46,113 nt of DNA from positions 1 to 46,113 of the forward strand of contig JAFVFY010000064.1 in assembly GCA_017475265.1 (NCBI GenBank), written 5' to 3'. Shown one piece after another: positions 1 to 46,113 of this stretch. The first letter of the stretch is position 1; the number at the start of each line of letters is the position of its first letter. The stretch comes from Prevotella sp. (lineage in GTDB: Bacteria; Bacteroidota; Bacteroidia; Bacteroidales; Bacteroidaceae). The position numbers and the translations under genes are program-made. The notes beneath the pieces were generated by a model, which did no database searches, was not told where the DNA came from, and saw nothing but the letters and a program-made list of their open reading frames with translations.

Positions 1-459
1 CAGCTGAACAACGAGGCCAGCGGTGCCCACGGGAAGTGGTACCCCAAGGCCGTGCGTCGCTCCACGCTGAGCCTCCGAGGCCTGTCTGACCACATCGCCG
101 GACACGGCTCCATCTACACACCCGACGTGGTAATAGGTGTGCTCACCAAGTTCACCTCCTGCCTCATCGAGCTGGTCACCGAAGGCACCGCCGTGAAGCT
201 CGACGGTCTGGGAACGTTCTACCCCACACTGGAGGCCAGCGGAGCCGATACCCCTGTAGGCTACAACATCAACGAGTACCTGAAGGGCGTGCACGTCCGC
301 TTCTATCCCGAGGGTGCTGACGACGACGACATCACCAGCCGCGAGATGAAGGAGAAGGTCATCCTGAGCCAGAACATGATTTTCGACCTCCACGGAGTAC
401 CCAAGAGGGTCAAGGACGGACAACTGGTGGACTATGGAGACGATGACGGCAACGGGTAA
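1..459 (+). CDS. HU-like DNA-binding protein, 5' end missing
   Basis: The reading frame is open from base 1, so the gene is cut by the window edge; the GTG at 52 is internal. The visible 152 residues include a GKWYP motif followed by a helix pair and the segment VKLDGLGTFYPTLE, which match the HU-HIG type of HU/IHF-like proteins common in Bacteroidales. These proteins bind DNA as dimers and are often present as several paralogues next to mobile or surface-polysaccharide loci. The tail after the beta arm (VRFYPEGADDDD) is acidic. The family call rests on the GLGTFY motif and overall layout. The specific role is unknown. Confidence 0.75.
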   Translation, partial: QLNNEASGAHGKWYPKAVRRSTLSLRGLSDHIAGHGSIYTPDVVIGVLTKFTSCLIELVTEGTAVKLDGLGTFYPTLEASGADTPVGYNINEYLKGVHVRFYPEGADDDDITSREMKEKVILSQNMIFDLHGVPKRVKDGQLVDYGDDDGNG

Positions 460-474
460 TACCGAACCGCTAAT

Positions 475-600
475 CTACTACCACAGATTACACAGATTAC
501 GCGGATTTTTTAAAACAACGGATTAAAACGGATTACACGGATTGCACGGATTCTTCTTAAGTTGAGAATTAAACGAATTACACGAAAGGCACGGATTGGA
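475..600. repeat. 9-base tandem repeat array (CGGATTACA family)
   Basis: The gap after the HU-like gene holds degenerate tandem units of about nine bases, such as CAGATTACA, CGGATTACA, CGGATTGCA and CGAATTACA, running in at least three blocks. A related array lies before argS. The array ends in a hairpin that looks like a terminator. No gene is visible in the gap 460-805 apart from this array, that hairpin and the promoter near 780. Confidence 0.7.
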
Positions 601-626
601 CGAATGAGCCAGTCCGTGCTTTTCTT
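586..626 (+). terminator. Rho-independent terminator-like hairpin
   Basis: GCACGGATTGG (589-599) pairs with CCAGTCCGTGC (609-619) with one G-T wobble and a 9-base loop, followed by TTTTCTT. It lies downstream of the HU-like gene and would end its transcript. The left arm of the stem is made of a repeat unit of the 9-base array. Confidence 0.6.
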
Positions 627-777
627 ATATGACTTTTTGGGAAAGCGGTGGGACTGCGTTCAAAAACGAACTTGAGGAACTTGCATAATTATCCAGAAAT
701 AGCTTGAGTTTCTGTCTAAATATTGCAAAAACGAGGTTAAAAGTTATAAAGTGTTATGTTGTTCGATGGAAAACAAG

Positions 778-785
778 TAACTTTG
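778..785 (+). promoter_or_regulatory. Bacteroidetes -7 element (TAACTTTG)
   Basis: TAACTTTG matches the TAnnTTTG -7 consensus of the Bacteroidetes primary sigma factor. It lies 20 bases before the ATG of the TPR/AraC regulator. A TTG at 759-761 is closer than the usual 19-21 base spacing, so the -33 element is weak. Confidence 0.6.
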
Positions 786-805
786 CAGCATATTTTTAAA
801 AAGTA

Positions 806-2452
806 ATGACATTAAGGAATTACATATATATAGTAGGTGTGATCACCGTGTTGGCCATCGTGGGCTGCACAGGCTGTGGTGACACAAAGGATGCGGCACA
901 GAAAGATAGTCCCATCCATGCAGGCTTCGACCAGGCTATGGGTGTGGCCGACTCGCTCTACAACTGTATGCAGTTCCGCGATGCCTACGACCTGTACCTG
1001 CAGCTGTTAGACAGCAAGGAGGCAAAGGAAAACAGCGGGAAGAGGCTGAGCGTGCTGAATGCCCTTAGCAGCACCAGCGAGCTCTCCGGGCACAAGGTGG
1101 AGCAGTATAAATGGCTGCAGCAGTTGCTCGACCTGGCCACGCAGACGGGCAACGACTACTATCAGTCGCTGGCGCATATTACGATGGGCCAGAACATCTT
1201 CTATGAGGGCAACCACGAGAAGGGCATTCAGCACGTAATCGAGGCCATCGACCTGATGGCGAATACCGACTTTGAGAATGCCGACCACCTGATGCATGGC
1301 TACCTGAACTTGCTGGCCAGCATGTATGGCGAGATGAATGACTATGACAATGCGCTGAAGACCAACGAGCGCAACCTGCAGCTGACCAAGGAGGGCACGC
1401 GCTGGGGAGCGGCTCAGAACCAGCAGCTGATTGACCGCCGCATGGCATTGGCGAAGATGGCTTCCGTGTTAGCCAGGATGGGACGTTCGTCCTCCGGTAG
1501 CCTGCAAACCAAATACTTCGAGTGGGCCGACTCTGTCTACACCGCGTGGCAGGCCGTGCAGTACGAGGGTAACCACACCCGTGACTATTTCATCGTGGAC
1601 TACATGAAGAGGCGCGGTCTCTATCGGGATGCCGCCCTCATCTATAGCAACTTGATTCAGCGTGTGCGCCAGCAGGGTGACACCTTGGGCGAGATGATGA
1701 ACACTGCCAAGTGGGGTCTGGCCGATGTCTGTCAACAGATGGGACGCTACCAGCAGGCCGCCGACCTCTACGAGCAGGTGCTCGTCATACAGGACACCCT
1801 GAAGAGCCGTAAGGCCAGGAACACCGCCCAGGAGCTGGCTGCCGTCTATCACGCCAAGGAGCAGGAGCGGACTATCATGGAGCAGGAAGCTGAAAACACC
1901 CGCCAGCGCTATCTCCTTATGAGCGTGATAGCTGTCTTGCTCGGCGTGGCCATCCTTTCCGTCATCGTCATCGCCAAGAACAGAATCATCAACCGAAAGA
2001 ACCATGCTTTGGTCAAACTGATTGACGAGAACATCAAGCTAAAGAGCCGCAACACCGCCCCCTCTCCCATGGAGAAGGGAGTATATACCTCTGCTGCTGA
2101 AGATGCTAATGACAAAAGTAGCCCAACCCCTCTCCTTTTCACCCGTATCTCCACCGACATCCGCGAACAGCAACTTTATCTCGACCCCTCGTTCGACCGT
2201 TAGTCCGTCTGTGACCGTTTCAACCTGACTACCGCACAAGTGGGCAACGCCTTTTCCCAGGGCAGCGACTACAACTCCGTGGCCGACTTCATCCGCGACT
2301 GCCGTCTGGAACATGCCTGCCGCCTGCTCAGAACCACCGACATGAAAATTGCCGACGTAGCCGCCAGCTCAGGCTTCACGCTCGTCACCACCTTCAACCA
2401 CGACTTCAAGGCGCACTACAACCTCTCGCCAACAGAATATCGCCTACAGTAA
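806..2452 (+). pseudogene. TPR-membrane-AraC regulator interrupted by in-frame TAG
   Basis: The first part (806-2203, 465 aa) has an N-terminal hydrophobic signal or lipobox-like segment (AIVGCTGCG), TPR-like helical repeats over about residues 40-350 and a transmembrane segment near residues 370-392. A TAG at 2201-2203 ends it. The same frame then continues to 2452 and encodes a complete AraC-type helix-turn-helix end (NSVADFIRDCRLEHACRLL ... FKAHYNLSPTEYRLQ). In the known family the periplasmic TPR sensor, membrane helix and cytoplasmic HTH are one chain, and the residues around the stop (EQQLYLDPSFDR / SVCDRFNLT) join smoothly. The stop therefore removes the DNA-binding domain. An extra Pro/Ser-rich stretch near residues 415-443 (SPMEKGVYTSAAEDANDK) looks like an insertion. 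It could also be a sequencing error. Confidence 0.8.
2240..2452 (+). other. Detached AraC-type HTH segment
   Basis: An ATG at 2240 could in principle start a 70-residue stand-alone piece carrying most of the AraC HTH. It lacks the beginning of the first helix region (SVCDRFNLTTAQV), which lies between the TAG and this ATG, so a functional free domain is doubtful. I annotate it as the 3' part of the interrupted regulator. Confidence 0.5.
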
Positions 2453-2585
2453 TTTATTTACTCAGTTGATAAAGTCCGTCGGCTGTCAAAAATGACGTAT
2501 GGATTACTGCTTCTGAAAGCTGTTAAATATCTTTAAATGCATGTCTTTAGAATCCGAATCGTTTCACGGTTCAGATTTTTGTTTG

Positions 2586-2593
2586 TACATTTG
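2586..2593 (+). promoter_or_regulatory. -7 element of the toxin-antitoxin module (TACATTTG)
   Basis: TACATTTG fits TAnnTTTG and is followed by GCACC. Transcription would start near 2600, placing the first copy of the 51-bp flanking repeat in the 5' untranslated region of the antitoxin gene. Confidence 0.5.
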
Positions 2594-2616
2594 CACCCGA
2601 CTCTCAGAGTTCAAAG

Positions 2617-2667
2617 AAGCACGGTCATGTCCGGACAGGCCGTCACTCCGTGAGGATCACGACATAA
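2617..2667. repeat. 51-bp direct repeat, copy 1
   Basis: This copy matches 3315-3365 in the same orientation at 44 of 51 positions; the core 2631-2667 matches at 34 of 37. It contains the palindrome GTCCGGAC and the possible small hairpin GTGAGGATCAC. The two copies bracket the toxin-antitoxin genes 698 bp apart. Confidence 0.75.
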
Positions 2668-2701
2668 TAAACGACGTTTAATTTATAGCATTTTATATGA
2701 T

Positions 2702-2998
2702 ATGCAAGAAAAGAGATATCCGATAATAGATGAGGAGGACGGCTACGGCTGCATGAAGGCATCTGAGCCAATGGAAGCAGTGGCATACAATAAGGCCGCA
2801 GCATACGATGTGGAGGATGACATAGAAGATGCAAGCAACATTATCATGCCATTTATTGGCCCTTCAACATGTGAAGAGGCAATTGCACGGATTGAAGAAG
2901 CTGAACGCGAAATAGAAAACGGGGAAGTCTATGACTGGGAGGATGTTTTGACGGAAGCCAGACAAAGAGCAAGAAAGTATGAGGCTGCGATTTACTAA
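2702..2998 (+). CDS. Putative antitoxin of a ParE/RelE-type module
   Basis: A 98-residue acidic protein with no family I can name. Its C-terminal half is a long charged helix (CEEAIARIEEAEREIENGE), as in many antitoxins that wrap their toxin. It overlaps the next gene by 20 bp, and that gene begins with a clear ParE/RelE-like toxin sequence, so the antitoxin role is inferred from position, size and charge. The N-terminal part (KRYPIIDEEDGYGCM) is not a recognisable DNA-binding fold. Confidence 0.55.
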   Translation: MQEKRYPIIDEEDGYGCMKASEPMEAVAYNKAAAYDVEDDIEDASNIIMPFIGPSTCEEAIARIEEAEREIENGEVYDWEDVLTEARQRARKYEAAIY

Positions 2999-3286
2999 AC
3001 GTGCACGTCTGGAATTCTTACGCATCGTCGATATCTATGCAGAGTATGCTGGTCAGCGTTATGCAGATAACTTCATAAACAAGGTGGATAGGTGTCTAAA
3101 AGACATTATGAAGTATCCAACATCCAATCATCCAGAAACGCTTTTGTTAGAAAGACACTCTACCGGGCAAAAACCATTAATGACAACTACAGGATAGTAT
3201 ATCATGCCACATCAGAAACCATTTGGATTGATGCTATTTGGGACCGAAGGCGCAATCCTGCCAAACTAACAAACAGAATAGGATGA
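2979..3286 (+). pseudogene. ParE/RelE-like toxin, frameshifted
   Basis: The frame starting at 2979 encodes the first half of a ParE/RelE-type toxin (FTKRARLEFLRIVDIYAEYA ... CLKDIMKYPTSNHPET), then runs into an out-of-frame tail ending at 3197. The second half of the same fold (VRKTLYRAKTINDNYRIVYH ... IWIDAIWDRRRNP) lies in the -1 frame and ends at 3286. The switch falls at the four-T run 3142-3145; one extra T would join both halves into a protein of about 102 residues, the usual size. The toxin is therefore probably inactive, which fits a decaying module. A sequencing error in the T run or programmed slippage are alternatives. Confidence 0.8.
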
Positions 3287-3314
3287 CTCCCCCACAAAAA
3301 TAGCTCTTGCTTGA

Positions 3315-3365
3315 AAGCTCGGACAAGGCCGGACAGGCTGACACTCCGTGAGGGTCACGACATAA
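3315..3365. repeat. 51-bp direct repeat, copy 2
   Basis: Direct repeat of 2617-2667, located between the broken toxin and the 3' end of porW. The conserved block CACTCCGTGAG followed by GTCACGACATAA is almost unchanged between the copies. Confidence 0.75.
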
Positions 3366-3393
3366 AAAGGTGTTTGGGCGGCGTATCCGTTAC

Positions 3394-6357
3394 TTAGAAG
3401 AAATCATCGTCGAAGTCAAAGCCTCCGCCCTGCTGCTTAGGTGCGGGGGCTTCTTCTTTGTTGTCTTCGGCGGGGCCGGTGGCATTGGCATCGGGGTCGA
3501 AGTCTTCGGGGTCGGTCTGCTCCACTCCCTCGGGTATCTGCAACAGTTCCTCGTTGCTGATTTCCAGCGGCATGAAGGTCTTCTCGTAGAACTCGTCGTA
3601 CTCCTGGAAGCTGAAGCGTGTGCCCATGAGGGCGAGGTTGGTCTCGCTAATGACGAGACTGCGGCAACGTCGAAGTAAACCAGACAGTTCCTCAGAGGCA
3701 TAGAGCTGGCGGGTGTATTGCAGGGCTTCGTCATAGTTGAGGAAGCCGCTGATAATCAGTCGGCTGACGCTGGCACTCATCGGCTCAATGTTGAGGTCGA
3801 AGTTGCGGACAAGGAAATTGGAGAAGTTGAAGCGTGCCATCTCATAGAGCAGCTGGTTCTGCTCCACGCTGTCGGGCTGGAACATGAGCATGAAGACGAA
3901 GGGGATGTTCCGGTCGGCAGACAGCGTGTCGGTATTGGTGGTGTCTGCTGCCAAAGTGATGTCGCGACGTGTCCAGATGTCGTCGAGGTCGAACTTGCCT
4001 CCGTAGAGCTGACGTCCTTCCTGAACACCCTTGACAATCATGCCCGCCAGTTCGGAGACCTCGCTCTGTGGATATTTCTCCACCACGGCCTTCAGGTCGT
4101 CCACGCAGCCAAGGGCATCACCCTGATTCAACTTGCTCAGACCACTGATGAAGAGGAACTTAGGACGGTTCAGACCCAAGGGGAAGCGTTCCTCGGTGAG
4201 CTTCGCATTGGCAGCTATCGTCTCGAAGTCGTTCAGCTTGAAGGCATCGTAAGTGGCTCCGTAGATAGAGTCCTCGATGTGCTCGCCAAAGCGGGCGTTC
4301 TCCTCAAAGTAGGGGTCGTTGAGCAAGATGGTCCATTCGCTTTCGGGGTAGTCGGCCACCATACGTGCCAGACAGGAGTCTGCGGCAACCTTGTCGCCCT
4401 GACGCGAATAGAGCAGGAAGAGATGATACCACGTGAGGTCCATCTGCTCGTAGTCGGGGTACTGGCCTGTGACGCGGGTCAGCTGCTTCTTGGCCAGACC
4501 AAGGTTCTCCAGCTTGTCTTTGAAGATGACGCCCGAGTTGTAGAGACCATCCATGATGATGAGATTGCTCTCCTGCACCTGCTCTTCGGTGAAGGGTATC
4601 TGGGCGAGATAGTACTCACGGTTATGCGGGTCGCTGGCCAAGGAGTCCAGTTCGGCCTGAGCCTGTAAGAGGCTGTCGGAAAGTTCTACGTTCTCTGCCC
4701 CTTCTGGAAGTCCTGTGTTCAAGCTGTCGGTAAGCTCTGCACCCTCTACTGCCCCTGCTGCCTCTTCGTCATCTGTATTGAGGGCCACCACGGTGCGGTT
4801 CACGCGCTGCCAGTCGTCGACGTTCTCACGCTTGCCCCATTGCTTCTGGAAGGTCTGCTTACCCTGAGTGACAGCCAACTGGTTATAGAAGTACCACGAA
4901 CCATCTTTGGTCTGCGGGGTAGCCAGTTGCTGTGGCTGACGCTGGTTGCGGTTGCCCTGTGCGCTCTGCTTCGCCAGAGCCTGTTCCACCTCAGCCTCAC
5001 GAGCCTTGGCTGCCTCCTCTTTCTCCTTCTTCTTCAGTTCCTCGATGACGCGGTCAATGGCCTCCAGACGCTCTTTCTCGGGCATCTTGGCCAGTTCCTG
5101 AAGTGAGTCCTGGAGGTGAACGGCATCGGTATAGGGCACCAGTTCGTCAAGCACCTTCGAACGTTGTGCGAGCTCCTCATAGCCAGGACGCTCCTTGTCG
5201 AGCAGACCGATGGCCTCGCCGTAGCAGCGCTGGGCATCGTTGTATTTCTCCATCACCCAGTAGAGGTCGCCCAGCTTCAGCAGTAGCACGCCCTTCTCCG
5301 TGCCGCTCCGGGTGGCTTTCTCGTTACCCTTCTCGTAGGCAGCAATGGCCTGAACGGTATCCTTCTGCATAAGGTAGATGTTACCCATGGCATAGTAGAC
5401 CTGGTCGAGGTAGTCCGCGTTCTTGTCAGAACGTGCCATGCGCTTCAAGCGACTAATCATCTTCTTGGCACCAGAAGTGGTGGCAAGCACCTCGGTCTGG
5501 GCGATACGGGCATTGAACTCCAGCTCGTATGGCGGGTTCTGGCGTATGGCTTTCTGGTATGCCTTGTAGGCTAGCTGCTGATTGCCCAGCACTCCCTGCA
5601 CCTGACCCATGAGGAACCACTCGCGGGCTTTCTGTGTCTTGCGTTTCTCGTGCCTGATGGTCTTACGCAGATAGGGAACGGCCCGATCCAGTTCGCCGCT
5701 GCGCAGGTAGTAGTCGGCAAAGGTTTCATCCCATACGCGCTCAGCCTGATAAGGGATGGAGTCACGGCTCATGTTACGGATGATGTCCTCGGCCTCGTAA
5801 ATCCAGTCGAGGGCGGCATAGCTACGTGCCAGCCAACCTCGTGCTACGGCATTCTGAACGGGCTGCGTCTGGTAGAGACGAGCCATATATCCGAAGGTGG
5901 CTACTGCAGCCTCGAAGTCGCCCATCTGGAACTGTGCCTGACCCATGAGCTGCCAGGCTTTCCACAGGAAGGGGTTGTACTCACGACGGGAAAGCCAGTC
6001 GATGTCACGCTGAGTCTTGCGCCGCTGTTTCTTCCATTCCGGACGAGCCTTGATGCTGTGCTGCTTGATGGTCTTCTCCATCTTCTCCACCGTGCGGGTG
6101 AAGTTTCCCTTGCCAGTCTCACGGCTCTTCTTGTTGCCCACGGTAAAGAGCGGCAACTGCTCGGTGAAGTCATCCTTGTTGCCTTTCTCCTTCTCCAGGG
6201 CACCGTCTATGTAGGCCAGCTTTCCGTTGTAGTAGGTGTTGTATTTCGCCGAGAAGGAGTGCCAGGCACGTGTTCTCGCCGTATTCTTGCGCGTAGAACA
6301 TGAGACTATCAGCAAGCCGATAGCCACTATATAAAATATGTATAGAGCCTTGCGCAT
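3394..6357 (-). CDS. porW: PorW/SprE-type lipoprotein of the type IX secretion system
   Basis: A 987-residue TPR-rich lipoprotein. I place the start at the ATG at 6357, not the upstream one at 6384, because it gives a clean lipoprotein signal (KALYIFYIVAIGLLIVSCS). Residues after the Cys carry the NTARTRAWHSFSAKYNTYYN segment typical of PorW/SprE, then many TPR helices, a charged coiled region near 450-500 (KKKEKEEAAKAREAEVEQAL) and an acidic, Gly-rich tail ending GGFDFDDDFF. In known systems PorW/SprE is a periplasmic lipoprotein needed for export of CTD-bearing proteins across the outer membrane. Its presence implies that some surface glycanases of this genome may leave by that route. It lies 46 bp downstream of a small membrane protein gene and is probably co-transcribed with it. 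Confidence 0.85.
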   Translation of the reverse strand: MRKALYIFYIVAIGLLIVSCSTRKNTARTRAWHSFSAKYNTYYNGKLAYIDGALEKEKGNKDDFTEQLPLFTVGNKKSRETGKGNFTRTVEKMEKTIKQHSIKARPEWKKQRRKTQRDIDWLSRREYNPFLWKAWQLMGQAQFQMGDFEAAVATFGYMARLYQTQPVQNAVARGWLARSYAALDWIYEAEDIIRNMSRDSIPYQAERVWDETFADYYLRSGELDRAVPYLRKTIRHEKRKTQKAREWFLMGQVQGVLGNQQLAYKAYQKAIRQNPPYELEFNARIAQTEVLATTSGAKKMISRLKRMARSDKNADYLDQVYYAMGNIYLMQKDTVQAIAAYEKGNEKATRSGTEKGVLLLKLGDLYWVMEKYNDAQRCYGEAIGLLDKERPGYEELAQRSKVLDELVPYTDAVHLQDSLQELAKMPEKERLEAIDRVIEELKKKEKEEAAKAREAEVEQALAKQSAQGNRNQRQPQQLATPQTKDGSWYFYNQLAVTQGKQTFQKQWGKRENVDDWQRVNRTVVALNTDDEEAAGAVEGAELTDSLNTGLPEGAENVELSDSLLQAQAELDSLASDPHNREYYLAQIPFTEEQVQESNLIIMDGLYNSGVIFKDKLENLGLAKKQLTRVTGQYPDYEQMDLTWYHLFLLYSRQGDKVAADSCLARMVADYPESEWTILLNDPYFEENARFGEHIEDSIYGATYDAFKLNDFETIAANAKLTEERFPLGLNRPKFLFISGLSKLNQGDALGCVDDLKAVVEKYPQSEVSELAGMIVKGVQEGRQLYGGKFDLDDIWTRRDITLAADTTNTDTLSADRNIPFVFMLMFQPDSVEQNQLLYEMARFNFSNFLVRNFDLNIEPMSASVSRLIISGFLNYDEALQYTRQLYASEELSGLLRRCRSLVISETNLALMGTRFSFQEYDEFYEKTFMPLEISNEELLQIPEGVEQTDPEDFDPDANATGPAEDNKEEAPAPKQQGGGFDFDDDFF

Positions 6358-6403
6358 GAATGTACAACATGGACATACATACAAGTAAGTCCTTACAATA
6401 AAA

Positions 6404-6643
6404 CTAATAATCCGCCTTTTTATTGCCTTCCCGCCGCTTTTTCTCTTCCATCAGAAGGCCTATCTTACACTCCCCGGAGGCAACGCTGCTACACGTTGAG
6501 CAGTCATGGGCAGAAGAACAGTCACCAGAACCTGCCTCCACAATGGGTGCATCCGTTCCACCCTTGGTGAACATAGAGACCAAGGCAGCCACGATGCCCA
6601 GAGCAACAAGCGAACCAATACAAATCAGTAGGAAGTCCATCAA
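6404..6643 (-). CDS. Small Cys-rich single-pass membrane protein
   Basis: A 79-residue protein with one N-terminal transmembrane helix (LLICIGSLVALGIVAALVSM) and a soluble tail with four spaced cysteines (CSSAHDCSTCSSVASGEC, pattern C-x5-C-x2-C-x7-C), then a basic end. The cysteine pattern could bind metal or a cluster, but I do not recognise a named family; it recalls small FeoB-associated Cys-rich membrane proteins without matching them clearly. It precedes porW on the same strand. Confidence 0.65.
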   Translation of the reverse strand: MMDFLLICIGSLVALGIVAALVSMFTKGGTDAPIVEAGSGDCSSAHDCSTCSSVASGECKIGLLMEEKKRREGNKKADY

Positions 6644-6729
6644 AAGAAATCGACAAAACCCTTTGCCTTTGTGGGGCTAGAGGAAAAAAACAAATGAGAG
6701 TCCATAATACTACTTTCAGCTTTCGGGGG

Positions 6730-6737
6730 CAAAATTA
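6730..6737 (-). promoter_or_regulatory. Promoter of the small membrane protein-porW unit
   Basis: On the minus strand this is TAATTTTG, with TTG exactly 20 bases upstream (plus-strand CAA at 6758-6760). This is a full Bacteroidetes promoter and gives a leader of about 80 bases before the ATG at 6643. Confidence 0.7.
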
Positions 6738-6920
6738 AACAGATTATTTGAAATACGCAAATGATTCAGATTAAATTTTCTTTAAACCGCAATGCAGTAG
6801 TTCCCCCGTGCATCCCTTAAATAAGCGTAATTTCCTCCTAAAAAACATTATGTTTCACCTTTTTTTAATAGGCAAAAAGCAACGTTTTTTATTACAATAT
6901 GTTAATTTTTGACCTATTTT

Positions 6921-7019
6921 TTGCATGTCCCAAATAATTCGTACCTTTATCGCCGATTTCTCGTAAGAGACATGGCAGTTGTCTACGTTTTTCTCTATGT
7001 CAGGAGATTAGTGGAGAAA
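6921..7019 (+). promoter_or_regulatory. Orphan promoter with structured leader
   Basis: TTG (6921-6923), 18 bases, then TACCTTTA (6942-6949) resembles a Bacteroidetes promoter. The predicted transcript starts with competing hairpins: TCTC-GTAA-GAGA (6959-6970) or AGACA/TGTCT (6968-6972 with 6980-6984), then TTTCTC/GAGAAA (6990-6995 with 7014-7019). The only reading frame after it is the 12-codon stub 7088-7126. It may be the leader of a lost gene or a small RNA. Confidence 0.35.
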
Positions 7020-7087
7020 TTGCTGAAGAATAGAAGTACTAACCGCTAAGACAAAGAGCAAAAAAGGATTGAACATAAAAACTATAA

Positions 7088-7126
7088 ATGGCAAATAATG
7101 TAATAAAAACAAACAGACAAGATTGA
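7088..7126 (+). pseudogene. 12-codon gene stub after the orphan leader
   Basis: An ATG opens the short frame MANNVIKTNRQD and meets TGA at 7124. The position after a promoter and an AT-rich leader suggests the surviving start of a gene whose body is gone. It could equally be a tiny leader peptide. Confidence 0.3.
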
Positions 7127-7164
7127 ATTCATTTTTTAGTTCTTTAGCATTGTTGTTCATATGA

Positions 7165-7303
7165 CAACAGCTGTAATTATACACACCATATTGACAGTTT
7201 CAATGACGTCGGTGGACCAGTCGCACTTGCCGCGGATGATGTTGGTGTAGAAATAGTCGTCAATCTTGTACTTATCGGTGACGGACTTGTCGATGTAGAC
7301 TTA
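7165..7303 (-). pseudogene. Remnant of an unidentified gene
   Basis: Between AT-rich sequence on both sides lies a block of coding-like composition. On the minus strand, from 7300 down to the stop near 7163-7165, it reads a non-random protein piece including KYKIDDYFYTNIIRGKCDW and STDVIETVN. A stop codon (TAA) lies directly upstream in frame, so it has no start. I cannot name the family. Apart from this remnant and the orphan leader and stub I see nothing in 6644-7384. Confidence 0.45.
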
Positions 7304-7384
7304 CCTGTTGAACGGACTTTTTACCGTTATTTGATTCCTTGTGCAGAAAAAGCATGAAAAGACTGGGTGGAAAGAAAAAAGTTT

Positions 7385-7392
7385 GTAACTTT
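7385..7392 (+). promoter_or_regulatory. -7 element of the histidine phosphatase gene (TAACTTTG)
   Basis: TAACTTTG followed by GCAGC lies about 40 bases before the ATG at 7433. No clear TTG is seen at the expected distance. Confidence 0.55.
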
Positions 7393-7432
7393 GCAGCGTG
7401 AAAGATAGGATAATAATAAATGTAGCTGCCGC

Positions 7433-7960
7433 ATGACAGTATTGTTTCTTGTCCGCCACGGTGAGACTGTCGATAATGCACGCCAGATGATGCAGGGGCA
7501 GATGCAGGGCGAGCTTAACGAAAAAGGGATTGCTCAGGCTGAGGCTGTGGCCGAACAGCTGAAGGACGAGCACTTCGACGCCATCATCTCCAGCGACCTG
7601 CATCGCGCCGTCCAGACAGCGGAAATCATCGCCCTACCCCACCGGCTGCCTGTCATCACCACCCCGCTGTTGCGTGAGCGTGACTGGGGCGACTTCACCG
7701 GCCGCTACATCCCCGACTTGAAGGGGTTGCCCTTCCCCGAGAACACGGAGACGATGGAGCAACTGCTGAAGCGTGCCGGCCGTTTCCTCGACTTCATCCG
7801 TACCAACTACCCCGGACAGCAAGTGCTGGCCGTGGGTCACGGCATCATGAACAAGGCTGTGCAGGCCGTGCTCCTCGGCAAGCAGACACGCGACATCGCC
7901 CGCATGGAGAATGCAGAGGTGCGCGTGCTGAACATTACTACTTGTGATAGAACTTCTTGA
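7433..7960 (+). CDS. Histidine phosphatase family protein (phosphoglycerate mutase-like)
   Basis: A 175-residue protein starting LFLVRHGETVDN, which contains the RHG motif with the phospho-accepting histidine. The second half carries the family's second catalytic histidine in VLAVGHGIMN, and the E in LLRERDWGDF fits the acid/base position. Members act as cofactor-independent phosphatases on small phosphate esters or as phosphoglycerate mutases; sequence alone does not fix the substrate. Its last 23 bases overlap the 3' end of the convergent HExxH protein gene. Confidence 0.85.
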   Translation: MTVLFLVRHGETVDNARQMMQGQMQGELNEKGIAQAEAVAEQLKDEHFDAIISSDLHRAVQTAEIIALPHRLPVITTPLLRERDWGDFTGRYIPDLKGLPFPENTETMEQLLKRAGRFLDFIRTNYPGQQVLAVGHGIMNKAVQAVLLGKQTRDIARMENAEVRVLNITTCDRTS

Positions 7961-8453
7961 GTCGCTCACGGGAACTCATACGAGCAAAGGTGCGCCACTC
8001 GGTAGCACCTTTTTCTGCGCATAGCTCCAGATAGGCTGGGTCGTCCATGTGGCGGTAGGCCTCCAGCTCAAAGGGATTAATGTAGTAGGCGGCATTCTTC
8101 ATGCGCCGGTTCTGTGGCAGGGCACGGAGGATGTACCAGAAATAAAGCAGATAGAAAAGCAGCCAAGAGTCGTGGGTGGCCTGTGCCTGACGCAGATGGA
8201 TGGTCTCGTGGCGGCGCAGTTCATCGCTATCTAATCCCTCACTGGCAGTAACGATAGTGCCGAAGAAAGTCATGGCCTCATAACCCTTACGCAGCCAGAA
8301 GCCATCAGTAAAAACTCCCATGACGGCTATGCGGCTGGGACGGCGTACATGCGCCAGTAGTCGGAGTATGCGGAAAGGATTCAGCAAAGAGTTGAGAGTT
8401 GAGAGTTTAGAGTTTAGAGTTGAGAGTTTAGAATTAAGAGTTATTGCCTTCAT
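7938..8453 (-). CDS. HExxH-containing putative metallopeptidase
   Basis: About 171 residues from the ATG at 8453 (a TTG lies one codon upstream). The body has the zinc-binding motif in RRHETIHLRQ, a hydrophobic stretch (LLFYLLYFWYILRAL) and a downstream INPFELEAYRH that could supply the third ligand. Small Bacteroidetes proteins with this layout are generally uncharacterised. The N-terminus encodes NSKLSTLNSKLSTLNS, which is entirely the translation of a 7-base tandem array (8389-8444), so either the array expanded inside the gene or the true start is further in, for example at the Met of MGVFTDGFW. Confidence 0.65.
   Translation of the reverse strand: MKAITLNSKLSTLNSKLSTLNSLLNPFRILRLLAHVRRPSRIAVMGVFTDGFWLRKGYEAMTFFGTIVTASEGLDSDELRRHETIHLRQAQATHDSWLLFYLLYFWYILRALPQNRRMKNAAYYINPFELEAYRHMDDPAYLELCAEKGATEWRTFARMSSRERLKKFYHK
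8389..8444. repeat. 7-base tandem array, eight units (GAGTTGA/GAGTTTA)
   Basis: Eight consecutive 7-base units in perfect register: GAGTTGA twice, GAGTTTA twice, GAGTTGA, GAGTTTA, GAATTAA, GAGTTAT. It lies within the 5' part of the HExxH protein gene and supplies its odd N-terminal residues. Confidence 0.9.
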
Positions 8454-8501
8454 CAATTATCAATTATCAATTGTCAATTATCAATTATCAATTGTCAATT
8501 G
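8453..8501. repeat. 7-base tandem array, seven units (TCAATTA/TCAATTG)
   Basis: Seven consecutive units of TCAATTA or TCAATTG fill the whole gap between the HExxH gene and the GT25 gene. The array ends at 8501, and the next three bases (TCA) are the stop codon of the GT25 gene read on the minus strand. Confidence 0.9.
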
Positions 8502-9233
8502 TCAGCGGAAGTAATAGAGCAGGCGTTTATAACCGAGCTTCAGCTTCCAGCGCAGTTTCTGAAGCAGGTCGTCGGCAGAGAGTGATGAACTGAACTGTCC
8601 GATTACCGTGCCCTGCTGGACGATGGTGGGATGACACCAGAGGTACTTGATGACGCCCTTGTGAAGCAAGTAGTTATGATAGCCGTCGATGGCCAGCTCG
8701 CACCTGTTCTCCTTCACATCGTTGAGGATGGCCTCAGCAGCCTTACGGTTGATGAAATAGGCTCCGGCATAGCGGTCTTTGTCGCCGGGATAGAGCATCT
8801 GTCCAGCCTTCCGCTGACTTCGCGGCACAAAGACGAGGGCGCTGTTCTCGTAGGAGATAATCACCGGCTCGCTGGCCCAACGGTCCTCATACTCTTTCAG
8901 GCTTTGGTCGAATTTCCTGGTAAAACCTTTGTCCAGGATGGCGTCGTCCTCCAATATCAAGGCTCCTGGCAGGTCGTTGTCAAGGATATGCTCGTAGGCA
9001 TAGAGGTGCTTCAGGGCACAGCTGGTAATCGGCGTAGCACGGTACATGTTGTCCCTTCCGTCCTTGAAATAGCGCGACAGCACGGCATCGTCTATCTCCT
9101 CCACGTCGCCTTTCAGGATGTAGGTGAAATACATCCCCGCAGCCTTCATCTGCCGCTCTATGCTTGCTGCCCTCTCCGTGAATCTCTCCACGTGTATGAC
9201 CAGCGTAGGATATTTCCTCAGTTCGTAAATCAT
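8502..9233 (-). CDS. Glycosyltransferase family 25 protein
   Basis: A 243-residue protein. The start at 9233 (MIYELRKYPTLVIHVERF) is preferred over 9284 because the promoter -7 element at 9254-9261 lies between them. Features of GT25 (LPS or glycoprotein galactosyl-/glucosyltransferases) are the opening in which residues are checked against a Met-Arg-rich helix, the acidic motif GALILEDDAILDKGF and the later segment RYAGAYFINRKAAEAIL. It probably adds a sugar to a surface glycan. It stands alone; neighbours do not reveal the acceptor. Confidence 0.8.
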   Translation of the reverse strand: MIYELRKYPTLVIHVERFTERAASIERQMKAAGMYFTYILKGDVEEIDDAVLSRYFKDGRDNMYRATPITSCALKHLYAYEHILDNDLPGALILEDDAILDKGFTRKFDQSLKEYEDRWASEPVIISYENSALVFVPRSQRKAGQMLYPGDKDRYAGAYFINRKAAEAILNDVKENRCELAIDGYHNYLLHKGVIKYLWCHPTIVQQGTVIGQFSSSLSADDLLQKLRWKLKLGYKRLLYYFR

Positions 9234-9253
9234 TGTCTCGTTCTTTAGTGTGG

Positions 9254-9261
9254 CAAAATTA
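9254..9261 (-). promoter_or_regulatory. Promoter of the GT25 gene
   Basis: Minus-strand TAATTTTG with TTG exactly 20 bases upstream (plus-strand CAA at 9282-9284). It decides the start codon at 9233. Confidence 0.75.
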
Positions 9262-9344
9262 CGAATAAAGGACGAGATGACCAAATTTTATTTTACGATT
9301 TATGCAAATCGAACCAAAGTTTTGGTGGTATCGGTGGAAATGCT

Positions 9345-9352
9345 TACCTTTG
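9345..9352 (+). promoter_or_regulatory. Promoter of the DUF486-ttcA-like unit
   Basis: TACCTTTG with TTG at 9322-9324, a spacing of 20 bases: a full-consensus Bacteroidetes promoter. It rules out the upstream ATG at 9302 as the start of the next gene. Confidence 0.8.
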
Positions 9353-9376
9353 CAGCCGTTTTTCGTATCACAACAA

Positions 9377-9411
9377 TTATTGGTTATTGTTTATTGGTTA
9401 TTGTTTATTGA
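9377..9411. repeat. 7-base tandem array in the 5' leader (TTATTGG/TTATTGT)
   Basis: Five units, TTATTGG, TTATTGT, TTATTGG, TTATTGT and TTATTGA, followed by TTATATG, which contains the start codon of the DUF486 gene. The array lies in the transcribed leader and ends four bases before the ATG, where a ribosome binding site would be. Confidence 0.85.
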
Positions 9412-9415
9412 TTAT

Positions 9416-9781
9416 ATGAACGGACTATACACCATTTTGCTGTTGCTGCTGAGCAACGTTTTCATGACGCTGGCCTGGTATGGTCACCTGAAGCTTCAGG
9501 AGACGGGCGTTTCTAATTCCTGGCCCCTGTTGGGGGTTATTTTGTTTTCCTGGGGCATCGCCTTCTTTGAGTATTGCTGTCAGGTGCCGGCCAACCGTCT
9601 GGGTTTCGTCGAGAACGGAGGCCCCTTCAACCTCGTGCAGCTGAAAGTTGTACAGGAGTGCATCTCGCTGGCCGTCTTTGCCGTCATCGCCAACATCATG
9701 TTCCAGAACCACCTGCATTGGAACCACATCCTGGCCTTTATCCTGATTATCTGCGCCGTCTATCTGGTGTTCATGAAGTGA
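9416..9781 (+). CDS. DUF486/DMT-type small membrane protein
   Basis: A 121-residue protein with four predicted transmembrane helices (LYTILLLLLSNVFMTLAWYG; LLGVILFSWGIAFFEY; a third near ISLAVFAVIANIMF; a fourth near ILAFILIICAVYLVF). The motif FFEYCCQVPANRLGF and the length match DUF486 proteins of the drug/metabolite transporter superfamily. The transported compound is unknown. Its TGA overlaps the GTG start of the next gene, so the two are translationally coupled. Confidence 0.85.
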   Translation: MNGLYTILLLLLSNVFMTLAWYGHLKLQETGVSNSWPLLGVILFSWGIAFFEYCCQVPANRLGFVENGGPFNLVQLKVVQECISLAVFAVIANIMFQNHLHWNHILAFILIICAVYLVFMK

Positions 9782-10554
9782 AGAGTGAAGAAGTAACACG
9801 GTTGGAGAAGCGCATCCGTGAGCGTTTCGTGAAGGCTTTCGCCACCTACGGTTTGCTGGCCGATGGCGACCATGTGCTAGTAGGCCTCTCGGGCGGCAAG
9901 GACTCCCTGTGCCTCTTGGAAATGCTAGGACGCAGGGCGAAAATACATCATCCACGATTTAGGGTCGAGGCTATCCACGTACGTATGGCTGATGTTGACT
10001 ACCGCACTTCGACCACCTTCCTGGAACAGTTCTGCCGGGAGCTGGACGTGCCGCTGCATATTGTCACCACCAACTTCCCACAACCGCCAACCTCAAATCT
10101 CAATCAGCCTTCGTCAAATCTCAAATCTCAATCCTCAAATCTCAAATCCCCCAAGCCCTTCTGTTTCCTCTGCTCCTGGCAGCGTCGCAAGCAGATGTTC
10201 AACCTGGCGCAAGAGCTGGGTTGCAACAAGATTGCCCTGGGTCATCATCAGGACGACCTGCTCACTACGGCTTTGATGAACCTCTTCTTCCAGAGCCGCT
10301 TCGAGACCATGCCTGCCTGTCTGCAGATGGACAAGATGCCGCTGCAGATTATCCGTCCGCTTTGTCTCGTGGCAGAGGCCGACATCAGCCGCTATGCCGA
10401 ACTGCGAGGCTATGAGAAGCTGGAAAAGCTTTGCCCTTACGAGGACGACACCCAGCGTACCGCCATGCGCCAGTTGCTCGACAACGTCATAGCCGCCAAT
10501 CCCGAGGCGCGTCACTCTCTCTGGAGCGCACTCATTAGAGAAGGGAAAGTATGA
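9778..10554 (+). CDS. TtcA/TilS-like PP-loop ATPase (tRNA 2-thiocytidine type)
   Basis: 258 residues from the GTG at 9778, which overlaps the preceding stop codon. The PP-loop SGGKDS is at residues 38-43, CFLCSWQRRKQ gives a CxxC pair, and IALGHHQDDLLTTALMNLFF matches the TtcA core. Such enzymes adenylate a tRNA cytidine and replace its oxygen with sulfur. Only one CxxC is evident where typical TtcA has two, so the exact reaction is less certain. Residues about 104-125 (PTSNLNQPSSNLKSQSSNLK) are a low-complexity insertion encoded by a 7-base array just before the CxxC. Confidence 0.75.
   Translation: MKSEEVTRLEKRIRERFVKAFATYGLLADGDHVLVGLSGGKDSLCLLEMLGRRAKIHHPRFRVEAIHVRMADVDYRTSTTFLEQFCRELDVPLHIVTTNFPQPPTSNLNQPSSNLKSQSSNLKSPKPFCFLCSWQRRKQMFNLAQELGCNKIALGHHQDDLLTTALMNLFFQSRFETMPACLQMDKMPLQIIRPLCLVAEADISRYAELRGYEKLEKLCPYEDDTQRTAMRQLLDNVIAANPEARHSLWSALIREGKV
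10086..10150. repeat. 7-base array inside the ttcA-like gene (AAATCTC)
   Basis: Units AAATCTC, AATCAGC, CTTCGTC, AAATCTC, AAATCTC, AATCCTC, AAATCTC and AAATCCC follow one another in register within the coding sequence, with reading frame kept open. Confidence 0.85.
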
Positions 10555-10608
10555 AGTCATCTATAGTAAATTTTTCAAGAATTGTGCGGTGATTCGGAAA
10601 TAAAGTTG

Positions 10609-10616
10609 TAACTTTG
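10609..10616 (+). promoter_or_regulatory. -7 element of the RNase R gene (TAACTTTG)
   Basis: TAACTTTG followed by GCAGC, about 37 bases before the ATG at 10653. No TTG at the usual spacing. Confidence 0.55.
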
Positions 10617-10652
10617 CAGCAAATTTGGGAGAATCATTAAAACTGAACAACT

Positions 10653-12881
10653 ATGGGAAAGAAAAGAGGAGGCCGTAGGCTCAACAAGAACATGGTGGCC
10701 GACATGGTTCAGGCGCTCTTCCAGGCTCATCCTGGCGAGACGCTGACGACGAAACAGATATTCAAGGCCCTGAAGCTGGACACCCACCCGACTAAGATGC
10801 TGGCTATGGACGTGATGGAGGAAATGGCGTGGGACGACTGGCTCTCGAAGGCTGGCGAGGGTGCCTACAAGCTGAACCTGAAAACGCAGGTGCAGGAGGG
10901 TACTTTCCTGCGCAAGGCCAACGGTAAGAACACATTCATGCCCGACGACGGTGGCACACCCATCTTCGTAGCTGAGCGCAACTCGATGTTCGCCCTGACT
11001 GGCGACCGTGTGCGTGTAGCGTTTATGGCTCGTCGGCAGAACCACATCAAGGAGGCTATCGTCACCGAGATTCTGGAGCGCAAGCACGACCAAGCCGTGG
11101 GCATCCTGCAGGTGGAGAAGGACTTCGCCTTCCTCAACGCCGAGGGCAACATCTTCGCACAAGACATACTTATTCCGAAGAAGAAGCTCAAGGGCGGCAA
11201 GACGGGTGAGAAGGCTGTAGTGAAGATTACCCAATGGCCGTCGGCAGAGTCGAAGAGCCTCGTGGGAGAGGTCATCGACGTGCTGGGTCGTCAGGGCGAC
11301 AATACCGTAGAGATGCACGCCATACTGGCACAGTACGGGTTGCCCTATAAGTACCCGCAGCGTGTGGAGGAGGCTGCCAACAAGATTGACGCCAGCATCA
11401 CTCCCGAGGAGATTGCCCGCCGCGAGGACTTCCGCGACGTGCTTACCTTCACCATCGACCCGGCAGATGCGAAGGACTTTGATGATGCGCTCTCCATCAA
11501 GGAAATCGTAAATAGTAAATCGGAAAATAGTAAATGGTATGAGGTTGCCGTCCACATCGCCGACGTCTCCCACTACGTCACGGAGGGCAGCATCATCGAC
11601 CGAGAGGCACAGCAAAGAGCCACGAGCGTGTATCTTGTAGACAGAACGATACCCATGCTTCCTGAAAGGCTCTGTAATTTCATCTGCTCACTCAGGCCTA
11701 ATGAGGAGAAACTTTGCTATAGCGTCATCTTTACGATGGACGAGGAGGCCAACATCAAGTCCTGGCATCTGGCACATACCGTCATTCGTAGTGACCGCCG
11801 CTATGCCTACGAGGAGGTTCAGGAGATACTTGACGGTAAGGACGGCGACTATGCCCAGGAGCTTCGTCTAATCAGCTCGATGGCTCAGAAGATGCGCGAC
11901 CGTCGCTTCAAACATGGAGCGGTGAAGTTCGACCGTGAGGAGCTGCACTTCGACATCGACGAGGATGGCAAGCCCACACGATGTTTCTTCAAGAAGTCGA
12001 CCCTGGCGACCCAGCTCATCGAGGAGTTCATGCTGCTTGCCAACCGCACGGTATCGGAGGCTATTGCCTTCGGAGAACTGGGCAATCATGAGTACAGCTA
12101 TCACGGCGGCTATTCCACAAAGACTTCAAACGCTCAACCCTCAAATCTCAAATCTCAAAACAAGAAGACCTTCGTCTACCGCGTACATGACCAACCCGAT
12201 CCTCAGAAGCTGGAGAACCTGCGTGCCATCGTTGCTCCCTTCGGCTACAAGATAAAGACTACGGGCACGAAGGGCGCTATCTCGAAGAGCCTCAACCAGC
12301 TGATGACCGACGCACAGGGCAGGCGTGAGCAGAAGCTCATAGAATCCGTAGCCCTCAAGGCGATGATGAAGGCCAAGTACTCCACCCACAACATCGGACA
12401 CTATGGCTTGGCCTTCGACTACTACACCCACTTCACCTCGCCCATTCGACGCTATCCCGACACGATGGTGCACCGTCTGCTTACCCGCTATCAGGACGGA
12501 GGACGCTCGGCTAATCAGGAGCATTACGAGGAGATGTGCGAGCACTCCAGCGACATGGAGCAGACGGCACAGTACGCCGAGCGCGACTCCATCAAGTACA
12601 AGATGGTGGAGTTCATGGCCGACAAGGTGGGACAGGAGTTCGACGCCCATATCAGCGGCGTGCAGTCCTACGGCATCTACTGCGAGATAGACGAGAACCA
12701 TTGTGAGGGCCTCGTCGGCATGCACGACCTCGACGGCGACTACTATGAGTTCGACGAAAAGAACTACCAGCTCGTGGGACGACGACACCACCGCAAATAC
12801 CAGCTGGGCGATGCCGTGCGTATCAAGGTGGCACGGGCTAACCTGGAGCGCCGACAGCTGGACTTCATATTGGCTGAATAG
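10653..12881 (+). CDS. rnr: Ribonuclease R
   Basis: A 742-residue 3'-5' exoribonuclease of the RNB family. Order of parts: N-terminal helical/winged-helix region (about 1-75), cold-shock-like domains (about 80-230), the RNB catalytic core with the acidic motif DPADAKDFDDALS, the later TSPIRRYPD segment, and a C-terminal S1 domain (QEFDAHISGVQSYGIYCEI onwards). It degrades structured RNA and helps in RNA quality control. The catalytic domain carries two low-complexity stretches not expected in the family: IVNSKSENSK at about 284-296, right after the catalytic aspartates, and TSNAQPSNLKSQNKK at about 491-505. Both coincide with 7-base repeat arrays. It ends in TAG, so TAG is an ordinary stop in this genome. 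Confidence 0.93.
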   Translation: MGKKRGGRRLNKNMVADMVQALFQAHPGETLTTKQIFKALKLDTHPTKMLAMDVMEEMAWDDWLSKAGEGAYKLNLKTQVQEGTFLRKANGKNTFMPDDGGTPIFVAERNSMFALTGDRVRVAFMARRQNHIKEAIVTEILERKHDQAVGILQVEKDFAFLNAEGNIFAQDILIPKKKLKGGKTGEKAVVKITQWPSAESKSLVGEVIDVLGRQGDNTVEMHAILAQYGLPYKYPQRVEEAANKIDASITPEEIARREDFRDVLTFTIDPADAKDFDDALSIKEIVNSKSENSKWYEVAVHIADVSHYVTEGSIIDREAQQRATSVYLVDRTIPMLPERLCNFICSLRPNEEKLCYSVIFTMDEEANIKSWHLAHTVIRSDRRYAYEEVQEILDGKDGDYAQELRLISSMAQKMRDRRFKHGAVKFDREELHFDIDEDGKPTRCFFKKSTLATQLIEEFMLLANRTVSEAIAFGELGNHEYSYHGGYSTKTSNAQPSNLKSQNKKTFVYRVHDQPDPQKLENLRAIVAPFGYKIKTTGTKGAISKSLNQLMTDAQGRREQKLIESVALKAMMKAKYSTHNIGHYGLAFDYYTHFTSPIRRYPDTMVHRLLTRYQDGGRSANQEHYEEMCEHSSDMEQTAQYAERDSIKYKMVEFMADKVGQEFDAHISGVQSYGIYCEIDENHCEGLVGMHDLDGDYYEFDEKNYQLVGRRHHRKYQLGDAVRIKVARANLERRQLDFILAE
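11504..11540. repeat. 7-base array inside rnr, first site
   Basis: Units AATCGTA, AATAGTA, AATCGGA, AAATAGTA (8 bases) and AATGGTA make up a short AT-rich patch that differs sharply from the GC-richer codons around it. Confidence 0.65.
12123..12160. repeat. 7-base array inside rnr, second site
   Basis: Units ACTTCAA, ACGCTCA, ACCCTCA, AATCTCA and AATCTCA in register. The sequence family is the same as in the ttcA-like gene (AAATCTC rotated). Confidence 0.75.
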
Positions 12882-12892
12882 TTTTTCTTAAC

Positions 12893-12960
12893 CACGAATT
12901 AAATGAATTGTTCTTAACCACGAATTAAACGGATTATACGAATTAAACGAATTATTTCTA
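12893..12960. repeat. 9-base repeat array before argS
   Basis: A 26-base unit TTCTTAACCACGAATTAAA... occurs twice, followed by the 9-base units CGGATTATA, CGAATTAAA and CGAATTATT. It fills the gap between rnr and argS and belongs to the same family as the array at 475-600. No promoter motif is evident here. Confidence 0.75.
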
Positions 12961-12964
12961 AAAT

Positions 12965-14746
12965 ATGAATATCGAATCATTGATTAGCATGGCTGCACAG
13001 GATGCCGTGAAAAGCCTCTACGGACAGGAAGTGCCGGAGAAGATGGTGCAGCTGCAAAAGACAAGAAGCGAGTTTGAGGGTAACCTCACACTAGTGGTGT
13101 TCCCTTTTGTAAAGATGGCTCGTAAGAACCCCGAACAGACGGCGCAGGAGATTGGCCAGTATATGGTGGACAACTGCCCTGCCATAGAGAAGTTCAACGT
13201 TGTGAAGGGTTTCCTTAACCTTTGCATAGGTCAGGGAGCATGGCTGAAATTTTTGGAGGACATTGACCTGGATGAGCACTTCGGCATGAAGACTGCCCAC
13301 GAGGGTTCTCCCCTCGTGATGATTGAGTATAGCAGCCCCAACACCAACAAGCCCCTTCACCTGGGTCATGTGCGCAACAACCTGCTCGGTTGGAGCTTAG
13401 CACAGATTATGGAGGCCAACGGCAACCGCGTCGTCAAGACCAACATCGTGAACGACCGAGGCATACACATCTGCAAGTCGATGCTCGCCTGGTTGAAGTG
13501 GGGCAACGGAGAGACTCCCGAAAGCAGCGGCAAGAAGGGCGACCACCTCATCGGCGACTACTACGTGCTCTTCGACAAGCACTACCGCGAGGAGATTAAG
13601 CAGCTCGTGGCACAAGGCATGGATGAGGAAAAGGCCAAGCAGGAGGCTCCCCTCATCAAGGAGGCCCACGAGATGCTCGTCAAGTGGGAGCAGAACGACC
13701 CTGAGGTGCGTACCCTGTGGGAGAAGATGAACAACTGGGTATACGCCGGCTTCGACGAGACGTACAAGAAGATGGGCGTCGGCTTCGACAAGATTTACTA
13801 CGAGAGCCAGACATACCTTAAAGGCAAAGCCAAGGTGGAGGAAGGACTCGCCAAGGGCCTCTTCGAGCGCCACGATGATGGCAGCGTATGGGCAGACCTC
13901 ACCAACGAGGGGCTTGACCAGAAATTGCTGTTAAGGAGCGACGGCACCAGCGTCTACATGACACAGGACATCGGTACTGCCGAGATGCGATACGAGGATT
14001 ATCCCATCGACAAGATGATTTACGTCGTGGGCAACGAGCAGAACTATCACTTCCAAGTGCTCTCTATCCTACTCGACCGCCTAGGATTCAAGTGGGGAAA
14101 GGAGCTTACTCACTTCTCCTACGGTATGGTGGAGCTGCCCAACGGTAAGATGAAGAGCCGCGAGGGAACCGTCGTTGATGCCGACGACCTGATGGAACTG
14201 ATGGTCGAGGATGCCTACAAGACCTCGATGGAGCTTGGGAAGTTCGACGACATGACCAAGGAAGAGCGCCGTGAGATTGCCCGCATCGTGGGTATGGGTG
14301 CCCTGAAGTACTTCATTCTCAAGGTCGATGCCCGCAAGAACATGCTCTTCAACCCCGAGGAGTCGATAGACTTTAACGGCAACACCGGGCCTTTCATACA
14401 GTATACCTACGCCCGCATCCGATCGATACTCCGTAAGGCTACGGAGAATCCGGAGAGTTTGGAAAGTGAAGTTTCTCTCTCTGAGAAGGAAATCGAGCTT
14501 ATCCAGAAGATGTCGGAGTTTGGTGCAGCCGTAGAGCAAGCAGGCAAGGACTACTCACCCTCGGGTATTGCCAACTACTGCTACGAGCTGACGAAGGTGT
14601 TCAACCAGTTCTACCACGACTACTCCATCCTCAATGAACCCGACGAGCATAAGCGCAACGTCCGACTCATTTTGGCACGTAACGTGGCAAAAATCATCAA
14701 GAACGGAATGGAACTCCTCGGCATCGAAGTGCCTGAAAGGATGTAA
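12965..14746 (+). CDS. argS: Arginyl-tRNA synthetase
   Basis: A 593-residue class I aminoacyl-tRNA synthetase. It has the N-terminal Arg-S domain (about 1-105), the HIGH-type signature in NKPLHLGHVRNN, the KMSKS-equivalent segment KMKSREGT and the C-terminal anticodon-binding domain with the DALR-like ending (LARNVAKIIKNGMELLGIEV). It charges tRNA-Arg with arginine in the cytoplasm. Length and motifs are normal. Its stop codon is only two bases from the convergent leuA stop codon. Confidence 0.97.
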   Translation: MNIESLISMAAQDAVKSLYGQEVPEKMVQLQKTRSEFEGNLTLVVFPFVKMARKNPEQTAQEIGQYMVDNCPAIEKFNVVKGFLNLCIGQGAWLKFLEDIDLDEHFGMKTAHEGSPLVMIEYSSPNTNKPLHLGHVRNNLLGWSLAQIMEANGNRVVKTNIVNDRGIHICKSMLAWLKWGNGETPESSGKKGDHLIGDYYVLFDKHYREEIKQLVAQGMDEEKAKQEAPLIKEAHEMLVKWEQNDPEVRTLWEKMNNWVYAGFDETYKKMGVGFDKIYYESQTYLKGKAKVEEGLAKGLFERHDDGSVWADLTNEGLDQKLLLRSDGTSVYMTQDIGTAEMRYEDYPIDKMIYVVGNEQNYHFQVLSILLDRLGFKWGKELTHFSYGMVELPNGKMKSREGTVVDADDLMELMVEDAYKTSMELGKFDDMTKEERREIARIVGMGALKYFILKVDARKNMLFNPEESIDFNGNTGPFIQYTYARIRSILRKATENPESLESEVSLSEKEIELIQKMSEFGAAVEQAGKDYSPSGIANYCYELTKVFNQFYHDYSILNEPDEHKRNVRLILARNVAKIIKNGMELLGIEVPERM

Positions 14747-14748
14747 AA

Positions 14749-16248
14749 CTACTGCTTAAACTTATTGATACAGTCGATATACGCTTCGACTGAAGCAGTA
14801 ACGATATCGGTATTGGCACCAAAGCCGTAGTACAGGCGTCCGTCGTACTCCACCTGCATGTGCACCTTTCCCACATCGTCTGAGCCTTTCGAGATGGCTT
14901 GAATGGTGAACTCCTTGAGGGTCATCTGCTTCATGATGATTTTCTTCAGCGCCTTGATGGCGGCGTCTACAGGACCGTTTCCTGAGGATGCCGCCTCAAA
15001 TTTCTGTCCGCTGATGTCGAGGCCGATGGCAGCAACATTCTTCACGCCCTTACCCGACGACACCTGGAGGAAGTCAAGCTTCACGGCGTGTTGGTCGGCA
15101 GTATCGGCACCGGCAAGCATCAGGATGTCGGCGTCGCTCACCTCCTTCTTCAGGTCGGCCAGCTGCAGGAACTTCTCATAAATCTTGTCCACCTTATTCT
15201 CGTCGCTCACGTCCACGCCGTAGGTATGCAAACGATGTTTCAAGGCAGCACGGCCACTACGGGCGGTGAGCACGATGCTGTCTATGTCGATGCCCACGTC
15301 CTTGGGATCCATAATCTCGTAGGTATGGGCGTTCTTCAGCACCCCGTCCTGGTGTATGCCGCTCGAGTGGGCAAAGGCGTTGCGACCCACGATAGCCTTG
15401 TTTGGCTGAACGGGCATGTTCATCAGCGAGCTGACGAGCCTTGACGTGGGATATATTCGCTGGGTGTTGATGTTCGTGTCGATGTCTATTCCCTTGTGGC
15501 AGCGCAGTATCATGGCGATCTCCTCCAACGACGTGTTTCCTGCCCGTTCACCAATGCCGTTGATGGTCACCTCCACCTGTCGGGCACCGTTAAGCACTCC
15601 CTCCAAGGTGTTGGCAGTAGCCATACCCAGGTCGTTATGACAATGGGTGGAGATGATAGCGCGGTCGATACCATCGACGTGCTCCACGAGGTATTTAATC
15701 TTCTCTCCGAACTCCTGCGGCAGACAGTAACCTGTGGTGTCGGGAATATTCACGACGGTAGCTCCCGCCTTGATGACGGCCTCAACGACACGTGCCAGGT
15801 ACTCGTTGTCCGTACGTCCGGCATCCTCGGCGTAGAACTCCACATCGTCCACGAAACGCTTGGCGTAGGCAACGGCACGGACAGCACGTTCGAGAATCTC
15901 CTCGCGATTGCTGTTGAACTTGAACTTGATGTGCTCGTCGCTGGTACCAATACCCGTATGAATACGCTTATGCTTGGCATACTTCAAGGCATCGAAAGCC
16001 ACGTCGATGTCATGCTCTACGGCACGGGTAAGTGCACAGATAGTTGGCCACGTCACGGCCTTGGAGATTTCTATAACCGACTGGAAGTCACCTGGTGACG
16101 AAACGGGGAAACCCGCCTCGATGACATCAACGCCCAGATGCTCCAACGCCTTGGCTACCTGAATCTTCTCTACGGTGTTCAACTGACAACCTGGCACTTG
16201 CTCGCCGTCGCGCAGCGTAGTGTCGAAAATAAATAGCCTATCACTCAT
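14749..16248 (-). CDS. leuA: 2-isopropylmalate synthase
   Basis: A 499-residue enzyme that condenses acetyl-CoA with 2-ketoisovalerate in the first committed step of leucine synthesis. Visible are the N-terminal [13 protein letters not shown] motif, the metal-binding [11 protein letters not shown] segment, [16 protein letters not shown], the subdomain linker with [13 protein letters not shown], and a C-terminal allosteric (leucine-binding) domain of about 110 residues that ends FKQ. Full length suggests feedback control by leucine. No other leu genes are nearby. It lies 61 bp downstream of the AlaX-like gene on the same strand, so read-through from that gene is possible. Confidence 0.93.
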
Positions 16249-16309
16249 AATCTTTTTTACCTTAAATTTATATGCCTATTGTCTTTGTATGGTTTATGCC
16301 GTAGAAAGC

Positions 16310-16777
16310 TTATGCGATGACCTTAAAGCGCACCCGGAAAGAACGCTCATGCTCATCCCAGTTGGTACCCAGCATTTCGAAGCGCCCTATCTGCGACGTA
16401 GAGCGCACATGCTTGCCGATGCAGGGGCAGACATCGTAATCGCCGATGCGCACCAGCCGGATAGTGTCGCTGGCATCACCAGGCAGACGGTCGAGCTTCA
16501 CGTCGAAAGGAATCTCATCGCGCGTGACAAACTCGAAGGTCACGGGCAGGTCTTCGTCAATCAGCTCGTTCATCCTCCGTTCAATCTCACGCTCCTCCTG
16601 ACGGCTGGGCTTATGGTCCAGGTGGAAGCTCATCTTGCTCTTCTTTCGCTCCACATGGGCATTATAACTGCGCTCACATCCGAAGATACGAATCATCGTC
16701 TGGTTGAGCAAATGCTCGGCCGTGTGGGCAGGGGGAAACTCCTCCTTGTTGTGTTCATTGAGTATATAATCATCCAT
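16310..16777 (-). CDS. AlaX-like / threonyl-alanyl-tRNA editing domain protein
   Basis: 155 residues from the ATG at 16777. It carries the zinc-site pattern of the SAD editing domain: HTAEHLLNQ (HxxxH) and, later, CPCIGKHV (CxxxH). Free-standing proteins of this type hydrolyse mischarged aminoacyl-tRNAs such as Ser- or Gly-tRNA-Ala. Specificity cannot be read here. The promoter -7 element lies so close (16786-16793) that the transcript would be nearly leaderless from this start. Confidence 0.8.
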   Translation of the reverse strand: MDDYILNEHNKEEFPPAHTAEHLLNQTMIRIFGCERSYNAHVERKKSKMSFHLDHKPSRQEEREIERRMNELIDEDLPVTFEFVTRDEIPFDVKLDRLPGDASDTIRLVRIGDYDVCPCIGKHVRSTSQIGRFEMLGTNWDEHERSFRVRFKVIA

Positions 16778-16785
16778 AATGGCGG

Positions 16786-16793
16786 CAAAAGTA
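16786..16793 (-). promoter_or_regulatory. Promoter of the AlaX-like gene
   Basis: Minus-strand TACTTTTG with TTG 19 bases upstream (plus-strand CAA 16813-16815). Confidence 0.7.
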
Positions 16794-16899
16794 CAAATAA
16801 TCAACGATATGACAAAACATAATTAAGAAAAATAATACAAAATTTTAATGGTTACTATAAAAGGTGAGGTGAAAAAGAACAATATTCCAAAACTTTTCG

Positions 16900-16907
16900 T
16901 ACCTTTG
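16900..16907 (+). promoter_or_regulatory. -7 element of the aminotransferase gene (TACCTTTG)
   Basis: TACCTTTG followed by CAACC. It lies downstream of the first in-frame ATG (16848), which is why the start is taken as 16959. Confidence 0.65.
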
Positions 16908-16958
16908 CAACCGAATTTTAAATCCTATATAATAAATCCATTAACTCTCGATAGAAAT

Positions 16959-18155
16959 ATGATACAACCAGCAGAGAGACTTAACTTAGTGAGTGAGTAT
17001 TACTTCAGCCGCAAGCTGAAGGAAGTGGCTCAGTTGAACGCCGAGGGCAAGGACATCATCAGCTTGGCCATTGGAAGTCCTGACATGCCGCCGTCGGAAC
17101 AAACCATCGAGAAGCTGTGCGAGGTTGCCCGGCAACCTAATGCCCACGGTTACCAGCCGACGATGGGAACGCCAGAGCTGCGTGAGGCTATGGCTGGATT
17201 CTACAAAAGGTGGTACGGCGTGGAACTAGATTCCAAACGTGAAATTCTGCCGCTGATAGGTTCGAAGGAGGGAATACTCCATATCACCCTGGCCTTCGTG
17301 AATCCTGGCGAGACGGTGCTTGTGCCCAACCCCGGCTATCCCACCTACACCTCGCTGTCGAAGATTCTGGGAGCCAACGTCGTGTACTATAACCTGAAAG
17401 ACCCGAATAATTTACTATCTGACAATTTACCATTTGACAATTCCTGGCAACCTGACTTCGACGAGCTGGAGAAAATTATCAATAGTAAAGCATCAAATTG
17501 TAAATTACTTTGGGTGAACTATCCCAACATGCCGACGGGTGCACCAGCCAGACGTGAGACCTACGAGCAGCTGGTGGACTTTGCCCGCAAGCACAATATC
17601 ATTGTGGTGAACGACAACCCCTACTCCTTCATCCTCAACCGCGAACAGCCACTGAGCATCCTGCAGGTGGAGGGTGCCAAGGATTGCTGCATAGAGCTGA
17701 ATTCCATGTCGAAGAGCCACAATATGCCCGGCTGGCGAATCGGTCTTTGTGCCACCAACACACAGTTTACGGAATGGATTCTGAAGGTTCAGTCGAACAT
17801 CGAGAGTGGCATGTTCCGAGGTCTTCAATTGGCAGCCGCCGAGGCCTACCGCAACAGCGACGAGTGGCATCATGAAGCCAATGTGGAGACCTACGCCCGC
17901 CGCCGCCGTCTTGCCGAGCAGATAATGGACGTGCTGGAGTGTAAGTACGACAAGAACCAAGTGGGAATGTTCCTATGGGGTCGCATACCTGATAAATATA
18001 ATAATGTAGAGGAGCTGACGGAGCGCGTGCTCCACGAGAATCGTGTGTTCATCACTCCTGGCTTCATCTTCGGCTCGAATGGCGAACGCTACATCCGCAT
18101 TTCGCTCTGTGCCAAGGAAGAGAAAATAGAAGAGGCATTGAGGCGCATCAAATAG
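16959..18155 (+). CDS. PLP-dependent aminotransferase, class I/II
   Basis: 398 residues from the ATG at 16959 (MIQPAERLNLVSEYYFSRKL). It is a fold-type I aminotransferase: NPGYPTYTSLSKILGA in the large domain, the NYPNMPTGAPA segment, NDNPYSF, and the PLP lysine in SMSKSHNMPGWRIG. It resembles DapL- and aspartate-type aminotransferases, but the amino donor and acceptor are not certain. Two AT-rich inserts, NNLLSDNLPFDNSW at about 148-161 and INSKASNCKLLW at about 173-184, fall in regions normally of variable length and coincide with 7-base-like repeats. It ends in TAG, followed by a strong terminator. Confidence 0.85.
   Translation: MIQPAERLNLVSEYYFSRKLKEVAQLNAEGKDIISLAIGSPDMPPSEQTIEKLCEVARQPNAHGYQPTMGTPELREAMAGFYKRWYGVELDSKREILPLIGSKEGILHITLAFVNPGETVLVPNPGYPTYTSLSKILGANVVYYNLKDPNNLLSDNLPFDNSWQPDFDELEKIINSKASNCKLLWVNYPNMPTGAPARRETYEQLVDFARKHNIIVVNDNPYSFILNREQPLSILQVEGAKDCCIELNSMSKSHNMPGWRIGLCATNTQFTEWILKVQSNIESGMFRGLQLAAAEAYRNSDEWHHEANVETYARRRRLAEQIMDVLECKYDKNQVGMFLWGRIPDKYNNVEELTERVLHENRVFITPGFIFGSNGERYIRISLCAKEEKIEEALRRIK
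17402..17442. repeat. AT-rich repeat patch inside the aminotransferase gene, first site
   Basis: Alternating 7- and 8-base units related to CAATTTA and CTATCTGA (AATTTACTATCTGA, CAATTTACCATTTGA, CAATTCC). It resembles the intergenic TCAATTA/TTGACAA arrays. Confidence 0.6.
17477..17512. repeat. AT-rich repeat patch inside the aminotransferase gene, second site
   Basis: Short units ATCAATA, GTAAAGC, ATCAAATT and GTAAATT, similar to the GTAAATA units found in rnr. Confidence 0.55.
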
Positions 18156-18172
18156 CGATAAAGGAAATAACT

Positions 18173-18213
18173 AAGGGGGATTCGCGAACCAATCACGCGA
18201 ATCCCCCTTTTTT
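18173..18213 (+). terminator. Strong Rho-independent terminator
   Basis: AAGGGGGATTCGCG pairs perfectly with CGCGAATCCCCCTT over 14 bases, with a 9-base loop, followed by a T run. It ends the aminotransferase transcript; on the other strand the T run is short. Confidence 0.9.
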
Positions 18214-18238
18214 ATCGTGAGAGTGAAACTTCAATTCG

Positions 18239-20737
18239 TTATTCTCCTGCCTCGTAGATTGCGGGTGAGACGAACTTCACATAGTAGACATAACGCAAGT
18301 CATCCACCTCGATGCAGAACTGGCCGTCGACGGTGTAATCGTCGTCAACATCAATGCCAACGATATTGATAACCACGTCGTCGCCATCCTGCTCTACCGT
18401 GAAGAAGATGTCGCCGTAGCTGTCATAACCGCCATCCTCAATGCTGAAGCTCAAGCCATTGTCGGCATTGACAGCCTCGCCGTATATACCCTCTTTAGTG
18501 AATCCGCGCAGATAGTAGTTATTGGGATTAAGCAGATCATCGATGGTGATGCCAAGGGCATCGCATGCCTTCTGGGCGTCAATCTTCACTAACATTCCAG
18601 CACCATCCACGGGCAGGGTTATGTTCTCACTACCTACAGTCTCCACAGGCGTGAGCTTATCTACGAAGCTGACGATGAAGTTGATGGTTATCATTTCTTC
18701 CGTATCCTCGTTCACCAGGAAGAGAGTGGTCTTGAAGTTATCACCGACGCTGTTCCTGCCTGGGTACTGGAAGAACTGGAATACTCCATTGGCATAGCTG
18801 ATGCCCACGCGGGCATTGGCATCGCCCCATACGGAGACATAACCATCCTTATGGAGCCAGAAACCGGGCTTCGGGTCACAACTGTAAGCATTGGAATACT
18901 GTCCCTTGATGGCTGCTATGGAGTCGTTGTTCAAGCCGTAGAGGGTAGGATCACTGATGCCAATGAGTGCCTCGATGTCGTCAAGTGAAATCTCGTAGGT
19001 GGCATCGATAGGATAAACGTTGGCCGACGGCAGGGCTTGAATCTGGGCGGTACGTGTGGCAACGCTCTTGAAGCCGTGCTCCACGAGCTTCGGCTCCACA
19101 ATCTTCATGGTCACAGTGTACTGGTAGTAGTTCTCGCCATTCATGAAATAGACGCTTGCGCTTACCTCATCGCCAATGGCAAATCGGTCGGGATACTGTC
19201 CAACGTTAAGCACGGAGAAGTCGTTGGCATTCATCGGCTCAATGAAGATGGCACAGCCTGCACCGTATGCCACCACCGTACCAGCATCGTTGAACCAGAA
19301 GCCACCATAGTTGGCAGTGTTGTTGCCGAAATTATCCTTATCGTCGAGAGCCACCATGCCAACGGCACCAACCTCACACCCCAGGGCAGCGGCAATAGCC
19401 TCCATATCGGGTTTCACGCTGATGGTGGAAAAGTCGTTGGTGGGTTCCTGCTCCACGGTGACACTGGCCTCGCCGACCTTCGTGTAGGAGCTCATGCCCG
19501 AACCCTGTTCCTTCTCCAGCAGCTTCAGGGTGTACTTGATGCGGTAGGCTTTGTCGCCGTAGACGATGTAGACGTAGGCGAACCACTCCTCGTTGTCCTT
19601 GCACACGCCGGGGTACTGTCCCAGCAGGCAGGTCAGCGTGTTGCCGTCGGCATTGTAGGTGAAGTTGTTCATGAAGAACTTGTCCGAGTTTGCCCATCCT
19701 GCAGCCGCAACCTCGCCGTCCTCCTCGCCTTGTTCGTTCTGCACGGCATGATACCAGAAACCGTGACCCTCTCCAGTGGGAGTATTGGTAAGCGAGTCTT
19801 TCTTCAAGCCGCCGCCTTCCTCGACGTCTGCATCGTTATACCACGTAGTGTAGAGCACAGATTCTATCTGGTCGGAAAGCAATCCCAAATCGGGTATGCC
19901 AAGCCCGGAAAGGTCGCCCAGCTCCACGACAACCTCGTCGGAGTCATAGCCACCACGAGGATACTGCTCTACTATCTGCTCCTGCTCGCCCACGATGGTG
20001 AGTTCACTCTCAATGAGCGTAGGCTCCGGCACATTGTAGACAGGCTTTTCCTTGACGATGAGCCTCAGTGTGAACGTTGCCGATTTGCCGTTAAGTGTCA
20101 GCTTGACAGTAGCAGAAAGTTCCTCGCCGCCCTGCATCACGTTGGGCATCTGTCCAATGTTGAAAAGCAGCTTAGGCCCGTCGCTATCGGAATTACCACC
20201 AGCCATGTATGTTATAATCGATGAGATGTCGGCCACGTCTACGGCTCCGTCATCATTCACGTCACCATCAACATCCGACGTTCCGGCCATAACGCTGATG
20301 ACAGCCGAAATATCAGCAACGTCGACAGCTCCGTCGGCGTTCACATCGGCCTTGTTTTCCACCATAGGACTTATAAACCATGCGCTGGTATCACCATGTC
20401 CAACCGGTATGCTATTAGCATCCAGCCAGAAGCCGTGGTTGACAGCCTCGGTGGCAGCTGTCCACTCAATGGCATCGCCCCCGGCGGATACAACGGAGAA
20501 GAGCACAGGGTCGGGGGTCTCTGCGGAGATGTAGTTTTGGACGGCATTGGCAAGCGTGGCAGCATCGGTGTCAAGAACCTGAGCCACTTCGGCCATGGTG
20601 AACGAAACAATGTCACCCTCATAACCCTTCGTCGGGTACTGGCTCACGCTTCCTTCGAACTGTGCCTGTGCCGACGTAAACGCCAAAAGGCAGGCTGCTG
20701 CAATGAGCAGACATTTCTTTCTAGTAAACATCATCAT
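18239..20737 (-). CDS. Secreted protein with five DUF4859-like repeats and an inserted dockerin doublet
   Basis: 832 residues with a signal peptide (KKCLLIAAACLLAFTSAQA). The rest is five related repeats of about 130-190 residues, each starting with a QYP- or EQEP-like strand and a helix (for example DMEAIAAALGCEVGAVG), then GFW..., a Gly-rich strand and GQYP..GD. These features match DUF4859, found in glycan-associated exoproteins of Bacteroidetes. The fifth copy lacks the GFW part. Two dockerin type I-like repeats (residues about 131-152 and 159-180) sit inside the first copy, between its FISPMVENKA and LLFNIGQMP strands. No catalytic domain or obvious C-terminal sorting signal is seen. A binding or matrix role is inferred. 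Confidence 0.75.
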   Translation of the reverse strand: MMMFTRKKCLLIAAACLLAFTSAQAQFEGSVSQYPTKGYEGDIVSFTMAEVAQVLDTDAATLANAVQNYISAETPDPVLFSVVSAGGDAIEWTAATEAVNHGFWLDANSIPVGHGDTSAWFISPMVENKADVNADGAVDVADISAVISVMAGTSDVDGDVNDDGAVDVADISSIITYMAGGNSDSDGPKLLFNIGQMPNVMQGGEELSATVKLTLNGKSATFTLRLIVKEKPVYNVPEPTLIESELTIVGEQEQIVEQYPRGGYDSDEVVVELGDLSGLGIPDLGLLSDQIESVLYTTWYNDADVEEGGGLKKDSLTNTPTGEGHGFWYHAVQNEQGEEDGEVAAAGWANSDKFFMNNFTYNADGNTLTCLLGQYPGVCKDNEEWFAYVYIVYGDKAYRIKYTLKLLEKEQGSGMSSYTKVGEASVTVEQEPTNDFSTISVKPDMEAIAAALGCEVGAVGMVALDDKDNFGNNTANYGGFWFNDAGTVVAYGAGCAIFIEPMNANDFSVLNVGQYPDRFAIGDEVSASVYFMNGENYYQYTVTMKIVEPKLVEHGFKSVATRTAQIQALPSANVYPIDATYEISLDDIEALIGISDPTLYGLNNDSIAAIKGQYSNAYSCDPKPGFWLHKDGYVSVWGDANARVGISYANGVFQFFQYPGRNSVGDNFKTTLFLVNEDTEEMITINFIVSFVDKLTPVETVGSENITLPVDGAGMLVKIDAQKACDALGITIDDLLNPNNYYLRGFTKEGIYGEAVNADNGLSFSIEDGGYDSYGDIFFTVEQDGDDVVINIVGIDVDDDYTVDGQFCIEVDDLRYVYYVKFVSPAIYEAGE
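20198..20347 (-). other. Dockerin-like repeat doublet inside the DUF4859 protein
   Basis: Two copies of the calcium-loop motif DVNADGAVDVADIS / DVNDDGAVDVADIS, each followed by a helix ending in MAG. Acidic residues at loop positions 1, 3, 5 and 9 are kept, as in dockerin type I repeats. Confidence 0.8.
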
Positions 20738-20785
20738 AAAATAAAAAGGTTTAGTTAGTAATTAAATAAGGTTAATAAGCTGCGG

Positions 20786-20793
20786 CAAAGTTA
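20786..20793 (-). promoter_or_regulatory. -7 element of the DUF4859 protein gene (TAACTTTG)
   Basis: Minus-strand TAACTTTG, about 50 bases before the start codon. No TTG at the standard distance. Confidence 0.55.
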
Positions 20794-20831
20794 CAATAAT
20801 TATCTGAAAGAGCATACTATTTAACAAAGTT

Positions 20832-21410
20832 TTATTCTTTTGTCCGCACGCTGAACTCGCAGCCGCAGTACTGCTGGTTGTAGAAGCCGTATTCACGCAG
20901 CAACTGGTTGCGCCGCTCATAAAGTCCTCCCTTGCGCCAGTTTTGTGCCCAGAAGCGAGTGCCTTCGACGGCTGACTCTGCGTCGTGTCCAGCACGTTCT
21001 ATCTGCTCCAGGCTTTTCCAGCGGGATGATGCCAGCGTCGTGGTAAACCATGTGATGCCCAGCCGCCGTGCCTCTTGTGCCGTAGCGACGAGACGTTGGC
21101 GGAAACAGCACTCACAGCGCCGTCCACGTTCCGGTTCCCCCTCCATGCCCTGCACGCCGCAACGCCACTGGTCGTGGTCGTAGTCACCATCAATCCACCG
21201 CAACCCAAGGCTCTCAGCATGTCGTTTGCTCTCCTGCTTACGGATTTCATATTCCTCTAGTGGCCAGATATTTGGGTTGAAATAGTAAATGACTGGATGA
21301 ATACCATTTGCCAACATCCACTCCACAATGGCCGAGGAACATGGAGCACAACAGGCGTGAAGGAGCACCTCCTTCACGCCTGTCGGAATGACTATTGCGG
21401 GTTGTTTCAT
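20832..21410 (-). CDS. queH: Epoxyqueuosine reductase QueH
   Basis: A 192-residue protein of the DUF208 family, which reduces epoxyqueuosine in tRNA to queuosine (the last step, replacing QueG). Its cysteine motifs are intact: HACCAPCSS near the N-terminus, CECCFRQRL in the middle and QYCGCEFS near the C-terminus; these bind an iron-sulfur cluster and a second metal. Its ATG lies two bases after the stop codon of the upstream exoprotein gene, so it is probably expressed from the same transcript. No other queuosine genes are in the window. Confidence 0.93.
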   Translation of the reverse strand: MKQPAIVIPTGVKEVLLHACCAPCSSAIVEWMLANGIHPVIYYFNPNIWPLEEYEIRKQESKRHAESLGLRWIDGDYDHDQWRCGVQGMEGEPERGRRCECCFRQRLVATAQEARRLGITWFTTTLASSRWKSLEQIERAGHDAESAVEGTRFWAQNWRKGGLYERRNQLLREYGFYNQQYCGCEFSVRTKE

Positions 21411-21412
21411 AT

Positions 21413-23140
21413 TTATTCTCCAGCCATAATGCTGATGACGGTCGAGATGTCAGCCACGTCGACGTTGCCGTCGCCGTTTACGTCGGCTGCCTTTTCTGTT
21501 TCCTCGCTCTCACCTCCAGCCATGACGCTGATGACGGTCGAGATGTCGGCTACGTCGACGGAGCCGTCGCCATTGACATCGCCACGAGAACCCTTGACGA
21601 CCTTATAGGGATAGGTTTCCATCGTATCAGCGTCGATATTCTCCACACACTCACACCCCTCGGCAAGCAGGTTTTCGGGGATAGGTTCCGAGTAGAGGCC
21701 GCCCGAGCAAACCATTGTTGCACCCTCCCAGCAGATGAGCATGTTCCAGGCACTGATGCGGCAATCAGTAATCTCCACCGAGCCATTGGAGGCAATGCCC
21801 GATCCCTGACCATTATTGGTAATGATGCCGCCGTTGACGGTAGCCGTGCCGTAGATGGTGATGGTTTGAGCCGTAGCATCGTTGGTGAACGTACCGTTGT
21901 TGACGGTGGTAGTAGTACCCTTGCTTGCCCACAGGCAGCGACGGTTGTCGGATTCCTCGTACAAATTGCAGGTGTTGATGAACGTGCCATTATTAATGAC
22001 CAGCTCGCCCAAGGTGTTGAAATTGCCAACGACGTTGATGTTACCATTCGTTGTGTAACTACCGCCGTTAATAGTGGCATTGCCGTTGAGCACCAGAACC
22101 TGATAGGTGGAACTGAACGATGCGTCGTCGATGACCGTCTTCGTGTTGACGTTGGTGAAGAGGCAGCAACGTTGGTCGCTACCCTCTTCGGGCTTGGAGG
22201 CGAGGTTCTGGAACGAGCCACCGTTGATGGTCAGCTGACCATCCATGCTATAATTGCGCACCACAGAAGCGTTGCCCACCGACGTGAAATCACCACCCTC
22301 GATAGTGGTCTCGCCCAGCAGGTAAACCACCTGATTCTCTGAGGTGAACAATCCGTCATTGATGAGCGTCTTCGTTCCGGTATTGGTCCAAAGGCAGCGA
22401 CGCAAATCGGCACCTTCAGGCTTATCAGCAACATTGGAGAACACACCGCCATTGATGACCAGCTGCTGGTCGACGGCATAGTTTGCCACAACATCGGTAT
22501 TTCCAGTGGTGACGAACTCTCCGGCATCGATGGTCAGCTCACCGTATGCACATAATACCTGACCCGTGGAGCTGAAGGAGCCTTTCTTGATAAAAGTCTT
22601 TGAATTATCGAAAGTTATCAGACAGCGGCGGAAGTCGGCACCGGTGAACTCCTTGGAGGAGCAAACGTAGGAACCTTCCTCGATGGTCAGCTCACCATAA
22701 TTATAAATCATGCTTACATTGCCATGGTCGAGAAACATGGAGCCATCACGGCTCTCCGAGCTATCAGTAATCAGGAGGTTACCATAGTTGTAGATGCCAA
22801 GGCTGTCGATGACCACATCATATCCGTTGAGGTCGAGGCTGACGGTGACGCCCTCATTAATCACAACAAGTCCCATTGACACGTCGGCGAGGAGCTGGAT
22901 ATTGGTTTCAGCAGTGTCGGTAGCCGAATAGAAAGCCTGGGTAAGAGAAGCAAACAGCGAGTCGCCATTCACAATGGCTACTGGCACAATGCTGTCGGTG
23001 GCAATGCTGTCGGTGACCTCTTCATCACCTTCTTCGGCTGGAACAGGCATGCTGCCAGCCATCACTGCCCTTGACTGGCTCAGGAAAACCAATGCCAGAA
23101 GAGCCAATGAAAGTAGGTAAAAACGATTTTTCATTTCCAA
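21413..23140 (-). CDS. Secreted beta-helix-like repeat protein with C-terminal dockerin doublet
   Basis: 575 residues. A signal peptide (LLSLALLALVFLSQSRA) is followed by a short linker and a repeat region (about 80-500) rich in GELTI, NGGTF and GGSFQN strands. At least four units of about 65-75 residues repeat the pattern RRCL ... TK T-I-DG-F-S ... G-TIEGGDF ... NGG-F. This suggests a right-handed parallel beta-helix or beta-solenoid, common in adhesins and carbohydrate-active proteins. I see no catalytic motif. The last 56 residues are two dockerin-like repeats (DVNGDGSVDVADIS and DVNGDGNVDVADIS). The gene follows the ABC-F gene after a 7-base repeat array. Confidence 0.75.
   Translation of the reverse strand: MEMKNRFYLLSLALLALVFLSQSRAVMAGSMPVPAEEGDEEVTDSIATDSIVPVAIVNGDSLFASLTQAFYSATDTAETNIQLLADVSMGLVVINEGVTVSLDLNGYDVVIDSLGIYNYGNLLITDSSESRDGSMFLDHGNVSMIYNYGELTIEEGSYVCSSKEFTGADFRRCLITFDNSKTFIKKGSFSSTGQVLCAYGELTIDAGEFVTTGNTDVVANYAVDQQLVINGGVFSNVADKPEGADLRRCLWTNTGTKTLINDGLFTSENQVVYLLGETTIEGGDFTSVGNASVVRNYSMDGQLTINGGSFQNLASKPEEGSDQRCCLFTNVNTKTVIDDASFSSTYQVLVLNGNATINGGSYTTNGNINVVGNFNTLGELVINNGTFINTCNLYEESDNRRCLWASKGTTTTVNNGTFTNDATAQTITIYGTATVNGGIITNNGQGSGIASNGSVEITDCRISAWNMLICWEGATMVCSGGLYSEPIPENLLAEGCECVENIDADTMETYPYKVVKGSRGDVNGDGSVDVADISTVISVMAGGESEETEKAADVNGDGNVDVADISTVISIMAGE
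21416..21583 (-). other. C-terminal dockerin-like doublet of the beta-helix protein
   Basis: Two calcium-loop repeats with the DxNxDGxxDxxD pattern followed by ISTVIS-MAG helices. This is the canonical end position for dockerins. Confidence 0.82.
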
Positions 23141-23171
23141 TTATTAATGTCTATTGTTTACCGTTTTCCGG

Positions 23172-25803
<2,632 letters not shown>

Positions 25804-25822
25804 GGTATATTTAATTATGCTA

Positions 25823-25830
25823 CAAAAGTA
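25823..25830 (-). promoter_or_regulatory. Promoter of the ROK-ABC-F unit
   Basis: Minus-strand TACTTTTG with TTG 19 bases upstream (plus-strand CAA 25850-25852). Confidence 0.72.
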
Positions 25831-25876
25831 GTAATTAATATTGACACAGCAAAGCGTTTAACATTATTTTTGTTTT

Positions 25877-26458
25877 CTAAAAACCAGACAACTCATTATA
25901 GACACGCTGCACGGGAAATCCCATGACATTATAGAAGCTGCCTGTAATGGCAGACACGCCGATATAACCAATCCACTCCTGCACGCCGTAGGCACCGGCC
26001 TTGTCGTAGGGGCGGTATTTCTCCAGATAGTAGGAAATCTCCTCGTCAGAGAGATGCTTGAAGGTGACATCGGTGGTAGCAGAGAAACGGCGCTCACGCC
26101 CCTTGGCCATCAGACACACCCCCGTCACCACACGATGAGTACAGTCGCTCAGCGTTCGGAGCATGCGGGCGGCGTCATCACGGTCATGGGGTTTGCCAAG
26201 CACCTGGCCACCGACGATGACTATCGTGTCGGCAGTAATGATGAGCTCGTCATCGCCCATCAGAGGCTTGTATGCGGCGGCTTTCGCACAGGCGATATGC
26301 TCTGCCACCTGCTCCACGGGCATGTCGGGAGGATAGCTCTCGTCGATGTCGGGAAGCACCTTGACCTCAAAAGGTATGTCAAGACCCGCCAGCAACATCC
26401 GGCGGCGAGGAGAGTTGCTGGCGAGTATCACATGATAGTGTTTCAGATTGTCTAACAC
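25877..26458 (-). CDS. maf: Maf family nucleotide pyrophosphatase
   Basis: A 193-residue protein with the Maf signatures: ILASNSPRRRMLLAGLDI at the N-terminus and ITADTIVIVGGQVLGKP in the core, followed by TGVCLM and the GAYGVQEWIGYIGVSAITGS region. Maf/YhdE proteins hydrolyse dTTP, UTP or modified nucleotides and are linked to cell division arrest. The gene starts 15 bases after the GH30 stop codon, so it may be transcribed together with the xylanase gene by chance of position. Confidence 0.93.
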   Translation of the reverse strand: MLDNLKHYHVILASNSPRRRMLLAGLDIPFEVKVLPDIDESYPPDMPVEQVAEHIACAKAAAYKPLMGDDELIITADTIVIVGGQVLGKPHDRDDAARMLRTLSDCTHRVVTGVCLMAKGRERRFSATTDVTFKHLSDEEISYYLEKYRPYDKAGAYGVQEWIGYIGVSAITGSFYNVMGFPVQRVYNELSGF

Positions 26459-26473
26459 TTTCGTCGTTGGTTA

Positions 26474-27979
26474 TTATTCCATCACGAGTTTTCTTGATTG
26501 CCCATTGGCACTCCGCTCGATGCAAAGTCCGTGGGGAGTCTCCATACGGCGGCCACGCAGGTCGTAATAGGTTTTGGGGCCGTCATTATTCTTTTGAGCC
26601 ACATCCTCGATGGCCAAGCCGCCACGGTCAATCATGAAGATAAAGGTGCTCAGGCTTCGTGCAGGCATCTCGACGAGAACCTCTTCTGTAGGTTCGGAAA
26701 TGTCAATCTCCGACTTCTGGCAGAGCTTGTCGCTCTCATTGCCAGTCGACAACCACAGGGTGCCACTGTTCACTTTGTAGGGCAGCTTGATGAGCAGGTC
26801 GCGGGCAGTTGCAATGGTGTCGATAGCCATAACAATGAGGGAATCGCCCTTGATGTAAGCCGAATACTCAAAAGCATCGCCTTCTCCTGAGGTCTTGTCA
26901 CGCGAGGTGGTCAGGCGCGTAGAGCCGGTGACATTCTTAGAGAAGTGAGACATGACGAAAGCGCGAGGCAGCAGTTCGTCCCTTTTGTTGTCGGCACCAT
27001 ACTGGGACTCACCTGTGCCGACGAATGCCCAGTGGGCACGAAGATACCAGTAGATGTAGCCAGAGCAGCCTGCCAACATGCACTCGTTGAGCTCTTCGGC
27101 GAAAATCAGGTTCTCATGCCACGTAGGCAGCTTGCCAGTATTGTCGGTCACGGAGTGCTCCGTCATCCATACTTCCTTGCCATACTTGAGGGGAAGCACG
27201 GCTGCTTTCTTCATATACTCGAGGGGAGCATGACCATAGAGGTGGCCAGCAACGATGTCGACCTGCTTGCGGCACTCCTCGTCTTGCATGAGCGGGTCGG
27301 TATAGTTCTGGGTGAAGCCCAACGGCTCGCCGCTGATAAGCCTTACGCCGGGATAGGTCTCACGGTCGAGCATCCAGCCATAGTTCTTGACAAGCTTTAC
27401 CAAATCCTGAGGGTCATAGAGGCAACCGGAATAGCTCACCCACCAGTCGGGTTCGTTCTGGATAGACACGGCATCGATTTCAACATCGTGGGCCTTCATC
27501 CACTTCAGGAAGGAGTTCAGCCAAGGGAAGAACTTCTCGTAGCAATCCTCACGCAGCTTGCCGCGCTGGTAGCCCTGGTCTTCAGCATTGCCACCCTGAG
27601 CCGTGCCATTGGTCTTGTATACGCCGGGAGGCGACCAAGGAGTACCAAAGACAATGCCACCGCGATTCTTCACAATCTTGGCCGAGGGAAGAGAGCCATT
27701 CCAGTCGTAGTCGCCCCACTGGTCGGCCTTGTCTTCGAGGTTCGGCGAGATTTCCATGCGCAAGATGTTCAATCCTATTTTTGACCTATAGCCGTAAAGC
27801 TTGCTCACAGGAGCGTTGTCGGTGCCGAAAGGTTTCATGGCACCGTCGCAGCAGGCACCGCCGAAGCCAGTAATCTTCTGCATGGGTTCATTGTTCACCG
27901 TTAAGACGTAACGGGGCTTGGCGGCTTGCATACTAGTGAAGGCTGCAAGCGCCATCATACAAGTAAAAATTCTTTTCAT
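26474..27979 (-). CDS. GH30 family xylanase (glucuronoxylanase-like)
   Basis: 501 residues with a signal peptide (IFTCMMALAAFTSMQA). The (beta/alpha)8 core has the acid/base glutamate in SIQNEPDW (E176) and the nucleophile in VWMTEHS (E274), with the GTPWSPPGVYKTNG segment, as in GH30 subfamily 8 glucuronoarabinoxylan endo-1,4-beta-xylanases. A beta-sandwich follows the barrel. The last 40 residues contain YYDLRGRRMETPHGL, reminiscent of C-terminal motifs of secreted Bacteroidales proteins, and might direct surface export. It has its own promoter but lies downstream of the xus genes, so it probably cuts the glucuronoxylan whose fragments the Xus proteins import. Confidence 0.88.
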   Translation of the reverse strand: MKRIFTCMMALAAFTSMQAAKPRYVLTVNNEPMQKITGFGGACCDGAMKPFGTDNAPVSKLYGYRSKIGLNILRMEISPNLEDKADQWGDYDWNGSLPSAKIVKNRGGIVFGTPWSPPGVYKTNGTAQGGNAEDQGYQRGKLREDCYEKFFPWLNSFLKWMKAHDVEIDAVSIQNEPDWWVSYSGCLYDPQDLVKLVKNYGWMLDRETYPGVRLISGEPLGFTQNYTDPLMQDEECRKQVDIVAGHLYGHAPLEYMKKAAVLPLKYGKEVWMTEHSVTDNTGKLPTWHENLIFAEELNECMLAGCSGYIYWYLRAHWAFVGTGESQYGADNKRDELLPRAFVMSHFSKNVTGSTRLTTSRDKTSGEGDAFEYSAYIKGDSLIVMAIDTIATARDLLIKLPYKVNSGTLWLSTGNESDKLCQKSEIDISEPTEEVLVEMPARSLSTFIFMIDRGGLAIEDVAQKNNDGPKTYYDLRGRRMETPHGLCIERSANGQSRKLVME

Positions 27980-28007
27980 ATTAAATAGGTATTTAGTAAT
28001 TCGCGTG

Positions 28008-28015
28008 CAAAATTA
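28008..28015 (-). promoter_or_regulatory. Promoter of the GH30 gene
   Basis: Minus-strand TAATTTTG with TTG 19 bases upstream (plus-strand CAA 28035-28037), about 30 bases before the start codon. GH30 can therefore be expressed apart from the upstream xus operon. Confidence 0.7.
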
Positions 28016-28075
28016 CACAAAAATACCGAAACAACAAAATTTTTAAAGGAAAAGAGCAAATTTCCCCGTGACGAT

Positions 28076-28114
28076 AATGGGGAGGGGCAGACATTTCTGC
28101 TTCCCCTCCCCATT
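28076..28114. terminator. Long GC-rich hairpin between the CBM and GH30 genes
   Basis: AATGGGGAGGGG pairs perfectly with CCCCTCCCCATT, and the stem continues inward with CAGA/TCTG. Neither strand has a T run after it, so it is not a textbook terminator. It may terminate, pause or stabilise the 3' end of the xus operon transcript before the GH30 promoter. Confidence 0.65.
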
Positions 28115-28145
28115 GGGCGTTTAATCAAGATTCAAGATTTGAAGA

Positions 28146-30452
28146 TTACTCCTCAATGGCGCGCAGCTTTCTTGCCTGCTCAGCCATGATGGTGATGACT
28201 GCTGAGATGTCAGCAACGTCAACAGCATCATCATCGTTTACATAAGCATTTGGATAATCCTCCACGGTCTTTTCACCTGCCATGATACTAATGATTGCCG
28301 AGATATCAGCAACGTCAACTGAACCATCGCCGTTCACGTCACCAGGAATTGCGGGAGTACCAGGATCTGTACCGTACTGGTAAGGGCCATTGTTGTTAAC
28401 TCCCTTAATCTTAACATAGAAGTTCTCAGTACCTGTCTCATTGATAAGCGACTCCTCAGTACCGTCGTTAATCTTCCAGATAACGTTCTTAATCTCGTAT
28501 GTGTTAGCCTCCTTGATTTCAGAAAGGTTGAAAGCGATAGACTTCATTTCGTTTTGAGCATCGGCAGGAATAGTGAAATCAGCCTCGAAGGTCTGCCAAT
28601 CTTCAGTGAAGTTCACATCACCGATAGCTCCCCAGTGCTTGTAGGCACCTGGATCAGCGTGACACTGTGTAGAAGCCTTAGCAGGAGTTTTAGCTTTATA
28701 CTCGAACGAGATGTAAGTTACTTCGCCAGTGCTCAGCGTGCGGTTAGCAACAATCCAGAACTGGTTGTCCCAAGGCTGACCAGTACCTTCAGCTATACCA
28801 GCATCTGGGTCGGCAGGCTGCTCACCAGCTGTCGGTTCTCTCTCAACAGTTTCAATAACGAGCTCTGTTGGGTTGGGCTTGACAGGCACAACAACAATCT
28901 CTTCACCCTCGATCATCTCAAAGGCCATTGATTTGTAGTCGGTGTCAAGGTAAACCTTCCAGATACCATTACCCGGGAGGGTCAGCTTAGCAAGGCTAGC
29001 CGGCTGGTAGTCGAGCCACTCGTCAGGATCGTTCACGATAGCGCCAGAAGGCTTCAGCGTGTTGCTCTTGAAGGCAGCGTCGTTACCGCGGACGGTAGAA
29101 ATCATGATCTGATTGACGTATGCGCCCTGTTCGCCAACAATGGCTGAGAGGCAACCAGCGTCCTCGTCCTCAGTGAACTCGATAGCATTGCTGAGGTCAT
29201 ACTCAAGACCTGTTTTGGTGTTGCAGCCAGCAACGAAGTAACCCTCGTCGAGCACCATGCTCTGCCATGAGAGGTCATCGAAATAGAAGTCAATAGCCTC
29301 CTTATCGGTTGAGTTCAGGTTGAAACAAAGTGACCAACCAGTATCATCGTCGCGAGAGCCATCACTTGGCCAAGAGTAGACTTTTTCAAAAGTCTGCCAC
29401 TCAGTTGTGAAACTTACATCACCTACACCTTGCCAGGTCATGTAGTCTGACGGGTTCTGATGGTGAATCTGAGTACCTGTCGTAACATTCTTTGAAGCCT
29501 TGTAACGGAAACTGATCTTAACCTGTTCACCGGCTTTCCAAGCCTTCGGAGACTCAACCCAGAACTGGTTGTCCCATGATGAAGCATCACCCTCAGTAGT
29601 AGCAGCATTACCATGAACGATGAAATAGTGGTTATCACCTTCAGCTTCGATTGTAGCGGGGAAGGGATCCCAACCACCATCATTATTCATGTTGACTTCT
29701 CTTTCCTTACCCCATGCGCAAATGAGGTAGTTATTCTCCTTGTCGTCGAATCTCACATTAGGATCAGCCCAAGGTGTCTCAGCATTACCCATCCAAGTAG
29801 GAATAGCTGCAGGTGTGGTTTCAACCACGACTGGCTGACCATCGCTGGTAAGCCACTCCTGCCACTGAACGGGCCTCTGGTTTGCCTGGTCTTCATAGAC
29901 GGTAACAGACTTCCATTCAATCGTTGCAGTTGCGCCACCAGGCTGTGCAACGAGGTTACAAGAAGAGCCACCAATACCACTGTACTCCCATTCTACCTCG
30001 GCCCAATCTGTGCCGATGGAAACTTGGTCGTTACTGACTTGCTGGCCGTCTCCCCAACCCCAACCCATGTTGACGTTGATGGTGACAGGTTCTGAAGCCT
30101 TTACCATAGCTACGGCTTTGTAATGGCCGTCAATCTGTGTGGGAATACCATCGCAGATGAAATACTGGTGCCATGCACCACCCTCTACTGCAATCTTGTA
30201 GTACTGAACGCCACCCTGAGTCGTCACGATTTCGTCGCTTGTCTCTTCAGCATCGTCAGTCACCTGGACGTACTTGTAGCCAGCACCGAAGTCGGTCATC
30301 ACACCGTCAAACCACTCAGGTACGTAACCCATCACGTAGAATGGGAAACCAGTGTTCTGGGAGTAGTCAATCTTGTAGACTTCTACCCAGTTCGCTGCCT
30401 TTGCCCCCATGAAGCATGTCAGGAGAGCAACTAGTGTTAGAATTTTTTTCAT
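28146..30452 (-). CDS. Secreted multi-CBM protein with C-terminal dockerin doublet
   Basis: 768 residues with a signal peptide (KKILTLVALLTCFMGAKA). It has three beta-sandwich modules of the CBM4/9/22 type, at about 20-195, 230-410 and 530-690. The second and third are clear duplicates: both have WDNQFW, then YISFEYKAK- or ISFRYKASK-, HW/TWQGVGDV-F and WQTFE. Two dockerin-like repeats follow at 704-763, the second with a weakened loop (YVNDDDAVDVADIS). There is no catalytic domain. The position after xusE and the GH10-like gene, and the module type, suggest a xylan-binding surface or extracellular protein. Confidence 0.8.
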   Translation of the reverse strand: MKKILTLVALLTCFMGAKAANWVEVYKIDYSQNTGFPFYVMGYVPEWFDGVMTDFGAGYKYVQVTDDAEETSDEIVTTQGGVQYYKIAVEGGAWHQYFICDGIPTQIDGHYKAVAMVKASEPVTINVNMGWGWGDGQQVSNDQVSIGTDWAEVEWEYSGIGGSSCNLVAQPGGATATIEWKSVTVYEDQANQRPVQWQEWLTSDGQPVVVETTPAAIPTWMGNAETPWADPNVRFDDKENNYLICAWGKEREVNMNNDGGWDPFPATIEAEGDNHYFIVHGNAATTEGDASSWDNQFWVESPKAWKAGEQVKISFRYKASKNVTTGTQIHHQNPSDYMTWQGVGDVSFTTEWQTFEKVYSWPSDGSRDDDTGWSLCFNLNSTDKEAIDFYFDDLSWQSMVLDEGYFVAGCNTKTGLEYDLSNAIEFTEDEDAGCLSAIVGEQGAYVNQIMISTVRGNDAAFKSNTLKPSGAIVNDPDEWLDYQPASLAKLTLPGNGIWKVYLDTDYKSMAFEMIEGEEIVVVPVKPNPTELVIETVEREPTAGEQPADPDAGIAEGTGQPWDNQFWIVANRTLSTGEVTYISFEYKAKTPAKASTQCHADPGAYKHWGAIGDVNFTEDWQTFEADFTIPADAQNEMKSIAFNLSEIKEANTYEIKNVIWKINDGTEESLINETGTENFYVKIKGVNNNGPYQYGTDPGTPAIPGDVNGDGSVDVADISAIISIMAGEKTVEDYPNAYVNDDDAVDVADISAVITIMAEQARKLRAIEE
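28149..28343 (-). other. Dockerin-like doublet of the CBM protein
   Basis: First loop DVNGDGSVDVADIS is canonical; the second, YVNDDDAVDVADIS, has lost the first aspartate. A basic tail (EQARKLRAIEE) follows, so the doublet is slightly internal. Confidence 0.75.
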
Positions 30453-30536
30453 AATAAATAATTTTAGATTAATAAAAAAATTGATAAATAAAAAAGAATA
30501 AATAAAGAATATAACAAATTATATTTGTTCTGAACA

Positions 30537-32210
30537 TTACTCTCCGCCAAGTGCCTCGCAGAAAGCCTTGTAAGTGGCGGTGCGCACCCAATCACTGCTA
30601 CCTGTCTTTTTCGCCCAGAGACCTACAGGATCGCTAGTGTCAACCATGTTGCCTTTGCAAATGCCTGCCTGCTTGTCGTGCGGAATCTTGGTCATGTAGC
30701 TCTTGATGACGTATGCATAGTATTCGGCCAGCTGCTCACGCTGCTCGTCCTTAAACTTCTCATCTGCCGGTACGTTGGCACCGTCAGCATTCTGATACTT
30801 GATGTCGAAGTTGGAGATACGGATGAGCTTGCCAGTGGAAGCAAGGTTTTCAAGAAGGGTGTTCAGGGTTGCCACGTTTTCAGCTTGCTTTGCCTTATCC
30901 TCACTATAAACGAGATTGAGCTTGGCATTGATACCGTCAATCTTTGCACCCTTGGCATCCCAGATACCAATCCAGTATTTAAGGCTTTCCATCTTCTTGA
31001 CCTCATCAAGCCCTGACTCGCTGATGAAGAACTTCAACTCGGCCGGGTTCCCACCATACTTCTCGAAAGCTGCGCCTGCTACCTTCGACACTACCGGAGC
31101 ATAGTTCTCGCTGCCAAGAATGTCTTGCCAGAATATCTGGTCGGTAGAGTGCTTGAGGTCGTACATACCGTTTTCCAACTCTGCCTTAGGATCAATGGGT
31201 TCGTCAATGAGGTCGAACAAGTTGATACGGCCCGCATTAATCTTCATCAGTCCGTCGCACCAAGTATTGAGTGCATAGTTGATGGTGTCTGTCAGCTCCT
31301 TATCTGTCTGGTCGCGGTGGTTGTCAGGGAAATAGCCTACCTGTACCTTCTGGATATTAATGGTACCATTCTTACCGTTCTCAATCCTCAAGTAGCCTTC
31401 TGTCACGTCTTCGGCACTCTGAGCCTCCACGACAATCTTGTACCATTTGTCTGATTTTACTCTCCACTTTCCGTCTGCAGTTGCGGTTCCTGGAACTGGA
31501 TTGCCAGAGAAGGTGATGGTAAAGGATACAGATTCCTTATTCGCCTGTGCCCTTGCCCAGAATGTCGTGGTAAATTTAGCCTTCGGGTCAACTTCAAAAC
31601 CGTCAACGATGCGGACATCAGATGCTGTACCTATCTGAAGTACGTTCTGATCCTCAAACTTGACGATAGAAGCCTTACCCTTTTCTATTTTATCCTTGTC
31701 GTAGGCACCCGCACTCATCGTGTTGAAATCTATGGCCTTTCCTTCTACATAGTCAACCGGGATCTCAACAGGAGCCGTTAGCAACTTCAGCCAGTCGTCG
31801 GCCTGATTAGCATTGGCCACGATAGGACTGCCATATACTTCATAACCTATTTCTTCAACGTGGGTGAGGAGGTCGCTCATATCGAGAAAGTTCATCACAC
31901 CTTTTGCATTGACGATGGTTCCCGACATGAGGGTATTCCCAAAAGCGACATTGTCGAAATTGGTGACTGCTGCGGCATGAGCCAGTTCCTGCTTGTTGAA
32001 ATCAGCCACCTTGAGCGTTGCGCCGAGCGACATGTTAGGATACTTTTCCCTGTCTATGTATGACTTGACAGGATTATAGTCCTTGTATGGCTCAACGAAA
32101 GAGGGGTCAGGCGCTGCCCTGAAATCGTCCGTCACGTTATAGTCGGCACAGGAAACGACAAGTACACCTACTGCCAAAGGCATGAGAGAGTTTCTAAAAA
32201 ATGTATTCAT
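30537..32210 (-). CDS. GH10-like surface lipoprotein, probably catalytically inactive
   Basis: A 557-residue lipoprotein (lipobox VVSCADY, Cys21). The layout is a GH10 xylanase barrel split by a CBM-like beta-sandwich (about 150-295), as in Xyn10C-type enzymes next to xus genes. The barrel halves align by eye, with key changes. The acid/base position is kept in LFDLIDEPID (E337), but the preceding invariant Asn is D336. The nucleophile motif (ITELD in the family) reads ISNFD, so the catalytic Glu is N467. The GHTLVWH segment reads GSPIVAN, and the QxH motif after DGI reads KLN. I infer a xylan-binding protein derived from a xylanase. It follows xusE in the operon. Confidence 0.78.
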   Translation of the reverse strand: MNTFFRNSLMPLAVGVLVVSCADYNVTDDFRAAPDPSFVEPYKDYNPVKSYIDREKYPNMSLGATLKVADFNKQELAHAAAVTNFDNVAFGNTLMSGTIVNAKGVMNFLDMSDLLTHVEEIGYEVYGSPIVANANQADDWLKLLTAPVEIPVDYVEGKAIDFNTMSAGAYDKDKIEKGKASIVKFEDQNVLQIGTASDVRIVDGFEVDPKAKFTTTFWARAQANKESVSFTITFSGNPVPGTATADGKWRVKSDKWYKIVVEAQSAEDVTEGYLRIENGKNGTINIQKVQVGYFPDNHRDQTDKELTDTINYALNTWCDGLMKINAGRINLFDLIDEPIDPKAELENGMYDLKHSTDQIFWQDILGSENYAPVVSKVAGAAFEKYGGNPAELKFFISESGLDEVKKMESLKYWIGIWDAKGAKIDGINAKLNLVYSEDKAKQAENVATLNTLLENLASTGKLIRISNFDIKYQNADGANVPADEKFKDEQREQLAEYYAYVIKSYMTKIPHDKQAGICKGNMVDTSDPVGLWAKKTGSSDWVRTATYKAFCEALGGE

Positions 32211-32262
32211 ATTCTTAGTCTCCTATAATTTTCAATCTTCAATAATGTTCAAAGGTCAATGT

Positions 32263-33471
32263 TCAATTCTTCACATACTTCATATTGAAGAATTCCTTCT
32301 TGTTCGACTCACGGGTCTGCACAACCAGCGTATCGTTGGTAGCTACCTGCACATCGTTCTCAAGAATCCAGGGAACTTCCTTTCCCGACTTGTCCAACTT
32401 TGTTCCGATAAGCCTACCTTTCTTGAAGGTCACATTGTATGCCAGTCGGAGTATGTCGCGCTGTACAGGCTCACCATTCAAGTTGCCCCATTGGTAGTCC
32501 TTGTATTCAGGCCTCTCGGTTCCTTTAACGATGAATTCACCCGAGCCTGATGACGGCACCTCTTCGTCATCGCTTGTAATGACGCACTTATCACCATCGA
32601 ATGTGAGGATAAGATTGCAAAGCTGCGAAGGTCTGGTGTCTCCCGATGAGTCTTTACCTATATTAATATAGACTGGGAAGATAGCCTGCTTCATGTTCTT
32701 GGTGTTGATAGCACACACTTCGTCATTCTGGTTCACAGGGTTCTCCTTATAACGCTCAACATCCGTGTTCACCAACTTGAAGTCCTTACGGACAACAATA
32801 TTAGTGACTTCATTCTCTGTCACATTGTCAACGCCTCGGCGGATATACTTTCCCTGCCAGGGATTCATGTACTTCACCAAGTAAAGCACGTAGTCCTTTG
32901 CAAGGATATCCCAGTCCTCGGTGTTGGTTCGAGAGGGATTGAGTCCCTCACGCGGCTTACCCGTGAGGATATGGTCGAAGCCATTCGCATTAGTCATCAC
33001 AAGAGGAATGACGTATGTATTGTCAACGGCTTTCTCATCATTGAAGAACGCATCGGTGAACTCCACCTCTACATATCCTCGCTGGTCGCCATTGTAGGGA
33101 ATGACGTTGGATGACAGCTTATAATACGATGATGGCATAGGGCGCACAGGCTCAGCCGGGTTTCCTCCTTCATCGGTAAAATAGAGGTTGTCACAAAGCG
33201 TCTCCTCCACAACTATGTCCACCGTTGCGTTACGTCCGCCGTAAGCACCGCCCATGGTTGACCATATACGGCACTTGTGAGCGTTGTCGAGCGTATTGTC
33301 GTAGATGTCGTTACCAAGCACGAGTGTACGCACGGGGTTCTGATAAGCGAAGTAGGCAGTTGTGCCATTTTCAAAGTCAGGGAACTCATGGTCTGCATTA
33401 TAGCAAGAGGCATACGTGAGGGAAAGTGCCCCCAAAGCTACTCCGTAAATATATTTCTTCAGTTCCATCAT
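32263..33471 (-). CDS. xusE: XusE-like surface glycan-binding lipoprotein
   Basis: 402 residues with a lipoprotein signal (YGVALGALSLTYASCYNAD, Cys23). It has an N-terminal DUF1735-like beta-sandwich (the segment YVEVEFTDAFFNDEKAVDNT and YVIPLVMTNANG) and a C-terminal beta-rich domain ending FFNMKYVKN, the arrangement of XusE-type and other SusE-positioned proteins. Such proteins bind polysaccharide at the cell surface. Position directly after the second SusC/SusD pair is the strongest evidence; the domain match is moderate. Confidence 0.72.
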   Translation of the reverse strand: MMELKKYIYGVALGALSLTYASCYNADHEFPDFENGTTAYFAYQNPVRTLVLGNDIYDNTLDNAHKCRIWSTMGGAYGGRNATVDIVVEETLCDNLYFTDEGGNPAEPVRPMPSSYYKLSSNVIPYNGDQRGYVEVEFTDAFFNDEKAVDNTYVIPLVMTNANGFDHILTGKPREGLNPSRTNTEDWDILAKDYVLYLVKYMNPWQGKYIRRGVDNVTENEVTNIVVRKDFKLVNTDVERYKENPVNQNDEVCAINTKNMKQAIFPVYINIGKDSSGDTRPSQLCNLILTFDGDKCVITSDDEEVPSSGSGEFIVKGTERPEYKDYQWGNLNGEPVQRDILRLAYNVTFKKGRLIGTKLDKSGKEVPWILENDVQVATNDTLVVQTRESNKKEFFNMKYVKN

Positions 33472-33472
33472 G

Positions 33473-33520
33473 ATAATTAACGATTTACGAATTTACGATT
33501 TACGATATATTAGTTACGAA
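33473..33520. repeat. 7-base-like repeat between xusD and xusE (CGATTTA)
   Basis: Units CGATTTA, CGAATTTA (8 bases), CGATTTA and CGATATA fill most of the gap between the two genes. The same family appears at 40486-40520. Confidence 0.7.
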
Positions 33521-33525
33521 CATTC

Positions 33526-35379
33526 TTACTCCCATCCCTTGTTCTGCTTGAGGGCAGTCCACTTGAGTACTTCTGCTTTAGGAATGGGTCCGTAGAGCTG
33601 ATAGGAATTGTCGAATTTACGCTCCTCCACCTCAATGACACGATAGGAGAGTTCTTTGGTTTCGTCGTTAAGGTCAATCTGCATTCCCTTTACACTCTCA
33701 TTGAGCGGCAACATCCATCTGCGCAAATCCCAGAATCGCTTATTCTCAAAACAAAGCTCTAAACGCCGCTCGTTACGTATGAGACTTGCCATCTTAGCCT
33801 GGTCTTCAGCACACTGCTCCAGATAGACATCTCCCTCAGGAAGTGGCATTCCGATTTCGTTGGTGGCGAGTCCTGCCCGCTGTCGGATGGCATTGATGAC
33901 ATCGTAGGCGGTGTACCCTACGCCTGTTGGGTCGCTCTTGGGTCCCCATGCGTCGTTGGCAGCCTCTGCGTATGCAAGGAAGATTTCAGTGTAGCGTATA
34001 CGCGGAAAGACGTGATATTGTTCAATTTGTGAACTTGAAAGCGGGCTCACGTCATCACGGAGGAGCTTCTTCAGGTAATAGCCTGTTCGTGTTGAAGAGC
34101 TATTGTTGTTAAGGTTATCCAACATCTCGTTGATGTCTTTTGAATATGTACCTGTTATGATAACAGCCCTTCTGTACGTCGTTCCGTTGTAGAGTATGTC
34201 GTTATCCAAGCGCGGGTCGCGATTAGCGTATGGGTTCTTTGCGTCATAGCCAGAATTGGGGTCAGTGATGGGAAGTCCATTACGCATCGGGTAAGCGTCG
34301 ACAAGGTTCTGTGAGGGATTGACACGTCCGCTGCCAAAAAGCGTCGGTGGGAAGTTTTCTGCTTCCTGACTTGAGTTCTTTGCTCGGTCAGCACGCCACA
34401 GTATTTCCGGCATTTCAGAAGCACCGGGGTCCAGCTTCGTCTTGTTCTTGTACCAGATGTTGCCCGTGGGGTCGAATCCATCCAATCCACCGATGCGCTT
34501 GAGCACATTGGCACAAAGCGCTGCGGCCTCTGCCGACGTCACGCCACTCTGCTCGCGGAAGGCCGGACTTGCTGCGAGCAGGGCAACCTGAGCCTTAATG
34601 GCCTCAGCAATCTTCGCAGACATAAGGTTTGACGCCTTAATGCCAAATACGAGGTTGTAGTTGGAATAGTTTGCACCAAGAGCCTTGTACTTTTCAGGTA
34701 TGGCGTCATTATTGTCTATGTCTGCATAATCAATGGGTAGAAGTGACATGGCACTATCGCAGTCGGCATAACACTGTTTGACGCAGTCAGCGAAAGAGGC
34801 CCGTGGCTGGTTGTAGTCTGAGCTACCGTCCTCAGCTTTAGTCAGCAAGGGCACGCCGTAGAGCTGTCCGTCGTCTGCATAGCCTCCATGCGCCTGTAGC
34901 AGATAGTAGTAAAGCAAGGCACGCAGTCCGAAGGCCTCACCTTTCAGACGGTCAATGAACATCTGCTGCTTTGAAGCAGCCGAAGGTGACCACTTTACCT
35001 TCTCCACGTTTGCAAGGAAGAGGTTGATATACTGTATGCCATCCTTACAAGTGTTCCATTGAGACATCGGGTCGTTATCAGAAGCCCATGTACCTGTTGC
35101 CATGTTCATATATTGGCTGTTCTTCTGATTGGTGACAGCATCGTCTGTGGCAACATCGGTCTGCGTGGTTGTCATATAAGGTAGGCGGTCGTAGCCGTAA
35201 ATCAGCAGACCATGAGCATAGTCAGCCTCCTCATACATAGCATCCTCCTGCCGGGTGTTTTCATCTGCCGGCTCGAACATGTCGTCGCATGAGGTGAGTG
35301 CTACGCCAAATAGTAAAGAATAAAGAACAGCGAACAAACCCTTCTTGCTCTTTTTCCTTTGATTTATCTTCGTCATCAT
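33526..35379 (-). CDS. xusD: SusD/RagB family lipoprotein (second pair)
   Basis: 617 residues; lipobox VALTSCDDM (Cys31). The SusD fold is shown by the N-terminal helix region with YINLFLANVEKV, the TPR-type segment RLKGEAFGLRALLYYYLLQAHGG, and the C-terminal part ERRLELCFENKRFWDLRRWM. SusD proteins form a lid over their SusC partner and deliver oligosaccharides. It is paired with the 993-residue SusC gene upstream. Confidence 0.87.
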   Translation of the reverse strand: MMTKINQRKKSKKGLFAVLYSLLFGVALTSCDDMFEPADENTRQEDAMYEEADYAHGLLIYGYDRLPYMTTTQTDVATDDAVTNQKNSQYMNMATGTWASDNDPMSQWNTCKDGIQYINLFLANVEKVKWSPSAASKQQMFIDRLKGEAFGLRALLYYYLLQAHGGYADDGQLYGVPLLTKAEDGSSDYNQPRASFADCVKQCYADCDSAMSLLPIDYADIDNNDAIPEKYKALGANYSNYNLVFGIKASNLMSAKIAEAIKAQVALLAASPAFREQSGVTSAEAAALCANVLKRIGGLDGFDPTGNIWYKNKTKLDPGASEMPEILWRADRAKNSSQEAENFPPTLFGSGRVNPSQNLVDAYPMRNGLPITDPNSGYDAKNPYANRDPRLDNDILYNGTTYRRAVIITGTYSKDINEMLDNLNNNSSSTRTGYYLKKLLRDDVSPLSSSQIEQYHVFPRIRYTEIFLAYAEAANDAWGPKSDPTGVGYTAYDVINAIRQRAGLATNEIGMPLPEGDVYLEQCAEDQAKMASLIRNERRLELCFENKRFWDLRRWMLPLNESVKGMQIDLNDETKELSYRVIEVEERKFDNSYQLYGPIPKAEVLKWTALKQNKGWE

Positions 35380-35424
35380 AAGTATTCTTATTTATTAGTT
35401 GTTTAAATTTAGGCCATAAGCCGC

Positions 35425-38406
35425 TTACATGGTAACCTTGACACCAAGGTTATAGAAGCGCGTCTGTGGAGCATAGCCAACGTTGGTCTCCATAATCTTG
35501 CGATTCTTTGAGATAGTGAGGAGGTCATTACCGTTGATATAAACCGAGAGTTCCTTTACGACCTTACCCATCATGCTTTTGGGGAAGTCGTAAGTGAGCT
35601 GCACCTTGCGGATGTTGAAGCGGTCGGTGCTGTAGAGCCAGAATGAAGATGCAGCGGCGTTGCTATTGTGATTCTGTGCGGTCAGACGCGGATGCGTAGC
35701 AGTCTCAGCCGTCTCCGGTGTCCAGCGGCCACGAGCATAGACAGAGTACTTGCCGTCTCCCTGCATATAATAGTAACTGTTGTTCTTCATGGCGTAAGCC
35801 CCAAACTGGCCATTGCAAAGCATGAAGAGTGTGAAATTCTTATACTTGAGGGTGAGATTCACACCAATGTTCCACGGTGTTCCGATGTTGCCATATCCAG
35901 AGCCATCAGGATTACCTTTTTCGTCCAAGCCAACGACATTGCCTGACTTGCCAAGGACAACCATGTCTTGGTTATTGATAAGACCATCACCGTTAACATC
36001 CTCATACTTCAAGTCGCCAGGCTGTATTGTTCCACCCAACTTTGACTCAGGGAGGCTTTTCTTCAGGGTGAGCTTTCCATTTTCAGGATTCTCGTCAAAA
36101 TCAGCCATAGTATAGAATCCCAGACAGTTGTATCCCCAGAGTGCATCAATGGGTTGGCCAGTGGTGTACTTGTTAGGTGCGGCAGGATCTAAGTTTTCAT
36201 CATACGTCTTCCACTTTGTCTTGAGATAGGTGCCTACCAATCCTAATTCTGCGTAAACCTTACCAAACTGCTTGCGTCCTTTGATGCTGAAGTCAAGCCC
36301 CTTGCGGTTTTGAACATTGTTGTTGACCACTGGCATGAATGTGCTTCCGGAGAGACCACCCTGCAAATGAGAGGGGAATGTGGTGAGGTTCTTGACGATA
36401 AAGCCATCCATATTCGTGTTGAAGAAGGTCAGCTCGGCAGATAAGAGCTTATTGAGGAACGAGCCCCGGAGGCTTATAGAAAACTCCTTTCTCTTGATAA
36501 AGTCGAGGGAAGGATTTGATCCCGATCTGGAATAAGTATGGTTGGTACTTACCCCTTCATTCCATGAGAAGCCGCTACCCGTTGTGTCCCAGACAGCATC
36601 GTACAGATAGTAGTAATCATTATCCTTGTAGACATCTATATCCTCTTTAAGATTGCTGTAGGATGCACTAAGCAACAAATCGTCAACCCAGTTCACATTC
36701 TTCAGAAAGTTCTCCTTGGCCAAATTCCAACCGAGGGTGAATGAAGGTGAGAATGCTCCACGATGACCTTCAGCCAGACGGGCTGAATGTACGGCAGCCA
36801 ACGAAAATTCTGCAAAGTAACGACCCATGTAGTCGTAACCACCGAGAAGGCCGAGGTTGGCATTAGCATAGCGATGGTATTCGCCACTACGTGTGGTAGT
36901 GTACATATTTCCGAGGAGCATACCCGTGACATGATGTATGCCTCCGAAGGTGTTGTCGTAATCGAAATGGCCATTCCAGCTTATGGTCTGACGATACTTT
37001 GTGTCGGACATGGCCATGTGGCCCGTCACGATTTCGTCGTTTTGCTGAGTAAGAGCAACGATGGCATCCTCTGAGTTGTAGTTACTCCATGTGGGAATGA
37101 ACACAGCGTACTTGTTGTCATACGAGAGGCTGTAGTTAGCAGCATAGTCGATGGCGAACAATGTCTTGAATGACAGACCCTTTAAGAACTTGCTCATGTC
37201 GTAGATGATACCGGCATCGAACTGGAACTGACGACTGACAGCCTGTGTCTTACCGCCGAAGTAGCAGTCGGCGATGGCATTAGTCTGTGTGGTCTTGGTG
37301 CCACCGGGGAAATACTTTCCATCGAGGAGGTTGAGCGACTTTCCCAGGATGGCCAGTGCCTTGCTGGCATTGGGGTCAACCATATCGATATCAATCAGGG
37401 GTGCTGCGTTCTGAGGGAAGTTCGGACGTCCAAGGCCTTTCTGTTGACCGTTATTATCAAATCCTCCTGCCTCTGCCCAGAAGTTTCCCTTGTTCTTATG
37501 TTCATTGTAGAAGGTAGCACTTGCATTGGCAACACCCTTGATGACTTTGTTAATGACCAAGTCCACATTACCGCGCACGCTGAAACGGTCGGTATAGTTA
37601 TCCTTCGCATCACCAAAGTCGAGGAGGTCACCAGCTCTATAGTAGTTGATGTTGGTGTAGAAGTGAGCACGTGTACCACCACCCTGAATTTCAACCGTAC
37701 CTTCCGAACGGTTATATGACTTGCGCACATACTCGTCGGAATAGTAGTTCACGTTGGGATAACGGTAAGGATTCACCCCAGAGGCATGATTGTAGATATC
37801 CATCTGGCTGTAGTAAGCGTCACCAACAGCTTCGTTGTAGAGCGTCATATACTCTGCCGACCCCAGATACTCTGGGAATTCCTTTGCGAAGTGGAAGCCA
37901 GTGTTTGCATTAGCTTTTACCTGCAGGCCGTCCACCTTGCCACGCTTGGTGGTAATCAGGATGACTCCCTTGGCCCCCTTGGCACCATAGAGTGCCACGG
38001 CCTGTGCCCCCTTGAGGAAAGTCACCTGCTCAACCTCTGAAGGAAGCACATTGTTTGACGGACGCTTCACTCCGTCGATAATAACCACTGGAAGGTTGCT
38101 ATTGTCGTTATTGTCAAGACGTTCGTTGTCCATACCCCAAAGGTTGTTTCCATTCCACCCGCCGACAAGGGCATACATGTCTTCAAGGCTACTCATGGTG
38201 TAATCCTTTTTCGACAGCTCTTCCATGTCAACGTATGAAACGCCTCCGAGGAGATGGTCAGCGTCAATGTCGCGGAAAGCAACATGGACTTTCTTTTTGG
38301 CCACGATTGAGTCAGCGTCGTCAGCGGTCTGGGCAATAACCGTCAATGGCGAAGCTGCCAACATGGCAAATAGAAATATGTTTGTTGTTATCTTTTTCAT
38401 AATCAT
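35425..38406 (-). CDS. xusC: SusC/RagA TonB-dependent transporter (second pair)
   Basis: 993 residues with signal peptide (NIFLFAMLAASPLTVIAQ). It lacks the N-terminal carboxypeptidase-regulatory-like domain present in most SusC proteins and passes almost directly to the plug (VVIIDGVKRPSNNVLPSEVE ... GVILITTKRG). The 22-strand barrel follows, ending TRFYNLGVKVTM with the terminal aromatic/hydrophobic pattern of outer membrane barrels. It imports xylo-oligosaccharides with XusD by inference from the locus. The short N-terminus matches XusC-type transporters as I know them. Confidence 0.86.
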   Translation of the reverse strand: MIMKKITTNIFLFAMLAASPLTVIAQTADDADSIVAKKKVHVAFRDIDADHLLGGVSYVDMEELSKKDYTMSSLEDMYALVGGWNGNNLWGMDNERLDNNDNSNLPVVIIDGVKRPSNNVLPSEVEQVTFLKGAQAVALYGAKGAKGVILITTKRGKVDGLQVKANANTGFHFAKEFPEYLGSAEYMTLYNEAVGDAYYSQMDIYNHASGVNPYRYPNVNYYSDEYVRKSYNRSEGTVEIQGGGTRAHFYTNINYYRAGDLLDFGDAKDNYTDRFSVRGNVDLVINKVIKGVANASATFYNEHKNKGNFWAEAGGFDNNGQQKGLGRPNFPQNAAPLIDIDMVDPNASKALAILGKSLNLLDGKYFPGGTKTTQTNAIADCYFGGKTQAVSRQFQFDAGIIYDMSKFLKGLSFKTLFAIDYAANYSLSYDNKYAVFIPTWSNYNSEDAIVALTQQNDEIVTGHMAMSDTKYRQTISWNGHFDYDNTFGGIHHVTGMLLGNMYTTTRSGEYHRYANANLGLLGGYDYMGRYFAEFSLAAVHSARLAEGHRGAFSPSFTLGWNLAKENFLKNVNWVDDLLLSASYSNLKEDIDVYKDNDYYYLYDAVWDTTGSGFSWNEGVSTNHTYSRSGSNPSLDFIKRKEFSISLRGSFLNKLLSAELTFFNTNMDGFIVKNLTTFPSHLQGGLSGSTFMPVVNNNVQNRKGLDFSIKGRKQFGKVYAELGLVGTYLKTKWKTYDENLDPAAPNKYTTGQPIDALWGYNCLGFYTMADFDENPENGKLTLKKSLPESKLGGTIQPGDLKYEDVNGDGLINNQDMVVLGKSGNVVGLDEKGNPDGSGYGNIGTPWNIGVNLTLKYKNFTLFMLCNGQFGAYAMKNNSYYYMQGDGKYSVYARGRWTPETAETATHPRLTAQNHNSNAAASSFWLYSTDRFNIRKVQLTYDFPKSMMGKVVKELSVYINGNDLLTISKNRKIMETNVGYAPQTRFYNLGVKVTM

Positions 38407-38460
38407 TATTAATTATAGCGGTAGCAAATTATTTACTTTTCACTATTCACTTAACTCACT

Positions 38461-40476
38461 TTACCATCCTGGATTCTGTGGGAATCCTTCATAAAGATAA
38501 ATATCCTTGTCAGGAAGTGGGAACCAGTAGTGCTTTGACTCAAAGCGCCGGGTAATGAGTTCCTCCTTGTGGAAGTTACCGACCTTTGCATCCTTCGGGT
38601 CATGACTCTTAAACCATTCGGCATCCTCCAGTCGCTCGAACTCGTGAGAGTATTTCACTGTGTAGGGAGGTTCAGTCAAGAGGAGCCAGCGCTGAAGGTC
38701 GCACCAACGGAACCCTTCGAAGGAAAGCTCGACTGCGCGCTCACGACGCACCTCATCGATGAAGTGCTCCTTGGTGTCCATAAGGTTGGCCTGTACATGC
38801 TCCATAGGATAATCGTCGGAGTTCACACGGTCGCGAAGCACGTTGATGGCGTCGACAGCCGACAGCGAACAATAGGTGGGTCTATCCTTCAGCTCTTTTG
38901 CACTATTTGAAACAACTGCCTGTGCCTCTGCATACATCAGATAAATATCAGCAAGGCGCATATAGGGAAGATAGCACTCGAAGTTGTAGTCCCAGTCATA
39001 CCATTTGTCACCTTCATTGCACTGGTGAGGCACCAACTTCTGTATGAAATATCCCGTGCTGCTGGCATCGGCCACTGAGCGCATGGCTCCGCCGGTATAA
39101 AGATCGCAATACTCCAGCTTCTTCTGGTCGGAGTTCAAGGCATCTGTGCTGAGGACATAGTGGAAACCGTCGAAGATAATGTCATGGTAGAAACGCGGGT
39201 CGCGGTTCTTGTAAGGATGTTCCGGATCCCACCCAGACTCTGGGTTCAGCACATACTGGCCATTGCGTACAAGATAGATGGGCTGTCCGTTAGCCATACC
39301 GTACTGGTCGATGACGTTAGCCGTTGGATGGTGTATAATCTTGTCGTGAGCCACGAGACCAGCGACCTTCGGGCCGAAGATCTTTGCACAGTTCCAGTTA
39401 GCAGTGTTCAAGCCAGAGCAAACGCCACGGAAGATGGCCTCTGTAGAACCAGGCACGTTCCAACCTTGCTTGACGGTATAGAATATGTCAGAGTAGCTGG
39501 TCTCAAAATTCTCGTCTTTAACATGGTCGTAGATGTTGGAATACCTAAAATCTGCGAGCTTATAGGTAACCTGCTTTCTGTTTACCATTTCAAGTACCCT
39601 GCCGAATGTCTCAGCAGCCTTCTTGCAGTATTCGACATCATAATCATAGGTCTTGCCAGTAGAACTTGCATCCAGCAGTTTGTAAGTTTCTCCCCTGTTG
39701 TACTTCTCAAACTCCTTCATGAGTGGTGAGCCAGCCCAGAGATAGCACTTTCCGAGGTAACAGAGTGCCATGAATTTGTTGACACGCAGATAGTTCACAA
39801 CTGACGTCTGCATACCAGCCAAGGTCTCGTCCCATCCCTGCGGGTCTAAAGGCAGGAGGTCGGCAGCTCTTTCAAAGTCCTCTGCACAGCGGTCGGCACA
39901 TTCCTGGAAGGAAAGACGTGGAAGCTCGGGGATGCTTGTAGCCTCAAAAGCCTCATCAATGTAGGGCAGACCACCAAAGTAGCACATCAGCTCGAAATGC
40001 CACCATGCGCGGAAGAAATACATCTGTCCGAGCAGCAGGTCGCGCTCCTCGTCAGTTCCTACGAGCGCCTTGATGTTTGCAATACCCATGTTACACTTAC
40101 GGATGCAGTACCATGCGCTTCTCCAGAGTGATTGTCTGTCTCCATTCAGCCAGCACTGGCTGTTGGTGTACCAGTTACGATAGTTGCCAAGGTCTACCTG
40201 ATGATCCATGTGTGCATAACCTTCAGGGTTGTGGACGGCATCATCGCCAAAGTTCCAAGCAGTGCAATAGTTGACCTTCTCCTTGTCAGGAATCAGATTA
40301 TAGATTTCCTCAATATATCCCTGGAAGTTGCGGTAGTTCTTGAAAGCCTCATCCTCTGCCACAATAGACTCCGGGTCTTTCTCGAGCCAGTCCTTGCAGG
40401 AAGTGAGAGAAGTGCCGGTTGCCAGCAGGATGAGCGAACCACACAAGAGGGACTTTATATTATTATTGTATTTCAT
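38461..40476 (-). CDS. xusB: SusD/RagB family lipoprotein (first pair)
   Basis: 671 residues; lipoprotein signal CGSLILLATGTSLTSCKDW (Cys27). SusD hallmarks are the N-terminal EKDPESIVAEDEAFKNY, GQMYFFRAWWHFELMCYFGG in the TPR region and the C-terminal ERAVELSFEGFRWCDLQRW. As part of the first SusC/SusD pair it should bind long xylan chains at the surface. Confidence 0.88.
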   Translation of the reverse strand: MKYNNNIKSLLCGSLILLATGTSLTSCKDWLEKDPESIVAEDEAFKNYRNFQGYIEEIYNLIPDKEKVNYCTAWNFGDDAVHNPEGYAHMDHQVDLGNYRNWYTNSQCWLNGDRQSLWRSAWYCIRKCNMGIANIKALVGTDEERDLLLGQMYFFRAWWHFELMCYFGGLPYIDEAFEATSIPELPRLSFQECADRCAEDFERAADLLPLDPQGWDETLAGMQTSVVNYLRVNKFMALCYLGKCYLWAGSPLMKEFEKYNRGETYKLLDASSTGKTYDYDVEYCKKAAETFGRVLEMVNRKQVTYKLADFRYSNIYDHVKDENFETSYSDIFYTVKQGWNVPGSTEAIFRGVCSGLNTANWNCAKIFGPKVAGLVAHDKIIHHPTANVIDQYGMANGQPIYLVRNGQYVLNPESGWDPEHPYKNRDPRFYHDIIFDGFHYVLSTDALNSDQKKLEYCDLYTGGAMRSVADASSTGYFIQKLVPHQCNEGDKWYDWDYNFECYLPYMRLADIYLMYAEAQAVVSNSAKELKDRPTYCSLSAVDAINVLRDRVNSDDYPMEHVQANLMDTKEHFIDEVRRERAVELSFEGFRWCDLQRWLLLTEPPYTVKYSHEFERLEDAEWFKSHDPKDAKVGNFHKEELITRRFESKHYWFPLPDKDIYLYEGFPQNPGW

Positions 40477-40485
40477 ATTTATATT

Positions 40486-40566
40486 TACGATTTACGAATT
40501 TTCGATTTACGATTTGTTACCACTATGGTTGCAAATTCTTAACTCCTAACTTTCAACTCCTAACTC
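40486..40566. repeat. 7-base arrays between xusA and xusB, ending at the xusA stop codon
   Basis: One block reads ACGATTT, ACGAATT, TTCGATTT, ACGATTT. A second reads AACTCCT, AACTTTC, AACTCCT, AACTCTT, and its last bases are the TAA stop codon of xusA (40567-40569, minus strand). Confidence 0.8.
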
Positions 40567-43500
40567 TTAGAGGTAAAGTTTAAATCCGAAGTTGAAACGT
40601 CTGACTGTGGGATAGGCACCGCCTCCACCACTCCAACCGTAGTTACTCTCACGGTCGTCAGGCATCTTTGTAATGAGGAAGAGGTTGTTACCATTGAGGT
40701 AAATCTTCAGGCTTGAGAAACCAATGTTCTTAATCCAGCCCTTCGTCCAGGTGTAGGCGACTTCCACATTCTTCAGACGGAAATAGGAACCATCAAAGAG
40801 ATACTGGGTACCGTCGTTATAGGCGACTTGTGTGTTGAAGCGCGGCACGACAACCTCACCAGTTCCGGCTGCAGGATTCCACCACGAGCCATTGTCGTAT
40901 ACGGTGAGCAGCTGGTCTCCGAATGAGGGCAGTCCTACGTCACGTGTTACACCCGTTACGCCATAAAGCTGTGCGAAGCAGGAGAAGCCTTTCCACTCCC
41001 ATCCGATGGTGGCGTTGTAAGTGTGCTCCGGGTTTCCAGTGTATCCGTAAGGAGCCTGGTCGTTTGTCTCGTCCACGACACCGTCGCCATTGAAGTCCAC
41101 GATGTAGTGGTCGCCGATGAGCACGGTCTCGTCGCTTGTCTGACGCGGAGGTGCGCTGTAAAGTTCATCGTAGGTATTGATAAAGCCATTGTCGATGAAT
41201 GAATGGTATTGTCCTTGAGAATAGCCCTGTGCCTTGCGGTAGCTCGGAATGAGTTCGGGGTCATCCTTCAACAATATCTTATTGTGTGCGTAGGTATAGT
41301 TGGTGTTTGCCCAGAAGCGCATACCATTGTTCAACACCTTGTTGAAGCGCAGCTCCACCTCGAAACCAGAGTTCTTGATCTTACCCTTGTTGATGTCGGG
41401 GGTCATGGCAGCACCATAGTATGAGGGCACCGAGCGGTCGGCTCCGGAAATGAAGATGTCGTAACGGTCATCGCGGAACCAGTCGAAGCTACCAGCAAAC
41501 ATACCATTTCCAAAAGCATAGTCGAAACCGAGGTTCATCTTCTTCACGGTAGCCCAGCGAAGGTCGGGGTTAGCAATAGTAGCTTCCTTATAGCCGGTGA
41601 ACGGACTGTTGCCACGACTACCTGTATTACCAATATTCACCTCGTAAGGACCAATGACCTCCCAGCCTGTCAGGTAGGCAAAGCGATAGCCCGAGCTGTC
41701 ATCACCTATCTCACCAATAGAACCACGGATCTTCAGCATGTCAATGATGCCCTTCTCCCTAAGCGGCTTCATGAATTTCTCTTCTGAAATCATCCAGCCT
41801 GCGGCTCCTGAGCAGAAGAAAGCAAAGCGGTAGTCGGGAGAGAATCGCTGTGAACCGTTGTAAGCACCGTTGAACTCTGCGAAATACTTGCCCATCAGGT
41901 CGTAGGTTGTACGGAACACCCAGTCCTCACGGCGATTCTCCAAGTCGGCGTTACCGGCATTGATACGACGCTTCCAGTTACCCATCACCGAAACGTTATG
42001 TATGCCAAACTGACGGGCCCAGAAGAGCTGGAGCGACATTTCCGTAGCACGGCTCGTATTTTTCACGCTACCGGCCTGGGTGGACCAGTCGCGCTTTTCG
42101 TAGAAGTCGAAGCCTGTCTTGGCAAAGATGTCATTCTCATACAGCAGCTGTCCATCCTCGGGAAGAATGTAGGCAGTATTGTTGACATGGCCACCACCGG
42201 CGGCATTGATACCACGCTCAGCCTCATCGAACTGGTTGTCCCAGGAGATGGTTCCACGGGCAATAAGTCCCTTAGTGATGAAGTCGAGATTCTGCTCGAG
42301 AGAGAAGTCAGTGAATACGCGGGTAATTGTTTTCAGCTCATAACCAGCCGTTGCCACGTTCATGGCCGAGTTTGCCATGTTGGAAGCTGCCAATCGAGAC
42401 CATCCCCATGCGCCATTAGAGAACTTAACGGGGTAAACGTTGGGTGGCATACGGTAAGCACCTGCCCAGTTCTGCTGCTGGAACCACTCGCCGCTATTAC
42501 CATAATAATAACGTGGAGTCTTCTGCTGGGCATTGGAACCTGCCAAGTTGACCCTGAACTGGGTAGTCTTCGTAATCTGGAAGTCGAGGTTTGAACGAAC
42601 ATTCAGACGGTTGTAGGCATAACCACCCTCGTAACCCTGATTGTTGTCCCAAATCCTGGTCATATCACCCTCGTTCTGATAGTCGAAGGCAACGAAATAT
42701 TTCACGAAGGACGTACCGCCGGAGAAATTGAGGTTCGCATTATACGACATGGCGGTATTCCTGAACATTTCATCCTGCCAGTCAACATTCGGATAACGCT
42801 CTGCCTGACTGTAGTCGCCAAGATAGTTACCATCGGCATCATAGTTTGGCTTCACGGTATGGTCCTGATTGCGGAAGAGGTTGATGAATGTCTGCGGACG
42901 ATAATATGCCCACGAGGCATCACCACCCAGAGCAAGCTCATGCTCGATGGCCTGGTTGCGGAACATATATCCATCGTAAGAATCGTACTTGCGCGGGAGC
43001 TTCGATACTGCCTTCAGCGTAGCGTTGAAACCGACGTCGATTCTAGCCTTGCCCTCCACACCACGCTTCGTGGTAATAAGGATAACACCATTAGCACCTT
43101 CCACACCGTAAACGGCTGTTGCCGAGGCATCCTTCAGCACAGAGACCGTAGCCACAGAGGTGATGTCAACGGACTTAATCTCACGCTTCACACCATCGAC
43201 GAGGATAAGCGGCTGGGCATCCTGGTTCCAGGCAGCGGCACCACGAATGTAGATTCGCGGGTCTTCCTCACCAGGCTGACCTGAAGAGGCAATGGTGGCG
43301 ATACCCGGGAGGTTACCCGTAAGGGCCGCACTCACACTACCGATACCCGCTGAACGTTCAAGAACTTCACCTGTGGTCTGCGTAATGGCACCCACCACAG
43401 ATGCTTTTTTCTGCTGGCCGTAACCCACGACGACGACTTCATCAAGCTTAGTGTTCTCAGCAAGCGTAACCTTGAAGCTGCGCTGCTTGCCAACCTTGAT

Positions 43501-43839
43501 TTCCTTGGTAATCATACCGACGTATGAGATTACCAACACTGTCTGTTCCGAAGGTACATCCAGCCGGAAGTTACCGTCGAAGTCGGTAACAGCACCCTTC
43601 GACGTGTTTCCCTTCACTACGACCGAGGCGCCAATGAGCCCCTCGCCGTTGGAATCGACGACCGTTCCCTTGACTGGGATGTCCTGTCCCAACACTGTGG
43701 TACAAAACATCAACGCCATCATCACTAAAACACCATGTAAAGTGAATGGCGCCGGACGAAGAACAGTCTCTTTCACAAAGTTTGTCAACTGTTGTTTCAT
43801 CTTGACTGATTTTGATTCATATTCATTGAGTTTATTCAT
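40567..43839 (-). CDS. xusA: SusC/RagA TonB-dependent transporter (first pair)
   Basis: 1090 residues as annotated; the Met at 43800 (MKQQLTNFVKET) is an alternative start. A hydrophobic signal segment (LVMMALMFCTTVLGQ) is followed by a CarboxypepD_reg-like domain (VKGTVVDSNGEGLIGASVVV), the TonB-box-like DEVVVVGYGQQ, the plug (PLILVDGVKREIKSVD ... GVILITTKRG) and a long barrel ending RRFNFGFKLYL. It is the first gene of the xylan operon, with a promoter about 80 bp upstream and a phased repeat block behind that. Confidence 0.9.
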   Translation of the reverse strand: MNKLNEYESKSVKMKQQLTNFVKETVLRPAPFTLHGVLVMMALMFCTTVLGQDIPVKGTVVDSNGEGLIGASVVVKGNTSKGAVTDFDGNFRLDVPSEQTVLVISYVGMITKEIKVGKQRSFKVTLAENTKLDEVVVVGYGQQKKASVVGAITQTTGEVLERSAGIGSVSAALTGNLPGIATIASSGQPGEEDPRIYIRGAAAWNQDAQPLILVDGVKREIKSVDITSVATVSVLKDASATAVYGVEGANGVILITTKRGVEGKARIDVGFNATLKAVSKLPRKYDSYDGYMFRNQAIEHELALGGDASWAYYRPQTFINLFRNQDHTVKPNYDADGNYLGDYSQAERYPNVDWQDEMFRNTAMSYNANLNFSGGTSFVKYFVAFDYQNEGDMTRIWDNNQGYEGGYAYNRLNVRSNLDFQITKTTQFRVNLAGSNAQQKTPRYYYGNSGEWFQQQNWAGAYRMPPNVYPVKFSNGAWGWSRLAASNMANSAMNVATAGYELKTITRVFTDFSLEQNLDFITKGLIARGTISWDNQFDEAERGINAAGGGHVNNTAYILPEDGQLLYENDIFAKTGFDFYEKRDWSTQAGSVKNTSRATEMSLQLFWARQFGIHNVSVMGNWKRRINAGNADLENRREDWVFRTTYDLMGKYFAEFNGAYNGSQRFSPDYRFAFFCSGAAGWMISEEKFMKPLREKGIIDMLKIRGSIGEIGDDSSGYRFAYLTGWEVIGPYEVNIGNTGSRGNSPFTGYKEATIANPDLRWATVKKMNLGFDYAFGNGMFAGSFDWFRDDRYDIFISGADRSVPSYYGAAMTPDINKGKIKNSGFEVELRFNKVLNNGMRFWANTNYTYAHNKILLKDDPELIPSYRKAQGYSQGQYHSFIDNGFINTYDELYSAPPRQTSDETVLIGDHYIVDFNGDGVVDETNDQAPYGYTGNPEHTYNATIGWEWKGFSCFAQLYGVTGVTRDVGLPSFGDQLLTVYDNGSWWNPAAGTGEVVVPRFNTQVAYNDGTQYLFDGSYFRLKNVEVAYTWTKGWIKNIGFSSLKIYLNGNNLFLITKMPDDRESNYGWSGGGGAYPTVRRFNFGFKLYL

Positions 43840-43917
43840 ATATTTTTCTTGACTGTAGCACGGAAATCGTATCTGTCGGTTTAGACTTTCTCGCTTAGGT
43901 TTAACTTATTTTGCTTG

Positions 43918-43925
43918 CAAATTTA
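43918..43925 (-). promoter_or_regulatory. -7 element of the xus operon (TAAATTTG)
   Basis: Minus-strand TAAATTTG followed by CAAGC, about 80 bases before the xusA start. No TTG is found at 19-21 bases, which is common at activator-dependent promoters and fits inducible control. Confidence 0.62.
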
Positions 43926-44001
43926 AAAATTTTTCTCTAATACTACCTATAATAATTGTTGCAATCGGTTTTTGTATACGTAGGAAAAAAACGAAATGAA
44001 A

Positions 44002-44118
44002 CAAATAGAAAATGGTTTGCAACAAATAGAAACATAACGAAAGGCAAAAAGCTAAAGGAAATTGTCAAAAAGCAAGTAATATTTATCAAAAAGCAAGTGT
44101 CATTTGTCAAAAAACTAG
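44002..44118. promoter_or_regulatory. Six A-rich repeats spaced 21-22 bp upstream of xusA
   Basis: CAAATAGAAA starts at 44002 and 44023; CAAAAAGC or CAAAAAAC starts at 44045, 44066, 44087 and 44108. Spacing is 21, 22, 21, 21 and 21 bases, two helical turns. The block is 77-193 bp upstream of the -7 element. It may be a tandem operator for the locus's regulator, or phased A-tracts that bend DNA. Confidence 0.6.
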
Positions 44119-44137
44119 GCTATCCGTTAAAAGGAAA

Positions 44138-45505
44138 TTAACTCTCGGCGATATGGAATCCTGCCTGCGTCAGGTCTTGCCAGAAGTGTGGGTACGACTT
44201 GGAAACTACCTGGGGGTTGTTGATGCTAATGGACATGAGGAGCGACATGGGGGCGAAGGCAAGGGCCATGCGATGGTCGTCGTAGGTATCAATAGAAGCA
44301 GCCTTCAATCTATAATCGTCAATTGTCCCGTCCCACGACAGTTCGCGTCCGTTTTTATCGTGGAGAATGAAGCCCAGCTTACGCAGTTCGGTCTTGAGGG
44401 CCTCGATGCGGTCAGTCTCCTTGATTTTCAGGGTCTGGAGGCCTGTGAAATGGAAGGGTACGCCCAGGGCGCAACAGGTGCAGACGATGGTCTGTGCCAG
44501 GTCGGGGGCGTTGGTGAAGTCGTAATCCAGACGGCTCACCCTCTGACCACTCTTCCGAAGCGTAACCGTTGTAGGCACGCCGGGTGTGGCATCCTGGAAA
44601 GTGGTCCTAACACCGAGTAGACTGAAGATATAGCGCACGCTGGAGTCTCCCTGCTTCGAGCCGTCCATCAGTCCTGTAAGCTGTATCTCGGCATTAGGGT
44701 CACGAGAGAGAGCAACCATTTCGTACCAGTAGCTGGCGGCACTCCAGTCATTCTCTATCAGGTAGGGGCGTGGCTCGTATGGCTTCGGCTTTACCTCGAT
44801 GGTATCCACAGCTGTCCATTCGGCATCGGCTCCGAACTCGCGCATCGTCCATAGTGTGAGGTCTATGTAGGGGCGCGAGATAATTTCGCCCATGAGCCTG
44901 AGCGTCAGGCCATGCTTCAGCACAGGGCCGATGAGCAGAAGGGCAGAGATAAACTGTGAGGAGATGTTTCCTGCTACTTCAAGCAGCCCGCCCTCCAGCT
45001 GTCGTCCGCTGATGCGCAACGGAGGGAAACCCTCTTCGCCAGCATAGCTGATATCGGCTCCCAGATGGCGAAGGGCATCGACGAGCACCTTGATGGGGCG
45101 GTGTTTCATGCGCTCTGTGCCTGTCAGGAGCCCCCTCCAACCTTCCCCCGTAGGGGAGACATTCTCTGCCGTGGGAGAGGCCGTCACCGCCAGGAATGCC
45201 GTCATAAAGCGCATGGCTGTACCGGCAGCCTTGATGTCGATGACCTCAGGCATGGTCTCTAGGGCACGGATAATGACCTCTGTGTCGTCACAATCGCTAA
45301 GATTACGAGGAAGCGGGGATTGCATATCCCCTTGAGCAGATTGCATATCCCCTTGAGTAGATTGTGATTTACCTTGAGCAGATTGCATTTTTCCTTGAAC
45401 CGAAAGAGCATGAATGACAAGTGCACGGTTGGAAATGCTCTTCGAAGCGGGTAGCGTCACCGTAGCACGCAAAAGAGAGGGTGGTGTGAGTAAGTAATGG
45501 ACCAT
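44138..45505 (-). CDS. aroA: 3-phosphoshikimate 1-carboxyvinyltransferase (EPSP synthase)
   Basis: 455 residues from the ATG at 45505, chosen because a full promoter lies at 45526-45533. EPSPS motifs are in order: LPASKSISNRALVIHAL, AGTAMRFMTAFLA, LLTGTERMKHRP, AGNISSQFISALLL, NDWSAASYWYEM, LKIKETDRIEALK and DDHRMALAFAP. It makes EPSP from shikimate-3-phosphate and PEP. Two insertions are odd. Residues 37-64 are four 7-residue repeats (QGKMQSA, QGKSQST, QGDMQSA, QGDMQSP) between the N-terminal helix and NLSDCDDTE; and SPTAENVSPTGEGWRG precedes LLTGTERMK. Both fall at surface-type loop positions. All core motifs are kept, so it is probably active. Confidence 0.92.
   Translation of the reverse strand: MVHYLLTPPSLLRATVTLPASKSISNRALVIHALSVQGKMQSAQGKSQSTQGDMQSAQGDMQSPLPRNLSDCDDTEVIIRALETMPEVIDIKAAGTAMRFMTAFLAVTASPTAENVSPTGEGWRGLLTGTERMKHRPIKVLVDALRHLGADISYAGEEGFPPLRISGRQLEGGLLEVAGNISSQFISALLLIGPVLKHGLTLRLMGEIISRPYIDLTLWTMREFGADAEWTAVDTIEVKPKPYEPRPYLIENDWSAASYWYEMVALSRDPNAEIQLTGLMDGSKQGDSSVRYIFSLLGVRTTFQDATPGVPTTVTLRKSGQRVSRLDYDFTNAPDLAQTIVCTCCALGVPFHFTGLQTLKIKETDRIEALKTELRKLGFILHDKNGRELSWDGTIDDYRLKAASIDTYDDHRMALAFAPMSLLMSISINNPQVVSKSYPHFWQDLTQAGFHIAES
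45130..45182. repeat. GC-rich insertion inside aroA
   Basis: A C/G-rich patch with the small hairpin CCCCCGTAGGGG encodes SPTAENVSPTGEGWRG. It resembles the CCCCTCC-type patch inside the TPR/AraC regulator (2055-2145). Confidence 0.5.
45314..45397. repeat. Four 21-bp tandem repeats inside aroA
   Basis: Four units of the type GATTGCATATCCCCTTGAGCA (plus strand), differing at few positions, add exactly 28 codons. 21 bases is three times seven, so it keeps both the 7-base period and the reading frame. Confidence 0.9.
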
Positions 45506-45525
45506 ATTAAATACTTTACAATGCG

Positions 45526-45533
45526 CAAAAGTA
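45526..45533 (-). promoter_or_regulatory. Promoter of aroA
   Basis: Minus-strand TACTTTTG with TTG 20 bases upstream (plus-strand CAA 45554-45556). It supports the start at 45505 and rules out the longer frame from 45592. Confidence 0.75.
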
Positions 45534-45676
45534 GTTTTTTTTCCACATACCACCAAATATTTCTCCAGAATTTTTTCAGATTTTTTCAACAAAGCAACAC
45601 TTTGATTCGTAACCGTCTGAACTATTGTTGGTTAACAAAGGTGTAGTCTTTTCTCAAAGTTTCAACAAGTATCACC

Positions 45677-45767
45677 AAAGTAAAACAAGTTGTTTTGGTA
45701 TAGAAAAAGCCGTTTTTTCTGTGGGTTTGGACGGACTTCTCTGTACCAAAACAACTTGTTTTACTTT
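45677..45767. repeat. Perfect 24-bp inverted repeat with 43-bp spacer
   Basis: Bases 45677-45700 and 45744-45767 are exact inverted copies. Each arm also contains a 15-base odd palindrome (AAAACAA-G-TTGTTTT and its complement), centred 66 bp apart. The spacer contains no TAnnTTTG motif. Confidence 0.9.
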
Positions 45768-45840
45768 TAAAGGTTCTATTCTGTCTGTCAGTCAGCCCGG
45801 CATTTGTGCTGTTGATGAACGGCTTTTACATCATGAAGGT

Positions 45841-45861
45841 ACTTTTTACCCCCTAAAAAGT
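45841..45861. repeat. Perfect 8-bp stem-loop
   Basis: ACTTTTTA-CCCCC-TAAAAAGT. The stem is AT-rich, so its biological meaning is uncertain. Confidence 0.6.
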
Positions 45862-45883
45862 GAAACTTTCAACATTATTCATT

Positions 45884-46033
45884 TAACTTGGATTATTCAT
45901 ACCGCTTTGCGGTCTACAGCAAAACAAAAGAAAACAAAAGAAAACAAGAAAAAACAATTATAAGTTTGGTTCTATTTGGTTTTATGGGGTTTTGCGTAAC
46001 ACCGCGAAGCGGTACCATGAATAATTCAGGTTA
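45884..46033. mobile_element. MITE-like 150-bp element with long terminal inverted repeats
   Basis: The left end (TAACTTGGATTATTCAT, then ACCGCTTTGCGGT at 45901-45913, then GCAAAAC) is repeated in inverted form at the right end (ACCGCGAAGCGGT at 46001-46013, ATGAATAATTC, CAGGTTA). Inverted similarity extends about 40 bp, weakly into the centre. It encodes nothing. Both ends carry a 5-bp stem hairpin. I see no clear target-site duplication. No gene is visible in 45506-46113. Confidence 0.55.
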
Positions 46034-46113
46034 GGTGGTTGCATTGCCGAAATGTAAAGAAAAAGTGCAGAAAAAAGTGTTCCTAAAATATGAGCATCTA
46101 GCGCAAAAAACTG

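Follow-up and report, generated by a model that had tools for sequence, protein, structure and literature searches.

Within a stretch of 46,113 nucleotides from a Prevotella sp., called the window here, lies a xus locus in which the place of the xylanase Xyn10C is taken by a GH10-like lipoprotein of 557 amino acids (30537..32210; open reading frame, Pfam match and alignment) that is catalytically dead by motif. All window features described below are on the minus strand. It is quite likely that this protein descends from a Xyn10C-type ancestor, does not hydrolyse xylan and acts as a surface glycan-binding protein for it. The ancestor would have been the GH10 xylanase of Xyn10C type that normally comes next after xusE. 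With the nucleophile and most of the sugar-seating residues of the −1 and −2 subsites lost, xylan would no longer be hydrolysed; instead, decorated xylan chains would be kept next to the pair of SusC/SusD transporters by the CBM-like insert together with the barrel cleft in its remodelled form. Cutting would be left to the GH30 enzyme of the cluster and to intact GH10s encoded elsewhere in the genome. Inactivity and xylan binding are transferred by analogy from a homologue in Bacteroides ovatus, and direct contact between the ligand and the rebuilt cleft is something we only infer.

Membership of the GH10 family can be recognised in several ways. The Pfam GH10 profile matches residues 308 to 507 of the protein at 49.1 bits (cut-off 22.1), and 28/28 clade members match it at E <= 0.01. 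The best Foldseek matches are the GH10 xylanases 1us2 and 2w5f (E 1.8e-12, TMq 0.30), so the earlier claim that the GH10 fold is retained is borne out. The AF2 model, made from the 28-row alignment, has a mean pLDDT of 70.9 with residues 1-111 below 50 and is too poor for cleft geometry; together with the Foldseek matches it agrees with a GH10 fold, the cleft lying beyond the reach of both. A sequence search of the PDB gave nothing at E <= 0.01, either with the window protein or with a profile of 28 members; a search of a plasmid collection with the window protein gave zero matches, and NCBIfam yielded no family for the 557-residue protein. The N terminus carries a lipoprotein signal peptide (32148..32210) with the lipobox VVSC and acidic residues directly after it. 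Cys21 of the lipobox is invariant (28/28 aligned members), and the product is predicted to be a surface lipoprotein.

The loss of the catalytic apparatus can be read from an alignment with intact GH10s from the window's own genome. Where active enzymes have their nucleophile Glu, the window protein has Asn467 (codon 30810..30812), part of the sequence SNFD (466-469, 30804..30815; context LIRISNFDIKY) that replaces TELD or SELD. The first-pass annotation had named this substitution correctly, numbering included, and Asn stands there in 63/63 distinct clade sequences, as it did in 28/28 of an earlier, smaller alignment. A different Glu aligned as nucleophile, the observation which that annotation had set against its own reading, was looked for, and the alignment with intact GH10s has none. 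The remaining motifs are changed as well. GNTLM (91-95, 31926..31940) replaces xNEMK, so that NEMK has become NTLM; GSPIVAN (127-133, 31812..31832) stands for GHTLVWH; NAKLN (428-432, 30915..30929) has lost QxH through Q to K and H to N changes (QMH to KLN); and QWC..D has become KGN..D. The earlier claim that GHTLVWH and QxH are altered is thus correct, and the same claim for VNE can be accepted in part: FDLIDE (332-337, 31200..31217) replaces WDVVNE, turning VNE into IDE by an Asn to Asp change, but the acid/base Glu337 is retained in the window and in 56/63 clade sequences, the others having Lys (4), Asp (1), Gly (1) or Arg (1).

These changes are shared by the whole clade. Among the 63 distinct sequences, Met95 (in place of the Lys of NEMK), Asp469 and Lys519 are each found in 63, Ser128 and Asn133 in 62, Lys430 in 57 and Asn432 in 54, and position 336, the Asn of VNE in active enzymes, holds Asp in 60 and Glu in 3. 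The Lys of NEMK and both His and the Trp of GHTLVWH are gone in 63/63, as is the His of QxH, while its Gln is gone in 62/63; the Asn of NEMK (Asn92) is retained in 6/63 members, the window's included. What marks an active GH10, namely a nucleophile Glu, an NE pair at the acid/base and the sugar-binding residues of NEMK, GHxxxWH and QxH, is missing. Judged by sequence, with motifs altered at six sites, the catalytic apparatus has been lost, and because the nucleophile has gone together with most residues that seat the sugar in the −1 and −2 subsites, hydrolysis of xylan is not expected.

The clade itself is widespread. Twenty-seven related loci, with best-segment identities of 64-75%, come from sequences titled Prevotella, Prevotellaceae, Bacteroidaceae or Bacteroidales, several of them from the fore-stomachs of yak or water buffalo. 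Within the genus, 51/299 sampled genomes (own included) match at E <= 1e-100; loci were taken from 30 of these, from six more and from G668, which was found in the family search. In the family, 11/399 sampled genomes (own included) have a full-length member at >= 825 bits, the next match being at 205 bits. In the order, the only full-length match among 295 genomes, few of which belong to the window's family, is in the window's own genome, and the best other match has 39% identity over residues 298-553. Compared with the window in 27 pairs, the barrel has a median dN/dS of 0.10 (1 pair saturated in dS), the whole protein 0.13 (1 pair saturated) and the insert 0.16 (7 saturated), figures that are rough because dS is near saturation (median pS about 0.65).

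The insert (residues 150-296, 31323..31763) has predicted strands between 155 and 293, mostly at high pLDDT, and would form a beta-sandwich; where it sits, and the weak profile matches that relatives have, make it CBM4-like. CBM_4_9 is matched at E <= 0.01 by 8/28 members, the window protein not being one of the eight. The earlier statement that a CBM insert remains therefore stands for the predicted beta-sandwich, its CBM nature having weak profile support. The insert is the least conserved region of the protein, so that conservation does not speak directly for binding by it. A domain 43% identical to it (query residues 137-300) was found behind a dockerin-like piece in a short frame, L027:377-1177 (G000:C83:1-2686), and the insert seems, from this sequence match, to move as a module.

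The genes around the GH10-like gene are arranged, in order of transcription, as SusC, SusD, SusC, SusD, XusE-like, dead GH10, a CBM/dockerin protein and GH30. The first pair consists of SusC-like 1 (40567..43839, by profile) and SusD-like 1 (38461..40476), the latter assigned by weak NCBIfam SusD matches, its position and homologues in the same place at related loci; SusC-like 2 (35425..38406) and SusD-like 2 (33526..35379) were both assigned by profile. The XusE-like lipoprotein (32263..33471) has BT_3987-like_N and DUF5627 domains and is a homologue of BACOVA_03430 (PDB 3N91; match E 6.4e-61). Downstream of the GH10-like gene stands a secreted protein (28146..30452) that combines CBM regions with a dockerin-type repeat; its residues 57-187 resemble chains 4MGS and 4QPW, named glycosyl hydrolase family 10. 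No catalytic domain was recognised in it, and its homologues score from 260 to 1065 bits against the window copy. The last gene encodes a GH30 glucuronoxylanase-like enzyme (26474..27979; profiles), which is likely to be active, as it has both NEPDW and WMTEH.

This arrangement recurs at the related loci. A homologue of the CBM/dockerin protein lies directly 3' of the GH10-like gene in 27/27 loci; XusE precedes it in 26/27, the second SusC/D pair in 25/27 and the first pair in 24/27, the misses being cuts at contig ends. GH30 falls inside the fetched flank in 7/27 loci. Farther downstream, 46 frames were listed for 14 loci, and 20 of these proteins, from 10 loci, were tested. L051 and L063 have GH10-CBM6 and an acetylesterase-like protein, and L044 has GH3 and GH43-CBM6, all of xylan type; others are not of this type (AAA helicase, AAA-ATPase, DUF6057, PD40, OEP and GH2). 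The published xus core has the order susC-susD-susC-susD-xusE-xyn10C, as given in part of PMC7848910, and this synteny, taken with the loss of the motifs, upholds the earlier description of a pseudoenzyme in the Xyn10C position. The Xyn10C of that core (Prevotella bryantii, Pm25, BACOVA_04390), a surface xylanase, follows xusE in the same way (excerpt of PMC7848910) and likewise has a GH10 barrel with a CBM-type insertion between beta3 and the beta4 motif, but its catalytic motifs are intact whereas those of the window protein are replaced. The slot is occupied by a GH10 with intact motifs in L097, L098 and L099, from three genomes of the window's genus. The window's own genome has five other GH10 frames, of which L001, L002, L003 and L005 retain the main motifs; L004 keeps VNE and TELD and is altered elsewhere. 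At L010 and L029 (G055:C75), an intact GH10 is directly preceded by a GH10-like protein whose acid/base motif reads VSD.

A published and experimentally tested precedent exists for this interpretation, since the window locus matches that of BACOVA_03431. In PUL-XylL of B. ovatus, BACOVA_03431 is an inactive GH10 surface lipoprotein that binds glucuronoxylan and corn xylan, as described in the relevant section of Rogowski et al. 2015 (PMC4491172), and it adjoins BACOVA_03430, whose structure is PDB 3N91. The PUL-XylL locus was located in genome G708 through a protein with 100% identity to 3N91 across 311 residues, and on the strength of this identity the genome was taken as B. ovatus. The gene that follows, of 754 amino acids, is presumed from its position to be BACOVA_03431; its motifs are GGVLCSN, IIGNPL, ILLNA and SDLSM, and a GH30-like gene comes next. 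The order at this locus, SusC-SusD-SusC-SusD-XusE-dead GH10-GH30, equals that of the window except for the CBM/dockerin gene. Another locus in G708, L131, was dropped as a candidate for PUL-XylL, its XusE-type protein not being identical to 3N91 and GH115 lying downstream. This SusC-SusD-SusC-SusD-XusE locus contains a second GH10-like protein (L131:6802-8559) near GH115. Its nucleophile motif reads SDLN and its acid/base residue is Cys, so that it is probably another dead GH10 of this genome. In G733, the gene homologous to the dead GH10 of B. ovatus is split into two frames (L178:8579-10793), and a SusD-type neighbour is also in pieces.

BACOVA_03431 and the window protein are both GH10-like lipoproteins with a lost nucleophile and a disrupted −2 subsite (the B. 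ovatus features from the same part of PMC4491172), and both are preceded by two SusC/D pairs and a protein of the 3N91 type and have GH30 downstream. They differ in that the presumed BACOVA_03431 is 754 residues long, carries Asp and Asn in the nucleophile and acid/base positions, respectively, and has an insert of much greater size, whereas the window protein has 557 residues, a single beta-sandwich insert, Asn at the nucleophile position and Glu at the acid/base, with the CBM/dockerin gene standing before GH30. In the barrel, the window protein shares 26.3% identity with the presumed BACOVA_03431 and 30.7% with the active Xyn10C-like enzyme of its own genome; these values, together with the separate position of the clade from BACOVA_03431 in the tree, mean that function is transferred across a wide gap. 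With that distance in mind, the analogy favours the earlier suggestion of reuse as a surface xylan-binding protein. Other surface glycan-binding proteins, SusE/SusF and BACOVA_04391 (3ORJ), are alike in predicted role and lipid anchor, but 3ORJ is built of beta-sandwich domains (excerpt of PMC4491172) and the window protein of a TIM barrel. The same source offers a comparison with GH18 chitin-binding lectins that lack catalytic residues, in which a glycosidase fold has likewise turned binder; family and ligand differ.

Whether the cleft is still in use can be judged in part from its conservation. TIM barrel strand ends are often conserved for structural reasons, so that conservation of the former site favours a cleft in use but does not prove it. 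Thirty former active-site positions have a conservation of 0.921 against 0.823 in the rest of the barrel (28 rows; 26/10000 random draws as high), and the same contrast in 63 rows is 0.91 against 0.80 (19/10000). In a control of 58 intact-motif enzymes the contrast is much larger (0.892 vs 0.645; 0/10000), so that the clade's cleft stands out less from its barrel than a working active site does. Eight members of the B. ovatus clade have the same tendency in weaker form (0.812 vs 0.745; 479/10000). The active-like comparison rows, 59 and 58 in number, were picked by motifs, which makes their nucleophile Glu circular, and one of the 59 is degenerate at several sites.

Other explanations for a conserved, motif-less GH10 must be considered alongside a xylan binder. 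A decaying pseudogene or an assembly error is hardly conceivable: the frame is open and Asn467 present in 63/63 distinct sequences with a barrel dN/dS of about 0.10, so Asn467 is neither a sequencing error nor chance, and nothing in the clade sequences or dN/dS was found to support decay. The gene belongs to a conserved clade and is neither an error nor dying. A barrel under such strong purifying selection even though most of its sugar-binding residues are gone, in a fixed SusCD-SusCD-XusE gene order, could also be a structural partner that binds no glycan and serves as a scaffold for docking SusC, SusD and XusE in an outer-membrane complex, xylan contact being left to the insert alone. This is unlikely, for a cleft in use accounts more readily for the conservation of former active-site residues above the rest of the barrel.

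It is less probable still that the protein is an enzyme of altered chemistry, in which Glu337 and another residue cleave xylan or some other bond. The conserved cleft and the prevalence of Glu337 would fit such an enzyme, but members with Lys, Arg, Asp or Gly at that position (7/63) share the remaining pattern, so Glu337 is no evidence for catalysis; the invariant Asn467 leaves no carboxylate at the nucleophile position, NEMK has lost its Lys, GHTLVWH its His and Trp, VNE its Asn and QxH its His, and the analogous B. ovatus protein was inactive when assayed, according to the section of PMC4491172 that describes it. A surface protein that binds xylan is the reading we prefer, with several points counting against it: the wide gap across which function is transferred, the retention of Glu337 in most members, the low conservation of the insert, a site-to-barrel contrast below that of intact enzymes and the roughness of dN/dS near saturation.

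Conversion of the enzyme at this slot may have happened more than once. A tree was made from 70 rows and 284 columns, with the insert and motif columns left out; the rows were drawn from 146 aligned GH10 rows (188 hits before contained duplicates were removed), 15 of them from the clade's 63. In the best tree, the Prevotella clade (100/100) has a long stem (1.61 changes per column) and lies inside a group of 49 rows (99/100) that also contains 30 intact enzymes, a third group from Bacteroides and L134. The B. ovatus clade stands apart from the 49-row group, and intact enzymes lie between the two dead clades. When the Prevotella clade was joined in AU tests to the B. ovatus clade, the third Bacteroides group or L134, the union was not rejected (p 0.219, 0.432 and 0.36, respectively). 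A conversion independent of the B. ovatus clade is the better-supported reading, although the AU test leaves a single origin unrejected.

The third Bacteroides group comprises L132:9036-10808 (L112), L096:8974-10737 (L085) and L133:9088-10833 (L113), the L132 and L133 proteins being 72% and 66% identical to that of L096. All three members have lost the Lys of NEMK and, from GHTLVWH, the Trp and one or both His, and their nucleophile position holds Glu (L112/L132), Gly (L085/L096) or Ala (L113/L133). By these residues the group looks like a series in mid-decay. L112 is without both His but has Glu and VNE, which indicates that sugar-seating residues were lost before the nucleophile there, and the Glu, Gly and Ala at one position indicate that loss of the nucleophile, at least, was repeated, unless Glu was regained. 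We consider it possible, with rather more doubt than confidence, that the xusE-adjacent slot turned non-cutting more than once independently in Bacteroidales (rumen Prevotella, B. ovatus and the third Bacteroides group) and that the Prevotella cleft was rebuilt into a strongly conserved ligand site (M95, S128, N133, N428, N467, D469 and K519) specific for decorated xylan.

An inactive GH10 as a surface xylan binder in the same slot has been known since 2015 from BACOVA_03431, and this part of the finding is therefore less novel than the first-pass annotation assumed. Among the passages available from open-licence literature, PMC4491172 alone reports experiments of its own on a GH10 that is inactive by nature. 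It is cited by PMC11610566 and PMC4855328, the first of which raises the possibility that a Phocaeicola GH10 is a binder too. No description of the Prevotella clade was found in such passages, including those of PMC12269599, PMC8631079, PMC11107044, PMC11784079 and PMC13188876. What is new is that Prevotella has a separate and widespread clade whose fixed substitutions are its own and whose members have one CBM-like insert. This information can be used to correct the annotation of GH10-like genes in the clade, since counts based on such annotation would come out too high for this Prevotella group, and it provides a second, possibly independent, case of an enzyme turned binder. If repeated conversion is true, the slot next to xusE would offer a natural series of steps from enzyme to binder at a single locus.
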